This document shows positions 1 through 64,000 of a stretch of DNA of 64,000 nt, in pieces. Origin of the DNA: Psychrilyobacter piezotolerans. Its GTDB lineage: Bacteria > Fusobacteriota > Fusobacteriia > Fusobacteriales > Fusobacteriaceae. The position numbers and the translations under genes are program-made. The notes beneath the pieces were generated by a model that had not been told where the DNA came from, searched no databases, and worked only from the letters and a program-made list of their open reading frames with translations. The stretch spans positions 1-64,000 of the forward strand of contig NZ_QUAJ01000022.1 in the NCBI RefSeq assembly GCF_003391055.1, in the 5' to 3' direction. The stretch's first letter is position 1. The number at the start of each line of letters is the position of its first letter.

Positions 1-30
1 ATCCTGAGCCAGGATCAAACTCTACATTCA
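1..30 (-). rRNA. 16S rRNA, 5' end only
   Basis: The reverse complement of the first 23 bases is the universal 5' segment of bacterial 16S rRNA (AGAGTTTGATCCTGGCTCAG). The gene runs off the left edge, so only its first 25-30 bases are present. The exact mature 5' end near base 30 is an estimate from the usual 16S start a few bases before AGAGTTTGATC. Confidence 0.95.
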
Positions 31-242
31 AATTTATATCCTAACTTCATAAATGAAGTTTAGCTATCTATTAAAAGATAATTATTTTTATAGTGGTTCA
101 TTCCACTGTACACCTTAATCGATTGTTTGAAACAAGTTTCAAACGACAATTGAGTTTTTAATTTACACTTTCTTTCTCTATTTAATTGCTAATGTCCTGT
201 TGTCTGCCTCGCTTCAGGTCGCTTTCGCTTTCCCTCGCGGAC
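31..242 (-). other. rRNA operon leader with processing-type hairpins
   Basis: This is the transcribed leader between the rRNA promoter and 16S. It holds three clear inverted repeats: 41-63 (CTAACTTCAT / ATGAAGTTTAG), 92-107 (AGTGG / CCACT) and 125-144 (GTTTGAAAC, two bases, GTTTCAAAC). Such hairpins are usual in rRNA leaders, where they serve antitermination or RNase III processing. Which role each has here is inference. Short reading frames in this stretch are not taken as genes. Confidence 0.6.
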
Positions 243-249
243 AAGAAGA

Positions 250-278
250 AGTATACCGCGTTTACAAATTTTCGTCAA
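250..278 (-). promoter_or_regulatory. rRNA operon promoter
   Basis: On the minus strand there is a -35 box TTGACG (273-278), a 17-base spacer and a -10 box TATACT (250-255), reading toward 16S. Transcription would start near base 243. The match to the sigma-70 consensus and its position upstream of rRNA make this a strong call. A possible second -35 (TTGACC, 335-340) has only a poor -10 partner. Confidence 0.8.
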
Positions 279-664
279 GGATTTTTTTATTTTTTTATAA
301 AGTTTTTTTTATTTTCATTTTTATTCAACTCCAAGGTCAACACACACAAAACACGATTTTCTTTAATTTCATTGACTTCCAACCGATAAAACACATCTAT
401 TCCCAACAATAAAAAAATCAAAAAAAAAATTTTCACTTCTCCTTCTAAACTGTACGGATAATTCATAAATTACCCCTCGTAAATTCAAAACCTTTATTTT
501 GGTCACGGATTACACAGATTTTTAAAACCTCATTTTCACATATTTATTTTTGACGCTGACTAAGGTCTGACAGATATACGAGCATTAAAAATTTTCATAC
601 TTAAAGAAAAAAGTTAAATGTATTAATCCTTTTTAATTTGTGCAAACTGCGATAAAAGCAAAAT
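279..664. other. Intergenic stretch without genes, repeat fragments
   Basis: This lies between the rRNA promoter and the terminator of the Crp/Fnr gene. It holds a copy of the dispersed acacagat family (ggtcacggattacacagatt, 501-520). It also holds a fragment near 550-570 (gacgctgactaaggtctgac) that resembles bases flanking the 55-bp repeat at 29048-29067. I see no convincing coding sequence. Confidence 0.6.
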
Positions 665-707
665 AAAAATCTCCTACCTGTAATAGTCACACAGTTAGGA
701 GATTTTT
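665..707 (-). terminator. Terminator downstream of the Crp/Fnr gene
   Basis: An inverted repeat AAAAATCTCCTA (665-676) / TAGGAGATTTTT (696-707) has A and T runs at its outer ends, so it could end transcription in either direction. On the minus strand it follows the regulator gene and precedes the rRNA promoter, insulating the two units. Confidence 0.7.
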
Positions 708-812
708 ATTTATCTATTCTTTAAGGAAAGAAAGAAATGAAAAAAATATTACTATTTCCATTTGCTTATACCTATCAGACGCGGTGTGCTTCAAAAAAGT
801 TTAATTTTTTAA

Positions 813-1487
813 TTAATCTACTTTTTCCAACAAAACATCTTTGGACGGGATCTCCAATAAGTTTTTTTCCTTTCTTATTATTACTCCTTCATCTATAAAT
901 TCTTTCAGCACACGAGATAAGGACGGCCTGGCAACACCAAACATCTGGGCAATCTCTTTCATAGAGTTTTGCAGCAGCACATAATTATTTCTATTCATAT
1001 TGTTGAGAAGGTAAGCTATCAACTTATTGTTTATACTTTTATTGGTAAATGAAAACCAAATTTTCTTGGATAAAAATTGAGTTTTGTTACTTATTACTCC
1101 TAAATAATTCTGTAGCAGCCTTTCATTCAGCTGAAACATTCTTATAACCTCATCTTTAGATATATAGATTAATTCCGAATCTGAAGCAGTCACCACGTCT
1201 ACCGGAAATCTGTTGTCCTTTCCAAATATAAATGCCCCCGCTAAAACACTTCCCTCTGGCAATCTGTCCACCACTATGGAATCGCCATTTAATTTTTGCA
1301 TCTCGGTATAGACCTCTCCCTCAGTGACTATTATCAGATCCTTTATCTCATCTCCCCTAAAAGCTACAACTTCATTTTTATCAAATTTTTTAACTTTATA
1401 CTTTAATTCAATCAACAAAGTTTTTAAATTTTCATCATCTATACCCTTAAATATCTCTACATTTTTTAACTTTTCAAATATATCCAT
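813..1487 (-). CDS. Crp/Fnr-family transcriptional regulator (HcpR-like candidate)
   Basis: The 224-residue protein has the two-domain plan of the Crp/Fnr family. A cyclic-nucleotide-binding-type beta roll occupies about residues 10-120, followed by a long dimer helix. A winged helix-turn-helix lies near 170-210, with recognition helix RPSLSRVLKE at about 187-196. There are no cysteines, so it cannot carry an Fnr-type iron-sulfur cluster. It could sense haem, NO or a small ligand. It is divergent from the solute-binding/DUF1858 gene, and a palindrome in that gene's promoter is a likely target. The DUF1858 domain of the neighbour is also called hybrid-cluster-protein-associated, which fits an HcpR-like nitrosative-stress regulator. 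That last step is inference. Confidence 0.8.
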   Translation of the reverse strand: MDIFEKLKNVEIFKGIDDENLKTLLIELKYKVKKFDKNEVVAFRGDEIKDLIIVTEGEVYTEMQKLNGDSIVVDRLPEGSVLAGAFIFGKDNRFPVDVVTASDSELIYISKDEVIRMFQLNERLLQNYLGVISNKTQFLSKKIWFSFTNKSINNKLIAYLLNNMNRNNYVLLQNSMKEIAQMFGVARPSLSRVLKEFIDEGVIIRKEKNLLEIPSKDVLLEKVD

Positions 1488-1603
1488 AAAATTTCCCCCA
1501 ATCTTTATATTGCTTCAATATATCAGCATAACATTTATAATTCATTATATACCAAGTCAAGAATAAATTTCAACTTTAAATAATTTTAAAAAAATAAATT
1601 TTC

Positions 1604-1646
1604 GTAACCTATGTTACAGGTGTTTCATCTCTTTCTATAGTATACT
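1604..1646 (+). promoter_or_regulatory. Promoter with Crp/Fnr-type palindrome in class II position
   Basis: A perfect inverted repeat GTAAC-CTAT-GTTAC (1604-1617) lies upstream of a -10 box TATACT (1641-1646), with no recognisable -35. If transcription starts about seven bases after the -10, the palindrome centre is about 42 bases upstream. That is the classic class II activator position for Crp/Fnr proteins. The Crp/Fnr gene next door is the obvious candidate to bind it. Confidence 0.6.
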
Positions 1647-1679
1647 AAATCATAAAATAAAAAGTCGAGGTGGCAAAGA

Positions 1680-2894
1680 ATGAATCATATAAAAAAAGAG
1701 ATGACCTTAAAAGAAATTGTAAACACTTACCCAGAAACTATTGATTTTTTTAATTCAAAGGGATTTAAGGGATTAGACAATAAAAATTTACTCAATACAA
1801 TAGGAAAGATCACTATACAAAAAGCTTTGGAAGCTAAAAAAATAAATGTAGATACATTTTTAGAACTGTTAAATGACATAATTGAGCAGGATAGAAATTC
1901 GGAAGATGTTAATTTAAGTAAAAAAATTAGCGATGAAGGCGCTGTATCTGTCATGGGACTTCTGCCTTGCCCGGTTAAAAACCCGCTTCTGGAGGGATTA
2001 AAAAAATTCCAGTCAGAAACAGGGATGAAGATAAATCACGAATTAAAAGCTGCATCCAGCGGGCTTGACTGGCTAAAGGAAGATGTTATAAAGGCCAATC
2101 ATCCTGAAAAACTAGCAGATATGTTTATCTCAGCCGGATTTGATCTTTTTTTCGAAGATGAACTAATGGGCAAATTCAAACATGAGGGGATCTTTAAAGA
2201 TATCACCGGATTGACAGAATACAATAAAGATTTCAACAATGAAAATATATCGCTGAAAGACCCCGATGGAGATTATTCTATGCTGGCAGTGGTTCCAGCT
2301 GTATTTTTAGTCAATACAGATGCCTTAGGGGATAGGCCTTTCCCAAAATCTTGGGCTGACTTATTAAAACCTGAGTTTGAAAATTCAGTAAGCTTACCCA
2401 TATCTGATTTTGATCTGTTTAATGCGATCTTGATCAGTATCTATAAAAACTATGGAGAAGATGGAGTAAAAAAATTAGGAAAAACACTCCTGCAAAATAT
2501 GCATCCATCTCAAATGGTTAAATCAAATAAACTGAAAGTAGATGTTCCCGCAGTGACAATCATGCCGTATTTTTTCACTAAGATGACCGGACAAGGGGGA
2601 CCAATGGTAGCACAATGGCCGGAAGATGGTGCTGCACTATCACCAATATTTATGCTGACTAAAAAATCCAAGGAAAAAGAATTAAAGCCCCTGGCAGACT
2701 TCTTTGCATCCAAGGAGATCGGCGAAATCTTATCCCACCAAGGGCTATTCCCGACTGTAAACCCTGAAGTTGAAAACAACTTAGGAGACAAGAAGTTTAT
2801 GTGGGTAGGATGGGATTATATAAAAAACAACGATATCGGAGCCATCTTAAAACATTGTGAGAAACTATTTTTTCAAGAAGCTAAGAAAGCCTAA
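1680..2894 (+). CDS. Cytoplasmic solute-binding-fold protein with N-terminal DUF1858 domain
   Basis: This 404-residue protein starts with a DUF1858-type helical domain (about 8-70; TLKEIVNTYPETIDFFNSKG). The CxxC pair often found in that family is missing. From about residue 90 it resembles periplasmic solute-binding proteins of ABC importers (type 2 binding-protein fold). There is no signal peptide and no lipobox, so it should stay in the cytoplasm. Cys97, in LLPCPVK, and Cys393 are its only cysteines. It is followed, after 293 bases, by a GTPase, an ABC ATPase that itself has an N-terminal domain of DUF1858 character, and a zinc-ribbon protein. A binding protein acting inside the cell as a chaperone or ligand sensor fits what is seen, but the ligand is unknown. 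The start has a good ribosome-binding site (gaggtgg). Confidence 0.7.
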   Translation: MNHIKKEMTLKEIVNTYPETIDFFNSKGFKGLDNKNLLNTIGKITIQKALEAKKINVDTFLELLNDIIEQDRNSEDVNLSKKISDEGAVSVMGLLPCPVKNPLLEGLKKFQSETGMKINHELKAASSGLDWLKEDVIKANHPEKLADMFISAGFDLFFEDELMGKFKHEGIFKDITGLTEYNKDFNNENISLKDPDGDYSMLAVVPAVFLVNTDALGDRPFPKSWADLLKPEFENSVSLPISDFDLFNAILISIYKNYGEDGVKKLGKTLLQNMHPSQMVKSNKLKVDVPAVTIMPYFFTKMTGQGGPMVAQWPEDGAALSPIFMLTKKSKEKELKPLADFFASKEIGEILSHQGLFPTVNPEVENNLGDKKFMWVGWDYIKNNDIGAILKHCEKLFFQEAKKA

Positions 2895-3187
2895 TTTACA
2901 AATAAAAAATTGGACACAGATGATATACGAATATAAAAAAAAGTTCAACACGAAGAAAAGAGAACACCGAGATACACAGAGAAAATAATTTTAAATTCTG
3001 ATTTAAGAATTCTGAATTGCTTAACTTTATGTACCTCTTTATCTCACTTTCTCAAAGTTCTATGCTTATGTAATAAACTAATAGTTCTTTGGTGATGACC
3101 TCAGCGGTTACTTAGTGCTGAATAATCTGTATCAAAAAATCAGTAATCAATAAATTTTGCCATGAGCATATAAGGAGAATATAAATT
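2895..3187. other. Intergenic gap with degenerate dispersed repeats
   Basis: This gap between the solute-binding-fold gene and the GTPase gene contains cacagatgatatacgaat and ccgagatacacagag, which are degenerate members of the intergenic repeat family seen across the window. There is no clear terminator. It ends in a ribosome-binding site (aaggag) for the GTPase gene. Confidence 0.5.
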
Positions 3188-3883
3188 ATGAATTTAATAA
3201 CAGTATCCGGCCCCCCTTCATCAGGGAAAACAGCTTTAATAATAAAAACAATAGACAATTTAAAATCCAGAGGTGTCAAAGTAGGAGTCGTAAAGTTTGA
3301 CTGTCTGTATACCGATGACGATATCTTATATGAAAAAATCGGTGTTCCTGTTAAAAAAGGTTTATCTGCATCACTCTGTCCCGATCATTATTTTGTAAGT
3401 AATATAGAAGAAGTAACCCAGTGGGGGATAAAACAAGGGTTAGATCTCCTCATCACAGAGAGTGCAGGATTATGCAACAGATGTTCACCCTATATACAGG
3501 ATATAAAAGCTATCTGTGTTATCGATAACTTAAGCGGAATCAATACTCCTAAAAAAATCGGACCTATGCTTAAAACAGCAGATATAGTTGTAATTACAAA
3601 GGGAGATATCGTATCTCAGGCTGAAAGGGAAGTATTTATGTCCAGGGTGACATCTGTAAACCCCAGAGCTACTACAATGCATGTCAACGGATTGACTGGT
3701 CAGGGTGCATATGAATTTTCTACCCTTATCTACAGCAAAGATGAGGAAATAAAAACTTTAAAAGGTAAGAAATTAAGATTCTCTATGCCTTCCGCTCTAT
3801 GCTCTTATTGTTTAGGAGAGACCAGGATTGGCGAAGAACATCAAATGGGAAATGTCAGAAAAATAGATTTGGAGGATAAATAA
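3188..3883 (+). CDS. UreG/HypB/CobW-like GTPase with cysteine pairs
   Basis: This is a 231-residue SIMIBI-class P-loop protein. The P loop is GPPSSGKT (8-15), the switch/Walker B region is LLITESAG (about 87-94), and TKGD (137-140) matches the guanine-specificity motif NKxD. Cysteines are at 39, 64, 96 and 99 (CNRC), 110, and 205 and 208 (CSYC). They could bind a metal. The closest functional classes are metallochaperone GTPases such as UreG, HypB and CobW/COG0523 proteins. It has a one-base overlap with the next gene (TAATG), so the two are translationally coupled. The job is probably energy-driven metal or cofactor delivery to a target enzyme. The metal and the target cannot be told from the sequence. 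Confidence 0.75.
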   Translation: MNLITVSGPPSSGKTALIIKTIDNLKSRGVKVGVVKFDCLYTDDDILYEKIGVPVKKGLSASLCPDHYFVSNIEEVTQWGIKQGLDLLITESAGLCNRCSPYIQDIKAICVIDNLSGINTPKKIGPMLKTADIVVITKGDIVSQAEREVFMSRVTSVNPRATTMHVNGLTGQGAYEFSTLIYSKDEEIKTLKGKKLRFSMPSALCSYCLGETRIGEEHQMGNVRKIDLEDK

Positions 3884-4914
3884 TGATAAATAAAAATATA
3901 GTAGACAGAAAAACCATAGCAGAATTACTTAATTTATACCCCTTCATCGAAGATTTTTTAACGGACCATCTCATTGATTTAGACGACGCTAAAGACACGA
4001 CACTTATTGCTCACCTAAACCTTTTAGACCCGGAAATCTTAGAGGAAAAAGCCATCATTCCGGATGAGCTCATCGATTCATTTATCGTATACACCAACCA
4101 AATGATAGACTTCTTAGGAATTAAAGAGGACAAAAGAGTTCAAAGTATCACTCTAAAACCAGGATTTAATAAATATAAGGAAGCTGAAACTTTTGAGGAA
4201 TTAACTATAAATAAAGGTGAGATAATCGCCATCGTCGGCCCCACCGGAAGCGGGAAAAGCAGATTGTTGGCTGATATAGAGTGGGGAGCTAACGCAGATA
4301 CCCCCACAAACAGAACTATCCTTATCGATGGAAAAACTATGAATATAGAAAGCAGATTTTCCAGCAACAATAAGTTGGTAGCACAATTATCACAAAATAT
4401 GAACTTTGTCATGGATCTCAGCGTGGAGGAGTTTATCGAGCTCCACGCCAAGAGCAGGATGGTAGAAAATGAAAGGGAGGTCATAGAAAAAATATTTAAT
4501 AAAGCCAATGAATTGGCCGGAGAAAAATTTGCCTTAGATACACCTATCACCAGCCTTAGCGGCGGCCAGTCCAGGGCTCTTATGATCGCCGATGTAGCTA
4601 TTTTGAGTAAATCACCAATTGTACTAATAGATGAGATAGAAAACGCCGGGATCGACAGAAAGAAAGCATTGGATCTGCTGGTAGGAGAAGAAAAGATAGT
4701 TCTTATGGCTACCCACGATCCTATCCTGGCACTTATGGGAGATAAAAGAATAATCATCAGTAATGGCGGGATCGACAAAGTAATGGAGATCACAGTTGAA
4801 GAGAAGGCTATCTTACATAAATTAGAATCTTTGGATGATGTTATCCAGGGGATGAGAACTAAACTTAGGTACGGCCAGGAATTAGAAGCAAATTTTGAGA
4901 TAATAAAAAATTAG
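3883..4914 (+). CDS. Soluble ABC ATPase with N-terminal DUF1858-like domain
   Basis: The 343-residue protein begins with a helical domain (1-75; TIAELLNLYPFIEDFL) that resembles the N-terminus of the solute-binding-fold protein upstream. A complete ABC ATPase domain follows: Walker A GPTGSGKS (119-126), signature LSGGQ (225-229), Walker B IVLIDEIE (246-253) and the H-loop histidine at 278. There are no membrane segments, and no permease gene lies in the cluster. It may therefore work as a soluble ABC protein rather than in a transporter, or borrow a permease from elsewhere. The shared N-terminal domain suggests it docks to the same partner as the binding protein. The start overlaps the GTPase stop by one base. 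Confidence 0.75.
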   Translation: MINKNIVDRKTIAELLNLYPFIEDFLTDHLIDLDDAKDTTLIAHLNLLDPEILEEKAIIPDELIDSFIVYTNQMIDFLGIKEDKRVQSITLKPGFNKYKEAETFEELTINKGEIIAIVGPTGSGKSRLLADIEWGANADTPTNRTILIDGKTMNIESRFSSNNKLVAQLSQNMNFVMDLSVEEFIELHAKSRMVENEREVIEKIFNKANELAGEKFALDTPITSLSGGQSRALMIADVAILSKSPIVLIDEIENAGIDRKKALDLLVGEEKIVLMATHDPILALMGDKRIIISNGGIDKVMEITVEEKAILHKLESLDDVIQGMRTKLRYGQELEANFEIIKN

Positions 4915-4926
4915 GAGGAAAAAAAT

Positions 4927-5169
4927 ATGCATGATGGATGTAACGGAAGTTTTGAAAATGGAAAGCAAGTGGTTGATAAGGTAAGAATGATGGGATTCAG
5001 TCAGCAGTCTATGCCAATCCCGGCTGTTTTTAAATGTCATGAATGTAATGAAGAAATCACAATGGTAACTATGGAATATACTTGCCCCCACTGTGGGATG
5101 GTATACGGAGTAACTCCCTGTCATGCCTTTGATATCAACAATATTATGGCAGCAGGGGAAAACTACTAA
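4927..5169 (+). CDS. Small zinc-ribbon protein of the GTPase/ABC cluster
   Basis: This 80-residue protein has two CxxC knuckles, CHEC (37-40) and CPHC (53-56), forming a zinc ribbon. It has additional cysteines at 5 and 65, the latter followed by His66 (PCHAF). It begins 13 bases after the ABC gene with a strong ribosome-binding site (aggagg) and is followed by a terminator, so it is the last gene of the cluster. I do not recognise a named family. The cysteines and context suggest metal binding or a scaffold role. Confidence 0.7.
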   Translation: MHDGCNGSFENGKQVVDKVRMMGFSQQSMPIPAVFKCHECNEEITMVTMEYTCPHCGMVYGVTPCHAFDINNIMAAGENY

Positions 5170-5195
5170 GCCTTCCTATGGACTAATTATATGCT

Positions 5196-5226
5196 AAAGA
5201 TGGAGGTTCCTGCTTCCATCTTTTTT
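5196..5226 (+). terminator. Rho-independent terminator of the GTPase/ABC cluster
   Basis: The stem AAGATGGA / TCCATCTT (5197-5204 / 5215-5222) is followed by a T run. It closes the plus-strand transcription unit after the zinc-ribbon gene. Confidence 0.8.
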
Positions 5227-5306
5227 ATTGTTTCAATAAAAAATCCCCCTAATTAACAGATTCTACCCCATTAACTAAGAAGATTTAAATTAAACTAAAT
5301 TTTGGT

Positions 5307-5729
5307 CTATTCTACATTTTTTATAACTACTTTTTCCAACGTATTTTTAATTTTTTCTTTATACTCTTCATAAAGATCTTCTCCATTTTTTATAACTATA
5401 GTTTTCACCACATCTCTATCATTTAACTCTTTTAATGCTTTATATGAAACTGAATCATATGCTGATACATCCATACTGCTATCTAAAAACACTATGACAT
5501 CCGCATCTTCACGCATTATATAAAAATCTGTTATCTTTGCTTTTTTTAATAATTTTTCATCTTCCGATATATGTAAAAAAGCTTCTATTGGTAAGTGTCT
5601 GATAACCCTAGAAATTCCATTTTCATATTTCACTTTTACATTTCTGGTTCTTATTTTTATATCATTTTCTGAATTAAACAACAATTCTGTTCTTACATCC
5701 TGTACACTATTCACTTTTATCTTACTCAT
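5307..5729 (-). CDS. Hypothetical protein, 140 residues
   Basis: I do not recognise this protein. It has no signal peptide, no membrane segment and no cysteines. The composition is charged, with alternating beta-type segments and a C-terminal helix rich in Glu and Lys. The ribosome-binding site (GGAGGAATTAG before ATG) supports the start. It lies 75 bases downstream of the HU-fusion gene on the same strand and may be co-transcribed with it. The segment ADVIVFLDSSMDVSAYDSV superficially recalls a von Willebrand A motif, but without the flanking pattern I do not claim that. Confidence 0.6.
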   Translation of the reverse strand: MSKIKVNSVQDVRTELLFNSENDIKIRTRNVKVKYENGISRVIRHLPIEAFLHISEDEKLLKKAKITDFYIMREDADVIVFLDSSMDVSAYDSVSYKALKELNDRDVVKTIVIKNGEDLYEEYKEKIKNTLEKVVIKNVE

Positions 5730-5804
5730 CTAATTCCTCCTTTTTTAATATCAATGACAAAAATACTAATAGAAATTATATATGAATCTTTTTTGTTTTC
5801 CAGA

Positions 5805-6269
5805 TTAATTATTTACTTTCTCGTCTAATTTTTTCCCAGATTTAAATTTAATTAATTTTTTTGCAGAAATAGTGATTTCTTCCCCTGTCTGAGGATTTCT
5901 TCCCTTTCTTTCCTCCCTTTCAACTATTTTAAACTTTCCCCATCCTGTGAAGTTCACTTCTTTTCCAGAGGCCAACAATTCTCCCACAAGATCTATGAAG
6001 GCATTTAAATTTGTTTCAGCTTCCACCTTAGTTTTAAAAGTTCCTTTTTCTTTATAAAGAGACACGAAATCTTTCTTGCTCACAACTAATTTCTCCTCCA
6101 CTTTTTCAACTGTATAGAAATACTTTTTAGGAGAAATAATTTTTCCTTCCTTTTTCAAGGCTTTTATAGCTTTGGTAACTTCCTTACTGTCGACCTTCAA
6201 CATCTTAGCGATATCCCCAGTTTTTAGTGGTTCCGATTTAGCTAACAACTTTAAAATTTTTTCCTTCAT
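5805..6269 (-). CDS. Winged-helix / HU fusion DNA-binding protein
   Basis: The C-terminal 90 residues are a full HU/IHF-type domain, with the signature GWGKFKIVEREERKGRNPQTG and the usual ending FKSGKKLDEKVN. In front is an extra domain of about 60 residues (LKTGDIAKMLKVDSKEVTKAIKALKKEGKI) with the pattern of a winged helix-turn-helix. Ordinary HU proteins are about 90 residues, so this is a fusion. I chose the start at 6269 and not the ATG at 6284 because the ribosome-binding site GGAGG lies inside the first codons of the longer form, eight bases before this ATG. That gives 154 residues. The likely role is nucleoid-associated DNA bending with added sequence or partner specificity. Confidence 0.8.
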   Translation of the reverse strand: MKEKILKLLAKSEPLKTGDIAKMLKVDSKEVTKAIKALKKEGKIISPKKYFYTVEKVEEKLVVSKKDFVSLYKEKGTFKTKVEAETNLNAFIDLVGELLASGKEVNFTGWGKFKIVEREERKGRNPQTGEEITISAKKLIKFKSGKKLDEKVNN

Positions 6270-6423
6270 AGGTTCATCCTCCATTTTTTTATATTTTAAT
6301 ACAATTATACCTCCATTTTACTCAATTGCAAGGGGAAAAAGAGAAAATAAATTATTCTTGTTATTTAAGTAAAATAAGTATATAGTTATATTATGTAATA
6401 GTAATGTTTTAGGAGGTATGTTT

Positions 6424-7398
6424 ATGGAAATTTTATATGATTTAATTATATTAGGAGCCGGCCCTGCTGGTTTATCCGCCGGTCTTTACGGCGCTAGAGG
6501 AATGATGAAAACACTGATAATCGAAAAAAATATGCTGGTAGGAGGTCAAATTTCCACCACATCCGAGATTGAAAATTATCCCGGCGGAATGATTTCCGAA
6601 TCAGGTACTGAGCTTACAATGAGGATGAAAAATCAGGCTGTAAATTTCGGATGTGAGTTTAAAACCGATACCATCATTGAGGTTGATTTGGAATCGAAGA
6701 TAAAAACCCTAACTGGTGAATCAGGAATAGAGTACAAAGCTAAGTCGGTTATCCTGGCTACCGGAGCATCTCCTAGATTGGCCGGTGCCCCTGGTGAAAA
6801 AGAATATACCGGCAGAGGAGTTTCCTACTGTGCTACCTGTGACGGATTTTTCGTAAGGGATTTAGAGGTCTTTGTCATTGGAGGGGGAGATACAGCTGTA
6901 GAGGAAGCTATATTTTTAACTAAATTTGCTAAAAAAGTAAATGTGGTCCATAGAAGAGATAAGTTAAGAGCTGCTAAATCCATCCAGGAAAAAGCATTTA
7001 AAAATGAGAAGATAAACTTTATTTGGGATACCGTTGTAGAAGAGATGAAGGGAGACCCCATTAAAGGCCTTGTGAGTATCGTTCTAAAAAACAAGATAAC
7101 CGGGGAGGTTACAGAGTATAACGGAGGAGATAAACCAATTGGTGTATTTGTTCTGGTTGGAAATGTCCCGAATACCGAGTTATTTAAAGATAAACTAGTG
7201 GTTAATTCCGGTGGTTTCTTAATCGCAGATGAAAAAACTCTAAACGCAGAACTTTCTTCTACCGGAGAAAATCTAGAAGGTGTGTATGTTGCAGGAGATT
7301 GCAGGGAAAAATTATTATATCAGGTAATAACTGCTTCTGCTGACGGCGCGGTAGCTGCTGTAGTCAGTGAGAAATATGTGGAAGAGAATTTTAATTAA
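6424..7398 (+). CDS. trxB: Thioredoxin reductase
   Basis: TrxB transfers electrons from NADPH through FAD and a disulfide to thioredoxin. The FAD-binding motif GAGPAG is near residue 11, the redox pair is CATC (136-139 in this numbering), the NADPH motif GGGDTA follows it, and the C-terminal FAD motif is GVYVAGDC. The start at 6424 is preferred over the ATG at 6418 because the ribosome-binding site aggagg (6411-6416) is seven bases from it and only one base from the other. That gives 324 residues, normal for the family. It is a single gene followed by a strong terminator. The partner thioredoxin is not in the window. Confidence 0.92.
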   Translation: MEILYDLIILGAGPAGLSAGLYGARGMMKTLIIEKNMLVGGQISTTSEIENYPGGMISESGTELTMRMKNQAVNFGCEFKTDTIIEVDLESKIKTLTGESGIEYKAKSVILATGASPRLAGAPGEKEYTGRGVSYCATCDGFFVRDLEVFVIGGGDTAVEEAIFLTKFAKKVNVVHRRDKLRAAKSIQEKAFKNEKINFIWDTVVEEMKGDPIKGLVSIVLKNKITGEVTEYNGGDKPIGVFVLVGNVPNTELFKDKLVVNSGGFLIADEKTLNAELSSTGENLEGVYVAGDCREKLLYQVITASADGAVAAVVSEKYVEENFN

Positions 7399-7462
7399 AA
7401 AAACAACATGACGTTGCATCCAGACAGGCATAATCTAGGGTTTTATAATTTTTTAGATAAGA

Positions 7463-7507
7463 AAAAGGGGGTTGATCGGTCATTTAGACCGATTAACTCC
7501 CTTTTTT
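7463..7507. terminator. Bidirectional terminator between trxB and thiolase
   Basis: The long stem GGTTGATCGGTC / GACCGATTAACTCC is flanked by an A run on the left and a T run on the right. It lies between the convergent trxB and thiolase genes and can end both transcripts. Confidence 0.85.
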
Positions 7508-7516
7508 AATCATAGT

Positions 7517-8725
7517 TTATTTTACATTTTTTAGGATCACTGCTGTTCCCATTCCTCCTCCAATACAGAGGGATGCCAGTCCAAAATTCACTTCACTTTT
7601 TTTCATCTCATGGATAAGAGTCGTGGTAATCCTATTTCCACTGGCTCCTACAGGATGCCCCAAGGCTATAGCTCCTCCATTTACATTAGTTTTATCGGTA
7701 AACCAATCTAAAGTCACATCATATTGCTTAGTCAGTTCTGTCATCACTCCAAGAGATTGTGCTGCAAAGGCTTCGTTTAACTCCAATAATTCCATCTCTT
7801 TTAATGTCATATCAGCTTTCTCCAAAGCATTTTTAATAGCAGGAACCGGTCCCATCCCCATGATAGACGGATCTACCCCGCCCTGTCCAGTGGCAACTAT
7901 TTCCACCAGGGGAGTCAGATCATATTTTTTTACAGCTTCCTCTGAAGCCACCAGCATTACACTTGCTCCGTCATTTATTCCAGAAGCATTTCCTGCTGTG
8001 ACTGTTCCATCTTTTTTGAAGATAGTCTTCAGTTTTCCTAATTTTTCTAAACTTGTTTTTCTGTTTGGATGTTCATCGGTATCAAAAATAACAGTTTCCC
8101 TTCCAGATCTTACCTCCATAGGTACTATTTCATCTTTAAACCTGCCGCTGTCTACAGCAGCTGCTGCTCTCTTTTGAGATTCCATGGCAAAGGCATCTTG
8201 AGAGTCCTTAGATAAATTGTATTTCTCGGCTATATTTTCAGCTGTAACTCCCATATGACAACCTTCGAAAGCGTCTGTAAGAGCATCAAAAACCATATGG
8301 TCTATAGTTTTGAAATCTCCCATCTTATGCCCGGACCTCGTAGATCCAGGGATCAAGTATGGTGCTGTAGACATGGACTCCACTCCTCCAGCCATTATCA
8401 GGTTAGCTTCTCCACATTTTATGGCATTATATGCCAACATGAGAGTTTTCATCCCACTTCCACAGATTATATTGACTGTGTACGCCGGGACTTCCGTTGG
8501 AACTCCACCATCTAAAGCTGCCTGTCTTCCTACTCCCTGACCCTGTCCTGCCGAAAGTACATTCCCCAAGATTACTTCATCTATATTTTTAGGATCTATC
8601 TTAGTTTCTTCAATTATGTTTCTTATGACTGCTCCACCTAATTTTGCCGCTTTCACCCCACTTAAGCTTCCCATAAATCTACCTACTGCTGTTCTCTTAG
8701 CCGAAACTATATATACCTTTGACAT
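7517..8725 (-). CDS. atoB: Acetyl-CoA acetyltransferase (thiolase)
   Basis: This thiolase catalyses 2 acetyl-CoA <-> acetoacetyl-CoA + CoA. The acylated cysteine is Cys88 in NIICGSGM. The C-terminal motifs GHPVGASG (catalytic His) and CIGGGMG (second Cys) are intact. The start at 8725 (MSKVYIVSAKRT) has a ribosome-binding site (AGGGG) seven bases away, giving 402 residues. The in-frame ATG at 8752 would add nine residues without such a site. It lies 71 bases after the SDR gene on the same strand. Together they form 3-hydroxyacyl-CoA from acetyl-CoA, or run the reverse. The divergent acyl-CoA dehydrogenase and Etf genes suggest a butyrate or beta-oxidation type pathway. Confidence 0.92.
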   Translation of the reverse strand: MSKVYIVSAKRTAVGRFMGSLSGVKAAKLGGAVIRNIIEETKIDPKNIDEVILGNVLSAGQGQGVGRQAALDGGVPTEVPAYTVNIICGSGMKTLMLAYNAIKCGEANLIMAGGVESMSTAPYLIPGSTRSGHKMGDFKTIDHMVFDALTDAFEGCHMGVTAENIAEKYNLSKDSQDAFAMESQKRAAAAVDSGRFKDEIVPMEVRSGRETVIFDTDEHPNRKTSLEKLGKLKTIFKKDGTVTAGNASGINDGASVMLVASEEAVKKYDLTPLVEIVATGQGGVDPSIMGMGPVPAIKNALEKADMTLKEMELLELNEAFAAQSLGVMTELTKQYDVTLDWFTDKTNVNGGAIALGHPVGASGNRITTTLIHEMKKSEVNFGLASLCIGGGMGTAVILKNVK

Positions 8726-8796
8726 CTCAACACCCCTTATAAAAAATCCCACCAGTTATAAAGTGAAATTTATAACTACTTTTCTTTTTTTTTTAC

Positions 8797-9516
8797 CTAT
8801 AACCTCATTCCACCATTTGTGCTGAGAGTATGTCCTGTTACATAACTTGCATCATCACTTGCTAAAAATAATGCTACCGTTGCTACCTCTTCTGGCTGAC
8901 CTAATCTGCCAAGCATTGTCTTTTTAGCAAATTTATCCAACAGGTCCTGTGGAACAGTCTTTAATATATCGGTCATTACATAACCTGGGGCTATGGCATT
9001 TACCCTTACTGCTGCACCTTTTCTAGCGAATTCCTTTGCCCAGGTTTTAGTAAGCCCGATAACTCCTGCTTTTGTAGCCGCATAGTTAGCCTGACCCACA
9101 TTTCCATATTCTCCTACTACCGATGATATATTGATGATAGATCCTGACCCTGAAGTCATCATATGAGGTCCTACAAATTTAGTCAGATTAAATACACCTT
9201 TTAAATTAACATCTATCACCATATTCCACATGTCATCTGTGATTTTATGAGTAAGTGCATCTCTAGTTATCCCGGCATTATTTACCAAAACATCTATCTT
9301 TCCGTATTTTTCCACTACAAAATTAAAAAATGTCTCACAAGCTTCCGTATCTGTTACATTGAGTTTATATCCCTCTACATTTTCTGCTGTATAGGCCAAA
9401 TCGCCCATATCTGCCGCAATTACTTTTGCCCCGTTTTTAGCAAATAATTTTGACATCTCGGCACCTATTCCATTAGCTCCCCCTGTTACTACACACACTT
9501 TTCCTTCTAATCTCAT
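8797..9516 (-). CDS. SDR oxidoreductase, acetoacetyl-CoA reductase / FabG type
   Basis: This is a classical short-chain dehydrogenase of 239 residues. The cofactor motif is TGGANGIG (11-18), NNAG lies at about 79-82, and the catalytic set is Ser131/132, Tyr145 and Lys149 (YAATK). The GGMRL C-terminus is typical of FabG/PhaB proteins. Next to a thiolase it most likely reduces acetoacetyl-CoA to (R)-3-hydroxybutyryl-CoA. A role as 3-oxoacyl-ACP reductase is the alternative, but no fatty acid synthesis gene is near. It is the first gene of the minus-strand unit. Confidence 0.82.
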   Translation of the reverse strand: MRLEGKVCVVTGGANGIGAEMSKLFAKNGAKVIAADMGDLAYTAENVEGYKLNVTDTEACETFFNFVVEKYGKIDVLVNNAGITRDALTHKITDDMWNMVIDVNLKGVFNLTKFVGPHMMTSGSGSIINISSVVGEYGNVGQANYAATKAGVIGLTKTWAKEFARKGAAVRVNAIAPGYVMTDILKTVPQDLLDKFAKKTMLGRLGQPEEVATVALFLASDDASYVTGHTLSTNGGMRL

Positions 9517-9822
9517 TTTTACCCCCCTTTAATCTTTCTTCACTACTAATATATACTACAATTTCTGCATTTTATAAACATTTTACAACACTTTTTTCTT
9601 TCATTGATCTATGACAGTTATATTTATACACCCTCATTTTTTTGAGAGACAATTCAATAAACAATAAAATATTACCACCAATACCTAATTTAGTCAATAA
9701 TAAATGCGTAATAAAAGTATGCTTTTTTTATGCTTAAAATCCATAAACAAACTATTCTTATTTACATTATAAATAAAATCAGCAAAAAATAATTTATTTT
9801 TTTTTAAAATAACCTCCTGTAC
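9517..9822. other. AT-rich divergent intergenic region
   Basis: This is the left part of the space between the divergent SDR and acyl-CoA dehydrogenase genes. It is very AT-rich and holds no gene. The minus-strand promoter for the SDR-thiolase unit must lie here, but I see only weak -10 candidates (aatata near 9548). The plus-strand promoter is annotated separately. Confidence 0.5.
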
Positions 9823-9899
9823 TTTAGTGAGTGACTATTCAAAAAAAATCACTAAAATAAAAAAAAACTATTGACAGTGGGAATAAAAAGTTATATAAA
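9823..9899 (+). promoter_or_regulatory. Strong promoter with operator-like repeats before acyl-CoA dehydrogenase
   Basis: The -35 TTGACA (9871-9876), a 17-base spacer and the -10 TATAAA (9894-9899) form a near-consensus promoter. Just upstream is an inverted repeat TTTAGTGA (9823-9830) / TCACTAAA (9849-9856). Inside it, tgagtgactattca resembles most of the Bacillus FadR site TGAATGAMTANTCATTCA, from memory of the published consensus. A TetR-type regulator such as the one encoded downstream of etfA is a plausible binder. Confidence 0.7.
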
Positions 9900-9970
9900 C
9901 TTAGTAAGAAATAATTTTTTATAGAAAAAAGTGAAAAAAATAACTTTTTGTAACAAAAGGGGGGCATAAA

Positions 9971-11116
9971 TTGAATTTTGGATTGAATGAAGAATACAGA
10001 ATATTAGAAAAGATGATCAGTGAATTCACAGAGAAAGAAGTTAAACCTATAGCTGGGGAGATCGATGAAGAGGAAAGATTTCCTGTAGAAACAGTGAAAA
10101 AAATGGCTAAATTAGGACTTTTTGGTATTCCTATAGCTAAGGAATACGGAGGGGAAGGCGGGGACAACCTCATGTATTCTATGGTAGTAGAGGAACTTTC
10201 CAAAGCTTGCGGAACTACAGGAGTAATTATATCTGCACACACTTCACTTGGAATGGCTCCTATCTATGAGTTTGGTACAGAGGAGCAAAAACAAAGATAT
10301 TTACCTAAGATGTGCAGCGGTGAATGGATTGGTGCATTCGGGTTAACTGAACCTAATGCGGGAACCGACGCTGCTGGTCAGCAAACTACAGCTTATTTAG
10401 ATGAAGAAACCAATGAGTGGGTACTCAACGGTTCCAAGATATTTATAACCAATGCCGGGTATGCACATGTATATGTTATTTTTGCTATGACCGATAAATC
10501 TAAGGGATTGAAGGGGATCACGGCATTTATTGTAGAAGCAGACAGGAAGGGATTCAGTGTTGGAAAGAAAGAAAAAAAATTAGGGATAAAGGCATCGGCT
10601 ACATGCGAACTTATATTTGAAGATTGCAGAATTCCTAAAGAAAATCTGTTAGGAGCTGTTGGAAAAGGGTTTAAAATAGCTATGATGACCCTTGATGGAG
10701 GGCGTATTGGTATAGCTTCTCAAGCTCTTGGAATTGCCCAAGGTGCATTGGATGAAACTGTGAAATATGTAAAAGAGAGAGCTCAATTCGGAAGAACAAT
10801 TTCTAAATTCCAAAACACCCAATTCCAGCTGGCTGATATGGATACAAAAGTAGAGGCTTCCAGATTATTAGTTAGAAAAGCTGCTACAAAGAAAGATAAG
10901 AAAGAAAAATATTCTGTAGAAGCTGCCATGGCAAAATTATTTGCCTCGGAAACAGCTATGGAGGTAACTACAAAAGCTGTCCAACTCCATGGAGGATATG
11001 GTTATACTAGAGACTATCCTGTAGAAAGAATGATGAGGGATGCCAAGATAACTGAGATATATGAGGGAACTTCTGAAGTTCAAAAAATGGTAATAGCAGG
11101 AAGTTTACTAAAATAA
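9971..11116 (+). CDS. Acyl-CoA dehydrogenase (butyryl-CoA dehydrogenase type)
   Basis: This is a 381-residue FAD enzyme that interconverts acyl-CoA and trans-2-enoyl-CoA. The family patterns are clear: GAFGLTEPNAGTDA in the middle domain, the RAQFGRTISKFQ region, QLHGGYGYTRDYPVERMMRD, and the catalytic-base segment EIYEGTSEVQ near the C-terminus. The start codon is TTG, preceded by ggggggc. No ATG lies near the conserved N-terminus. It is followed by etfB and etfA, the arrangement of Bcd-EtfAB complexes in anaerobes, where reduction of crotonyl-CoA can be coupled to ferredoxin reduction. Whether this one bifurcates electrons cannot be seen here. Confidence 0.92.
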   Translation: MNFGLNEEYRILEKMISEFTEKEVKPIAGEIDEEERFPVETVKKMAKLGLFGIPIAKEYGGEGGDNLMYSMVVEELSKACGTTGVIISAHTSLGMAPIYEFGTEEQKQRYLPKMCSGEWIGAFGLTEPNAGTDAAGQQTTAYLDEETNEWVLNGSKIFITNAGYAHVYVIFAMTDKSKGLKGITAFIVEADRKGFSVGKKEKKLGIKASATCELIFEDCRIPKENLLGAVGKGFKIAMMTLDGGRIGIASQALGIAQGALDETVKYVKERAQFGRTISKFQNTQFQLADMDTKVEASRLLVRKAATKKDKKEKYSVEAAMAKLFASETAMEVTTKAVQLHGGYGYTRDYPVERMMRDAKITEIYEGTSEVQKMVIAGSLLK

Positions 11117-11128
11117 CAAAGAAAATTT

Positions 11129-11302
11129 AACCACGAATTACACGAATCGACGTAAAAACTCAGTGGTCACAGAGATAGAGAATAAAAAGAGATATACCGA
11201 AAAATACTCTGTGAACCTCTGTGTTCAAAAATGTTTTGAATTTAATTATAAATTCTTAATTATCAATTGTTAATTCGGCTAAAAGCCGTTATGGGGGATT
11301 TT
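11129..11302 (+). repeat. Intergenic repeat module with hairpin and ribosome-binding site, before etfB
   Basis: The left end is a dispersed-family copy (accacgaattacacgaat, 11130-11147). An AT-rich stretch with ttaattatcaattgttaatt follows, then a hairpin CGGCT-AAA-AGCCG (11276-11288), then ttatggggga directly before the etfB start. The same order (hairpin with a three-base RAA loop, then a G-rich ribosome-binding site) occurs before gshF, murG and the gene at 50136, with different stem bases. Confidence 0.65.
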
Positions 11303-12088
11303 ATGAATATAGTAGTTTGTATAAAACAGGTACCAGATACCACAGAAATCAGATTAGATCCAATCACAGGAACATTGATCAGAGACGGAGTTCCTAGTAT
11401 TATCAATCCAGATGATAAGGCTGGCTTAGAGGAAGCTTTAAAATTAAAAGATCTTCATGGAGCACATATCACGGCAATTACAATGGGACCTCCTCAGGCA
11501 GAGCAAGTTCTAAAAGAAGCTTTTGCAATGGGTGTGGACAGAGGAATATTATTAACAGATAGAAAATTTGCAGGGGCAGATTCACTGGCGACTTCAAATG
11601 CCTTAGCAGGTGCATTAAGAAAATTAGATTTTGATGTAGTAATCACAGGAAGACAGGCCATCGACGGAGATACAGCACAAGTTGGTCCCCAGTTAGCGGA
11701 ACACCTTGGTTTACCTCAAATGTCATATGTAAAAGAGATGAGTATCGCAGGAGAAAATCTAATCAGAGTAAAAAGAGGAGTAGAGGATGGTTACCAAGTA
11801 TTAGAGGCAGAAACTCCTTGTGTACTTACTATACTATCTGAAGCAAATAACCCAAGATATATGTCGGTATCTAAAATAATAGAGGCTGTGAGAGAGAAAG
11901 AAATAGAAGTTTGGAATACCAGTATGATCGATATCGATCTAGAAGTTCTTGGGCTTGCCGGTTCTCCTACAAAGGTAAAAAAATCATTTACCAAGGGTGC
12001 TAAAACAGCAGGTAAAATTCATGAAGTTACACCACTGGAAGCTGTTACAATAATTGTGGATAAATTAAAAGAAAATTTCATTATATAG
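11303..12088 (+). CDS. etfB: Electron transfer flavoprotein beta subunit
   Basis: EtfB is the AMP- or second-FAD-binding subunit of the electron transfer flavoprotein that serves acyl-CoA dehydrogenases. The N-terminus MNIVVCIKQVPDT and the segments AITMGP, GRQAIDGDTAQVGP and VRVKRGVEDG-like text (IRVKRGVEDGYQ) are diagnostic. The start at 11303 gives 261 residues and places GGGGGA at the correct distance. Upstream in-frame Met codons (from 11267) fall inside the hairpin module. etfA follows after 12 bases. Confidence 0.93.
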   Translation: MNIVVCIKQVPDTTEIRLDPITGTLIRDGVPSIINPDDKAGLEEALKLKDLHGAHITAITMGPPQAEQVLKEAFAMGVDRGILLTDRKFAGADSLATSNALAGALRKLDFDVVITGRQAIDGDTAQVGPQLAEHLGLPQMSYVKEMSIAGENLIRVKRGVEDGYQVLEAETPCVLTILSEANNPRYMSVSKIIEAVREKEIEVWNTSMIDIDLEVLGLAGSPTKVKKSFTKGAKTAGKIHEVTPLEAVTIIVDKLKENFII

Positions 12089-12100
12089 GTAGGGGGAGCT

Positions 12101-13111
12101 ATGAATTTAAACGAATATAAAGGCGTATATGTATTTATAGAACAAAAATCTAGGGAAATTCAAAATGTTTCCCTGGAACTATTAGGCAGAGGTAGAGGGC
12201 TTGCTGATACCTTGAAAGAGGAACTGGTAGCAGTATTTTTAGGATATGGGATTAAAGATCAATGTCAAGATCTTATTTCACACGGAGCAGACAGGGTAAT
12301 CTATGTAGATGATTCTAGACTAGATAAATATCTGACTGAACCTTATGCCCAGGCACTTGATACTATCTCAAAATTTGAAAAACCAAATATAATTTTAATC
12401 GGTGCCACTTCTACAGGAAGGGATCTGGCTCCTAGAGTATCTGCAAGGTTATCTACAGGACTTACAGCAGACTGTACATCTCTTGAAATTTCTGAAGAGA
12501 GGGAACTGCTTATGACACGTCCTGCCTTTGGCGGAAATTTGATGGCTACCATAGTCTGCCCGGATCACAGACCACAGATGTCCAGTGTTAGACCTGGAGT
12601 AATGCAAAAATTAGCAGTGGACACTGCCAGAACCGGTGAAATCGTAGAATTTGGTGTGAATTTTGATGACAGCAAGTTCAAAGTTAGATTAATTGAAGAA
12701 GTAAAGGAAGCTAAGCAAATGGTTAAGATAGAGGATGCTCATATTTTAGTTTCAGGTGGTCGTGGAGTTGGAACAGCTGAAAACTTTAAAAATCTAGAAA
12801 AATTAGCTGATAATATCGGGGCTACAGTTTCTACTTCTCGTGCCATGGTAGATGCCGGAGTTATGAGTCATGACAGACAGGTGGGACAAACAGGAAAGAC
12901 TGTTAGACCGGATATCTACTTTGCCTTGGGAATCTCTGGAGCTATCCAGCATATTGCCGGGATGGAGGAATCTGAATATATTATAGCTATAAATAAAGAC
13001 AAGGGAGCCCCTATATTCAATACGGCAGATCTTGGTATCGTGGGAGATGTCAATAAGATCTTACCACTTTTAAACAATGAAATCAGTAAATTAACTGAAA
13101 AAAAAGCATAG
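12101..13111 (+). CDS. etfA: Electron transfer flavoprotein alpha subunit
   Basis: EtfA binds the electron-transferring FAD. The C-terminal FAD domain is intact: SGGRGVGTAENF, SRAMVDAGVMSHDRQVGQTGK and ALGISGAIQHIAGM. At 336 residues it has the common bacterial length. It starts 12 bases after etfB with gggggagct as ribosome-binding site, so the pair is co-translated. The strong terminator just after the gene ends the unit. Confidence 0.94.
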   Translation: MNLNEYKGVYVFIEQKSREIQNVSLELLGRGRGLADTLKEELVAVFLGYGIKDQCQDLISHGADRVIYVDDSRLDKYLTEPYAQALDTISKFEKPNIILIGATSTGRDLAPRVSARLSTGLTADCTSLEISEERELLMTRPAFGGNLMATIVCPDHRPQMSSVRPGVMQKLAVDTARTGEIVEFGVNFDDSKFKVRLIEEVKEAKQMVKIEDAHILVSGGRGVGTAENFKNLEKLADNIGATVSTSRAMVDAGVMSHDRQVGQTGKTVRPDIYFALGISGAIQHIAGMEESEYIIAINKDKGAPIFNTADLGIVGDVNKILPLLNNEISKLTEKKA

Positions 13112-13131
13112 TCAAATACTGAAAGAGAGAG

Positions 13132-13172
13132 AAAAGACCATGGACAAAATTAATTGTTTATGGTCTTTTCTT
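13132..13172 (+). terminator. Terminator after etfA
   Basis: The stem AAAAGACCAT / ATGGTCTTTT, with an inner GACAA / TTGTT pairing, spans about 13132-13170 and is followed by T-rich sequence. An ATG inside the stem at 13140 opens the reading frame that continues into the TetR gene, but it cannot be a sensible start. Confidence 0.8.
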
Positions 13173-13178
13173 TCGTGT

Positions 13179-13216
13179 TATAATAGAGAGAATAAATCGG
13201 TGTTCAGTGGTGAACA
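13179..13216 (+). promoter_or_regulatory. Promoter and palindromic operator of the double TetR gene
   Basis: A -10 box TATAAT (13179-13184) has only a weak -35 (TTGTTT near 13154). Just downstream of the likely start site is a perfect inverted repeat TGTTCA-GTGG-TGAACA (13201-13216). An operator at that place would block transcription. It fits autorepression by the protein encoded next, though no binding is shown. Confidence 0.6.
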
Positions 13217-13241
13217 AAATAACACTGCTATTGGAGGAAGT

Positions 13242-14363
13242 ATGAAAATAAAGACTAAACAGAAAATTATAGATTCAGCCATTGATCTTTTTTCAAGAGA
13301 TTCATATGGAAAAGTTTCAATAGCTCAAATCTGTAAAAATGCAAAAATTTCAAACGGTATAATTTATAACTATTTCAGAAATAAGGAGGAGTTATTTACA
13401 TATCTTTTGGAGGAAACCAGCAACAGGATCGAGGAGCAGTTTAAAAATATAGAGGGGGATGATCTCCGATCCAGGATGGAAAATTTTATCCTTCTAAATT
13501 TCGATATAACTGTGAAGGAATTTCCCCTTATCAGAGTCTACCGGGAGGGACAGTATAAATTTATCGAATATGAACAGAAACTCAGAAAAGTTTATCTGGA
13601 AGCATTGAAAGTTGTGTATGGAAGGGAATTAAAGGAATTAGAATATCTCTTTATAATGTCAGGAATAAGGTATATCAATGTTAATTTTGTAAAAAGAGGC
13701 CTTGAGATAGATGAAAAGTTTTTAGCACACATCCTCCTCCATGGATTTTTTAATAGAAGTGATTTAGAAGTCGAAACTTTTGAAGATATGGATTTTTATT
13801 TGAGGGTTTTATTTAATAGCAGCAATAAGAAACATAAACTTTTAGAGGTAGGGGAAAAACTTTTTGGCGAGACAAATTATTACAAGGTTACCATAAATGA
13901 TATTGCCGGAGAAGCTCAGATAGGTGTAGGCAGTTTTTATCATTTTTACGAAAATAAAGAAATTTTTCTACGGGAAATCGTGGAAAATTTAAAAAGGACA
14001 ACCCTTTGTTTCCTTAAAGATAATGTTCAAAAGGGTTTCTCTCAAAATGAAACTCATATACTTTTCCTCTATCTGTTATTGGAATTTTATGGGAAATCGC
14101 CTCATAAATATGAACTTTTGAGAAGATCGGAATTTATAGCTGAAGATATGGTTATAGATTATAATAATTCCCTGGATGAGCTGTATATAAAAACCATGGA
14201 AGATCTTCCCTATAAATTTGAAGAAAAAAGAATAATATCATCGGTCCTACTAGGAGTAGCTCATTATATGGGTATTGAATTCTTCTTTACAAATAATATT
14301 AAAGATAAGGGCGAATTTTTAAAAGAGATGAAAAATTATTTTGCAGATGGACTGAATAAATAG
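13242..14363 (+). CDS. Regulator with two tandem TetR domains
   Basis: The protein is 373 residues, about twice the usual TetR length. It has two TetR-type helix-turn-helix regions: residues about 4-55 (IAQICKNAKISNGIIYNYFRNKEELF) and again about 205-255 (INDIAGEAQIGVGSFYHFYENKEIFL). Each is followed by a helical ligand/dimer domain. The start at 13242 has ggagga nine bases before it. Longer forms begin within the etfA terminator. Its position behind acyl-CoA dehydrogenase and Etf, and the FadR-like sequence at their promoter, suggest control of acyl-CoA metabolism. The ligand is unknown. Confidence 0.85.
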   Translation: MKIKTKQKIIDSAIDLFSRDSYGKVSIAQICKNAKISNGIIYNYFRNKEELFTYLLEETSNRIEEQFKNIEGDDLRSRMENFILLNFDITVKEFPLIRVYREGQYKFIEYEQKLRKVYLEALKVVYGRELKELEYLFIMSGIRYINVNFVKRGLEIDEKFLAHILLHGFFNRSDLEVETFEDMDFYLRVLFNSSNKKHKLLEVGEKLFGETNYYKVTINDIAGEAQIGVGSFYHFYENKEIFLREIVENLKRTTLCFLKDNVQKGFSQNETHILFLYLLLEFYGKSPHKYELLRRSEFIAEDMVIDYNNSLDELYIKTMEDLPYKFEEKRIISSVLLGVAHYMGIEFFFTNNIKDKGEFLKEMKNYFADGLNK

Positions 14364-14469
14364 TGAATAACTTAACTGTTAATCATATAAATTAAAAGAA
14401 ATGAAATTTGGTCACTGAGTTACACAGAGAAAATATAGAGTTGCACAGAGAAAAAAGAAAAAGAGATTC

Positions 14470-14539
14470 ACCGAACCCTCTCTTTTGTTCTCCCCCTTTA
14501 ATAAAGGGGGAGATGTCCAAAGGACAGTAGGGGTTCTTT
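14470..14539 (+). repeat. 70-bp palindromic element, copy 1
   Basis: The element starts ACCGAACCCTCTC and ends AGGGGTTCTTT. It holds a perfect palindrome CTCCCCCTTTA-A-TAAAGGGGGAG, followed by a small hairpin TGTCC-AAA-GGACA. A second copy of equal length is at 24442-24511, where the small hairpin has other stem bases. It lies just upstream of pth. Neither copy encodes a protein. This looks like a REP- or MITE-type element. Confidence 0.75.
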
Positions 14540-14575
14540 ATGATGAATAAATTTTAAGATAAGGAGAACAAAAGA

Positions 14576-15145
14576 ATGAAATTAATAGCAGGACTGGGTA
14601 ATCCAGGAAACAGGTATGATAAGACAAGGCATAATATAGGATTTGATGTAATCGACTATTTAGCGGAAGAATTAGGAGTGACTAATTTCAGAGATAAATT
14701 CAACGCTGATTTTGGAGAAGCTGTTGTGGATGGAGAGAAGGTGTTTTTACTGAAACCTATGACATTTATGAATCTCAGCGGCGATTCCATCAGGGAAGCT
14801 GTAAAATTCTATAAGCTGGATCCCGTTGAAGATCTCATAGTCATCTATGATGATATGGATATTACATTGGGGAAACTTAAAATAAAGAGAAAGGGAAGAG
14901 CCGGGGGACACAATGGAATAAAATCTATTATTTCCCACCTTGGGGAAGAGTTTATCAGGATAAAGTGCGGTATCGGAAAACCTAAAAGAACCGAGGAAGT
15001 TGTGAACTTTGTTTTAGATACATTCAGTAAAAAAGACAGGGTTGAGGAGATAGAACCTCTTATAGAAACTGCATCTAAAGCCGCTAAATCCATGATCACT
15101 GCCAAAAGTATCGACAGGGTTATAGAGAAATTTAACAGAAAATAA
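14576..15145 (+). CDS. pth: Peptidyl-tRNA hydrolase
   Basis: Pth releases peptides from peptidyl-tRNA that drops off the ribosome. The 189-residue protein has the N-terminus LIAGLGNPGNRYDKTRHN, with catalytic His19 and Asn20. Further motifs are KPMTFMNLSG, VIYDDMD and GRAGGHNGIKSII, all typical of bacterial Pth. The ribosome-binding site aaggag lies before the ATG. The EamA transporter gene follows after 14 bases. Confidence 0.95.
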   Translation: MKLIAGLGNPGNRYDKTRHNIGFDVIDYLAEELGVTNFRDKFNADFGEAVVDGEKVFLLKPMTFMNLSGDSIREAVKFYKLDPVEDLIVIYDDMDITLGKLKIKRKGRAGGHNGIKSIISHLGEEFIRIKCGIGKPKRTEEVVNFVLDTFSKKDRVEEIEPLIETASKAAKSMITAKSIDRVIEKFNRK

Positions 15146-15159
15146 TCTGGGAGCATTTA

Positions 15160-16056
15160 ATGAAATTAAAGAAAAAATATGTTGCAGGATTGGCCATACT
15201 GGCCTGCCTCCTCTGGTCCACTGCATTTGCAGGGGTCAAAATCGGATTTGAATATATGCCGAAGCCCTTTACATTTGCGGGACTTCGCTTTACCTTAGCG
15301 GGACTCCTCTTGATCCCATTTTCCTGGAAAAGAGACAGTTTTAGCCAGCTTATCCTCCATAGAAGGGTAATCACATATGTAGTTTTTCTAAATACTGCTG
15401 TAGGTTATGCACTTTACTATATAGCCATGAGTTATGTAGGAGGAGCTACTGCTGCTATCGTTATCGGGTCTGGGCCGCTTATCACAGCTGTTATGACTCA
15501 CTTTACCATGGCTGATGACAGGATGGACAGATATAAGGGGTTAAGTATATTATTGGGATTGATAGGAATAGTTGTTATTATGGTCAACTCCAAACCTCTT
15601 ACACCCGTTGGCCAAAAAGAGATCTTTGGAATTCTCCTGCTCCTGACTAATTCCACCCTGACCAGTTTTGCCAATATCAAGGTAGCACAGATAAAAAAAG
15701 GAATTTCAGGAGTATTTTTAACTACCAATCAGATGTTATGGGGGGGACTTATCCTTTTGGGGATGGGAAGAATTTTCGAAGGAAAGATCCAATTGAACCA
15801 GCCAGTTAATTTTTATATAGCTTTGGTTTGGCTGGCTTTAGTCTCAGCTGTTGCCTTCTCTATCTGGTTTTTCTTAATTCAGGTAGACGGGGTAAAGGTA
15901 TCGGAATTAAATATGTTTAAGTTTTTTATTCCTGTTTCTGGAGCCATCATCAGCTGGAGCATCTTACCCAATGAGTCTCCAAACCTTATTTCCTTTATCG
16001 GAATGGGATGTGTGTTCGGGGCACTCATAGTAAATCATAGGTTTTCAAAAAAATAA
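15160..16056 (+). CDS. EamA/DMT-family transporter
   Basis: This 298-residue protein has about ten hydrophobic segments and two EamA repeats, the second starting near residue 155. That is the drug/metabolite transporter plan. Such proteins export or import small metabolites such as amino acids or nucleotides. The substrate cannot be told from sequence. It is probably co-transcribed with pth, and a perfect terminator overlaps its stop codon. Confidence 0.85.
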   Translation: MKLKKKYVAGLAILACLLWSTAFAGVKIGFEYMPKPFTFAGLRFTLAGLLLIPFSWKRDSFSQLILHRRVITYVVFLNTAVGYALYYIAMSYVGGATAAIVIGSGPLITAVMTHFTMADDRMDRYKGLSILLGLIGIVVIMVNSKPLTPVGQKEIFGILLLLTNSTLTSFANIKVAQIKKGISGVFLTTNQMLWGGLILLGMGRIFEGKIQLNQPVNFYIALVWLALVSAVAFSIWFFLIQVDGVKVSELNMFKFFIPVSGAIISWSILPNESPNLISFIGMGCVFGALIVNHRFSKK

Positions 16057-16090
16057 GAAATGAGAAGCCGGTTGGCTTCTCATTTCTTAT
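16053..16090 (+). terminator. Terminator after the EamA gene
   Basis: The long perfect stem AAGAAATGAGAAGCC / GGCTTCTCATTTCTT has a four-base loop. It includes the stop codon of the EamA gene and is followed by T-rich sequence. Confidence 0.85.
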
Positions 16091-16111
16091 TTAAATTTAA
16101 TTTTTATTAGT

Positions 16112-16146
16112 AAAAAAAATAGCTAGATCACATAGTGATCTAGCTA
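16112..16146 (-). terminator. Terminator of the alpha ribosomal operon
   Basis: The stem AGCTAGATCAC / GTGATCTAGCT has a short loop. On the minus strand it is followed by eight T residues. It lies just downstream of rplQ and ends the rpsM-rpsK-rpsD-rpoA-rplQ unit. Confidence 0.88.
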
Positions 16147-16158
16147 TTTATAATAGTT

Positions 16159-16509
16159 TTATACTAATTCGATTATTGCCATTTGTGAAGAGTCTCCTCT
16201 TCTAATACCAGTTTTCATAATTCTAGTATATCCACCGTTTCTTTCTGTGTACTTAGGAGCTACTTCAGCAAATAACTTTGCTACAGTATCTTTGTCTCTT
16301 AAGAATGCAAGTGCTCTTCTTCTTGACGCTAAGTCTCCTTTTTTTCCTAAAGTAACCATTCTTTCAGCAAACTTTCTTAATTCCTTTGCTCTAGTTACAG
16401 TTGTTTCTATTCTTTCTTCATTTATTAAAGAAATAGTTAAGTTCATTAACATAGCTAATCTATGTTCTGATCTTCTACCTAACTTTCTATATGATTTATT
16501 ATGATTCAT
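16159..16509 (-). CDS. rplQ: Ribosomal protein bL17
   Basis: This is a 116-residue large-subunit protein. It has the typical L17 start ([24 protein letters not shown] is read from 1) and ending ([15 protein letters not shown]). It is the last gene of the alpha operon, after rpoA, as in most bacteria. The ribosome-binding site GGAGG lies 11 bases upstream of ATG. Confidence 0.97.
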
Positions 16510-16538
16510 TTTTAAGCTAGCCTCCTTTGCTTATAAAA

Positions 16539-17519
16539 TTAATTAGAGGTATTGTTACCCTGTAAGTCAAAACCTAATTCTCTCATTTTATCTAAAATTT
16601 CATCCAATGATTTTCTTCCCAAGTTCTTGATCTTTAACAATTCAGTTAATCCCATCTCAGAAAGTTGACCAACATCTTCAATTCCAGCCTTTTTAAGACA
16701 ATTGAATGATCTTACAGTAAGATCTAACTCCTCAATTTTTGTTCCTGCTACATTGTTTACTACAACAGTAGTTACAGGCTCATCATTTAATTCTTCTTCT
16801 TCTTGATCTCTTAAGCTGTCCATTCTATCACCAATCTCTAAGAATGGGTTCAAATGGAAACTTAACAGCTCAACTGCATATGAAATTGCATCTCTGATTT
16901 CAACACTTCCATCAGTTGCAACATTTAATGTTAATTTATCAAAATCAGTTTGTCTTCCTACCATAGTATCTACCACAGAGTAAGAAACTTTTTTGATTGG
17001 AGTATATATCGCATCAACCGGAATATACTCTACAGACCAATCTGTATTGTCGATTTCATCTGCAACTACAAATCCTTCTCCAGTATCAACAATAAATTCC
17101 ATATCTACTCTTCTGTCAGTAGTAACTGTACAGATAACATGATCAGGATTTATTACTTCGATACCAGCATCAGGAATGATGTCAGCAGCTGTAACAACTC
17201 TTGGCCCTTCTATTGATAATGTCATTTTTTTCTCACCAGGCTCATCAGCTTTAACGATGATCTCCTTAACATTAAGGACAACATCAGTTACCGCCTCTTT
17301 AACACCTTCCATAGTAGAAAATTCATTTAAAACACCGTCAATTCTTACACCTTTAATAGCTGTTCCTGGAATAGATGATAACAACACTCTTCTAAGTGCG
17401 TTACCAATCGTATTTCCATACCCTCTATATAATGGCTCCACTACATAGCTTCCACTAAATTCACTAGTTTTTTCTTCTGTAATGTTTATATTTCTTGCTA
17501 ATTTTTCGATCTTTAACAT
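16539..17519 (-). CDS. rpoA: RNA polymerase alpha subunit
   Basis: RpoA forms the dimer that nucleates RNA polymerase assembly, and its C-terminal domain contacts activators and UP elements. The N-terminal domain includes EPLYRGYGNTIGNALRRVLLSSIPG. A linker rich in Glu and Asp (about 235-250) leads to the C-terminal helix-hairpin-helix domain (ELDLTVRSFNCLKKAGI ... LKIKNLGRKSLDEI). At 326 residues it is of normal length. It lies between rpsD and rplQ. Confidence 0.97.
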   Translation of the reverse strand: MLKIEKLARNINITEEKTSEFSGSYVVEPLYRGYGNTIGNALRRVLLSSIPGTAIKGVRIDGVLNEFSTMEGVKEAVTDVVLNVKEIIVKADEPGEKKMTLSIEGPRVVTAADIIPDAGIEVINPDHVICTVTTDRRVDMEFIVDTGEGFVVADEIDNTDWSVEYIPVDAIYTPIKKVSYSVVDTMVGRQTDFDKLTLNVATDGSVEIRDAISYAVELLSFHLNPFLEIGDRMDSLRDQEEEELNDEPVTTVVVNNVAGTKIEELDLTVRSFNCLKKAGIEDVGQLSEMGLTELLKIKNLGRKSLDEILDKMRELGFDLQGNNTSN

Positions 17520-17559
17520 TGAATCACTCCTACATAAAATTTTGTGCTCTCAAAACTTA

Positions 17560-18147
17560 TTATCTTGAGTAGAATTCTACGATTAATGCTTCATCTAATT
17601 CGAAGTCCATATCGTCTTTTGTAGGGTTTTGTAAGATTTTTCCAGCAAAGTTAGCTTTATCTAATTCGATCCAAGCAGGTGCGTTAGCCTCTTCTATAGA
17701 TGTCTTGATTAAGTCAACATTTTTTGAATTTTCTATAACTGCTACAACATCTCCAGCTTTAACTCTGTAAGACGCGATATTTACTCTTCTTCCATTTACA
17801 GAAACATGTCCATGAGATACAACTTGTCTAGCTTGTCTTCTAGTAGAAGCAAACCCCATTCTGTATACTACATTTTCTAATCTTCTCTCTAAATATTGAA
17901 TTAAGTTAAGACCAGTTACTCCATCTTTTCTTGAAGCTTCTTCATATAACTTTCTGAATTGCTTTTCCATTACAGCATATACGAATTTCGCTTTTTGCTT
18001 CTCTCTTAATTGAATAGCATATTCAGTTGGTTTTTGATTTGCATTTGGTCTAGGACCTCTGTTTGATTTTTTATTTATTCCTAAAACTATTGGATCTAAT
18101 CCAAGAGCTCTACATCTCTTTAATACAGGCTGTCTATTAATTGCCAT
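17560..18147 (-). CDS. rpsD: Ribosomal protein uS4
   Basis: S4 starts small-subunit assembly by binding the 5' domain of 16S rRNA. The 195-residue protein has an S4 RNA-binding domain (RLENVVYRMGFASTRRQARQVVSHGHVSVNG). It lacks the N-terminal four-cysteine zinc site and has only Cys13, so it is the zinc-free type. In many bacteria S4 represses its own operon through a leader RNA upstream of rpsM, and a structured leader is present there in this window. Confidence 0.97.
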   Translation of the reverse strand: MAINRQPVLKRCRALGLDPIVLGINKKSNRGPRPNANQKPTEYAIQLREKQKAKFVYAVMEKQFRKLYEEASRKDGVTGLNLIQYLERRLENVVYRMGFASTRRQARQVVSHGHVSVNGRRVNIASYRVKAGDVVAVIENSKNVDLIKTSIEEANAPAWIELDKANFAGKILQNPTKDDMDFELDEALIVEFYSR

Positions 18148-18228
18148 TGACCTATATCCTCCTTTTTTTTCGTATTTAACTCCGATAATCAGAATTGTTT
18201 TTATCTACAATAATTTTGAATAAGTGAA

Positions 18229-18621
18229 CTACACTCTTCTCTTTTTAGGTGGTCTACATCCGTTATGTGGAACTGGTGTAGCATCAACAATTTTTGATAC
18301 TTCTAATCCAGCTGCTTGTAATGATCTGATAGTAGCTTCTCTTCCAGAACCAGGTCCCTTCACTCTTACTTCTACCTTTTTCATTCCATGCTCCATAGCT
18401 GCTTTAGCTACTTCTTCCGCTGCTATTTGAGCTGCGAATGGAGTTCCTTTTTTAGTGTTCTTGAATCCTGAAGTTCCTCCAGATTTCCAAGCTACAACTC
18501 TTCCTTCAGTATCTGTGATAGCGATGATAGTGTTGTTAAAAGTTGAATGTATATGAGCTATTCCTAAAGGAATATTCTTTAATTTCTTCTTAGTCTTAAC
18601 TGCGCCTCTTTTCTTAGCCAA
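18229..18621 (-). CDS. rpsK: Ribosomal protein uS11
   Basis: This is a 130-residue small-subunit protein of the platform. The family core includes [36 protein letters not shown] and the C-terminal [10 protein letters not shown]. The start codon is TTG (followed by GCT AAG AAA), preceded by GGAGGAGTTAAC. It lies between rpsM and rpsD. Confidence 0.97.
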
Positions 18622-18673
18622 GTTAACTCCTCCTTACTTAAATTTTTCTATATAATTAGATTTATTATTATTA

Positions 18674-19033
18674 TTATTTCTTATTAACTGCTTTCTTTGG
18701 ACCTTTAACAGTTCTTGCATTTGTTTTAGACTTTTGCCCTCTTACAGGTAAGTTTGCTCTATGTCTAGAACCTCTGTAACATCTGATGTCTAATAATCTC
18801 TTGATATCAAGTCTGATGTCTTTTCTTAAGTCACCCTCAACTTTGATCCCGTCAACTATAGCTCTGATCTTATTTAATTCTTCTTCAGTCATATCTTTAA
18901 CTCTAACATCAAAACTGATTCCAGCTTCCGTTAAAACTCTTTCTGAAGTTGTTTGTCCGATTCCAAAGACATAAGTTAATGCGATTACGATTCTCTTATT
19001 TCTAGGGATATCTACTCCTGCTACTCTTGCCAC
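18674..19033 (-). CDS. rpsM: Ribosomal protein uS13
   Basis: This is a 119-residue small-subunit head protein. It has the start [25 protein letters not shown] and the tRNA-contacting C-terminus with [22 protein letters not shown]. The start codon is GTG, eight bases after GGAGG. It is the first gene of the alpha operon after a structured RNA. Confidence 0.97.
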
Positions 19034-19096
19034 GTATTTTCCTCCTCGTTTACTTTATATATCGCTTGGTATAATAACCAGCTAAACACTTTCCTC

Positions 19097-19159
19097 GACA
19101 TGCCTTTTGATTACTCCGAATTTTCACCCAAAAGTATCGCCTCTACAGGTCAACATGTC
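19097..19159 (-). ncRNA. Structured leader RNA upstream of rpsM (candidate ribosomal-protein leader)
   Basis: On the minus strand the space between rpmJ and rpsM contains an outer stem GACATG / CATGTC (19154-19159 with 19097-19102). An inner stem CTTTTG / CAAAAG (19129-19134 with 19104-19109) sits just inside it. The S4 protein is known to repress rpsM operons through leaders at this same place in E. coli and other groups. The fold here is seen by eye only, and the binder is inference. Confidence 0.55.
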
Positions 19160-19197
19160 TTTACAGTACGCGTTTTTCAAATGTGTGTTGCTTTCAA

Positions 19198-19314
19198 TTA
19201 CCCTTGAACTTGCTTGTGCTTTGGATTAGTTTTACAGATTACTCTTAACTTTCCATGTCTTTTAATAAGTTTGCACTTGTCGCAAATAGGCTTTACTGAT
19301 GCTCTTACTTTCAT
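19198..19314 (-). CDS. rpmJ: Ribosomal protein bL36
   Basis: This is a 38-residue large-subunit protein, [20 protein letters not shown] at its start, ending KHKQVQG. The zinc ligands are Cys11, Cys14, Cys27 and His33, so this is the zinc-binding C+ form. A ribosome-binding site GGAGG lies before the ATG. It lies between infA and rpsM, the common bacterial order. Confidence 0.95.
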
Positions 19315-19338
19315 TTGAAACCTCCTCTCACAAAAAAA

Positions 19339-19557
19339 TTATTTTTTTCTGTAAACAATTCTACCTCTTGATAAATCATAAGGTGAAACTTGAACCAATA
19401 CTTTATCTCCAGGCAAGATTCTAATGTAATGCATCCTCATCTTTCCTGATATGTGACCTAAAATCACATGTCCGTTCTCTAATTCTACCTTAAACATAGC
19501 ATTAGGTAACGTTTCAAGTATTACTCCTTCTAATTCTATTACGTCTTGTTTCGCCAT
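19339..19557 (-). CDS. infA: Translation initiation factor IF-1
   Basis: IF-1 is a 72-residue single OB-fold protein that binds the A site of the small subunit during initiation. The sequence [20 protein letters not shown] ... [16 protein letters not shown] is standard. It has its own promoter in the gap after map and is followed by rpmJ 24 bases later. Confidence 0.97.
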
Positions 19558-19592
19558 ACTTCCTCCTCGAAACTTATTGTTAATACCGAATT

Positions 19593-19621
19593 ATTATATC
19601 ATAAGTCACACAAGAAGTCTA
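19593..19621 (-). promoter_or_regulatory. Promoter of infA
   Basis: On the minus strand there is a -35 TAGACT (19616-19621), a 17-base spacer and a -10 TATAAT (19593-19598). It lies about 40 bases upstream of the infA start, so infA-rpmJ and perhaps the whole downstream ribosomal block can be transcribed independently of map. Confidence 0.65.
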
Positions 19622-19753
19622 CTTTTTATTTTTGTTTCATCCTATTTTTTTTAGTTTTTGACAAAGATAAAAATATTGTTTTACAGATCTGCAGTTATCC
19701 CCTTCAAAAACTCTATTTTACTGGTTTAGATCTGATATCAGTAAAGAGAATTT

Positions 19754-20524
19754 TTATTTTTCATACCTACTTAAAACCAGTGGTTTTCCATCTACAATGG
19801 CTACCGAATGTTCGAAGTGTGCACTTCTTTTTCCATCTTTAGTAACTGCTGTCCAGCCATCATCTAAAATTCCTACCTTATATGATCCTGCATTTACCAT
19901 AGGCTCTATGGCAATTACCATTCCTTCTTCTAATTTTATCCCTCTGCCTTTTCTTCCAAAATTCATTACCATGGGATCTTCGTGCATAGTATGTCCCACT
20001 CCATGACCGCAGAAATCTCTTACCACTGTGAATTTATTTTTCTTTACATGGGTTTCGATGGCATTCCCGAGATCTCCTAACCTATTGCCTGCGTAACATT
20101 GTTCAATCCCTATTTCTAAAGCTTCCCTAGTTACTTTCAGTAATTTTTTAGACTCCTCATCTATCTCTCCTACAGGAAAAGTTATAGCTGCATCTCCAAA
20201 GTAACCATCCAAATTAGTTACAGTATCGATACTTACTATATCTCCCTCCTGTAAGATTCTATCCCCGGGGATTCCGTGCACTACCTCTTCATTTACAGAT
20301 ATACAAGATCCAGCCGGATAAGGGTTAGATGGCCCTCCTACTCCTATTGTTGCAGGAATTGCACCCTGGCTTCTGACATAATCCTCGATTATTTTATTGA
20401 GTTCATTCGTTGATACCCCTGGAACAATCTTACTAGGTAATATTTCATTGTATAATCTGGCAATTATCTGGTTTGCTGCCTTTATCTTTTCGATCTCTTC
20501 TCTTGTTTTAATTGTTATTGACAT
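19754..20524 (-). CDS. map: Methionine aminopeptidase, type I
   Basis: Map removes the initiator methionine from new proteins. The 256-residue type I enzyme has the metal ligands in the usual segments: SIDTVTNLDGYFGDAAITF (two Asp), GHGVGHTMHEDP (His), EEGMVIAIEP (Glu) and HFEHSVAI (Glu). The ribosome-binding site AAGGAGG precedes the ATG. It lies between adk and infA as in many spc operons, but 302 bases separate it from adk. Confidence 0.96.
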   Translation of the reverse strand: MSITIKTREEIEKIKAANQIIARLYNEILPSKIVPGVSTNELNKIIEDYVRSQGAIPATIGVGGPSNPYPAGSCISVNEEVVHGIPGDRILQEGDIVSIDTVTNLDGYFGDAAITFPVGEIDEESKKLLKVTREALEIGIEQCYAGNRLGDLGNAIETHVKKNKFTVVRDFCGHGVGHTMHEDPMVMNFGRKGRGIKLEEGMVIAIEPMVNAGSYKVGILDDGWTAVTKDGKRSAHFEHSVAIVDGKPLVLSRYEK

Positions 20525-20791
20525 TTAATCCTCCTTACATTTTCTTTTTTATTTTTTTCAACTCTCTCCCTAGTCCCCTCTCTTTATTAAAGTGAGGGGG
20601 ATCTATATAAACTCACTAAGTCATAGTTTTATGAAATTTCTTCATTGTTCAAACTTTCTTTTCCCTTTTGACATCATAAAATTTACTTTTACTAAAAATA
20701 AATTTTTTGTACTCGTCAATCAGGGGAAAATAAGAATAAAAGAGTTCGGAAAACGCTAACAAGGAAAGAGTTATTTCAATTGCTGTCTAAT
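20525..20791. other. Gap between map and adk
   Basis: This stretch contains no gene. Near 20568-20603 there is a short palindromic piece (ccctagtcccctctctttattaaagtgaggggga) resembling the central part of the 70-bp element at 14470 and 24442, but much decayed. The rest is AT-rich. A promoter for map is expected here but I cannot place it with confidence. Confidence 0.5.
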
Positions 20792-20818
20792 AAAAAAGGT
20801 GAGTCACCTCACCTTTTT
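20792..20818 (-). terminator. Terminator after adk
   Basis: The stem AAAAAGGTGA / TCACCTTTTT is centred near 20805, with T-rich sequence on its minus-strand 3' side. It separates adk from map, so the usual adk-map co-transcription is probably weak here. Confidence 0.75.
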
Positions 20819-20826
20819 AGATAACT

Positions 20827-21468
20827 TTATCCTAATATTTTAAATATATCTTCCTTTACTTCTGAAACTTCACGAGTTCCATCTACTTCCGCCATTACTC
20901 CTCTAGCTGTATAAAAATCAAATAATGGTGCAGTTTGAGCATGGTATGAAGCTAACCTGTTTACAACAGTCTCAGCTGTATCATCTTTTCTTATGATCAA
21001 ACCTTCTCCACAGTAGTCACAGATATCTGTAGATTTTGGCGGGTTGAATTCCACATGGAAAGATGCTCCGCACTTAGGACATACCCTTCTCCCGGTAATC
21101 CTGTCTACGATCAGATCATCAGGGACATTTAGAGATATTACCCTGTCCAACGATATTTTCATATCTTTCATCAATTTTTCCAATGCCTCTGCCTGAGGAA
21201 TTGTTCTAGGGAACCCGTCTAAGATAAATCCTTCCTTACAGTCTTCTTCAGTTAATCTATCTCTTATTATTCCGATAATAGTTGAGTCAGGCACTAATTT
21301 CCCTTCATCCATAAATTTCTTAGCTTCTAATCCCATCTCTGTTCCAGCTTTTATAGCTGCTCTCAAAATATCTCCTGTTGAGATTTGAGGTATATCGTAT
21401 TTCTCTATTAGAAATTTTGCTTGTGTACCTTTACCGGCACCAGGTGCTCCAAATAACATGATATTCAT
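20827..21468 (-). CDS. adk: Adenylate kinase
   Basis: Adk catalyses ATP + AMP <-> 2 ADP. The 213-residue long form has the P loop GAPGAGKGT (7-15), DGFPRT (84-89) and a LID zinc site Cys130, Cys133, Cys150, Cys153. The ribosome-binding site AAGGAG lies before the ATG. In most genomes secY lies just upstream, but here the upstream gene is a BFD-like protein, so the spc cluster is broken at this point. A -10 box TATAAT lies at 21508-21513 on the minus strand. Confidence 0.97.
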   Translation of the reverse strand: MNIMLFGAPGAGKGTQAKFLIEKYDIPQISTGDILRAAIKAGTEMGLEAKKFMDEGKLVPDSTIIGIIRDRLTEEDCKEGFILDGFPRTIPQAEALEKLMKDMKISLDRVISLNVPDDLIVDRITGRRVCPKCGASFHVEFNPPKSTDICDYCGEGLIIRKDDTAETVVNRLASYHAQTAPLFDFYTARGVMAEVDGTREVSEVKEDIFKILG

Positions 21469-21603
21469 TGAATAATCACTCCTTAAATTTATTATATTTT
21501 ACAGGGCATTATACTATATATCTGTTATTTTTAACACCCCTTTATTTTCCCCGCCTAACTTTTAGCCTGCCTTCATTTTACTCATTTATTAATTGACTTT
21601 ATC

Positions 21604-21798
21604 TCAGCTGTATTCTTTTATTAATTCCACTATATCCTTGCCGCAGCAGATTCCTTTTGGATTATTCCTCTCACAATCAGGGTTCATCATTGCTCCTGTG
21701 ACTGCCACCACTTCTTTCAAAGTTTTCGCCCCTTTAAATACAGCACTAGCTATGTCTCCCTTGGTTACCTTGTCACAATAACAGATATATTCATACAT
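21604..21798 (-). CDS. BFD-like [2Fe-2S]-binding protein
   Basis: This is a 64-residue protein with the cysteine pattern of bacterioferritin-associated ferredoxin-like domains: Cys6 and Cys8 (ICYC), Cys42 and a C-terminal CC (51-52) in NPKGICCG. Such domains hold a [2Fe-2S] cluster and occur alone or in copper chaperones and nitrite reductases. It follows the phosphatase-like gene on the same strand, so it may pass electrons to, or be co-regulated with, that protein. Confidence 0.8.
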   Translation of the reverse strand: MYEYICYCDKVTKGDIASAVFKGAKTLKEVVAVTGAMMNPDCERNNPKGICCGKDIVELIKEYS

Positions 21799-21870
21799 CT
21801 TTTTCTCTCTGGGAGTTTTTATTTTTTTATCTCCTTTTAATTCTATCCCGGAATTATCTGCTGTATTTCC

Positions 21871-22272
21871 TCAACAGTCTTTTGCCGGCTCATCTTTTTT
21901 GCCTCTTTTTAAAGTCTCCAATAACTCCTTTACTTTTACCTCTATTAACTCTATACATTTTTCCTTATCATCTACATCCTCTAATCCAAAATTTACCACT
22001 TTATCTGCCATATGGATCGGACAATCTATGTTACATCCCATCTTTACCAGCACATCTAATTTACGAGGCAGGGTATCCATATCTTTAGGAAAATAACCCT
22101 CCATAGAATAACCCTTGGATTCCATTATTTTTTTCCCTGCTTCATTTAATTTTTCCGCCGGTTTTGTTCCTGCCGAATAGATCTCAAAAGTTCCGTCATT
22201 AAATTCATTCCCGAACCTTTCACCTATAATAGATTTAAAGGAATTTCCGTTACACACAAATGCTATTTTCAT
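21871..22272 (-). CDS. Arsenate reductase / low-molecular-weight phosphatase-like protein with altered loop
   Basis: The 133-residue protein has the low-molecular-weight phosphatase fold signature at its N-terminus, AFVCNGNSFKS. Cys7 is the nucleophile position. The CX5R loop of active family members needs Arg six residues later, and here it is Lys13. Cys80 and Cys84 (CNIDC) could act as resolving cysteines as in thioredoxin-linked ArsC, and there is a C-terminal Cys133. It is divergent from an ArsR gene. An arsenic or redox role fits, but the lost arginine makes catalysis uncertain. Confidence 0.7.
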   Translation of the reverse strand: MKIAFVCNGNSFKSIIGERFGNEFNDGTFEIYSAGTKPAEKLNEAGKKIMESKGYSMEGYFPKDMDTLPRKLDVLVKMGCNIDCPIHMADKVVNFGLEDVDDKEKCIELIEVKVKELLETLKRGKKDEPAKDC

Positions 22273-22388
22273 CTCCTACACCCCTTTTTTTTATAAATAA
22301 TATTATTTATTATACACCAATTTAGTAAAGAATTAAAATGTTATCACCAAGTTACGCACAAAAATTTGTTCCTTCTAAAAAATTCCTC

Positions 22389-22417
22389 TTGCTTTTATAT
22401 TTGAAACCGTTTATTAT
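22389..22417 (+). promoter_or_regulatory. Promoter of the ArsR gene
   Basis: A -35 TTGCTT (22389-22394), a 17-base spacer and a -10 TATTAT (22412-22417) lie about 43 bases upstream of the ArsR start. The AT-rich repeats around the -10 (attatataag, aataattaatta) would be the natural place for an ArsR operator. No clear palindrome can be singled out. Confidence 0.6.
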
Positions 22418-22459
22418 ATAAGCAAATAATTAATTAGTTAAATACTTAAGGAGGCAAGA

Positions 22460-22753
22460 ATGAATAACATTGATTTTCAAGCCAGAATATTCAAAGCTTT
22501 AGGTCACCCATTAAGACTGAAGATCTTAAAAAAATTAGTGAGCGGAGAACTCTGTGTGTGTAAATTAGTAGATGATACTGAATTTACCCAGGCAAACCTA
22601 TCTCAGCATCTAAAGATTCTCAGCAATGCAGGTTTAATTGTCAAAAGAAAGGAGGGGAATTATTCCCACTACCGTATATCGGATGATAAAACTATCGATC
22701 TTTTGGCCCACTGTGAAGATATAGCTGCTAACTATATAAAAAAACTATTATAA
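22460..22753 (+). CDS. ArsR-family transcriptional repressor
   Basis: This is a 97-residue winged-helix protein. The ELCVC segment (Cys32, Cys34) matches the alpha-3 metal(loid) site of ArsR, and the recognition helix region is TQANLSQHLKILSNAGL. It should release DNA on binding arsenite or antimonite. It is divergent from the phosphatase-like and BFD-like genes, which are its likely targets. An ArsB or Acr3 exporter is not found here. A MATE exporter gene follows 226 bases later beyond a repeat element. Confidence 0.88.
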   Translation: MNNIDFQARIFKALGHPLRLKILKKLVSGELCVCKLVDDTEFTQANLSQHLKILSNAGLIVKRKEGNYSHYRISDDKTIDLLAHCEDIAANYIKKLL

Positions 22754-22756
22754 CAA

Positions 22757-22964
22757 CCCTCTCTCGACTGTCGGCACTCTCCTTACTCCTCCCTTTTACA
22801 GTTTCTCTAAAAATAGAGAAACCAACGTAAATACTTCGAAGCAATTTCGATAGTTTCCTCTGATATCACATTTAGAAAATTCTTTTTAACTATAAGAATT
22901 TCCTAATATTCGTGACCTCGTGGAAACGACAACAAGAAAGGAGTTAAGACGAGGCAAGAGAGGG
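22757..22964. repeat. 208-bp element with imperfect terminal inverted repeats
   Basis: The left end ccctctctcgactg and the right end, read in reverse complement as ccctctcttgcctc, form imperfect inverted repeats. Inside is a hairpin gtttctc / gagaaac (about 22801-22822). It encodes no protein and fills the gap between arsR and the MATE gene. The size and ends fit a MITE, but without other copies in the window this is a guess. The MATE ribosome-binding site ggagg begins just after it. Confidence 0.5.
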
Positions 22965-22979
22965 TAATTTGGAGGAAAC

Positions 22980-24335
22980 ATGAAGAAAAAATATGATTTA
23001 ACCGAGGGGAATATCCTCTATAAACTGACCCTCCTTTCCCTGCCCATCATGGGGATGTCGTTGATTCAGATGGCATACAACATGATAGATATGATTTGGA
23101 TTGGACGATTGGGAAATGGGGCAGTAGCTGCAGTCGGTACAGCTGGATTTTTTTTGAATTTCGGATTCGCAATAACTGCCCTTATCTTTATAGGTACAGG
23201 GATCAGAACATCCCAGTCTGTAGGAGAAAAAGATTATGAAAAAGCAAACTCCTACGCAGAAACTTCTATTATCAATACCATAGGTCTTATCACCGTCTTT
23301 ATAGTTGGAATTTTAATTTTTCGATACCAGCTTATAGGATTTTTTAAACTAAACAACCCGGAAATTGAAAAGATGGCTGCAGATTATATGACCATCACAG
23401 CTTTTGGGATATTTTTTTCAGCCCTGTCATTGGTTTTCACCCGGATATTCAATGGCCATGGAGACAGTAAGACACCATTTTTAATAACCAGTATCGGGCT
23501 TATCTTAAATATCATCTTAGACCCCGTCTTAATCTTTGGATTATTCGGGTTCCCAAGGCTGGAAGTCATAGGAGCTGCCACAGCCACAGTCCTGGCCCAG
23601 ACAATAGTTTCTACTATCTTATTCATCTATTTGAGAAAAAATTATAAGATATTTACCCATGGATTTACCTATGATATGAAAAAAACCAGGGATATCTTTA
23701 AAATAGGCACTCCCATAGCTGCCCAAAGAATTCTTTTCACAGGATTCTCTGTGTTCATAGCCAGGATCATAGCCAATTGGGGAGCAGATGCCATAGCTGT
23801 CCAAAGGATAGGGGTGCAGATAGAATCCCTTTCATGGATTACAGCAGGGGGGTTCCAGGGAGCACTGGCTGCCTTTGTAGGACAAAATTATGGTGCTAAA
23901 AAATATGACAGGATAAAAAAGGGGTATTTCAATGCCATTGGAATCATCTCTGTTTTAGGAATCTTTGTAAGTTTCATCCTGATAGTCTTTCCAGAGCCCA
24001 TATTTCGGATATTTTTACAGGATGATCATATAGTCAGTTTAGGGGCTAGTTACCTGCGAATACTAGGTGTCTCACAGCTCTTTATGGTAGTTGAGATGAC
24101 CACTGTAGGAGGGTTCCAGGGTATCGGAAAAACATTGCCTCCATCTATTGTAAGTATAATTCTTACAGGAGCCAGGATACCCATGGCTCTCCTGCTGTCG
24201 GCTACAGTATTGGAGTTAAATGGTATTTGGTGGAGTATCACAATCAGTAGTATACTCAAAGGGATAGCACTTCCAATTTGGTTTATGATCCATCTAAAAA
24301 GATTTAAAGAAGAAAAAAACTTAGTCACAAATTAA
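22980..24335 (+). CDS. MATE-family efflux transporter
   Basis: The 451-residue membrane protein has about 12 hydrophobic segments in two homologous halves, as in MATE exporters that swap Na+ or H+ for drugs or organic cations. Typical text includes YNMIDMIWIGRLG near the N-terminus and FNGHGDSKTPF about 100 residues further on. The ribosome-binding site tggaggaaac precedes the ATG. The substrate is unknown. It lies 226 bases after arsR, with a repeat element between them, so a shared transcript is possible but not shown. Confidence 0.92.
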   Translation: MKKKYDLTEGNILYKLTLLSLPIMGMSLIQMAYNMIDMIWIGRLGNGAVAAVGTAGFFLNFGFAITALIFIGTGIRTSQSVGEKDYEKANSYAETSIINTIGLITVFIVGILIFRYQLIGFFKLNNPEIEKMAADYMTITAFGIFFSALSLVFTRIFNGHGDSKTPFLITSIGLILNIILDPVLIFGLFGFPRLEVIGAATATVLAQTIVSTILFIYLRKNYKIFTHGFTYDMKKTRDIFKIGTPIAAQRILFTGFSVFIARIIANWGADAIAVQRIGVQIESLSWITAGGFQGALAAFVGQNYGAKKYDRIKKGYFNAIGIISVLGIFVSFILIVFPEPIFRIFLQDDHIVSLGASYLRILGVSQLFMVVEMTTVGGFQGIGKTLPPSIVSIILTGARIPMALLLSATVLELNGIWWSITISSILKGIALPIWFMIHLKRFKEEKNLVTN

Positions 24336-24643
24336 ACAAATAAAGTAAATGGCACACGGATACTAAAGTATACACAGATTTAAAAGAAGTAAAATCAGAT
24401 AAAAATCCAAGAAGACAATTAATCACAAAGAAAAGAGGAGTACCGAACCCTCTCTTTTGTTCTCCCCCTTTAATAAAGGGGGAGATGCTCAAAGAGTAGA
24501 AGGGGTTCTTTGTGCTGAAAAATATCTATGTAAATCAGATTTTAAAATTTGTGTAATTCGTGGTAAAGAAAAGGTTTTAAATTTAATCATTCATTATTCA
24601 TTTTCAACTATTCATTGGGCTGAAAGCCGTCAGGGGGATATAT
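24336..24643 (+). repeat. Repeat-filled gap before gshF: 70-bp element copy 2 and hairpin/RBS module
   Basis: This gap has three parts. First, 24442-24511 is the second copy of the 70-bp palindromic element (small hairpin CTC-AAA-GAG in place of TGTCC-AAA-GGACA). Second, a dispersed-family copy (aatttgtgtaattcgtggt) lies at 24546-24563. Third, an AT-rich run (attcattattcatt) leads to a hairpin GGCT-GAA-AGCC (24618-24628) and the ribosome-binding site cagggggata directly before the gshF start. No gene is seen here. Confidence 0.7.
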
Positions 24644-26971
24644 ATGCAAAACTTAATAAATATTATAAATGATAAAAAATTAAATAGATTCTTAACTAAG
24701 TGTAATTTTGGGATAGAAAAAGAAAATGTCAGGGTAGATTCCAGCGGTCACCTTGCCATGACAAAACACCCTGAGATCTTCGGAGATAAGTTAAAAAACC
24801 CATATATCACAACTGATTTTTCCGAGAGTCAGGTGGAGATGATTACCCCCTCCATGGACACCGTGGAGGAAACTTATAATTTCTTAGAGAGTTTACACGA
24901 TATGGTGAGCTTGGAACTGAAGGAAGAATATCTCTGGCCGCAAAGCACTCCTCCATCCCTGCCAGCCGAGGAGGATATCCCTGTTTCTATATTTGAAGAA
25001 ACCTGTGAAGGGAATCGTGCTCAAAAATACAGGGATTATCTGTCGAAAAAATACGGTAAACAAAAACAACTTTTATCGGGAATCCACTATAACTTCTCCT
25101 TTAAAGATGAATTTTTATACCTTTTACACAAAGAATCTAAAACTTCCGATTTCAAATTATTTAAAGATGAGATCTACCTGAAAATATCCAGAAATTTCTT
25201 TAAATACAGATGGATCCTCATATACCTGTTTGGAGCCAACCCGAGTATCCACGGTACATACAGCCGGAAATGTGTGGATATGCTGGATGAAGTAGCACCC
25301 GATTCATTCTCCTACACCTCAGGAAATTCCTTCAGAAACGGGATGTGCGGGTATAAAAACAAGGAAGTATTCAACATCTCATATAATTCCAGAGCAGAAT
25401 ATGTAAAAGACATAAAAAAATTGATCTCTCAGGAAAAATTAATCAATGAGAAGGAATACTACAGCCCCATCAGGTTGAAAGCTAAAGACAATACAAACTT
25501 ATTGAAATCCATCGAAGAAGATGGGATCGAATATTTAGAGGTCAGATTATTAGATCTGAACCCCATGATAAAAACAGGTATCTCCATAGATCAGTTATAC
25601 TTTGTACACCTGTTCCTGTTGTTCTGCCTGTTTACAGATGAAGACAGCCTCACAGAGAAGGAGATCTGGGAAGGGAATAAAAATCATGAGCTTGTAGCCC
25701 ACTATGGCAGGAAAACGGATTTGGAGTTATTTAATCAGGGGGAATTTAAATTTTTAAAAGACCTGGGGTTAGATATAATTTCAAAGATGGAAAAAATTGT
25801 AGAGGACTTGGGAATTTCTGATTTAAATTATATAAATACCCTTAGGGAGGCTGTGGAATCATTTTACGACACCGACCTGCTTATCTCCAGCAAAATCGAA
25901 AGCGGAATCAGGGAAGAAGGATTTATAGATTTCAACCTGAATTTGGCTAAAAAATACTATAAAGAGAGCCTGGTTGATAACTTCGCCCTCCGGGGATATG
26001 AGGATTTGGAACTTTCCACCCAGATTTTACTCAAGGATGCCATCAAAAGGGGGATAAGATTTGAGATCCTGGACCGAAAGGAAAATTTTATTTCCCTGAC
26101 TGTGGACGGGAAGACAGAATATATAGTCCAGGCTACTAAAACTTCCCTGGATTCATACAGTACAGTTTTGATCATGGAAAATAAATTAGTTACTAAAAAG
26201 ATACTGGAAAAAAACAAGATAAAGGTTCCCAAGGGGGGATATTATACCAACTCAGAGGATGCTGTGGATGATTTTTATAGATATCAGGGGAGTAAGACGG
26301 TGGTTAAACCCAACTCCACTAATTTTGGATTGGGAATAACTATCCTGCCCAAGGATTTTACTCCAGAAGATTATCAAAATGCCCTGAAGTTTGCCTTCAA
26401 AGAGGATGATTCCATTCTGGTAGAGGAATTTATTGAGGGGAAGGAATACAGGGTTTTTGTCTTAAAGAATAAAGTTGTGGGAATCCTCCACAGGGTACCG
26501 GCAAATGTTGTAGGTGACGGAAAACACTCCATCAGAACATTGGTGGAGGACAAAAACAAAGATCCTTTACGGGGAACCGGCTACAAAAAACCCCTGCAGA
26601 AGATTGCTTTGGGAGAGGCCGAGGAGACATTTTTAGCCGGCCAGAACCTGAATTTTGACTATATACCTCAAAAAGATGAAACTGTATATCTCAGGGAGAA
26701 CTCAAATATCAGCACCGGGGGAGACAGTATAGACTTCACCGATGATATTCTGGATGAATATAAGGAGATTGCCATAGATTCAGCCAGAGCTGCCGATGCT
26801 ACCATCTGCGGTGTGGATATGATGATCAAGGATATCAAGGAACTTCCAAATGACAGTAATCACGGAATCATCGAGATCAACTTTAATCCCGCTATCCATA
26901 TTCACTGTTATCCATATAAGGGTAAAAATAGGAAGTTAGGAGAGAAGATCCTGGATAGTTTGGGGTTTTAA
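24644..26971 (+). CDS. gshF: Bifunctional glutamate-cysteine ligase / glutathione synthetase
   Basis: GshF makes glutathione from glutamate, cysteine and glycine in two ATP-driven steps on one polypeptide. The N-terminal part (1 to about 450) is a glutamate-cysteine ligase (NFGIEKENVRV, TTDFSESQVEMITP, LSGIHYNFSF). The C-terminal part (about 490-775) is an ATP-grasp ligase (VVKPNSTNFGLGI, ILVEEFIEGKEYRVFVL, IEINFNPAIHIHCYP). At 775 residues it matches the usual GshF length. The start is preceded by the hairpin/ribosome-binding-site module and followed by a strong terminator. Glutathione in an anaerobe would serve redox and metal(loid) defence, which fits the ArsR cluster upstream. Confidence 0.95.
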   Translation: MQNLINIINDKKLNRFLTKCNFGIEKENVRVDSSGHLAMTKHPEIFGDKLKNPYITTDFSESQVEMITPSMDTVEETYNFLESLHDMVSLELKEEYLWPQSTPPSLPAEEDIPVSIFEETCEGNRAQKYRDYLSKKYGKQKQLLSGIHYNFSFKDEFLYLLHKESKTSDFKLFKDEIYLKISRNFFKYRWILIYLFGANPSIHGTYSRKCVDMLDEVAPDSFSYTSGNSFRNGMCGYKNKEVFNISYNSRAEYVKDIKKLISQEKLINEKEYYSPIRLKAKDNTNLLKSIEEDGIEYLEVRLLDLNPMIKTGISIDQLYFVHLFLLFCLFTDEDSLTEKEIWEGNKNHELVAHYGRKTDLELFNQGEFKFLKDLGLDIISKMEKIVEDLGISDLNYINTLREAVESFYDTDLLISSKIESGIREEGFIDFNLNLAKKYYKESLVDNFALRGYEDLELSTQILLKDAIKRGIRFEILDRKENFISLTVDGKTEYIVQATKTSLDSYSTVLIMENKLVTKKILEKNKIKVPKGGYYTNSEDAVDDFYRYQGSKTVVKPNSTNFGLGITILPKDFTPEDYQNALKFAFKEDDSILVEEFIEGKEYRVFVLKNKVVGILHRVPANVVGDGKHSIRTLVEDKNKDPLRGTGYKKPLQKIALGEAEETFLAGQNLNFDYIPQKDETVYLRENSNISTGGDSIDFTDDILDEYKEIAIDSARAADATICGVDMMIKDIKELPNDSNHGIIEINFNPAIHIHCYPYKGKNRKLGEKILDSLGF

Positions 26972-26975
26972 AACA

Positions 26976-27009
26976 AAAAGGTAGAAATCAATTGTGATTT
27001 CTACCTTTT
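26976..27009 (+). terminator. Terminator after gshF
   Basis: The stem AAAAGGTAGAAATCA / TGATTTCTACCTTTT has a four-base loop and starts five bases after the stop codon of gshF. Confidence 0.88.
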
Positions 27010-27415
27010 AAAATACCTTATCATCTTACTATCAGTTAATAGTCTAACCACAATTTCCCTTCTATATTATAGCAGTAAGAGTTTAAAAAATCTGAGTAAA
27101 TCTGTACAATCCGCGACAGGAAAAAAACACCTGTGCTGTAGGAGTAGAGGTTTGTAAATTTGTGTAATTCGTGACAAAGAAAATTCTAAGGGTTCCGCCC
27201 TTAACGGGGTTCATTTCTCAGCTTGATCTGAGAAACAGAACCAAAGAGGATCAAGAAGGTTTATAATTGTCTTAATGAGTACGTCACGATTGTCATTGTA
27301 GGAACAGTACAGCTGAAGCTCAACGACTATAAACTTCATTTTTAGAGTCAAAATAAAAGTCGAGATTAAAAAAGTCAGATTCTAGTCAGCATCAAAAATA
27401 GGTTTTAAAAACCAA
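27010..27415. repeat. Gap between gshF and the pilin gene, with 55-bp repeat copy A
   Basis: No gene is seen here. A dispersed-family copy (aatttgtgtaattcgtgac) lies at 27157-27175. A small hairpin aaggg / ccctt is near 27189-27203, and a hairpin tttctcag / ctgagaaa is near 27211-27232. The 55-bp core repeat, minus orientation, is at 27283-27337 (gtcacgattgtcattg at the left end, tataaacttc at the right). Homology to the copies at 29089 and 63856 extends outward to about 27258-27412, including ataaaccttcttga read on the minus strand. Confidence 0.7.
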
Positions 27416-27449
27416 GAAAAAAGGATCTAAGAAAATTCTCAAATCCTTT
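27416..27449 (-). terminator. Terminator after the pilin gene
   Basis: On the minus strand the stem AAAGGAT / ATCCTTT is interrupted by a partly paired inner region and followed by a T run. It lies about 20 bases after the pilin stop codon. Confidence 0.7.
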
Positions 27450-27467
27450 CATATCTAACTTTTTAAC

Positions 27468-27959
27468 TTAATAAGCTAACCAAGCTTTTCCTTCTGTACT
27501 ATACGCTTCCGCACCAGTAGATTTCATTAAATATATATCAGCACCATCATCCGTAACTGGTGTAGTCCCTGTTTCACTCATAATAGAACCACTTGAAGTT
27601 GAAGAAAAAGCAACTTTTCCTCCGTATGTAAGAGCTGCGGCATCTGCAGCAGTTCTTGAGCCACCTATAGCTATACCTCCAGTAGAATCTATCAACTCAT
27701 TAGATCTTTTATCTAGTTTACCTATTATCTCACTAAATTTGATAGCTGTCATAGTTGTTCCTGTTGTTTGAACCATTTTATCCAATGACAATATGCTTAC
27801 CCCTGTTCTTGCTGCTCCTAATACTGCAATTGCCTTCGAGTCCTTAGCCTTTGCTAACTGCTCTCTTAACTTTGGTGCCAACGTTGTTGCCAATATTCCG
27901 ATTATTGCGATTACTACCAATAATTCAATCAGCGTGAATCCTTTTTTCAATCTTTTCAT
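27468..27959 (-). CDS. Type IV pilin / type II pseudopilin
   Basis: The 163-residue protein has the class III signal for prepilin peptidase: a short basic leader MKRLKKG, cleavage before FTLIELLVVIAIIGILA, and Glu5 of the mature protein. The mature protein is about 156 residues with a Ser/Thr/Gly-rich C-terminal domain and no cysteine pair. It could be a major pilin or a GspG-like pseudopilin. It has its own strong promoter, which suits a highly expressed subunit. The matching ATPase (GspE/PilB) and platform (GspF/PilC) genes lie 4-6 kb upstream on the same strand. No prepilin peptidase or secretin gene is in the window. Confidence 0.9.
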   Translation of the reverse strand: MKRLKKGFTLIELLVVIAIIGILATTLAPKLREQLAKAKDSKAIAVLGAARTGVSILSLDKMVQTTGTTMTAIKFSEIIGKLDKRSNELIDSTGGIAIGGSRTAADAAALTYGGKVAFSSTSSGSIMSETGTTPVTDDGADIYLMKSTGAEAYSTEGKAWLAY

Positions 27960-28060
27960 ATCCGTACCTCCAATAAAATTTTTTCTATGCTCTACCTTAT
28001 CTTACACCAAAAAATAAAAAATCCTTTTTTTTTTGGTTTTTATCCTTGCAACTATTGTAT

Positions 28061-28088
28061 TTTATATGATATCGGCAGTTTATGTCAA
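28061..28088 (-). promoter_or_regulatory. Promoter of the pilin gene
   Basis: On the minus strand there is a perfect -35 TTGACA (28083-28088), a 16-base spacer and a -10 TATAAA (28061-28066). Transcription would start about 95 bases before the pilin start codon. Confidence 0.72.
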
Positions 28089-28236
28089 GGATATTAGGGT
28101 TTATTAGTAAAATTTAATTCTTCAATCCTTTTTACAATACCTTTTCCCGTGAATTGTACATATTAATTTTTCATCTTTTAATTCTCAATTAGTTTTATCT
28201 GTGTCATTGGCGGCTAAATATCTTTATTTTTAATTT

Positions 28237-28920
28237 TTAATTGTTAATTCCTAATTGATAATTGTTAATCTTCCTCTTCCCTATCTCCCTGTATTTTTCA
28301 TCCTTGGAATTCTCCAGGATCTTCCAGTATTTAACAGCCTTCTCCAGATCCTTCTTATCCCCTAGTTTTTTATACTGCTTTTCATATAGGTACGCCACTA
28401 TACTGGTCAGAAGATCATCCCTGGTCTCATTCACTACCCTTTCAAAATTTACCATCAATCCTTCCATATTATTTTTAGAAGCTGCCATCATCCCTGCAAA
28501 ATAGTTTTTTAACACCAGATCATCTGGGTTATACTCTATTCCTTTTTCATATATCTCACTGGCCAGATCAAACCTTTTGTAAATTTTAACAAGTGCCAGT
28601 ATACTCCCGCTGAAATTATAGTTAGTCACAAAATAAGGGTCTAAATATGCCATCTCATCAGAGTTGTCCTTTATCTTTTCTATGGTTAGGTCCGGGGTTC
28701 CTCCCTCTCCCACGGTCAATACCTGATCGACCCATATAAATGCTGTCCCGGCTTTCTTCATTCCCATAGTCCGCAGGAGGAGGGTATTCTGACTCATCCC
28801 ATCTGTTCCCCTGTACCCGCTTTTCACTAAGACATCTTCATCTTTTTTGAGATATGGATTTAACCAAAATAACAAACCCAAACATCCCAGGAGTATATAT
28901 ATTTTACTGTCTTTTATCAC
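28237..28920 (-). CDS. Membrane-anchored TPR-like protein of the pilus locus
   Basis: The 227-residue protein has an N-terminal hydrophobic segment (IYILLGCLGLLFWLNPYL) that should anchor it in the inner membrane. The rest is helical, with TPR-like pairs (about 110-220; ASEIYEKGIEYNPDDLVLKNYFAGM). The start codon is GTG with a poor ribosome-binding site, so the exact start is uncertain. It lies between the ABC-2 permease and the pilin genes on the same strand. TPR proteins serve as assembly factors in filament systems, so an accessory role is a fair guess. Confidence 0.7.
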   Translation of the reverse strand: MIKDSKIYILLGCLGLLFWLNPYLKKDEDVLVKSGYRGTDGMSQNTLLLRTMGMKKAGTAFIWVDQVLTVGEGGTPDLTIEKIKDNSDEMAYLDPYFVTNYNFSGSILALVKIYKRFDLASEIYEKGIEYNPDDLVLKNYFAGMMAASKNNMEGLMVNFERVVNETRDDLLTSIVAYLYEKQYKKLGDKKDLEKAVKYWKILENSKDEKYREIGKRKINNYQLGINN

Positions 28921-29642
28921 TTACACCACAACCTTTTTTTCTTTTTGTCACGAATTTATAAAATCAAAACCTTCCAACGCAGAGTTTTAGAGATCACAAA
29001 GGTTCTCAGAGTTGAATCTTTTCTTCTTGGTTTTAAACCCTATCTTTGACGCAGACTAAAATCTGACTTTATTTTTGGACTTTCACTTGAAGTTTATAGT
29101 CGTTCTACTTCAGCAGTACTGTTCCTACAATGACAATCGTGACAGAGGTTATTGCTTCGGCTTCTCTATTTAAGAGAAACCATAACGAGGAAGCTCAAGA
29201 ATTTTCTTGAACTTTTCTATCACTTTTTTTTGACTTTAATCCTTTTTCTAGGTGTTACCCTACTTCACAGTAGATTTTCTACTAAGTCGTCCAACAGAAT
29301 AAGTTCCACAGTGAAACGAGGACTGTAGCTGTAAAAAGACGTAAATCACCTCTGACTTACCCCTATAACATCATTTAGAAAAAGTCTGCTTTTCTTTGGT
29401 TCGTTTCTTTTTCAGATAAAAAGTAAATGAATCCGTATTAAAGATGGAATCTTTAGAACCTTTTTTTGACGCAGATTACACAGATGAACACAAAATTAAA
29501 TTCAAAATATTTTTTACCGCTAATATTCACTAATGCTCACGAATAAAACCTTTGTTTTTAGGTTTTAACCAAAATAATTTCATATCTTTTTTCGCATACA
29601 TTTGCGTCATTCGTGGTACATTTTTGATCTTAATTTTCAATT
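28921..29642. repeat. Large gap with 55-bp repeat copy B and dispersed repeats
   Basis: This 740-base gap within the pilus locus shows no gene. It holds gacgcagactaaaatctgac (29048-29067), then the 55-bp core repeat in plus orientation (29089-29143; gaagtttatagtcg to atcgtgac). A hairpin ttctct / agagaa is near 29160. A dispersed-family copy (gcagattacacagat, 29471-29485) and gcgtcattcgtggtac near 29605 follow. The density of repeats marks a region where sequence has been inserted between operon parts. Confidence 0.65.
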
Positions 29643-29658
29643 ATGAATCTTCGATTCA

Positions 29659-30411
29659 TCACAGTCTTTTCTTTTCAAAAGCTATATTGGTAGCCACCAC
29701 AACACAGGTTATATAGACCGCTGCATAGCCAATAATCAATAAATAATCGGTATCCGCCGGTTTCAAATAATCCCTGTAATTTAACAGGTTAAACTTAGGC
29801 AGGATAATATACAGCAGATCCAATATCCATTGAAATACACTCCCATTTAATTTTTCTGAGAGGGCTTTTATCTCCATAACCCCATGTCCCAATATATAGG
29901 CAAATAAGGTAAAGATTGTAGAGGTCACAAAGGAATCAGAGATTATGGAAAAAAATATTCCTAAACTGCTCACGATAGACAGTTTTAATCCTATAAAAAA
30001 CAATGCACGTATATACCACCAGTCAAATTCTCCCTTGGTATACAGAACCAATCCCAATATTCCTCCCATGACAAACACATTGCAGAATACAGAATAAATC
30101 ATCCCTAGGTTTAGCCCCATAATATATTTGGATTTAGTCACAGCTTTGGTCAGAACCAAATAGATAGATTTTTCAGCCACAGCTTTTATCACATAGGTAG
30201 AAGATATATATACGGTTATCAGCATTATCAGAATTTCCGTAAGAAATAATCCACCATCCCGAATAACTCTCCCCCCCTCGTAGAGGGCTACCTCATCCAA
30301 TAAGGTGGTAAGGAATATGGATAGAACCCCAAAATAGAGGATCCCGTTAAATACCTTATTAGATATGTTTTCTTTCAGTGTATACTTCCCAATAGTCAGC
30401 ACTTTTTTCAT
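29659..30411 (-). CDS. ABC-2 type permease of the pilus locus
   Basis: The 250-residue protein has about six membrane segments and the layout of ABC-2 exporters. It lies one base from the ATPase gene, so they form one transporter. In Myxococcus, pilH and pilI encode an ABC transporter needed for type IV pili, and the placement here beside GspE/GspF genes is similar. The substrate is unknown. A small hairpin ATGAATC / GATTCAT (29643-29659) overlaps the stop codon. Confidence 0.82.
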   Translation of the reverse strand: MKKVLTIGKYTLKENISNKVFNGILYFGVLSIFLTTLLDEVALYEGGRVIRDGGLFLTEILIMLITVYISSTYVIKAVAEKSIYLVLTKAVTKSKYIMGLNLGMIYSVFCNVFVMGGILGLVLYTKGEFDWWYIRALFFIGLKLSIVSSLGIFFSIISDSFVTSTIFTLFAYILGHGVMEIKALSEKLNGSVFQWILDLLYIILPKFNLLNYRDYLKPADTDYLLIIGYAAVYITCVVVATNIAFEKKRL

Positions 30412-30412
30412 T

Positions 30413-31171
30413 TTACTTCTCTCCTACTGTTTTTATAAAATGATCCTTCAATAAAAAATCATCCTGTTCCAACATAACTTTTTTCATATCCAATACCTCT
30501 ACTAATCTGCCTTTATCAATTATAGCTACCCTGTCCGATATACTGGCTACATCCTCCAATATATGGGTATTAAAAAATATCGTGGTTCCCTTGGATTTTA
30601 ATTCCAATATTATTTCTATTACCAGTTCACGGGCCAGGGGGTCCAACCCTGACATGGGTTCATCTAAAAATAACAGTTTAGGGTTATTTAAGATGGCCTG
30701 AGCTATCCCAACCTTTTGCAGCATCCCCTTGGAAAACTTCTCCAGCCTGTCACCCTTCCTGGAGATCAGACCTAGCTTTCTTAATATTACTTCTATTTTT
30801 TTATCTAATTCACCCTTGGGGATATTATAGAGTTCCCCATAATACCTCATGAGATCTATGAGCTTAATACTCTTGGGATAGTAGGAGATTTCCGGCAGAT
30901 AACCTACTTTCTCAAAATCCATCCCCTTTAATTCTTTCTTTCCAAATACCTCTATCTCGCCCTTATCCGGTTTCATCAATCCTAAGATACACTTCAGTGT
31001 ACTTGTCTTCCCTGCTCCATTGAGCCCTATTATGGAAAAAATATCTCCTTCCTTTACATCAAAGGAGATATTTTCCACCCCTGTACTCCCATTGGACCCT
31101 TTTATCTTTTTAAATATATCCCTCTCCTTATAATCCAGGGAAATATTTTTTACAGAAATAACCTTTTCCAT
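30413..31171 (-). CDS. ABC transporter ATPase of the pilus locus
   Basis: This is a 252-residue ABC ATPase. The Walker A is GLNGAGKTS, the signature is a variant (EKFSKGMLQKVGIAQ), the Walker B is LLFLDEPMSGLDP and the H-loop is NTHILEDV. The class is that of CcmA/NatA-type exporter ATPases. It pairs with the ABC-2 permease one base downstream and starts 18 bases after the GspF gene. The signature motif FSKGM in place of LSGGQ is common in this subfamily. Confidence 0.9.
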   Translation of the reverse strand: MEKVISVKNISLDYKERDIFKKIKGSNGSTGVENISFDVKEGDIFSIIGLNGAGKTSTLKCILGLMKPDKGEIEVFGKKELKGMDFEKVGYLPEISYYPKSIKLIDLMRYYGELYNIPKGELDKKIEVILRKLGLISRKGDRLEKFSKGMLQKVGIAQAILNNPKLLFLDEPMSGLDPLARELVIEIILELKSKGTTIFFNTHILEDVASISDRVAIIDKGRLVEVLDMKKVMLEQDDFLLKDHFIKTVGEK

Positions 31172-31189
31172 CCTTCTACTCCTTTTTTA

Positions 31190-32389
31190 TTATCCCACCA
31201 TATCCGACATCTTAAATAACGGCAGGAACATAGATATGATCAAAATTCCTACTCCCACTGCCATAAATAAAATTATTAGAGGCTCAAAAGCAGAAAGTAA
31301 ATTTCTCACAGCTTCCTCCAATTCCATCTCGGTAAAATCCGCTACTTTTTCCAAAATTTCAGATAATTGTCCACTCTCTTCCCCTACCTCTATCATGTCC
31401 GTTACCATAGGCGGGAATTGTCCGCTGTCTGCCAACGGTTTATATATGCTGGCTCCATCTCTTATACTATCCTTTGCCCCTAATATGGCTTCTTCTATCA
31501 GTGTATTTCCCACGATCTCACCAGATATATCAAAGGCCATAAGAATCGTCACCCCGCTGTTTAAAAGAGTAGACATGGTTCTTGTAAACCTGGCCATGGC
31601 TGTCTTTCTCACAAATGTTCCCATGAGCGGCATTTTTAATAGAAGAACATCAAAAAACCTCTTCCCTTTAGGTGTCATCATGGATTTTTTTACACCATAG
31701 AAAATTCCTCCCACTCCTGCAAAGAATAGATACCAATATTTAGAAGCAATCTCACTGGCTCTCATAACCATCCTGGTAAGCAGCGGCATTTCTACCCCTG
31801 TTCCTTCAAACAGCAACATAAATTTCGGGATTACAAAGGCAAGCATGAGAAACATTACAACCATAGCAGTAAAAAATACTATGGATGGATAGATCATCGC
31901 TCCCTTTACTTTCCCCTTTATCTCTTCAGATTTTTCCAGGGATGTGGCTACCTTCAGGAGCACCGAATCTAACATCCCAGATGCTTCTCCTGCTTTTACC
32001 ATACTTATATATAATTTATCAAAATATTTAGGATGTTTGGCTAAACATACTGCCAGGGGCATCCCTGCACTTATCTCCTCCCTTACCTGGGAGATGACTG
32101 CTTTTAATTTAGGTTTTTCAACCTGGGATTCCAGAATTTCGAAACATCTGATAAGCCCTACTCCTGCATTTATCATGGTGGACAGTCCCCTTGTAAAGAC
32201 TGCTATATCCTTAGCTTTCACCCTTTCAAACATCCCGTTTTTCATACTAAAATTAGTCTTTTTAGTTGATTTTACAAGGATTAATTTTTCCTGTCTCAAT
32301 ATTTTTCTGAGTTCTATAGGAGATTTAGCTTCCGTCTCTCCGTTAACTTTTTTACCACGACTATCCAAGGCAGTATATTTATATAACAT
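31190..32389 (-). CDS. Type II secretion / type IV pilus platform protein GspF/PilC
   Basis: This 399-residue inner-membrane protein has two T2SSF domains (about 65-190 and 265-390), each followed by membrane segments. Motifs include ARFTRTMSTLLNSGVTI and VGEESGQLSEILEKVADF. It forms the platform that couples the assembly ATPase to pilin insertion. It lies 26 bases after the GspE/PilB gene and before the ABC ATPase. Confidence 0.94.
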   Translation of the reverse strand: MLYKYTALDSRGKKVNGETEAKSPIELRKILRQEKLILVKSTKKTNFSMKNGMFERVKAKDIAVFTRGLSTMINAGVGLIRCFEILESQVEKPKLKAVISQVREEISAGMPLAVCLAKHPKYFDKLYISMVKAGEASGMLDSVLLKVATSLEKSEEIKGKVKGAMIYPSIVFFTAMVVMFLMLAFVIPKFMLLFEGTGVEMPLLTRMVMRASEIASKYWYLFFAGVGGIFYGVKKSMMTPKGKRFFDVLLLKMPLMGTFVRKTAMARFTRTMSTLLNSGVTILMAFDISGEIVGNTLIEEAILGAKDSIRDGASIYKPLADSGQFPPMVTDMIEVGEESGQLSEILEKVADFTEMELEEAVRNLLSAFEPLIILFMAVGVGILIISMFLPLFKMSDMVG

Positions 32390-32415
32390 GATTCACTCTC
32401 CTGTCTGTTATTTTT

Positions 32416-34140
32416 TTATGACAGCGTGACTCTCATCACCTCGTCCAAACTAGTCACTCCTAATATAGCTTTTTTCATCCCTGACTCCCTCAAGGTGTCC
32501 ATACCTTTTTTTACCGCCAGATCTTTTATCTCTATACTTGTTGTATTTCCGGAAATAAGATTTTTCATCTCATCATCTACTTCCATTATTTCATATATAA
32601 CACTTCTTCCCTTGTAACCTGTATTATTGCATTTTCCGCAACCGGATCCTATTTGAAAACTCATACCTTCATAATCATTTTTATTCAGATCCATAGCCAT
32701 TAATTTATTGGCTGCTTCTCCATCCTTTCCTATACAATGAGGACAAATTTTTCTGACTAATCTTTGAGCTATAACCATAGATATAGAAGCTGAGATCAAA
32801 AATGGCTCTACACCCATATTTAATAATCTATGGATGGAACTGGGTGCATCATTGGTATGAAGGGTCGATAGTACCAAATGTCCTGTCAGGGCAGCTTTAA
32901 TAGAGATCTCTGCAGTTTCTCCGTCTCTTATCTCTCCCACCATTATAATATCCGGATCCTGTCTCAAAAAACTTCGAAGGGAAGCAGCAAAGGTCAGCCC
33001 TATATCCGGCTTGCACTGTACCTGATTTATTCCTTCCAGTTCATATTCCACCGGATCTTCTGCTGTAGATATATTTACATGTTCCTGATTTAATTTATCC
33101 AATATAGAGTATAGAGTGGTGGATTTCCCGGATCCTGTGGGTCCTGTCACCAGTATAATTCCGTATGGATTTTGAATAACTCTATTTATTATTTCCAATG
33201 CTTTTTCATTATAACCCAAACTGGACAGATCCAGTTTCACCGATCCTCTATCCAGTATTCTCATTACTACTTTTTCCCCATGGATAGTTTTTAGAGTAGA
33301 CACACGAAAGTCAACCTGTCTATCTCCCATTTTTATCCTGAATCTTCCATCCTGCGGGAGTCTTTTTTCTGCGATATCCAGGTCACACATAATTTTTATT
33401 CTCGAAACTATTGCATTCATAATATGCTTAGGCATCTTTTTTACAGTTATTAACAGTCCATCCAATCTATATCTTATTCTTATCTCCTTATCATAGGGTT
33501 CTATATGGATATCACTGGCCTGCAGTTTTACAGCTTTTACTATTATAGCATTTACACCCTTTACCACAGGTGCACTATCCGACCCCAGACTGCTAACTAT
33601 ATCTTCGTCTTTATAGTTACTCTCAATCTCTATATCTTCCTCTGCAAATTTATTCAATTCGTCCAATACACTGTCCGTTTGAGTCTCTGTTTTCTCATCT
33701 CTTTTATGGATATATTTACCCAAATATTCCATTATATTGGATTTCATGGCAAGTACCGGTTTAATAACCATGTTGGTTTTCATCTGCAATTCATCTATCA
33801 AAAAGGTATCTTTTGGATTTTCCATGGCTATCATGAGTTTTTTTCCATTTATCCGCAATGGCAGGACAATTTTTTCCCTCATATACTCTTCCGGCAGGAC
33901 TGCCAACACATCTAATTTCAGATCTTTTTCATCTATTACTTTTACATTTACTTTATTTTGCTCACCCAGGGCACCCAGCATATTTTCCTCATCTAAATAA
34001 CCCATCTCTATTAAAATTTCTCCTAATTTTTCCCCAGTTTTTTTTTGTTCTTCCAGGGCTTTTTCCAAAGCATCTCTGGTTATCAATTTTTTCTCTATTA
34101 GTATCTCTCCGATCCCCATCCTTCTTTTTACTACTACCAT
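32416..34140 (-). CDS. Type II secretion / type IV pilus assembly ATPase GspE/PilB
   Basis: The 574-residue hexameric ATPase powers filament assembly. It has an N-terminal MshEN-type domain (MGIGEILIEKKLITRDALEKAL) and the Walker A GPTGSGKST at about 333-341. Further features are the Asp box around STAEDPVEYELEGINQVQ, the Walker B region PDIIMVGEIRD, the His box LSTLHTNDA, and a zinc site CPHC ... CGKC near residues 460-495. The extension-type features (full N-terminal domain and zinc site) distinguish it from the retraction ATPase PilT. It begins the part of the operon downstream of the giant VWA gene. Confidence 0.95.
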   Translation of the reverse strand: MVVVKRRMGIGEILIEKKLITRDALEKALEEQKKTGEKLGEILIEMGYLDEENMLGALGEQNKVNVKVIDEKDLKLDVLAVLPEEYMREKIVLPLRINGKKLMIAMENPKDTFLIDELQMKTNMVIKPVLAMKSNIMEYLGKYIHKRDEKTETQTDSVLDELNKFAEEDIEIESNYKDEDIVSSLGSDSAPVVKGVNAIIVKAVKLQASDIHIEPYDKEIRIRYRLDGLLITVKKMPKHIMNAIVSRIKIMCDLDIAEKRLPQDGRFRIKMGDRQVDFRVSTLKTIHGEKVVMRILDRGSVKLDLSSLGYNEKALEIINRVIQNPYGIILVTGPTGSGKSTTLYSILDKLNQEHVNISTAEDPVEYELEGINQVQCKPDIGLTFAASLRSFLRQDPDIIMVGEIRDGETAEISIKAALTGHLVLSTLHTNDAPSSIHRLLNMGVEPFLISASISMVIAQRLVRKICPHCIGKDGEAANKLMAMDLNKNDYEGMSFQIGSGCGKCNNTGYKGRSVIYEIMEVDDEMKNLISGNTTSIEIKDLAVKKGMDTLRESGMKKAILGVTSLDEVMRVTLS

Positions 34141-34254
34141 AATTTTCCCCTCTGTTCACATCATAACTTATTTTTTCTATACCTTATATATTATATTATA
34201 ATGATATTTTTTTCTACCCCCTATGTCCAATTAACTCTTTTTTTCTGCATCGGA

Positions 34255-34302
34255 AACTTTTAAAAGAGAAGTTTACCTGCTAGCAGGTAAACCCCTTTTT
34301 TA
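34255..34302. terminator. Hairpin between the giant VWA gene and gspE
   Basis: A perfect palindrome GTTTACCTGC-TA-GCAGGTAAAC (34271-34292) has AAAAG / CTTTT arms outside it and T-rich sequence on both sides. It lies just after the 2254-residue gene. It may end that transcript or only thin it out before gspE. Confidence 0.65.
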
Positions 34303-34306
34303 TCTT

Positions 34307-37300
34307 TTATTCACTACTCTTATCCACGCTGCTTTCCAGTTCAAATTTATCACTGGTTCCTTCACCAATGATCTTTAACTTACTCTCTCTTTGTTTGAGT
34401 TCATCTTCTATAGTGGCTTTAACACCCAGAGATTCTGTAGGTATAAAATAGGCTTTCTCAAAGATTTTTTCATGTCCCAGTCTATCCCAGACCGTAATTA
34501 TTAAATCTCCTCTGGATCCCTCTGTAAATAACGAAGTATCTATATCAATATTATTACTTGTTATAGATCCACCCTGTACCGTGGTGAAGCTGTTCCCGTT
34601 AAGATCATCTTCTCCACCTTGCTGCACAACCTTTCCTCCTACAACAAAATCATAGTTATATCCGTCTATTCCTACTAATTCTTCCAAATCAGATAGATCT
34701 ATATTTATATGTCCCCCTGTCAAACTTCCGATGATCCCGCCTTCCAGGTAGGAAGTATTTATCCTTGTATCCACAATAAATTTAAACTCCATTTCATCTC
34801 CTGGTACTCCTGATACACTTATAGGGGTAATCACAGCAATATTCGTAGTATCGGTACCAAACTTTGTACCATTGCTGCCGTCTATTTTGATTTCACTTGT
34901 CTCCCCCAAGATATCAAGTAATGGATCTATAGTTCCATTTTTATCTATTTTTAAATACCTTACATCTGCACCTGTTCCACTGATCTCAGCATAGATCATG
35001 GGATCACTTATTAAAGATCCTGCTCCTCCCTTGGTGAATTCATAGCCCCCTGATGAAAGACCGCTGTCTCCAGTTCTTTGGGTAGTTGTATTGTCCCAAT
35101 CTTTTACCCCCTCGTAGACTTTCAATATTACGGCTTTTGGCTTATTGTTATTCAAGACAATAATTTCTTCTTGTTCCCTTTGATTTCCAGCTTTATCTTC
35201 ACCTTTTATATTAAAATCTATATCTGTTTCAGTCGTACCAGAGTCATTGATTGTAAATGTATAAGTCACAGTATAGGTATCTGCTAATCCTGTTTCAGCA
35301 GGTGAAGCTATCTCACTACTTAAATTATCCACGCTATATCCTTTTAGATCCAATAGATATCCACCTTTGATACCACTTACAATCTCTTTATCATGCATGT
35401 TAAAATCTTTGATATCGTAGGAAATTTCTACCTTATCCCCATCCTTTACATAGGTTGTACCACTGCTATTTACACTATTTACCCCGTATACATCCATAAA
35501 TGTCCTGTTTATTATCGATACATTTGATATCACCGGCTCTACTGTATCTACCATAATAGTAGTTTGACTCAGTGGGGAACTGGCATAGTTTGTATCCAAT
35601 ATCTTATCAAAATCATCGTCTGAATAGTCGCTGATATCTATTAATTTCCCGCTCTTACTCATCCCAAAGATCTTACCTATATATTCTCCGTCTGTTTTAT
35701 GAGTACTATCTATCTCAATTTCAAATTCAGTCTCTTTTATCCCGCCTGTATAAAGCCCATTCTCTGAATGATGGTATGTCGGCACTCCATCTTTGTTATC
35801 CGACTTAGTATTATCATATTTAAAAGCTGCTATTCCAGCACGATACATATTTCCAATTCCAGTTAAAGTAATATTATAATCGGAGTTTACATAGTATTTG
35901 CCGTCTGATGGATGAGCATTTATAGGATTATCACTAATATCCGTCATTGTCCTGCCAGGTACGATATCTGTCATATTGATATTTAATATACTTATATTTT
36001 GATCCCCTGTGTTTCCATACCTGTCCTCTATAGTATTTTCAATCCCTATGGTACCTGATGCTCCTCCTACTTCTACCCCTGGCCAGCTAAGTTTGAATCT
36101 TTTCTCCCCATTAGGACCATCGGGTTCTGGATCGATATCAGGCACCCTCCATCCCAACTCGTCTATACCGATATAGATATCATCTTCAGTTAAATTTTTA
36201 TCTTCAATTATCAGAGTAATATCCAGCAGGTCCCCTTTCTTCACATAACTTCCAACATTACTCAGGAGGTCTTCCAGCTCCGATTCATTGGCTGCTGAAT
36301 ACCCGGAATAATTTTCAGCTTCTGTATTTGTAAATACTTGCGTATCCTCAAGTACTTTCATTGATTTTAAAAATGCTCTCAACGTTGTATCTATTACCCT
36401 TATTTCCACTATCTTTGGAGGTATTACATCTATTGCTACATCTTCTAAAATCTTAGTCTGAGTAAACAGGTCGGTAACTGCTGTAGCTTCCAGATCAATA
36501 TACTCTATAGGGTTTCCGTTTAACTCTGCATCCCTCAATATCTGCATCTCTGTCTCTGTTAAAACTACATTAAATTCATACCAACCCTGCTGGCCAAAGT
36601 CTTCAAAATTAGCCGAATCTCCATCTATAGCTTCCAGCTTTGTTTTACTTATCTTGAGTTCTATATCTTCCCCATCAGTACTTGTCAGGAGTTCCTTTAG
36701 ATCCAGGTCACCCAATTTTATCCTATATCTGGTCCCATCTAATTTCTCAAAATCATCACTTGATATTCCAGAAAATAAGTCCGGGTCGCTGGAGCTATTT
36801 TTCAGTTCATACCATGCATCGGATCTGTCTCCCATCAAACCTTTAAAATATTCCTCATCTACCCGTGCAGGAGAGCCGGCTATTACCAGGTTAAAATAAG
36901 GTACTGCCGGATTATCTCCCAGATCATGAGCTATCAATCCATCCACCTCTGATTTTTTTAACCACATCTCATAGTTGTTTGAACCATCTACCCTGTATTT
37001 CACCTTATCGATATAACTGAGTATCTCTTTTACAGGATCTGTTCCTATGGGAAGATTTTCTACTCCTACCCAGGATTCTGCCCTGTTATCTAATATTGTT
37101 TCTAGATTTACCACAGTTATTTTAAGAGGTGACCATCCGTCTTCCGATAAACTCATAGTTATATCATCTGTAGTTCTGCTGAATAACAGAGTCCCGTCGG
37201 TTTTTAATACATTCAAGCTGCGTTCCTTGATAACATCTTCTATTATTATAGTTTCCCCGCTGCTGTTCATCTCATGATATCTGGATTTAGCCAAGAATGT

Positions 37301-40300
37301 TATAACTCCCCTTCCATCCACTATACTTAGTTTAGGAGAAGTCCCGGTAGGATCTTTAAACTCTACAACTAATTTTTCTTCCTGTACCGCATATTGTTTA
37401 TCCTGGTATTCGTCTAAATCTCTGATTGTTTTGGATATTGGCGTTCCATCTTTTCCCTTTACATCTATTAATTTAAAATCAACAGTCCTGGTAGTACCGT
37501 CATATTCATTGAATGGAGTAAGGTAGGAAAGTTCCCATCTCTGGATGATTCCTATATTACTGATTGCACTTTGAAGAGCATCTCCTACATGTTCCCCGCT
37601 AGATCCCATCTCATACATGAAGAAGTTGTTTCCTGTATTGTAATATTTAAAATCCGTATGATAGACATTTCCGGTATCTGATGGATCTATCCCTAAGATA
37701 GGAATTTCTCTATCATCCCACTCCTCCCAATAATTATTATTTTTGTTTTTTCCCCATGAATATTTATAACCTAGATCTGGGACTCCTTCCTCTTCATATT
37801 TAGTTAACTCCGTATTTGCACTATCAGCTGTATTTCCTCTTCTTCTTACATGGAATAATCCGGTTAAATTGATGTTATCAGCCATCCCGTTATGAGTGCT
37901 GTTTAATTTAGCGTATAATTTTTGCAGCACATCTCCCGAGTTATATCCCAGACTACCGATATTATCTGTATCCATATTTTCATCGGTCAAGAATATTATC
38001 ATTTTCTGGGACGGCATATACCCGCTGCTGCTGTCATCTGTTATTTCCCCTGAATAATCCAAATACCTGCCATTGGCACGGAGTTTCTCTATGGCATAAT
38101 GGAGTCCCCAGGCACTATTTTCCTGCCCTCTATAATATCCAGAACTTGCCCTTATATTATTAAAAGCGTCGATTAGTTCATCTTTTTCTTTTTCTCTCCT
38201 ATTTTCAGGATTAACTCCTCCCAGTGTCAACCCATCAAACCATTTTTCCTTATAAATAGCCATATAATGAGAAGTTCCTCCCCACCACGAATTTCTAACA
38301 TCAAGATATTGATCTACCTTAGTTGACCAATTTCTAATCGTATTTGAAGTTTGTTCTGGTCCAAAGGTAATTAAATTATATTTAACATCAAATCCCCTGT
38401 CATAGAGTTCCTGCCCAAAAGCTGATAATCCATCCTTTACTGCATCTATTTCATTTTGCATAGACCCCGAATTATCTATTACAAATACCACATCTAAAGG
38501 AAATAAGAATCTCTTTTGATTCGATTCCCTCAGACTTATCTGACCAATGTCTCCTACTCCCTCTGATTCTCCTGTCCCCTCGTTTTTTTCCGATAGTTTG
38601 AAAGCTGGCAGACCAACAGATTGAAGGTTGGAAGTTGTTAAATTTATCTCTCTTTCCATCTTGGTAATAAAGTTTACATTTACCTGGATAGCTCCACTGC
38701 TGGTACCGGTAGTTATAAAATCGATCTTATGTATATTATTTTCCTTGTCAAATTCCTCACTGGCTATCTCTGGTATATCCATGGCAAAGGTGTCATAATT
38801 TTCATAGGTGATCACCTTATAAGTCCCGTCATGACCTCTTTTTACCGTATAAAGCTGCACTGCATATTTTCCTATAGACAAGCCTATCAATCTCAGATTT
38901 TTATTAGCAGCTTCATACGAGATTACTGCATTTGAGAATGTTATCTCCTTATCTGAACCGGCATCCATCACTAGATCTATATAGTTTTCTTCATTTGTGC
39001 CGCCATCTGGATTACCGAATAAAAATGCTTCTAACCTTAAGTTTCCATCTGTTGTTTCATCTAAGTAATTTATAGGGTTAGCGTTATCATATGGATTCCA
39101 GTAATATTTAGGTAATTCTGCTGTATGTTCATCTTCTCCCACCATATAGCTGACATTTTCTGTAATAACTCCATCTTCAGGCACCTTGATAATTCTAAAC
39201 ATAACTTTATCGTAGTTTAATATTACCCCATTTGTATTTGTTGGTCCCTCAGTCCAGTTGTATACAACTTTGTCTCCTCCCTCTTCCACTTTGTTCAGGC
39301 CGTGTCCCACATCATCTGTATAGAATAAGATGCTCTCTCCATCTTCATCTGTCAGCTCAGCTGCAGCTTCCGAAATAACTTTTTCCGCCATTATCCCTTC
39401 TACACCTTCATCCACCAGATAGCTCCAGTTATTATTTTCAAATTTAAATTCATTTATATTTTTATAGTTCCCGCCTAATAGATATTCTCCCAAGGTCGAC
39501 CCATAATCTATAGATTTCATCTGACGGTATCCCAGTCTGGCCGGTATCAAGATCCTGTCTGTCATTTTATAATTTTGATCTTTTAGTTCATAGTTTATTA
39601 GATTCCCCGAACCATCCTTTCTTTCAAAGATCACCCTTTGGTGGGGATACCTTTCATCTTTTACTACCGGAGCCGGCTCAATGTATATTCCAATTTGTCT
39701 ATTTAGCGGGATATCAGTTCCCTCTATATCAAAGGAAACTACCCTTTTTTTCCCCTCCTCCTGGGTAAAACCGCTATCATAGATGCCTGTCCACCTGTAC
39801 ACATATTTTTTTTCATCTACTATTAAATCTTCACTTACTACAGAATAATTAATAGTTCCTATAGTTATCTTATCATCCGCTACAGTATATACTGTTCCTG
39901 CTATTGTTACTTTCGTATTGATAACCGGATATTTTACTCCGCTTACTTCTACATACTCACTATACGTTGTACTCCCTACCACTATCTGATTATTTGTGAC
40001 CTTATAGGTGGTTCCCCCTATATTTATACTGGATCCGCTGAGACCTGCAGGAGCATCTATAACTATATCCGAAACTGTATTTACAGCTATCTCCCTTTTC
40101 TCACTTATATCCTTTAACTTTATCTGGGATAAATCATCATTGGTTAGAGTGATTACATTTAAACCTATATTTTTATAATTGGATATATCTATATCTTCCA
40201 GCCATCCTGTATTCCCTTGGATAGAGCTTTGATTTTTCCCATTAAAAGTCAAACTGCTTTCATAGGTAGCTACCACATAGTTTCCTGTATTGTTATTGTT

Positions 40301-41071
40301 TCTATATCTCAGGGTATACAGGTCTAAATTATAAGATTTTCCATCTTCTAATCCCATAAGTTCAAACTTGCCATCTATAAATTTACCTGTAATCCCACTT
40401 TTTTCCATTGTCTGTACAGTTCCATTATTTTCAAAAATAAAATCTATATAATTAATATTTCCATTTAAAAATTCAGATAAATTATCTCCAGTTTCTATTT
40501 TTTTTATAGGACGAATTCCATCATGTTTTGCTCCTGTATAGAGTCTGTATACTACCTCTTGATATTTATAGGCTATGAGGTGCTCCAGCCGGTATTCGTC
40601 ATCGTAAAGAAAAGTATTTTTAGATTTTTCCAATTCTTCTTCTCTAAAATTACTTGTAGGAGCAGGTATGGTATAGTTTTCATCTATCAACCTTTTATAT
40701 ATCAGAATATCCCCGCTTTCATCCGTTTGAGTCAGATTAAAATCAGCTTCTTTGGGTATTCCTGTGTTTTTGTTTAGATTAAACTTCACCATAGATCTAG
40801 GAACGCCATTATAATCATGCCGTTCATTTTCTATTCTAGTAAATACTGTCTCATCATAGGCGGTGCCGGAGTTTAAAAAATTTTCCAAATTTATATCCCC
40901 TGTTTCAACTGAGAATACAGACTCCTCCCCATCTAGATTAAATCTATCTACGATATATTGGTCCGTTACCACTAAATTATCCTTTGTTATCTGTGAATAT
41001 ATATATTGATCACTTGAAAACACCGTGATACTTAGGAGTAAAAATAATGCCCACACTTGAAAACTCTTCAT
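34307..41071 (-). CDS. Giant secreted protein with von Willebrand A domain, 2254 residues
   Basis: An N-terminal signal peptide (FQVWALFLLLSITVFSS) starts this 2254-residue protein. A von Willebrand A domain begins near residue 857 with the MIDAS motif DNSGS (Asp866), after an N-terminal half rich in beta-type modules, some repeated (xYxVxxxxIxxxxxxYxYRWxG). The second half continues with beta-rich modules and ends in a module (about 2100-2254) shared with the two neighbours. There is no autotransporter barrel, no LPXTG and no membrane segment near the C-terminus. The MIDAS motif points to metal-dependent ligand binding, as in adhesins. Its genes lie upstream of the filament genes, so it may be secreted by, or sit on, that filament. 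Its target is unknown. Confidence 0.85.
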   Translation of the reverse strand: MKSFQVWALFLLLSITVFSSDQYIYSQITKDNLVVTDQYIVDRFNLDGEESVFSVETGDINLENFLNSGTAYDETVFTRIENERHDYNGVPRSMVKFNLNKNTGIPKEADFNLTQTDESGDILIYKRLIDENYTIPAPTSNFREEELEKSKNTFLYDDEYRLEHLIAYKYQEVVYRLYTGAKHDGIRPIKKIETGDNLSEFLNGNINYIDFIFENNGTVQTMEKSGITGKFIDGKFELMGLEDGKSYNLDLYTLRYRNNNNTGNYVVATYESSLTFNGKNQSSIQGNTGWLEDIDISNYKNIGLNVITLTNDDLSQIKLKDISEKREIAVNTVSDIVIDAPAGLSGSSINIGGTTYKVTNNQIVVGSTTYSEYVEVSGVKYPVINTKVTIAGTVYTVADDKITIGTINYSVVSEDLIVDEKKYVYRWTGIYDSGFTQEEGKKRVVSFDIEGTDIPLNRQIGIYIEPAPVVKDERYPHQRVIFERKDGSGNLINYELKDQNYKMTDRILIPARLGYRQMKSIDYGSTLGEYLLGGNYKNINEFKFENNNWSYLVDEGVEGIMAEKVISEAAAELTDEDGESILFYTDDVGHGLNKVEEGGDKVVYNWTEGPTNTNGVILNYDKVMFRIIKVPEDGVITENVSYMVGEDEHTAELPKYYWNPYDNANPINYLDETTDGNLRLEAFLFGNPDGGTNEENYIDLVMDAGSDKEITFSNAVISYEAANKNLRLIGLSIGKYAVQLYTVKRGHDGTYKVITYENYDTFAMDIPEIASEEFDKENNIHKIDFITTGTSSGAIQVNVNFITKMEREINLTTSNLQSVGLPAFKLSEKNEGTGESEGVGDIGQISLRESNQKRFLFPLDVVFVIDNSGSMQNEIDAVKDGLSAFGQELYDRGFDVKYNLITFGPEQTSNTIRNWSTKVDQYLDVRNSWWGGTSHYMAIYKEKWFDGLTLGGVNPENRREKEKDELIDAFNNIRASSGYYRGQENSAWGLHYAIEKLRANGRYLDYSGEITDDSSSGYMPSQKMIIFLTDENMDTDNIGSLGYNSGDVLQKLYAKLNSTHNGMADNINLTGLFHVRRRGNTADSANTELTKYEEEGVPDLGYKYSWGKNKNNNYWEEWDDREIPILGIDPSDTGNVYHTDFKYYNTGNNFFMYEMGSSGEHVGDALQSAISNIGIIQRWELSYLTPFNEYDGTTRTVDFKLIDVKGKDGTPISKTIRDLDEYQDKQYAVQEEKLVVEFKDPTGTSPKLSIVDGRGVITFLAKSRYHEMNSSGETIIIEDVIKERSLNVLKTDGTLLFSRTTDDITMSLSEDGWSPLKITVVNLETILDNRAESWVGVENLPIGTDPVKEILSYIDKVKYRVDGSNNYEMWLKKSEVDGLIAHDLGDNPAVPYFNLVIAGSPARVDEEYFKGLMGDRSDAWYELKNSSSDPDLFSGISSDDFEKLDGTRYRIKLGDLDLKELLTSTDGEDIELKISKTKLEAIDGDSANFEDFGQQGWYEFNVVLTETEMQILRDAELNGNPIEYIDLEATAVTDLFTQTKILEDVAIDVIPPKIVEIRVIDTTLRAFLKSMKVLEDTQVFTNTEAENYSGYSAANESELEDLLSNVGSYVKKGDLLDITLIIEDKNLTEDDIYIGIDELGWRVPDIDPEPDGPNGEKRFKLSWPGVEVGGASGTIGIENTIEDRYGNTGDQNISILNINMTDIVPGRTMTDISDNPINAHPSDGKYYVNSDYNITLTGIGNMYRAGIAAFKYDNTKSDNKDGVPTYHHSENGLYTGGIKETEFEIEIDSTHKTDGEYIGKIFGMSKSGKLIDISDYSDDDFDKILDTNYASSPLSQTTIMVDTVEPVISNVSIINRTFMDVYGVNSVNSSGTTYVKDGDKVEISYDIKDFNMHDKEIVSGIKGGYLLDLKGYSVDNLSSEIASPAETGLADTYTVTYTFTINDSGTTETDIDFNIKGEDKAGNQREQEEIIVLNNNKPKAVILKVYEGVKDWDNTTTQRTGDSGLSSGGYEFTKGGAGSLISDPMIYAEISGTGADVRYLKIDKNGTIDPLLDILGETSEIKIDGSNGTKFGTDTTNIAVITPISVSGVPGDEMEFKFIVDTRINTSYLEGGIIGSLTGGHINIDLSDLEELVGIDGYNYDFVVGGKVVQQGGEDDLNGNSFTTVQGGSITSNNIDIDTSLFTEGSRGDLIITVWDRLGHEKIFEKAYFIPTESLGVKATIEDELKQRESKLKIIGEGTSDKFELESSVDKSSE

Positions 41072-41141
41072 CTGCCCCGCCCTCCCTATAAATCTTCTAT
41101 TTCTTAATATACTCTTGTTTATTTTTATTTCCTTCTATGAC

Positions 41142-41186
41142 AAAAAACAAAATAGACTGGTAGCATTTTCTTTCTGCTCCCAGCCT
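41142..41186 (-). terminator. Terminator after the 447-residue gene
   Basis: The stem GACTGGTAGC / GCTCCCAGCC is imperfect. On the minus strand it is followed by TATTTTGTTTTTT-type sequence. The whole intergenic segment is a near copy of that at 42577-42692, so it was duplicated together with the gene ends. Confidence 0.65.
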
Positions 41187-41229
41187 GTAGCTGTAATTTT
41201 ATTTAACTTCTACTTATGGCAGCATCTTC

Positions 41230-42573
41230 TTACTCTGAACTCCTATCTATATTACTGTCTACTCCAAAGTTATCCTCGCTACCCTCTGTTACTATCTTTA
41301 TTCTACTGTTCCTCTGCTTCATTTCACCGCTTACCTTGGCTATTATTCCAGTAGGTTTTGCAGGGATAAAATAAGTTTTTTCATAGGTTTTTTTATTTCC
41401 TAGTTTATCATAGACGGTGAAAAGTAAAGTTCCTTTGGATCCTCCTGTGAATCCGGAAGTGTCAATTGTTATAATTCCATCTATGGATCCTTCTGCAGGA
41501 GCAGTAAATGATTTTCCTTCTAAATCTCTTTTAATAATTTTTTCAGATTTTTTTCCTTCTACAGTAAACATATATTCATACCCTTCCACACCAGACAGTT
41601 CTTCAATCTTAGAAAGATCTACCTCAACATCTTCACCATTTAAGCTGCCTATTATTTCATTATCTAGATAAGAGGTATTTACCCTGGTATCCACTACAAA
41701 CTTAAGTTCTTCTGATTTTCCTTCCATTCCATATTCATTTACAGGGGTTATCCTCACTCTATTGGCTCCTTCTCTGGAAAAATTAAAGCTTATCCCAACA
41801 TCACCTGTTTTTCCTGATAAATCCAATGTTTTTTCAGCTATAAGGCTTCCATCTGCATTTAATTTTTCTATTTTTATTTTTTTTATTCTCTGTCCTTTCT
41901 TGTCACTATCTTTATTTTCAGGAACGACAACATAAATTGCTGGATTTAGATTATTTGACCCTAATCCTCCCTTGGTAAACTTATACCCATCTTTTATTGA
42001 ATTTGATTTTTCCTTTTGATATAGCTCTTCATAGGTTTTTACCTCTATATCAAAAGGGGAATAAGGCACTCTATATTTTACCGTTATCAGGTTTCCATTT
42101 CCATTTAAGCCTCCTTTTCCAATATAAAAAGATATCTCCACTTCATCTCCCGGCTCAGCTTTTAAGTTCGAAGTATAAGTCAATGTCCATATATTTCCAT
42201 CCTGGCTTAAGGTATAGTATCTCCCTATTTTTACTTCATTCTCAAATGTTGTAACCGGTTCATTTTCAGCTATTTTTTCATACAGTTCCTTAACATCTTT
42301 CTCACCACTATTCTTACATTCTAAAACTATTTGTATTTCTCTAGTATCACTCTTGTAAACCAGGTAATCTACCCATCCCTTCACAATTTCATTTCCTCCG
42401 CCATTTCCTGATGTTATTGTCATTTCATAAGGTATGGCAGTTCCCTTAATCACATCATTTTTGGTAGTTACAACAGGCACTTTTTTTTCTTGACCAGGTG
42501 GTGTCGCTGGTTTATCTGCAAAAATCGACATACTCACCAGCAAAAACAATATAAATATTTTATAACTCTTCAT
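41230..42573 (-). CDS. Secreted paralogue lacking the VWA domain, 447 residues
   Basis: This protein has the same kind of signal peptide as its neighbours (MKSYKIFILFLLVSMSIFA). Its C-terminal module (about 294-447) is close to that of the giant proteins: DTRVNTSYLDNEIIGSLNG ... YFIPAKPTGIIAKVSG ... MKQRNSRIKI. It lacks the VWA domain and the long N-terminal part. It looks like a product of duplication followed by loss of the middle, or the original small form. It shares the region KFTKGGLGSNNLNPAIYVV with the 2313-residue protein. The role is unknown. It could be a partner or a decoy of the giant proteins. Confidence 0.8.
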   Translation of the reverse strand: MKSYKIFILFLLVSMSIFADKPATPPGQEKKVPVVTTKNDVIKGTAIPYEMTITSGNGGGNEIVKGWVDYLVYKSDTREIQIVLECKNSGEKDVKELYEKIAENEPVTTFENEVKIGRYYTLSQDGNIWTLTYTSNLKAEPGDEVEISFYIGKGGLNGNGNLITVKYRVPYSPFDIEVKTYEELYQKEKSNSIKDGYKFTKGGLGSNNLNPAIYVVVPENKDSDKKGQRIKKIKIEKLNADGSLIAEKTLDLSGKTGDVGISFNFSREGANRVRITPVNEYGMEGKSEELKFVVDTRVNTSYLDNEIIGSLNGEDVEVDLSKIEELSGVEGYEYMFTVEGKKSEKIIKRDLEGKSFTAPAEGSIDGIITIDTSGFTGGSKGTLLFTVYDKLGNKKTYEKTYFIPAKPTGIIAKVSGEMKQRNSRIKIVTEGSEDNFGVDSNIDRSSE

Positions 42574-42635
42574 CTGCCGTCCTCCCTATAAATCTTCCGT
42601 TTATTAATATACCCTTGTTTATTTTTATTTCCTAT

Positions 42636-42675
42636 AAAAAAACAAAATAGGCTGGAAGCATTTCTGCTCCCAGCC
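42636..42675 (-). terminator. Terminator after the 2313-residue gene
   Basis: On the minus strand the stem GGCTGGGAGC / GCTTCCAGCC is followed by a run rich in T. It lies 18 bases after the stop codon and is nearly identical to the segment at 41142-41186. Confidence 0.75.
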
Positions 42676-42692
42676 TATAGCTGTAATTTTTT

Positions 42693-45600
42693 TTAACTTC
42701 TACTTACAGTAGTTTCTTTTTCCTCCTCTGAACTTACGCTTGCACCGGTTTCTTCCTCTGAACTTCCGTCTACATTGCTCTCTACTTCAAATTTATCGCC
42801 GCTTCCCTCTGCCAGTATCGTTATTTTACTGTTCCTCTGCTTCGTTTCACCACTTACTTTTGCTATTATTCCACTAGGTTTTGTAGGAATAAAATAAGTT
42901 TTTCTAAAGTCTTTTTTATGCCCTAGTTTATCATAGACTGAAAAGAGTAAAGTTCCTTTCGATCCGCCTATGAATCCAGAAGTCTCAATTGTTATAATTC
43001 CACTTATAGACCCTTTTGTAGGAGTAGTAAATGATGTTCCTTTTAAATTTCTTTTGGTAATTTTTTCAGATTTTTTTCCTTCTACAGTAAAAACATATTC
43101 ATATCCTTCCACGCCAGACAATTCTTCTATCCTAGAAAGATCTACCTCAACATTTTTACCATTTAAGCTGCCTATTATTTCATTATCTAAATAAGAAGTA
43201 TTTATCTTGGTATCTACTATAAAATTCAGCATTTTAGATTTTCCTTCTATCCCAGCTTTACTTATTGGGGTTACCCTGACTATATTTTTCCCTTCTCTAG
43301 AAAAATTAAATTTTATCTCAATATTCTCTGATCCTCCCGGTAAATCTAATGTTTTTTTAGCTACAGGATTTTCGTTTTCATTTAACTTTTCAATTTTTAA
43401 TTTAGTTATTTCAGTATCGTCATCTGGACCTGTACTTTTAGGAACAACAGCATATATTGCCGGATCATTAATTAAAGAAATTGATCCCCCCTTTGTAAAG
43501 GTATATTCTCTGTCAGAATCTTTTATCTTTGTTTTTTTCCAATCACCCCAGCCCTGAACATCTTCATAAACTTTTAATTTTATATCCTTAGGTACTCTGA
43601 TTTTTACTTTTTCTTCTTTTCTATTTCCAGCTTTATCTTCTGCTGTTATTGTAATTTCTGTTATTAATCCATTTGAAGTCTCTGGTTTCTTTACTTTAAT
43701 CTTATACGTTACAGTTTTATCGCCACCGTAAACTGGTTCTTCCAAAATTTCTGTATTATCATTTTTTATTCCCAATAAATATCCACCTTTAATGCTATCC
43801 TCTAATTTTTCATAACTAGCATTGAAGTCTTCGATATCAAAAGATAGATTAAAGTAATAATAATTTTTTTCTGAAATTTCAGCTGATTCTTCTATCAATA
43901 TATTGGTGATTTTAGGAATTATTGTATCTACTATAACAGTTAAATTTTTAGGTCTTGAAATGTCCCCTAATAATATTTCATTAAATGTTCCATCATATCC
44001 CGTTATCTCATTTAATTTCCCGCTCTTACTCATTCCATAAACACTACCTATATACTGGCCATCGGTTGTATGTTTGTCTGTAGTATCTACCTCCATTGAA
44101 ATAGTATTACCCATTACTCCACCTGCGTATAACCCCTTACCGCTATCACTAACTCCTATCTTAGGATATTTTGGATTTCCCAAATTTCCATCACTATTTT
44201 TATCTGCGACCTCTTTATCGTACTCAAATAGAACTATTCCAGCCATACTCTTATCACTCTTAGGATTTATATTAATCGCACTATTAGAATTAATATAATA
44301 AGTTCCACCTATTTTATTTACAGAATTTCCCGCAGTTTTTACTTCTGGCTCTACACCTATACTCGTATTATCCACTTTTAAAACGTCTATACTTTGGTTT
44401 TTAGATATTCCATAGGAGTTCTTTACATCATTTACCAAAGTTATCTTATCGCCTTTTTCCACTCTATCGGTCCAAGTAACCTTGAATCTTTTTATATCAT
44501 TACCTGCGTCCGATATTTCTTCAACTGTTTTTCCTGTCCACCCCTCTACATCTATACCATTATAGACATCAAATTCATCTATGTTTTTTCCCTCTACAAT
44601 TGTTTCTAACTCTATTTCATCTCCGACCTTTCCTGTACTTCCAACTTCCGGCAAAGTAAAGTTCCCATCCACTTCATCAATATAGCCTGAATATTTTTCG
44701 GGGTTCTCTACACCTGTACCATCTAAATCTACCATGGTTTTTAAAAAATTCAATATAGTTTTATTCTTTAAATCCACATTTATAATCTTAGGAGTAGATA
44801 GATCCACCTTTACATCTTTCAGTATCCCTGTTTTGTTAAATAAATCGGTAACTATCCTTGCTTCTAAATTGATTTTTTCGGATGATTTTACAGCTTCTGA
44901 ATTTATTAATGCTTGCATCTCTTCCTCTGTTAAATCAACTTTAAATTCATACCACCCCTGGTCTCCAAAGGTATCTTCCAAGCTTTCCGTATCCGATAAT
45001 TCTTCCAGCTTGGTGTTACTAATTTTTAATTCTATCCCTTCCTCATTTCCACTAACTCCATTTAGTAAATTTTCTAATCCTAAATCTCTTAGTTTTATCC
45101 TGTATTCATTATCTTTAATTTTCTCAAAATCTTCATTTTTAATATCATCCAACAAATTGGAAGTTTTAGAAGTGTTTTTTAATTCATACCAGGTATCCGA
45201 TCTGTCCTTCATTAATTCTTCAAACTCTTTTTCATCAACTTCAATGTCATATCCTCCTACCTTTAATTTCAGATCACCTGTACTAAGTGTTTTTATTTTC
45301 TCTACCTCAGAAACCATTAACTCAATCTTATAGGTATTCTCTCCTTCTACCGTATATCTGACCTTATCTATATAACTCAAAATATCTTTCCCTGAGTTAT
45401 TTATAACTTCTACCCATGATTTTTCTCTTCCTTCTAAGATTTTAGAAATTCCATTTTTAGTAACTTTGGTTTCTAACCACCCATCATCAGATAAACTCAT
45501 AGTTATATTATCTGTATTTCTGCTAAATAATAATTTATTGCTGCTATCTAATACATCCAATTTATATTCATTTATCATGTCTTCTACCACTATTGGATGA

Positions 45601-48600
45601 TTATCTTCATCAAATTCATTGTATCTTGCCTTCCCTCTAAAAGTTATCGTTCCCCTACCGTCTGCTATGGATAACTTCAAGTTATCTACACTAGGGTCTT
45701 TAAATTCCAAGGCTAATTTTTCCTCTTTTACAGTGTACTGTTTATCTTCCTCTTCGTTTAAGTTGGTAATTTCTCCATCAATAGATTTTTCATCTCTTCC
45801 CTTAAGACCTACTAATTCAAAATCAACAGTTCTCGTCGTTCCGTCATATTCGTTGAACGGTGTCAGATAGGACAGATCCCATCTCTGGATAATTCCCAAA
45901 TTATTTATCGCACGATTTAATGCACCCTCTACACCGCTTCCATTATTTTTCATCTCATACATGAAAAAGTTGTTAGCGGTATTATAGTACTTAAAGTCAG
46001 TATGGGAGATTTCAGGTGGATCATTTCGATTCGATACATTTGATGTATCTTCTCCCAGTATGGGGATTTCATTGTCATCCCATTCTTCCCAATAATGAGC
46101 TCTTCCATCAGGTCGCCGTCTTCCAGTTGAATATTTGTATCCTAAACCTGGAACTTCATCATAAGTAGTTTTAGTATTATTTGCACCCGGTGCATCATTA
46201 CCTCTCTTTCTTACATGGAAAATACCATTTAAATCTATTACATCTGGCAGACCATTAAATTCTTCATCCGCTAACTCTTTAGATAATTCTTCCAATATAT
46301 TTTTATTTTCATAACCAGAAGGAAGATTATCTTCATCCATATCTTCATCGGTCAGGAAGATTATCATCTTTTCCGATGGCATATATGCCCCTTTTTCTCC
46401 TTTTTCTACTATCTCCCCAGAATAACTCAGATATCTTCCATTGGTACGTAGTTTTTCTATGGCGTAGTGGATCCCCCAGGCACTATTTTCCTGACCTCCA
46501 TAATATCCAGAAATAGAGTTTATTTCTTCAAAGGCATCTAGCAATTCTTCTAAATCATTTTCACGGGATGAAGTTTTATCCAAAGCAGCTCCGTCAAACC
46601 ACTTATCTTTATAAATAGCCATATAACTATAATCATAATACTCTGCTATTTTATTTTTCCAGTCCCCTGTAGGAACAACATAGTTCCCCCAGTCTTCATA
46701 AGTTCGATTCTGTTGGGGACCAAAGGTAATCAGATTATATTTCACATCAAATCCCCTGTCATAGAGTTCCTGTCCGAAGGCTGACAGCCCGTCTTTTACG
46801 TTATTTATCTCATTTTGCATGGAACCAGAGTTATCTATGACAAAGACTACATCCAGCGGGAATAGGAACTTTTTCATCCCTGATTCCTTCAAGCTTATAT
46901 TTCCAGCCTCTCCAATTCCCTCTATTTTTCCTGTCCCCTCATTTTTTTCTTCGATTTTAAATTTACCAGATTTTAGATTATCAACTGTTAAGTCTATCTC
47001 CCTCTCCATCTTGGTAATAAAGTTTACATTTACCTGGATAGCTCCACCGCTGGTACCAGTAGTTATAAAATCTATCTTATGAATATTCTTTTCCTTCTCA
47101 AAATCCAGACTGGCAATGTCCGACACATCCATCTTAAATTCCCTCTGATTTTCCCGGGTAATAACTTTATATCTGCCGTCATGCCCCCTTTTTACACTAT
47201 AAAATTGAATGGTATAATTGTCTACCGGAAGACCAACTATTCGGAGTTCTTTATTGGTCTGTTCATATGAAATTATGGCGTTAGTAAAGGTCATAGTTTT
47301 ACTGGTACTGGCATCCAGTACTATATCCACATAATTTGAGCTATATGTTTCATCATTAACATTTCCATACAAAAACTCTTCTAATTCTTTATTCCCCTCA
47401 ACTGTTGGCTCTATTAAATTTATAGAGTTACTATTCTCATAGGGATCCCAAGAATAATCTGCACCAGCACTTTTTTTAGTTATTCTAAAAATCACCTTAT
47501 CATAGTTTAATATCTCCCCGTTGGTATTTAGCGGCCCCTCATTCCATCTAAAGGTCGCTTTATTCCCTTTAGATTCACTAACTATTTTTTCTATTCCATC
47601 ACCTTTGTTATCCGTATAAAATAATAAAGTATTTTCATCTTCATCTTTTAAAGTTCCCTTAGATTCGGTTATGGTCTTTTCGATTATTAGACCTGCAGAA
47701 CTAATTTTTTCTGGAATTGGCTCCCTATAATTCCATACTCCATCACTGTAATCAAATTCATTTATTGCCTTATATCCATTTCTACCATATAAAACATCAT
47801 CCAAATTACTTTCATAATCTACAGTTTTTAGACGCCTATATCCTTTTCTTTCAGGGCTTAAAACCCTGTCTTCAATCTCATAATTTTGATCTTTAAATTC
47901 TTTTGCAGGATCAAACTCAAATATTACCCATTGATGGGAAGGGGTCTTATCTTCTTCTATTTTTGCAGGTTCAATATATTTACCTGTTAAAGATAATTTA
48001 GCAATATCATTTCCTAATACATCAAATTTAACTTCCCTTTCTACCCCACTTTTGTCATCAAAAATTGTTTTATATTCTGCTTTCCATCTATAGACATATC
48101 TTTTATTATTTGGATCTAATATTATCTGATTATCCTCATTTACTGTATAACTGTTACTGCCAATGTTTATAATTTTTCCAATTACAGGTATCGCTTGTAA
48201 AGTAAGAGGGGGATTCAAAACATTTTTAGTATCATTATTTCTCTTTTCTTTTAAATTTTCTAAATTTAATAGCGATAAATTATCAGTCGTTATACTTATC
48301 ATATTTAGTTGTATATTTTTATATCCAGATGTATCTATATCTTCCAACCAGATGGTATCATCTGTAGAAGCTATATTCTTCCCCTTAAATTTTCCAATAC
48401 TCCCCTCATAGGTTATAGCTGCATAGTTCCCCTTATTGTTGTTATTCCTATATCTCAGGGTATAAAAATCTAAATTATAATCAATACCATTTTCTAAACC
48501 CATAATTTCAAATTTTCCCTCTATAAACCTTCCCTTTATTCCATCTTTTTCTATCTCCTGTGCAGAGCCGTTATTTTCAAAAACAAAGTCTACATAACTA

Positions 48601-49634
48601 TTTTTTATATTATTTAAATCATTCTCTTCTATTCTTTTTATTGGACGTACTTCATCATGCTTAGACCCTGTATAGAGTCTAAACACCACTTCCTGGTATT
48701 TATAGGCTTTCAAATTTTCTAATTCATACTTATCTTTATAAGTAAATGTATTTTTAGATGATTCTAAATCCTCCTCCTCAAAATCAGTGATAGGAACAGG
48801 TATTGTATAACTTTCATTTATCTTTCTTTTGAAAACATTATTTTCTTCGATTGTCAGTTCAAATTTTCCATTTTTAGGTGTTTCCAAAGTTTCTTTCAGT
48901 TTAAATTCTACAATAGGCTTAGGAGTTCCAGCATAACTATATCTTTCTAACTCATCATGAGTAAAAACATCATCATCATAAGACTTATTATTAGTTAATA
49001 ACTCCTCTAAACTTCCATCTTCATCTATTGTTTTTATCCTATCTATATTTTCATAGAAATCAATTGTATACTTCTCTGAATTAACTAACGATCCCATTGT
49101 TATTTGTGAATAGATCCATTGCTCTCCAATCTTTGGACTAGGCTCTGCTTTAGTTGGTTCTGTATATTCTTCAGTTAAAACAAGCTTAGAATAACTACCT
49201 CCTACTTTAAAATATCTTTTTTCTTTAAAAGAAACTGTCCGCACTTCCCCTTCTTCTTCCAAAAAATTGCTATAATAACTTCCATTCCATTTATATACAA
49301 ATTGATCTTTTCTGTTTATCTGTATTTTATTGTTCGATACTTTATATTCATTTCCAGCGATAGTAACTTTATCCCCATTACTAAATCTAATTTTTTTAGT
49401 CTCTATAGGATCATAATTTTTTCTTACTCCATCTCTTACTTCCTTTACATTTAAAAGTTCTACCCGATTTAAATCCTTATCGGTAATACTGACTAAATTT
49501 ATCTTTATTTGATCGTAATTTTCTGAATCAATCCCCTCTATTGCGACTCTTTCATAGCTTAATGCAAAAACACTCATACTCACCAGCAAAAATAATACGA
49601 ATATCCTATAACTCTTTCTTATCATCTTCCCCAT
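42693..49634 (-). CDS. Giant secreted protein with von Willebrand A domain, 2313 residues
   Basis: This is a paralogue of the 2254-residue protein. It has a signal peptide (SYRIFVLFLLVSMSVFA) and a VWA domain with DNSGS (Asp934) near residue 925. It has two copies of an N-terminal module (about 15-140 and 440-560; compare VYKWNGSYYSNFLEEEG with VYRWKAEYKTIFDDKSG) where the other giant has one. The end is the shared C-terminal module (about 2139-2280) plus a Ser/Glu-rich tail. The VWA core FPLDVVFVIDNSGSMQNEI and the stretch GQENSAWG are almost identical in the two giants. The start at 49634 overlaps the coiled-coil gene by 29 bases and has GGAGG eight bases away. There are no cell-wall or barrel anchors. 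Confidence 0.85.
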   Translation of the reverse strand: MGKMIRKSYRIFVLFLLVSMSVFALSYERVAIEGIDSENYDQIKINLVSITDKDLNRVELLNVKEVRDGVRKNYDPIETKKIRFSNGDKVTIAGNEYKVSNNKIQINRKDQFVYKWNGSYYSNFLEEEGEVRTVSFKEKRYFKVGGSYSKLVLTEEYTEPTKAEPSPKIGEQWIYSQITMGSLVNSEKYTIDFYENIDRIKTIDEDGSLEELLTNNKSYDDDVFTHDELERYSYAGTPKPIVEFKLKETLETPKNGKFELTIEENNVFKRKINESYTIPVPITDFEEEDLESSKNTFTYKDKYELENLKAYKYQEVVFRLYTGSKHDEVRPIKRIEENDLNNIKNSYVDFVFENNGSAQEIEKDGIKGRFIEGKFEIMGLENGIDYNLDFYTLRYRNNNNKGNYAAITYEGSIGKFKGKNIASTDDTIWLEDIDTSGYKNIQLNMISITTDNLSLLNLENLKEKRNNDTKNVLNPPLTLQAIPVIGKIINIGSNSYTVNEDNQIILDPNNKRYVYRWKAEYKTIFDDKSGVEREVKFDVLGNDIAKLSLTGKYIEPAKIEEDKTPSHQWVIFEFDPAKEFKDQNYEIEDRVLSPERKGYRRLKTVDYESNLDDVLYGRNGYKAINEFDYSDGVWNYREPIPEKISSAGLIIEKTITESKGTLKDEDENTLLFYTDNKGDGIEKIVSESKGNKATFRWNEGPLNTNGEILNYDKVIFRITKKSAGADYSWDPYENSNSINLIEPTVEGNKELEEFLYGNVNDETYSSNYVDIVLDASTSKTMTFTNAIISYEQTNKELRIVGLPVDNYTIQFYSVKRGHDGRYKVITRENQREFKMDVSDIASLDFEKEKNIHKIDFITTGTSGGAIQVNVNFITKMEREIDLTVDNLKSGKFKIEEKNEGTGKIEGIGEAGNISLKESGMKKFLFPLDVVFVIDNSGSMQNEINNVKDGLSAFGQELYDRGFDVKYNLITFGPQQNRTYEDWGNYVVPTGDWKNKIAEYYDYSYMAIYKDKWFDGAALDKTSSRENDLEELLDAFEEINSISGYYGGQENSAWGIHYAIEKLRTNGRYLSYSGEIVEKGEKGAYMPSEKMIIFLTDEDMDEDNLPSGYENKNILEELSKELADEEFNGLPDVIDLNGIFHVRKRGNDAPGANNTKTTYDEVPGLGYKYSTGRRRPDGRAHYWEEWDDNEIPILGEDTSNVSNRNDPPEISHTDFKYYNTANNFFMYEMKNNGSGVEGALNRAINNLGIIQRWDLSYLTPFNEYDGTTRTVDFELVGLKGRDEKSIDGEITNLNEEEDKQYTVKEEKLALEFKDPSVDNLKLSIADGRGTITFRGKARYNEFDEDNHPIVVEDMINEYKLDVLDSSNKLLFSRNTDNITMSLSDDGWLETKVTKNGISKILEGREKSWVEVINNSGKDILSYIDKVRYTVEGENTYKIELMVSEVEKIKTLSTGDLKLKVGGYDIEVDEKEFEELMKDRSDTWYELKNTSKTSNLLDDIKNEDFEKIKDNEYRIKLRDLGLENLLNGVSGNEEGIELKISNTKLEELSDTESLEDTFGDQGWYEFKVDLTEEEMQALINSEAVKSSEKINLEARIVTDLFNKTGILKDVKVDLSTPKIINVDLKNKTILNFLKTMVDLDGTGVENPEKYSGYIDEVDGNFTLPEVGSTGKVGDEIELETIVEGKNIDEFDVYNGIDVEGWTGKTVEEISDAGNDIKRFKVTWTDRVEKGDKITLVNDVKNSYGISKNQSIDVLKVDNTSIGVEPEVKTAGNSVNKIGGTYYINSNSAININPKSDKSMAGIVLFEYDKEVADKNSDGNLGNPKYPKIGVSDSGKGLYAGGVMGNTISMEVDTTDKHTTDGQYIGSVYGMSKSGKLNEITGYDGTFNEILLGDISRPKNLTVIVDTIIPKITNILIEESAEISEKNYYYFNLSFDIEDFNASYEKLEDSIKGGYLLGIKNDNTEILEEPVYGGDKTVTYKIKVKKPETSNGLITEITITAEDKAGNRKEEKVKIRVPKDIKLKVYEDVQGWGDWKKTKIKDSDREYTFTKGGSISLINDPAIYAVVPKSTGPDDDTEITKLKIEKLNENENPVAKKTLDLPGGSENIEIKFNFSREGKNIVRVTPISKAGIEGKSKMLNFIVDTKINTSYLDNEIIGSLNGKNVEVDLSRIEELSGVEGYEYVFTVEGKKSEKITKRNLKGTSFTTPTKGSISGIITIETSGFIGGSKGTLLFSVYDKLGHKKDFRKTYFIPTKPSGIIAKVSGETKQRNSKITILAEGSGDKFEVESNVDGSSEEETGASVSSEEEKETTVSRS

Positions 49635-50136
49635 CTATATTTCCTCCCCCATTTAATTCCTTCTCTATCTTCTCTGCCTTATCAAATTCATCTGTGCTTC
49701 TGTATAGTTTATAAAGTCTTTCGTTTATTTTCCTAATTTCGGTTTCCGGTAACTTTCCCTTTAATTCTACCAATGCCGGGATACTGAACTCCCTGCTGTA
49801 TTTATACTTATCTATCTCCTCTAATAAGCCATCTAACTTTTCCGATCTTTTAACCTCGTCTATTTCAGATAAAATTTCTTTTTTTATCTCCTCCAAGGCT
49901 TTCTCTTCCTCTATTTCCTTCTCTTCCATCTCTTTTATCATAGCTTTGTTTCTTTTTACAGTTTCTTCCAATTCTTTTTTAGCTTCTTTTAAATCTTCCT
50001 GTAACTTCTTTTCTTTCTCTATCTTTATTATTTCTTCCCTGCTTTTTATTACCACTTCCTCTTTTTTCGGAAACAGTATAAATAATCCCAAGATTCCAAG
50101 CAGTATAGCTCCTAATATCAAATGTTTTTTTTTCAT
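49606..50136 (-). CDS. Membrane-anchored coiled-coil protein, 176 residues
   Basis: An N-terminal membrane segment (LILGAILLGILGLFILF) is followed by a long stretch of Glu- and Lys-rich heptads (about 30-110) that should form a coiled coil, and a helical end. It is the first gene of the giant-protein operon and overlaps the next by 29 bases, so both are co-translated. It is not a recognised family member. An inner-membrane or periplasm-spanning part of the filament system is a reasonable guess. The start is preceded by the hairpin/ribosome-binding-site module. Confidence 0.75.
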   Translation of the reverse strand: MKKKHLILGAILLGILGLFILFPKKEEVVIKSREEIIKIEKEKKLQEDLKEAKKELEETVKRNKAMIKEMEEKEIEEEKALEEIKKEILSEIDEVKRSEKLDGLLEEIDKYKYSREFSIPALVELKGKLPETEIRKINERLYKLYRSTDEFDKAEKIEKELNGGGNIDGEDDKKEL

Positions 50137-50610
50137 AATTCTCCCCCCTGTACGACCTTTGGTCGAATGTATAATTAATAATTAACAATGTATAATTACA
50201 TTCAAAATTTTTTTTGACACAGATCACTATAGAACACGGATGACGTAGATCTAATGGATTTTCACGGATCTCTTCTTTAGGTTTTAAAACCTAAAAATTT
50301 AAATTATCTGCGATAATCTGTATTTTATCTGTGTATGCTACAAGCATCCGCGTTCCATTTTTTCGTGATACATTTAAATTTCTTTATTAATTCACATTTA
50401 AAACCAAGTTTTTTTAGTACACTTAATTTTAATAATCGTGAACCGACTTTAATATTCGTATATCTTTTGCGTAATTCGTGACTAAGTTTTAATTATTAAG
50501 ACTCCTTTCAGACTATTTTCAATTATTCCCTGTCATTACACTTTTAATATTACACTATTTCCGGATATTTTACTATGATATATCGCCTTTGTTATCTTTT
50601 TTTCAGTTAC
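50137..50610 (-). repeat. Gap with hairpin/RBS module and dispersed repeats
   Basis: Next to the coiled-coil gene lies the module: hairpin CGACC-AAA-GGTCG (50153-50165 on the minus strand) followed by tacaggggggag and the start codon. AT-rich sequence (taattattaattatacatt) lies farther out. Beyond are dispersed-family pieces: gtcaaaa with cacagatcac near 50220 and tttgcgtaattcgtgac at 50466-50482. No gene is seen in this gap. The promoter of the giant-protein operon must lie here but I cannot place it. Confidence 0.65.
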
Positions 50611-50640
50611 AAAAAAAGCCAAGAAATAAATTCTTGGCTC
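50611..50640 (-). terminator. Terminator after rpsR
   Basis: The stem AGCCAAGAA / TTCTTGGCT has a five-base loop and a minus-strand T run. It lies about 15 bases after the rpsR stop codon. Confidence 0.88.
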
Positions 50641-50654
50641 AAAAAAGTAATTTC

Positions 50655-50888
50655 TTACTTTTCTATGTTTGTGTAAGGTAATAAAGCAATGTTTCTAGCT
50701 TGCTTTATTGCTCTAGTTAACTTTCTTTGTAACTTAGCACTTGCACCAGTTACTCTTGCAGGATTGATTCTACCTTTATCAGACATAAATCTTTTTAATA
50801 AATCTGCATTCTTATAGTTTAACTCTTCAGCTTTAACTCTTAATTTTGCTCTTTTTCTTCTCTTTCTGAATTCTGCCAACTCAGCCAC
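50655..50888 (-). CDS. rpsR: Ribosomal protein bS18
   Basis: This is a 77-residue small-subunit protein with the core [44 protein letters not shown]18 pairs with S6 on the platform, and both are encoded in this unit, with ssb between them. It is the last gene of the unit. Confidence 0.96.
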
Positions 50889-50897
50889 CTCCTAAAA

Positions 50898-51338
50898 TTA
50901 GAACGGGAATTCGTCATCTTCTTCTTCGACAACGCCCGATTGCTTTGGTTCTGTATACTTTGGTTGATTATAGCTATTTGTTGTTTTAGGTTTAGAATTT
51001 GAATCAGATTCAAAACTATTTGCTCCACTGCTTCTAGACTCTAAAAATTCGATTCTATCCACAACAACTTCTGTTCTGTATCTTTTTTCACCGTTGACTT
51101 CAAAAGTACTTGTTTGAATTCTACCCTGTACTCCGGTATTGTTACCCTTTCTTAGGTATTCTCCAATCAATTCAGCTGTCTTACCAAAGGCAGCACAACT
51201 AATAAAATCTGCTGGATCATCTTTTCTCATTCTATTGACTGCTAGTGTAAATTTGCAATAAGCCATTCCACTTTGCCCATACTTTAATTCTGGATCTCTA
51301 ACCAGTCTGCCTGTTAAAACTACTAAGTTCATAGACAT
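50898..51338 (-). CDS. ssb: Single-stranded DNA-binding protein
   Basis: The 146-residue protein has the OB fold at the N-terminus (NLVVLTGRLVRDPELKYGQSGMAYCKFTLAVNR). A flexible Asn/Ser/Gln-rich linker and the acidic tip EEDDEFPF, which binds partner proteins, follow. It lies between rpsF and rpsR, the usual order in many bacteria. The ribosome-binding site GGAGG precedes the start. Confidence 0.96.
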   Translation of the reverse strand: MSMNLVVLTGRLVRDPELKYGQSGMAYCKFTLAVNRMRKDDPADFISCAAFGKTAELIGEYLRKGNNTGVQGRIQTSTFEVNGEKRYRTEVVVDRIEFLESRSSGANSFESDSNSKPKTTNSYNQPKYTEPKQSGVVEEEDDEFPF

Positions 51339-51375
51339 AATATACCTCCTAAATCAAACAATTTACTTAAACTTA

Positions 51376-51657
51376 TTAGTTCTTAGTTATCATGTATCTC
51401 ATAACTTCTTCAGTAATGTTTAACTTGTTTTCTGCAGCTTGTAAGTTTTGCCCTTCAGCTTTGAACGTAGTTAATACGTAGAAACCTGTTCCTTTCTTTT
51501 CGATTGGATAAGCTAACTTTCTTTCACCCATTTTTGTAGTTTTTAATTCAGTTGCAGTTGCTGCAGTTAAGATAGCTTCTACTTTCTCAATGATTGCACC
51601 TCTTGCATCTTCCATAACTGTTGGGTTGATAATGTACATTATTTCGTAATTTGTCAT
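51376..51657 (-). CDS. rpsF: Ribosomal protein bS6
   Basis: This is a 93-residue small-subunit protein (YEIMYIINPTVMEDA ... GERKLAYPIEKKGTGFYVL ... EEVMRYMITK). The ATG at 51657 is preferred over the TTG one codon earlier (51660), because the ribosome-binding site GGAGG is then eight bases away. It is the first gene of rpsF-ssb-rpsR. In other bacteria the S6:S18 complex binds the leader of this operon. A small hairpin GTGA / TCAC is present in the leader, but I do not recognise the full motif. Confidence 0.95.
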   Translation of the reverse strand: MTNYEIMYIINPTVMEDARGAIIEKVEAILTAATATELKTTKMGERKLAYPIEKKGTGFYVLTTFKAEGQNLQAAENKLNITEEVMRYMITKN

Positions 51658-51720
51658 CAATTTGACCTCCTTCCCTCTGGATTTTGTCCAAGTGATAAAT
51701 CACTCAAACAGGGTGCATTA

Positions 51721-51749
51721 ATTATATCATATCTGTAAAAGTAAAGCAA
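51721..51749 (-). promoter_or_regulatory. Promoter of rpsF-ssb-rpsR
   Basis: On the minus strand there is a -35 TTGCTT (51744-51749), a 17-base spacer and a -10 TATAAT (51721-51726). The leader to the rpsF start is about 58 bases. Confidence 0.7.
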
Positions 51750-51759
51750 GGATAAATAA

Positions 51760-51794
51760 AAAACTAACCCAAATAAATTTAGATTAGTTTTTTA
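51760..51794 (-). terminator. Terminator after ftsZ
   Basis: The stem AAAAACTAA / TTAGTTTTT has a loop of about 15 bases and T runs at both outer ends. It lies just after the ftsZ stop codon and before the rpsF promoter, so it separates the division cluster from the ribosomal unit. Confidence 0.7.
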
Positions 51795-51800
51795 TATTAA

Positions 51801-52859
51801 TTAATTATTTCTTCTCATCCACGCAGGGATCTCTAAATCTTCCTCTTCTTTTTTCTCTACTGTTTTAGCTAAGCTTGGTTTTTCTATTGCTACTACTTTT
51901 TTTTCTGTAGCCTCATCACTAAAATTAGTAGCTACCAGAGTTACCTGCAGCCTGTCTCCCATCTCATCATCAGTTGTAACACCAAACATCACATCATCTA
52001 CAGATTTTCCTGCAGCTTCTTTTACCATATTTGAAATTGCAAAAGCTTCATTTAATCCCAGTGCCGATGATCCTGATATATTGATTAGGATCTTGCTTGC
52101 TCCAGATATTGATTTTTCCAATAACGGACTTTGAAGAGCTTTTTCAGTAGCTTTAATGGCTCTGTTTTCCCCTTCCATTTCTCCAAATCCTATCATGGCT
52201 ACCCCTGAATCCAACATTGTCGTTTTAATATCAGCAAAGTCTAAATTTATTAATCCTGTTTTTAATATTAAGTCAGCCAGGCCTTTAATTCCAATTTTTA
52301 AAACATTATTAGCTTCCATAAAAGCATTTTGTAGTGTTATAGTTTTTTCTGGAAGTTCGAACAATTTATCGTTCGGTATTATAATAAGTGCATCTACAGA
52401 TTCTTTTAAATTAACTATTCCCATATCTGCATTTTTCATTCTGTTCTTTCCTTCAAAAGTAAATGGTTTTGTAACTACCGCAACTGTCAGAATTCCCATA
52501 TCTTTTGCTACTCTGGCTATTACCGGTGCTGCACCTGTACCTGTACCCCCACCCATTCCAGATGTTATGAATAACATATCTGTTTCCTCTAATAGAGTTT
52601 TTATCTTGTCTATATCTTCCTCTGCTGCTTGTTTTCCAATCTCTGGGTTAGCTCCCGCTCCCAATCCTCTTGTTGATTTTTCCCCCAGCTGTATTCTTAT
52701 ATCAGCTAAAGAGTTGTGTAGATCTTGGGCATCTGTATTGGCTGCAATATATTCTACTCCTGTTACTCCTGCTTCAATCATATCATTTATTGCATTCCCT
52801 CCGGAACCCCCTATCCCCATTACCTTTATCTTCACCAAATGCTCATTTGTGTGTATCAT
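51801..52859 (-). CDS. ftsZ: Cell division GTPase FtsZ
   Basis: FtsZ polymerises into the division ring. The 352-residue protein has the tubulin signature GGGTGTGAAP near residues 104-113, the N-terminal GIGGSGGNA, a short variable linker, and the conserved C-terminal tip (EIPAWMRRN) that binds FtsA and other partners. It is the last gene of the mur/fts cluster. The ribosome-binding site GGAGGAAG precedes the start. Confidence 0.97.
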   Translation of the reverse strand: MIHTNEHLVKIKVMGIGGSGGNAINDMIEAGVTGVEYIAANTDAQDLHNSLADIRIQLGEKSTRGLGAGANPEIGKQAAEEDIDKIKTLLEETDMLFITSGMGGGTGTGAAPVIARVAKDMGILTVAVVTKPFTFEGKNRMKNADMGIVNLKESVDALIIIPNDKLFELPEKTITLQNAFMEANNVLKIGIKGLADLILKTGLINLDFADIKTTMLDSGVAMIGFGEMEGENRAIKATEKALQSPLLEKSISGASKILINISGSSALGLNEAFAISNMVKEAAGKSVDDVMFGVTTDDEMGDRLQVTLVATNFSDEATEKKVVAIEKPSLAKTVEKKEEEDLEIPAWMRRNN

Positions 52860-52885
52860 CCATCTTCCTCCTTAGACTATAGACT

Positions 52886-54196
52886 CTATATAAAATTCCC
52901 CAACCATTTTTTAAACTTCGACGGGCTTTTAGTTACATTCTTTTTCTTAGCTGCTTCTTTTTTTTCTGCCTTATTCACAGTTGTTACATTCACAGTTTCT
53001 GTTTTTTCCTTTACTTTTTCTATCTTATCTTCTACATTTGTTTTTTGCAGGTCGCTGTATTCATCTTCAAGAGCTGTAAGCAGTACTCCCATTCCCGTAA
53101 TACAGGCAGGATTTTTTAGTGTAGTTGTCATTCCATCTATCTTAATAGTTGTTCCTATCCTGATATCATAGTTCAGCAGAGCTTTTAATTTCTCTAGAAT
53201 CCCGTAGTCTCCTACGACTCCTCCAGCCAATACTATACCGCTTTTCAGGTATTCCTTATATCCGGAAGCCTCTATACTCTTTGAAATGTACTCCAATATC
53301 TCATCGGTCCTGGCATCTATTATCTCCCTTAAATATCTAACTTCAAAGGTCTTAGTCATGCTTTCACCATTTTCCAGATAAGACACGGTAATTTTTTCAT
53401 CTATATCTTTATTTTTTATCTCTGACAGGATGTTCTTCACTACTTCACTATTTAATTCCAGCACATACTTAAGATCATTGACATAGTGCATCCCGCCTAT
53501 GGGGATTACATTTGTATTGATAAGCCTGTTATTTTTAAAAATTGTTATCTCTGTTAAACCATACCCGATATCTACCAGTGCTACACCGTTTACCTTATCT
53601 ATTTTTTTTAGAGTGGCTTTAGATGATGCTTCGCCGTTATATACGAGGCTGTCTACCTCTATCTTAGCTTTATTTAGTGTTTCTACTATTTTTTTAACCT
53701 TTAACTTCGGTATCCTTATGAGGTGAACATTTACCTTTAATTTATTTCCAATTTTCCCCACTGGATTTTTCATTATTCCAGAATCATCCACTCTGTAGTT
53801 ATAGATTTCCTTGGCTATCACCTGTTCGTCCTCTTTAACCACCTTTTCTTTAGAGATTTTAAAAATTTCATCACAGTGATCTTCGGTAACTTCTATATCC
53901 TCATCGGAAAGTTTATATTCAATGTCTGTGGTACTGGATTTTATGTCACTTCCACTGACTCCTATAGTAGCCTTTTTTATTACAATCCCAATCTGCTCTT
54001 CCAGTCTTTCCTTTCCCAATCTCAGGGTCCTGCTGAATAATTCCCCATCGATTATTTCCCCTTTTTTTATTCCATTGGACGGGATAATAGTCTGTCCCAA
54101 TATTTTTATATTTTTTCCGGAATCATATAATTCACCTACAATAATAGTTGTTTTAGATGACCCTATATCTATTCCCGTTCTTATCCTTCTCATCAT
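52886..54196 (-). CDS. ftsA: Cell division protein FtsA
   Basis: FtsA is the actin-like anchor that ties FtsZ to the membrane. It has the ATPase fold with DIGSSKTTIIVG near the N-terminus, DIGYGLTEITIF, and GIVLAGGVVGDYGI near residue 335. The 436-residue length includes a long charged linker and a C-terminal amphipathic helix (KFKKWLGNFI), the usual membrane-targeting peptide. It overlaps the ftsQ stop by four bases. Confidence 0.96.
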   Translation of the reverse strand: MMRRIRTGIDIGSSKTTIIVGELYDSGKNIKILGQTIIPSNGIKKGEIIDGELFSRTLRLGKERLEEQIGIVIKKATIGVSGSDIKSSTTDIEYKLSDEDIEVTEDHCDEIFKISKEKVVKEDEQVIAKEIYNYRVDDSGIMKNPVGKIGNKLKVNVHLIRIPKLKVKKIVETLNKAKIEVDSLVYNGEASSKATLKKIDKVNGVALVDIGYGLTEITIFKNNRLINTNVIPIGGMHYVNDLKYVLELNSEVVKNILSEIKNKDIDEKITVSYLENGESMTKTFEVRYLREIIDARTDEILEYISKSIEASGYKEYLKSGIVLAGGVVGDYGILEKLKALLNYDIRIGTTIKIDGMTTTLKNPACITGMGVLLTALEDEYSDLQKTNVEDKIEKVKEKTETVNVTTVNKAEKKEAAKKKNVTKSPSKFKKWLGNFI

Positions 54197-54888
54197 CTTT
54201 GATCACCCTCTACCCTTTTTATAATGTAGTCTTCAAACCTCAAATCAATATATTCTATCTGTTTTTTATTTCTATTTTTAGGTCTTACTTGATCGTATAG
54301 CTTCTTCACAACTCCATATTTTTTAGTGGCTACATCTATATTCGTGATTATTTTAAGTCCTGTATTTGTTGTGATCGCTATTCCGTTATCTACCTTATAC
54401 ACCTGAGATATTTCATCTTTAAAACTAATTTTTTCCATGATTTCAATAAATTTTTTTATTTCATCCTCATGATCTATCCGAAATAAAGGCATATTATATT
54501 TTTTACTCTCTTTCATATATCCGTATACTTTCCCCAATTCATCGGATATATAAATCTTACCTCTATATTCTATATATACAAAAGGTTCCTTTTCCTTTAT
54601 ATTAAATATTAAAATATCAGGCATCCAAGTTTTTATAACTACATCTTTTACCCTTACATCCTCTAAAATTTTTTCTTTCATTTTTTCTTTATCTATCTCT
54701 AATATATTTCTACCTTTCAGGGTTTTTATACCCTTTACCAAATCGTCTATTAACTCTAAATTTTTCACATTTATATTTACTTCGGTAACGTCAAATAAGG
54801 AGGCTTTTTTAAAGTCTCCATATTCAGTATAGGTATACCAACATATTATCCCTATGAATATTATCTGCAATATTTTTTTCATATTCAT
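54193..54888 (-). CDS. ftsQ: Cell division protein FtsQ/DivIB
   Basis: This 231-residue protein has one N-terminal membrane helix (ILQIIFIGIICWYTYTE) and a POTRA domain (about 33-100). It then has a FtsQ-type beta domain with WMPDILIFNIKEKEPFVYI. It links early and late division proteins. The ATG at 54882, two codons in, has better spacing to AGGTGA than the ATG at 54888, so the protein may be two residues shorter. It sits between ddl and ftsA as in most division clusters. Confidence 0.9.
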   Translation of the reverse strand: MNMKKILQIIFIGIICWYTYTEYGDFKKASLFDVTEVNINVKNLELIDDLVKGIKTLKGRNILEIDKEKMKEKILEDVRVKDVVIKTWMPDILIFNIKEKEPFVYIEYRGKIYISDELGKVYGYMKESKKYNMPLFRIDHEDEIKKFIEIMEKISFKDEISQVYKVDNGIAITTNTGLKIITNIDVATKKYGVVKKLYDQVRPKNRNKKQIEYIDLRFEDYIIKRVEGDQR

Positions 54889-54955
54889 TTCACCTAGTCT
54901 ATTATTTTAAAATATAACATTTTTAGCTGCTTTTTACAATATATACCTAAAACTA

Positions 54956-55825
54956 TTATAAAATATTAAGTTCTGATACTATTTTTTCTAATATTGTTTC
55001 AAAACTATAACCTTTTAGCTTTCCTAATTTAGGCAGCAGGCTTGTAGTGGTCATCCCGGGACTGGTATTTACTTCTAAAAAATATAATCCATCTTTCGAC
55101 AGAATAAAATCACTTCTGCTCATCCCTCTAAGATTTAATATATCATGCACTTTAGATGCAATTTCCATAGCTTCCTCATAGTAGTTTTCCTCTATTATAG
55201 CAGGAACTTCATAAATAGTTTTTCCGACTGTATATTTTGACTCAAAATCATAGGTTCCCGAATTAGGTATTATCTTTACTACTCCTAATTTTTCACCATT
55301 TAAGATTCCGGCAGTCAGTTCTTCCCCAGCGATGAATTCCTCTATCACCAGATCTATCCCTTTTAATTTCTCTACTGCCAGATATGCTTCCTCTGAATTT
55401 TGGCAGATATAGAGACCCACACTGGACCCCTCTTTAGAAGGTTTTATAACTATTGGATATTTTTCCACCTCATCTATACTAGTATACTTCATTGGTGTTT
55501 TAATTCCAAAATCATCTACAATTATTTTTGTTAAAACTTTATCCATAGATACAGCACTGGCTGTTACACCTGATCCTGTGTATGGCTTTTTTAAAATATC
55601 TAAGACTGCCTGCACTCTTCCATCTTCACCAAATTCCCCGTGTAAAGCTACATATGCTAAGTCATATTCATTTTCCATAAGTGCAGTCAAATAATTTTCT
55701 TCCACCAGATCTATCTTAAAAGCATCATATCCTAAATTTAGAAGCCCCTGCAATATGGCTCCTCCACTCATTAGTGATATCTCTCTTTCTGAGGAGACCC
55801 CCCCCATCAATACTGCTATTCTCAT
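54956..55825 (-). CDS. ddl: D-alanine-D-alanine ligase
   Basis: Ddl joins two D-alanines for the peptidoglycan stem. It is an ATP-grasp enzyme of 289 residues, on the short side of the family. It has VLMGGVSSEREISLMSG, HGEFGEDGRVQ, GSSVGLY, and the magnesium-binding end LEVNTSPGMTTTSLLP. It starts 10 bases after murB ends. Confidence 0.95.
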   Translation of the reverse strand: MRIAVLMGGVSSEREISLMSGGAILQGLLNLGYDAFKIDLVEENYLTALMENEYDLAYVALHGEFGEDGRVQAVLDILKKPYTGSGVTASAVSMDKVLTKIIVDDFGIKTPMKYTSIDEVEKYPIVIKPSKEGSSVGLYICQNSEEAYLAVEKLKGIDLVIEEFIAGEELTAGILNGEKLGVVKIIPNSGTYDFESKYTVGKTIYEVPAIIEENYYEEAMEIASKVHDILNLRGMSRSDFILSKDGLYFLEVNTSPGMTTTSLLPKLGKLKGYSFETILEKIVSELNIL

Positions 55826-55835
55826 ATTTTCTCTC

Positions 55836-56678
55836 CTAGTCTTCTATAATTACAATCTCTTCCTCTAGTTCAATCCCTGAATCCAGTTTTACTTTTTCCT
55901 TCACTGTCCTGATTATCTCAATAACATCATTATATTTAGCACTTCCATGATTTTCCAAAAAATTCGGATGAACATTGGAAACCTGCATATCTCCTACTTT
56001 ATGTCCCTGTACACCGGCTGCGATTATTAATTTAGCTGAAAAATGTCCCTCTGGATTTTTAAAAGTACTTCCCAGATTAGGCATACTTAAAGGGTGTCTG
56101 CTTTCTCTTTTTCCCTTTAATTCTAAAACTCTCTCCCTGTCAAATCCCATTTCAAATTTAAATACAGCACTTATGACTACCCATTTTTTTTCCTGAATCT
56201 CTGTATTCCTGTAAGTCACATAGATCTCTGATTTCTTTATTTTTCTGATCTCAAAATTTTCATCTATTATCTCGATCTCTTCTATATAGTCAAAAACTTC
56301 AGAACCATAAGCTCCTCCATTCATATAGATCAGACCTCCTACACTTCCGGGAATCCCCGCTAGATTTTCTAATCCTGAATAATTTTTTTCTGCTGTAAAA
56401 TCGATCAGGTCATCAAAATTTAATCCCGACTCTACATAGATTCTTCCATCTCCCAGATCCTCTATATTATTTAATTTATTTAAACTTATAAAGGATATAT
56501 CCATATCTCTATCCGGGATCAGTGTATTAGTTCCATTACCTATAAGAAAAGTTTTTTTTCTGGTTTTTAAAACTTCAACAGCTTCCTCTTTTTTCTCTAT
56601 TATTATCAATTCTTTGGCCATTCCACCAATTTTCATATTAGAATATTCCTTCATATGATGATTTTTGTATATTTTCAT
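55836..56678 (-). CDS. murB: UDP-N-acetylenolpyruvoylglucosamine reductase
   Basis: MurB is the FAD enzyme that makes UDP-MurNAc. Motifs are MKIGGMAKELI, GNGTNTLI, GIPGSVGGLIYMNGGAYGSEV, YRNTEIQ, and GSTFKNPEGHFSAKLI. It lacks the extra Tyr-loop domain of type I MurB, so its 280 residues fit type II. It overlaps the murC stop by four bases. Confidence 0.95.
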   Translation of the reverse strand: MKIYKNHHMKEYSNMKIGGMAKELIIIEKKEEAVEVLKTRKKTFLIGNGTNTLIPDRDMDISFISLNKLNNIEDLGDGRIYVESGLNFDDLIDFTAEKNYSGLENLAGIPGSVGGLIYMNGGAYGSEVFDYIEEIEIIDENFEIRKIKKSEIYVTYRNTEIQEKKWVVISAVFKFEMGFDRERVLELKGKRESRHPLSMPNLGSTFKNPEGHFSAKLIIAAGVQGHKVGDMQVSNVHPNFLENHGSAKYNDVIEIIRTVKEKVKLDSGIELEEEIVIIED

Positions 56679-58003
56679 CTTACCTCCAACTTTTCAACTA
56701 CCTTATATGCCATCTGTGATATTGTTCCTGCTCCCATAAAGATATAGGTTCTGTCTTCAGCTCTCACTTCTTCCAATATTTCTTCCACAGTAGTTAAAAT
56801 CTTTGCATTTCCAGAAGTGTAGATATCCGCAGCCAATTCTTCCAGTGTAATTCCGTAGATATCTTCCTCTCCTGCAGAATATACAGGAAGTAAGATTACC
56901 TCATCTGCCAGATCAAAACACCCTTTAAATTCTTCATATAAAAACTTTACTCTGCTGTATCTATGGGGCTGAAAGATCGCTGTGATTTTTTTAGTTTCTA
57001 TTTTTTTAGCACCTTCCAACGTAGCTCTTATTTCAGTCGGATGATGTGCGTAATCATCTATGATCCTTGTATCTCCATCTAAAAGAATGTCATACCTTCT
57101 TTTGGCACCCTTAAATTTTTCCAGCCTGATTTTTATCTCTTCTAGAGATACTCCTAAAGTATAAGCCAGGTATATAACCCCTAAACTATTGGAAATATTA
57201 TGTCTTCCTGGTACAGACAACCTGAATTCTCCTAAAAGTTTTCCGTCCAAGATTACATCATAGACACTCTTTCCGTCTATTATTCTGATATTATCTGCAT
57301 ATATCCCAGCTTTTTTTTCTATACTATAAGTCACAATTTTATCCTTGGATCCCAGTATATTTTCAGATTCCAAACAATCTATATTCAGCAGAGTGAGTTT
57401 TTTAGTCTGCTCATAAAATTGGACAAATGATTTCTTTATGTTTTCAAAACTGCCGTGATTTTCTAAATGATCCGCCTCTATATTGGTTATGATAGAGTAT
57501 TCCGGCAGTAGATATAAAAATGAATTATCACTTTCATCTGCTTCTGCTATCAAAAATTCCCCAGTACCACAATGTGCATTGGAGTTTATCTCAGGTAAGA
57601 TTCCTCCTACTACAATGGATGGATCTAAGGGCAGCATCACAGCTCCTAACATAGAGCTGGTAGTAGTTTTCCCATGGGTTCCAGCTACTGCTATCCCGGA
57701 TTTTTTGTTGAATAATCTAGCCAATAGCTCCCCTCTTTTTATCACTTCTATTCCATTTTCTACAGCAAACTTATACTCTGGATTAGTCTCCTTAATAGCA
57801 CTTGACCTCACTACTAAGTCAATTCCTTCTACATTTTTCGAATCATGCTCATAATGAATTTTAACTCCCAAACTTTCTAATTCTGTACTTACATCTTTTT
57901 TACTCTGATCCGATCCGCTTACCCGGTACCCGCTCTTAGCCATTATTTTAGCTAACCCGCTCATACCTATACCATTTACTCCTATAAAAAATACTTTTTT
58001 CAT
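56675..58003 (-). CDS. murC: UDP-N-acetylmuramate-L-alanine ligase
   Basis: MurC adds the first alanine to UDP-MurNAc. The 442-residue Mur ligase has GVNGIGMSGLAKIM at the N-terminus, the P loop GTHGKTTTSSM, EADESDNSFL, and DDYAHHPTEI. It starts directly after the murG stop, with no gap. Confidence 0.97.
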   Translation of the reverse strand: MKKVFFIGVNGIGMSGLAKIMAKSGYRVSGSDQSKKDVSTELESLGVKIHYEHDSKNVEGIDLVVRSSAIKETNPEYKFAVENGIEVIKRGELLARLFNKKSGIAVAGTHGKTTTSSMLGAVMLPLDPSIVVGGILPEINSNAHCGTGEFLIAEADESDNSFLYLLPEYSIITNIEADHLENHGSFENIKKSFVQFYEQTKKLTLLNIDCLESENILGSKDKIVTYSIEKKAGIYADNIRIIDGKSVYDVILDGKLLGEFRLSVPGRHNISNSLGVIYLAYTLGVSLEEIKIRLEKFKGAKRRYDILLDGDTRIIDDYAHHPTEIRATLEGAKKIETKKITAIFQPHRYSRVKFLYEEFKGCFDLADEVILLPVYSAGEEDIYGITLEELAADIYTSGNAKILTTVEEILEEVRAEDRTYIFMGAGTISQMAYKVVEKLEVR

Positions 58004-59074
58004 CTATTTATTCCCCCAAATTTCTAAGGCATCCACTATTTTTTCTGCTGAATTTCCCTTTTTCATTCTTTTTAATGCCGCCCTCATCTCTTTTAGTTCG
58101 TATTCATTTTTCACCAATTCCAGAGCCATTCTAACAGCATTTTGAGCTTCTCCATCTTTATAGATGAGACTAGCCTTGTTCTCTGAAAGGATCTTAGTAT
58201 TTTCAAATTGTCCCACTTCACGGAGCTGGTATGGTATCAATATCGATGGTTTCCCTAACTCTATTAATTCTGAGATTGTCAATGCTCCTGACCTGCACAA
58301 TACCAAATCAGCAGCACACATTATATTAGCCATATTTTCAAAATATGGCTTTATCTGGTCGGTTAATTTATATTTAGATAATTTAGACATAACCTCTTCA
58401 TAGTTATTTTCTCCGGTAGCCCAATATATCCTTGTATTTTTTTCCTTTAAAAATGAGTCCCATTCTTTGATCAATGCTTCGTTGATACTTCTTGCTCCTA
58501 AACTTCCACCCATGATAAGGATCATCTTTTCATCATCTTCTAATTTTATCTTCTCCCTCTCATCATGATGATCCAGGGTATAAAATTTCTTTCTGAGGGG
58601 ATTTCCTGTAACCTGTAATCTAGACTGGTACTTTGAAGGCAGTTCATCATAGGTCAAATCAAAGGCTAAAAACATTTTTTTACTAAATCTATAAAATATC
58701 TTATTGGCCAGCCCTAAAGTAACATTTTGTTCCTGCAGATATATAGGGATTCTTAAAATCATCGCACTTAACAGAGTAGGGATAGATATATAATTTCCAA
58801 AACCAATCACTGCATTAGGTTTTTCCTTCCTCAATATTGAAATAGCTTTTTTTGTTGCTTTTAAGACTTTTACTATCGATTTAAAATTTCTTAGAGGCAA
58901 AACATCTAAGCCTATGAATTTATATCCCGCATTTGGAACAATCTCTTTCTCCATCCTATGACTAGTTCCTATGAAAATCGGATCTATCCCCTTTTTCTTT
59001 AATTCATCTGCTACTGCCAAGGCTGGATAGATATGTCCTCCTGTTCCTCCTGCTGTTAAAATTATCTTTTTCAT
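58004..59074 (-). CDS. murG: UDP-N-acetylglucosamine-lipid intermediate transferase MurG
   Basis: MurG converts lipid I to lipid II on the inner face of the membrane. The 356-residue glycosyltransferase has GGTGGHIYPALAVAD, GFGNYISIPTLL, GGSLGARSINE, and the donor-site segment CRSGALTISELIELGKPSILIPY. It starts 32 bases after murD, and that space holds a hairpin/ribosome-binding-site module. ftsW, often found between murD and murG, is absent. Confidence 0.96.
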   Translation of the reverse strand: MKKIILTAGGTGGHIYPALAVADELKKKGIDPIFIGTSHRMEKEIVPNAGYKFIGLDVLPLRNFKSIVKVLKATKKAISILRKEKPNAVIGFGNYISIPTLLSAMILRIPIYLQEQNVTLGLANKIFYRFSKKMFLAFDLTYDELPSKYQSRLQVTGNPLRKKFYTLDHHDEREKIKLEDDEKMILIMGGSLGARSINEALIKEWDSFLKEKNTRIYWATGENNYEEVMSKLSKYKLTDQIKPYFENMANIMCAADLVLCRSGALTISELIELGKPSILIPYQLREVGQFENTKILSENKASLIYKDGEAQNAVRMALELVKNEYELKEMRAALKRMKKGNSAEKIVDALEIWGNK

Positions 59075-59106
59075 CTATATCCCCCTGACGGCTTTCAGCC
59101 GAATGT
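59075..59106 (-). repeat. Hairpin and ribosome-binding-site module between murD and murG
   Basis: On the minus strand a hairpin CGGCT-GAA-AGCCG (59089-59101) is followed by tcagggggatatag and the murG start codon. The 21 bases before the start are nearly the same as before gshF. The hairpin could slow ribosomes or limit coupling between murD and murG. It may also be only a repeat that happens to supply the ribosome-binding site. Confidence 0.7.
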
Positions 59107-60432
59107 CTAATTTTCTTCTTTAAATGTTTCCAAAACCAGTTTTTTGAATATCCTTCCCCTCTCCTCATAGTTTTTAAACTGATCAAAGCTGGAACTGGCC
59201 GGAGACAGAAGAACTGTTAAATCTTTTTCATAATCTCTATTTTTTATCTTTTCTCCCAGTGTAATCACTACTTTTTCCAGAGTTTTTAAGGTATAAATAT
59301 CCTCCTTGGGATAGTTCCCTGCCAGCAATTCACCCTCCAGTTTAGGAGCTAATTCTCCTATCAAATATACTTCTTTTACACTTTTTTTTATCTCTTCAAT
59401 GAGGGGTGTTAATTCCAGGTTTTTATCACACCCGCCGCATATGAGTATTGGTTTTTCAAAAGCTCCTATGGCTTTCATTGTGGATTCCAAATTGGTTCCC
59501 TTGGAGTCATTTATAAATTTTATAATATTGTTTTCGTTTTTATAGGTATAAAACTCCTCCATCCTATGTTCTAAGGTTTCGGTGTTCTCTAAAAAATTTG
59601 TTATGACCTTATTGTCTATACCAATTAATTTAGCCGCTCCTGCAATAAACAATATATTTTGTAAGTTGTGTCTTCCTTTTAGGGAGAATTTATCTGTCGG
59701 CGTTATTTTCCTATCTTTAAAATATAAGTTATTTTCAGACAGACAGATATCTGTATTTTCTTCCAAAGAAAGTTTCAAAATCTCTCCGTCAATCCTATCT
59801 AATCTTTTCATTATCTCCGGGTCATCTATATTTACTATAAATTTGTCCCCTGAATTTTGATTCATTCCTACATTGAATTTTGTATCATAGTATTCATCAG
59901 CATCTCTATACCTGTCCAAGTGATCGGGAGCAAGGTTGATTATCATAGCTATGTCAGCTTTAAACTCATATAGGTTTTCCAGCTGGTAAGAACTAAGTTC
60001 TAAAACTATATACTCATATTTGTTTTTTTCTAAAACAGCTTCTGAATATGGAGTTCCTATATTTCCGGCTGCTATACTCCTAATTCCTGCTGCATTCAAT
60101 AATCCAGCTAATTTACTTGTTGTTGTGGTCTTCCCATTGGTTCCTGTAATAGCTATAACCTTCGTTGTAGAAGTTTTTTTCATGTAGTTATACGCTACCT
60201 CTATCTCATCCACTACTTTAATACCTTTTTTTTCTATTTTTTTTATTAGGTCGTTATAGGGTATCCCCGGACTTTTTATAAACAGGTCTATCCCTTCTAA
60301 ATAAGCTACCGCATCTGTAGACGAAATCCCTGTTTTGTCATCTACAAGTACTGTTTCCCATTTCATCTCTTCAAATAATCTCTTTACACTTCTACCGCTG
60401 ATTCCAGCCCCATATATCATAGCTTTTTTCAT
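59107..60432 (-). CDS. murD: UDP-N-acetylmuramoylalanine-D-glutamate ligase
   Basis: MurD adds D-glutamate to the stem peptide. The 441-residue Mur ligase has GAGISGRSVKRLF, the P loop GTNGKTTTTSKL, APDHLDRY, and the C-terminal LLSPASSSFDQFKNYEERG. It is separated from mraY by a 149-base gap with two hairpins. Confidence 0.96.
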   Translation of the reverse strand: MKKAMIYGAGISGRSVKRLFEEMKWETVLVDDKTGISSTDAVAYLEGIDLFIKSPGIPYNDLIKKIEKKGIKVVDEIEVAYNYMKKTSTTKVIAITGTNGKTTTTSKLAGLLNAAGIRSIAAGNIGTPYSEAVLEKNKYEYIVLELSSYQLENLYEFKADIAMIINLAPDHLDRYRDADEYYDTKFNVGMNQNSGDKFIVNIDDPEIMKRLDRIDGEILKLSLEENTDICLSENNLYFKDRKITPTDKFSLKGRHNLQNILFIAGAAKLIGIDNKVITNFLENTETLEHRMEEFYTYKNENNIIKFINDSKGTNLESTMKAIGAFEKPILICGGCDKNLELTPLIEEIKKSVKEVYLIGELAPKLEGELLAGNYPKEDIYTLKTLEKVVITLGEKIKNRDYEKDLTVLLSPASSSFDQFKNYEERGRIFKKLVLETFKEEN

Positions 60433-60472
60433 CTTATTACCATCCTTTATCTTTTTTTCATAGATTTATAGG

Positions 60473-60553
60473 TTATCGTAAGGGTAATTCAACAATTACT
60501 CTTACGATAAACCTCTTTTTTCATAGATTACACCGGGATTCTCGGTGTAATCT
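60473..60553. other. Two hairpins between mraY and murD
   Basis: The first hairpin has arms TTATCGTAAGGGTAATT and AATTACTCTTACGATAA around a four-base loop (60473-60510). The second has AGATTACACCG and CGGTGTAATCT (60525-60553), and its arms resemble the dispersed family. On the minus strand these lie after mraY within an otherwise tight cluster. They could be attenuators or processing sites, or an inserted repeat. Neither has a convincing T run on the minus strand. Confidence 0.6.
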
Positions 60554-60581
60554 GTATCCAAGGTTTTAATTATTAATTTCT

Positions 60582-61655
60582 CTATCTTAACTTTAGTATT
60601 ATCAAACTTCCTATCCCACATAATAAGGCTATTATCCAAAATCTAATAGTTACCTTGGTTTCTGCCAAACCTTGTAATTCAAAGTGATGATGGATAGGAG
60701 CCATCCTAAATATTCTTTTTTTTCTCATTTTATATGAACCTACCTGTAATATTACAGATACTGCTTCCACTACAAATACAAATCCAATTAAAAGAAATAA
60801 CAGCTCTTGTCTCAAAAATATTGCAACTACCCCTAATAATCCACCTAACATCAGAGAGCCAGTGTCTCCCATAAAAATTTGAGCCGGATAAAAATTAAAC
60901 CATAAAAATCCTAATCCTGCTCCTATTAAACCGGTTAAAAATACCGTAATCTCTCCCGTTCCCGCTATATAGTAAAGATCAAAATGCTGACTTAACTCTG
61001 TATGACCTGTAAAGTACGCAATCAACCCTAGAATAGACGCTGCTATAATTACCGGCATAATCACCAAACCATCCAGTCCATCTGTTATGTTTACAGCGTT
61101 TGAGCTTCCAATCAATACCACAAGGATCCAGCCTAGTAGCGGAACTACTCCTATATACAAATAGTTCTTTGAAAAAGGATTCATTATTCCAAAATCTAAC
61201 TCCGTTCCTGATATCCCAAATTTAATTATAAATACCCAAGTCAAGAGAGCTATTAACGCCTGGCCAATCATTTTTTTTCTGCCTGACAAACCTTTTTTAC
61301 AGATTGTTAACTTTCTATAATCATCTAAGAAACCTATGCTGCTGAATAAAAGCATACACAAATGCAACATCAAATTAAATTTATTAGTTAGATTTCCCAC
61401 TATTAAATTAGTTATTGCTGCAGAGAAAACTATTAAAACTCCCCCCATTGTAGGAGTCCCCGTCTTTGTAAAATGTGTTTCCGGTCCTACATCTTTTGCC
61501 TCGTCACCTATTTTTTCCTTTCTTAAATAAGCTATAAATGGTTTCCCTAAGATCATGACAATCATAAGTGATATGGCAAACCCCAAGAAACCTCTCAAAT
61601 AAATTGATTTTAAATACGTTAAACTTTCATACTTTTCTGCCAAATAATATAACAT
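60582..61655 (-). CDS. mraY: Phospho-MurNAc-pentapeptide transferase
   Basis: MraY makes lipid I by moving phospho-MurNAc-pentapeptide to undecaprenyl phosphate. The 357-residue enzyme has about ten membrane segments, TPTMGGVLIV, the Asp pair in GFLDDYRKL, NITDGLDGL, and the HHHFE-type motif (APIHHHFELQGLAETKV). It starts 11 bases after murF ends. Confidence 0.97.
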   Translation of the reverse strand: MLYYLAEKYESLTYLKSIYLRGFLGFAISLMIVMILGKPFIAYLRKEKIGDEAKDVGPETHFTKTGTPTMGGVLIVFSAAITNLIVGNLTNKFNLMLHLCMLLFSSIGFLDDYRKLTICKKGLSGRKKMIGQALIALLTWVFIIKFGISGTELDFGIMNPFSKNYLYIGVVPLLGWILVVLIGSSNAVNITDGLDGLVIMPVIIAASILGLIAYFTGHTELSQHFDLYYIAGTGEITVFLTGLIGAGLGFLWFNFYPAQIFMGDTGSLMLGGLLGVVAIFLRQELLFLLIGFVFVVEAVSVILQVGSYKMRKKRIFRMAPIHHHFELQGLAETKVTIRFWIIALLCGIGSLIILKLR

Positions 61656-61666
61656 CTACCAATCTC

Positions 61667-62962
61667 CTAATCTAAAATTTTATTCAAACAAATACCATTT
61701 GAAGCCTTTAAAAATATCACAGCTCCATCTTTTATTCCTTCTACCTTACATCCAATTTCTTCTGTAGTTTCAAAATAAAAACAATTTTTATGATCCAGTT
61801 TCATATATAAGTTTTTCATCTCTTTCCCTACTAAATAAACCTCATCCAAATTTAACTTTTCTATAGTTTTAGACAATCCTTCATGAAGTTTTCCGCTTTC
61901 TTTCCCTAATTCCAGCATATCACCTAATATGGCTACCTTATAGTCACCTTTAAAAATTTCATCAAAGGTTTCTAAAGATACTTTCATGGCTACCGGGCTG
62001 GCATTGTAAGCATCATTTATAAAGATCTTTCCATCTTTTTCAACCCTTTCAAATCTCATCCCTGTTAGCTTTAGATTTTTACAGGCATCTAAAATTTCTC
62101 CTTTAGGCACTTCCATCTTTAAAGCTACAGTCATGGCTAAAGCTATATTTATAGAGTTATACTCCCCATACAGGTTGGTTTGTACTTCTATTTCCTCATC
62201 TAAAAAAGATAGTTTAAATTCTCCGCCTCTTTTATCCTGATGAAAACCACTTATAATATAATCATTGTTTCTGTTCTTTCCCACTCTTACAGCTTCTGCA
62301 TCTTTAAAATAAGGATCGTCTCCATAAACTACTCTAAATTCAGGTTTTACAAAGTCAAAAATTTCTGTTTTTGCTTTAAAAACATTGTCTCTGTTTTCTA
62401 AAAATTCCAAGTGAGAGTCTCCTATATTAGTCACTACAGCATAGTCTGGACTGGCTATCTCTCCCAACAGCCTGATCTCTCCTAAGTTACTCATCCCCAT
62501 CTCCAAGGCAATAAATTTATCACCTTCCTCTAGCTGCAGGAGGGTCAGCGGCAGACCTATATGGTTGTTATAATTACCTTGCGTCTTCTTCCCCTTATAT
62601 TTTTGCGATAAGATGGAATATAGGATGTCCTTTGTAGAAGTCTTCCCCTCACTCCCAGTGATCCCTATAACGGTAACATCTAAGCTCTCCCTGTATTTTT
62701 TAGCCAGCTCCTGTAAAAACAAGATACTATTTTCTACATAAATAGCTCTCTCATCCTCTATTTTGATATTTATATCATCGTAAAATACCAAACAAGCTCC
62801 TTTTTCCAATACGTCTTGAATATATTCATTTCCAGATCTTATCCCAATAAAGACATCATTTTTTTTTACCTTTCTGCTATCTATATGGATTTCTCCTATT
62901 TCAATGTCTTTAAGATTTTTTTGGTTTGGATACATCTTATTAAAAAAAACTAATTTTTGCAT
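61667..62962 (-). CDS. murF: UDP-MurNAc-tripeptide-D-alanyl-D-alanine ligase
   Basis: MurF adds D-Ala-D-Ala to complete the pentapeptide. The 431-residue Mur ligase has HIDSRKVKKNDVFIGI, the P loop GSEGKTSTKD, ALEMGMSNLGEI, NDAYNASP and AILGDMLELG. It is followed by mraY, the usual order. murE, normally just upstream, is replaced here by gmhB. Confidence 0.95.
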   Translation of the reverse strand: MQKLVFFNKMYPNQKNLKDIEIGEIHIDSRKVKKNDVFIGIRSGNEYIQDVLEKGACLVFYDDINIKIEDERAIYVENSILFLQELAKKYRESLDVTVIGITGSEGKTSTKDILYSILSQKYKGKKTQGNYNNHIGLPLTLLQLEEGDKFIALEMGMSNLGEIRLLGEIASPDYAVVTNIGDSHLEFLENRDNVFKAKTEIFDFVKPEFRVVYGDDPYFKDAEAVRVGKNRNNDYIISGFHQDKRGGEFKLSFLDEEIEVQTNLYGEYNSINIALAMTVALKMEVPKGEILDACKNLKLTGMRFERVEKDGKIFINDAYNASPVAMKVSLETFDEIFKGDYKVAILGDMLELGKESGKLHEGLSKTIEKLNLDEVYLVGKEMKNLYMKLDHKNCFYFETTEEIGCKVEGIKDGAVIFLKASNGICLNKILD

Positions 62963-63003
62963 ACTTATATAACTCCTTATTATAACAATTTTTACCCTTT
63001 AAC

Positions 63004-63579
63004 TCAATCATTCTTACGGTGAGTTTTTGACTCTCTTTCCAGCTGTTTTGCAAAACTATATAGTGTTTCGTGGATTTCACAAGAAATTTTTAATTTTTTC
63101 TCCTCTTCTAATCCATGGCCTGTTTTTACCAGGATTGATCTCATTCCCAGGGTTTTTCCGGCTTTTACATCACTAATCTTATCTCCTACCATAATCGAAG
63201 ACGAAAAATCTATATTTAAATCTTTTTGCGCATCTAAAAACATCCCAGGTTCAGGCTTTCTACAATTACAATCTAATTTATACCCACCTATACCTTTTTC
63301 AGGATGGTGGGGACAATAATAAAACCCATCTATATGTCCTCCTATTTTCTCCACTTCCTTTTGGAGATAATCATGCAGTACTTTCACACTGCCTTCATCA
63401 TAATAACCCCTGGCTACTCCAGATTGATTGGTCACTACTACAACTAAATAGCCTAAATCATTGAATATTTTTATTGCTTCCTTCGCCCCATCTATAAATT
63501 CAAATTCTTCTATTTTATGAAGATAATCTTTCTCAACATTTATATTTCCATCTCTATCCAAAAAAACACATTTTTTCAC
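63004..63579 (-). CDS. gmhB: D-glycero-D-manno-heptose-1,7-bisphosphate 7-phosphatase
   Basis: GmhB is a HAD-family phosphatase in ADP-heptose synthesis for the lipopolysaccharide core. It has the nucleophile motif FLDRDGNIN, TNQSGVARGYY, a zinc site CPHHPEKG ... CNCRKP, and VGDKISDVKAG. The start codon is GTG, six bases after GGAGG. It supports a Gram-negative envelope. Its place at the head of a mur/fts cluster, where mraZ, mraW, ftsL, ftsI and murE are usual, is uncommon. Confidence 0.93.
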   Translation of the reverse strand: MKKCVFLDRDGNINVEKDYLHKIEEFEFIDGAKEAIKIFNDLGYLVVVVTNQSGVARGYYDEGSVKVLHDYLQKEVEKIGGHIDGFYYCPHHPEKGIGGYKLDCNCRKPEPGMFLDAQKDLNIDFSSSIMVGDKISDVKAGKTLGMRSILVKTGHGLEEEKKLKISCEIHETLYSFAKQLERESKTHRKND

Positions 63580-63612
63580 AAGAATCCTCCCATCATAATT
63601 TTCATCCCTTAT

Positions 63613-63641
63613 ATTATATAAAATTTTTGCACTTTATAACA
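63613..63641 (-). promoter_or_regulatory. Possible promoter of the gmhB-mur-fts cluster
   Basis: A -10 TATAAT (63613-63618) on the minus strand lies about 35 bases upstream of the gmhB start. The -35 at 17 bases distance (TGTTAT, 63636-63641) is poor, so this is a moderate call. Confidence 0.45.
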
Positions 63642-64000
63642 GATTTTATTTAAAAAATAGATTTTTTTCTATAAAATTTCAATATTCTATATTTTTCAGC
63701 AACAAAAAGCCATCAAAATTAATCGATGACTCCTCTATTTTTTTAACTTCTCCAGTATTCTAACCTCACTCGCTATCGAGGGCGAAAGAGATTCTAACTT
63801 TTGAACTTTATATTTTTGTCGCAGATTATACAGATTTATTTTGACCTTTCCTTTTGAAGTTTATAGTCGTTGAGCTTCAGCAGTACTGTTCCTACAATGA
63901 CGATCGTGACTTATTACTCACAAAGACATTTATAAACCTTCTTGAACTTTTACGTCTCGTTTTCCACATCTTAATTTTTTCTAAATAGAAATAAATTAGG
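63642..64000. repeat. Terminal gap with 55-bp repeat copy C
   Basis: No gene is seen to the end of the window. A dispersed-family copy (gtcgcagattatacagattt) is at 63818-63837, and the 55-bp core repeat in plus orientation is at 63856-63910. The core is followed by acatttataaaccttcttgaac, which also flanks copy A, so the true element is about 100-150 bases long. Confidence 0.7.

Follow-up and report, generated by a model that had tools for sequence, protein, structure and literature searches.

In Psychrilyobacter piezotolerans and its relatives in the genus, a small hairpin lies directly upstream of the Shine-Dalgarno sequence (SD) of dozens of unrelated genes. Comparison of the sequences establishes its location, the pairing kept while the letters change, the excess of G-U over A-C pairs, the restriction to one genus and the gain of the hairpin before an existing SD. 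The RNA shape is thus under selection, and the hairpin probably helps the messages be translated or last. To a more specific reading, that it is a cis-acting, genus-wide leader hairpin insulating or protecting the SD, we give about even credence.

Stem-loops beside the SD are known gene by gene or as engineered parts. In Psychrilyobacter, a natural genus, one has been installed before dozens of genes, and its pairing has been kept during letter turnover. The orthologues with and without the hairpin, together with the stems caught mid-change via G-U, constitute a natural experiment on a hairpin beside the SD. The module would, moreover, illustrate the spread of a new cis-acting RNA part within a genome.

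The hairpin module in the window and in the genus

Four copies are located in the window, which is the whole 64,000-nt stretch of P. piezotolerans DNA analysed (Table 1). The first-pass annotation had placed hairpins before etfB, gshF, murG and a coiled-coil gene, each followed by a G-rich ribosome-binding site and a start codon. Inspection of the sequence confirmed the positions, and GGGGGA or GGGGGGA followed by ATG is present at all four. The common layout is an AT-rich flank, a 5-bp stem with a 3-base loop, 3–4 bases, GGGGG(G)A, a short spacer and the ATG, which comes 14–16 nt past the hairpin in every window copy.

An AT-rich stretch and a dispersed-repeat copy, reported upstream of three of the four, are indeed there, with 42 nt of heptads each. 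The exception is murG, whose hairpin sits between the stop of the upstream gene (59107) and the murG ATG (59074) with the repeat absent upstream. At etfB, the dispersed repeat is an insertion between the upstream gene (stop 11116) and etfB, seen in the P. piezotolerans genome only. The foot pair of the gshF hairpin, G.G, is unpaired and the four inner pairs are intact.

Table 1. Hairpins, SDs and AT-rich flanks of the four window copies
Feature	Position	Strand	Remark
AT-rich heptad stretch TTTTGAATTTAATTATAAATTCTTAATTATCAATTGTTAATT upstream of etfB hairpin	11234-11275	+	dispersed-repeat end
Hairpin CGGCT-AAA-AGCCG before etfB	11276-11288	+	R1 match 11265-11299, 48.6 bits
SD GGGGGA of etfB, ATG 11303	11293-11298	+	also in hairpin-less relatives
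AT-rich heptads, 42 nt, 5' of gshF hairpin	24575-24616	+	
Hairpin GGGCT-GAA-AGCCG before gshF	24617-24629	+	R1 45.9 bits
SD GGGGGA of gshF, ATG 24644	24633-24638	+	
SD GGGGGGA of coiled-coil gene, ATG 50136	50142-50148	-	
Hairpin CGACC-AAA-GGTCG before coiled-coil gene (ORF 49606-50136)	50153-50165	-	R1 44.5 bits
AT-rich heptads, 42 nt, 5' of coiled-coil gene hairpin	50166-50207	-	
SD GGGGGA of murG	59080-59085	-	
Hairpin CGGCT-GAA-AGCCG before murG	59089-59101	-	R1 48.7 bits

With model R1, a covariance model from seven copies, the four window copies score 44–49 bits and the next-best window match 9 bits. A 22-nt consensus matches the window twice, compared with 0 in 100 shuffles. By domain, etfB encodes an ETF protein, gshF a glutamate-cysteine ligase with an ATP-grasp domain and murG a glycosyltransferase 28, and the coiled-coil product of 176 aa is without a Pfam match. 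The coiled-coil gene overlaps the start of a giant ORF at 42693-49634 (-). For this ORF (2313 aa) and another at 34307-41071 (-) (2254 aa), the only matches are to von Willebrand A, and they are too weak to reach the curated cut-off. At locus L094 (G005:C191), the murG frame meets a stop after five codons with the hairpin and SD intact, likely from a frameshift or an assembly error.

The family is genome-wide, as the first-pass annotation had supposed, and extends well beyond the window copies. The P. piezotolerans genome gives 23 matches with R1 and, with model R2 from 21 copies, 31 at E<=0.4, rising to 34 at E<=10; the copy number of about 31 thus rests on covariance-model search. It amounts to about 1% of the genes, whose total is estimated at about 3,000. 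The downstream genes are mixed, including butyrate kinase (buk), 2,4-diaminopentanoate dehydrogenase, imidazolonepropionase, an FTCD_C cyclodeaminase, rubrerythrin, NAD kinase, Lon, HflK, SecD, a CobQ-like CbiA-domain protein, DeoD, malQ and a PTS transporter among others. The start codon follows directly after 87 of the 88 copies inspected genus-wide.

The module is restricted to the genus Psychrilyobacter. At E<=0.1, copies are found in seven of its eight genomes, namely that of P. piezotolerans and six of the seven others, several of which are incomplete assemblies, and the covariance-model search at the same threshold finds the module absent from 53 other genomes of the order. Over 98 Fusobacteriota genomes searched, the copies are confined to Psychrilyobacter with none in the other 90. 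A pattern scan of public genomes returned one Psychrilyobacter MAG and two Amycolatopsis matches, the latter read as chance in GC-rich DNA. An apparent hairpin peak before SDs in G024, a genome of another genus, was traced to rRNA-like repeats.

Literature searches turned up no described Fusobacteria leader hairpin, and the etfB module has no match to a curated Rfam covariance model at E<=1. The only Rfam match window-wide is the S4-Fusobacteriales ribosomal protein leader RF03133 at 19091-19166 (-), with 64.2 bits.

Pairing kept during letter turnover

The stems change their letters on both sides and stay paired. Among the model-found copies, both-sided changes occur at all five pairs and fill 79 cells versus 28.5 in shuffles. 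Because the copies come from one genus, they do not represent independent events, and the counts are of distinct sequences, not branches. The covariation score is 0.80 versus 0.33 in shuffles and at most 0.16 in slid-partner controls.

A paired covariance model favours paired matches, so model-free tests were made. A stem-free pattern of an AT flank, 14–18 free bases and GGGG hits 17 distinct genome sites, 10 of which have a hairpin in the same register. By protein homology, orthologous starts were gathered for 30 gene families, and 188 have a recognisable SD. A perfect hairpin, defined by 5 bp, at least two G-C pairs and an end 0–6 nt before the SD, is present at 52 of the 188, and 38 more have one non-Watson-Crick pair. 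The ordinary-gene controls are 2/298 in the P. piezotolerans genome and 1/289 in another genus.

Even the orthologues missed by the model have a perfect hairpin in 12 of 117. Read at the offset of the family members, 14 of 119 pair; the number is 2–5 for shifts of 1–3 bases, which reflect spacer indels, and 0 for all those of at least 5. Both the compensating stem changes claimed in the first-pass annotation and their excess over controls are thus borne out, by covariation as well as by the protein-homology and shifted-register tests.

The turnover is visible within single gene families. The hflK stems are TAACC/GGTTA, CGACT/AGTCG, CGGCT/AGCCG and CAGTT/AGCTG by species, and the rubrerythrin orthologues have TGACT, TGACC, CGGCT and CAGCT. 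For murG, they are CGGCT, TCGCT, TGTGC and TGATT, and for dgkA, TGACC and TCGCC. One stem, TGACC/GGTCG, is a G-U intermediate between TGACC/GGTCA and CGACC/GGTCG.

Such intermediates are biased. At the 188 protein-homology starts, the single non-Watson-Crick pair is G-U in 19 and A-C in 4 distinct cases (binomial p ~0.001), and the numbers are 7 versus 1 in the orthologues missed by the model. A DNA palindrome would give G.T and A.C equally often, so the bias points to selection acting on RNA, not DNA. Hairpins of the family shape are found with an SD in 5 cases versus 0 in the reversed control, and those away from SDs show no excess (17 versus 16 in reversed sequence). Selection on an RNA hairpin, as the first-pass annotation claimed, is supported by the covariation, the model-free orthologue tests and the preference of G-U over A-C.

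Order of arrival of the SD, the hairpin and the repeat

The first-pass annotation had suggested comparing orthologues with and without the module. At etfB, deoD and buk, this comparison does not support its conclusion that a repeat is supplying genes with ribosome-binding sites. The etfB hairpin occurs in P. piezotolerans only, where it closes a stretch of about 160 bp made up of dispersed repeat and heptads. Five hairpin-less relatives have an SD at the same place, GGGGGATTTTATG in four and GGAGGATTTTATG in G001. The deoD hairpin occurs in one species, and the hairpin-less relatives keep AGGAGGAAATAGAAG or GGGGGAAATAGAA; the buk hairpin occurs in three, and the hairpin-less relatives keep GGGGGG or GGGGG.

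Since the same or a similar SD is already present in the hairpin-less relatives at these three genes, the SD predates the hairpin, which was placed in front of it later. At gshF, the ribosome-binding site differs between the species with and without the module, and it could have come along with the module.

The repeat and the hairpin are separable, because each occurs without the other. The hairpin is without the AT-rich repeat at murG, secD, hutI and, in two species, lon, and the repeat is without the hairpin at etfB in G003. In those two species, a minimal lon hairpin immediately follows the upstream stop codon. Of the other lon orthologues, one has the repeat inserted upstream of the hairpin and one has the repeat with the hairpin lost. 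Here the hairpin seems to predate the repeat. Overall, the copies appear to spread together with the AT-rich dispersed repeats and afterwards to be retained at orthologous genes because pairing is selected for.

Dispersed intergenic repeats at 11117-11233, 29430-29610 (-) and 440-560 (-) are rich in units of the CACGAATTACACGAAT / ATCTGTGTC type. Repeats of this type often terminate with AAAAnnTTTTGAATTTAATT, and some with AT heptads of 7 nt, in which AATT recurs at a spacing of 7. Their presence before SDs varies between species.

Possible roles of the hairpin

As a module, the hairpin is placed 1–3 nt upstream of the SD; copy by copy, the stem precedes the SD by a gap of 1–5 nt in 71 of 72. 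The third loop base is A in 71 of the 72 model-found copies, with loops GAA, AAA, GTA, ATA and similar. Stems and loops swap freely among the copies, and the size can vary as well, to 4-base loops and 7-bp stems. The shape therefore seems to matter more than the letters. The SD lies outside the stem, so the hairpin is not an on/off lid. The RNA thermometers and riboswitches that sequester the SD share a structured leader near it, whereas here the arms pair with each other.

Computed folding is less telling. The predicted hairpin pairing is high, with a median of 0.82 at 37 C. In silico, a scrambled 5' arm reduces the predicted SD accessibility from 0.57 to 0.48 (47 of 72 copies), a modest effect. 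For the coiled-coil gene and gshF copies, the hairpin is not predicted as the dominant fold in context, and the folding z-scores of the 91-nt leaders are unremarkable. The case for the hairpin is comparative, not energetic.

We propose that the shape of the hairpin, rather than its letters, would make it a small insulator and barrier. In keeping with this, most copies (26 of 31) have another gene upstream on the same strand. The hairpin would keep the upstream AT-rich, repeat-laden leader from engaging the SD, and would block ribonucleases or misplaced ribosomes coming from the 5' side. The downstream gene would thereby get its own dependable, protected initiation site. The hairpin is not essential, as about 1% of the genes have the module and many orthologues are without it.

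In Cupriavidus necator, expression rose 1.5- to 3-fold when a stem-loop was placed immediately before the SD (PMC6146998), while single hairpins by themselves gave no translation increase in a T7/E. coli system (PMC11087576). One expression-enhancing 5'-leader element is the stem-loop of phage T7 gene 10, employed in C. necator (PMC6146998), and it has in common with the Psychrilyobacter hairpin a small stem-loop beside an AU-rich stretch. The defining position of such leaders, directly upstream of the SD, is that of the Psychrilyobacter hairpin as well. Unlike the T7 leader, the latter is natural, stands over dozens of unrelated chromosomal genes, covaries and is genus-specific, and it is known here from sequence.

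The main rival to the insulator and barrier reading is that the hairpin is the site of a structure-recognising RNA-binding protein and its genes form a post-transcriptional regulon, which we consider unlikely but serious. The near-constant 5-bp and 3-nt geometry, the narrow spacing to the SD, the nearly constant third loop base, the limited recurring stems and the several catabolic genes (buk, etfB, hutI, ftcD, ord) would all suit such a reader. However, the orthologues found without the model have loops like ATT, TAT, GTG and AGG and stems unrelated in sequence, and the genes are functionally mixed (murG, nadK, secD, lon, hflK). CsrA/Rsm sites also combine a hairpin with a GGA-rich motif near the SD, but the GGA here lies outside the loop and the assembly has no PF02599, so CsrA is absent and CsrA-regulated leaders were rejected.

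It is rather doubtful that a genus-specific RNA-binding protein or ribosome feature reads the hairpin by shape and governs dozens of unrelated genes together as a single translational regulon, which a repeat would have spread by placing the hairpin in front of SDs already there.

Unlikely as well is an RNA-processing or decay signal, either a roadblock to 5'-3' decay or an inter-cistron cleavage mark that separates the fates of neighbours. Its genomic setting is apt, with a same-strand gene preceding 26 of 31 copies, 21 of them within 150 nt, and selection at the RNA level agrees with it. Four copies, however, follow a divergent gene, and a processing site does not need the fixed closeness to the SD. 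A promoter with the transcript start at the hairpin was rejected on inspection, since the AT stretch would make a poor -10 element and a same-strand gene precedes most of the copies.

That the hairpin merely terminates a REP- or MITE-like DNA repeat, mobile or dispersed, which inserts before SDs by accident, its pairing coming from transposition or DNA hairpin repair, is very improbable. The same AT-rich heptads and dispersed repeats do often precede the hairpins, and the gains at etfB and deoD are species-specific. Against this, there is no hairpin excess away from SDs, hairpins occur without the repeat, orthologous sites are still paired although their flanks changed long ago, and G-U exceeds A-C, which is not expected from DNA-level repair.

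REP/REPIN elements (PMC3733652, PMC3116915) are likewise short palindromes dispersed between genes. Unlike them, the hairpin copies precede start codons rather than lying mainly downstream of genes, have no GTAG/CGTC tag at the palindrome foot, are flanked on the 5' side by AT-rich sequence (consensus AATTATnAATT) and vary in stem letters from copy to copy. A REP/RAYT origin was rejected because the assembly has no match to PF01797 (Y1/RAYT transposase), with control genomes positive. Finally, chance resemblance or an artefact of the covariance model preferring pairs, in which matches are enriched for pairing by construction, is refuted by the hairpins in the protein-homology orthologues and the stem-free pattern and by the shifted-register control.

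Some orthologues, such as feoB (G000, G003) and cobQ (G004), in which the small hairpin is absent or broken, have a different, longer palindrome of the GGGGTAATTCATAAATTGCCC type at its place. This is compatible with the idea that any hairpin may do the job.

A second dispersed palindrome, of the GGGGTAATTCATGAATTACCCC type, is found just 5' of SDs at 448-475 (-) in the window and at L036, L125, L129, L130, L294, L315 and L325. Some of the orthologues with a broken or absent small hairpin have it. Other hairpins directly 5' of SDs, at L154 near 1497 (-) and L153 (G000:C7), have the cores TCGGAACTTCCGA and TTCGGAAGTCCCGAA and are possibly a second small family.
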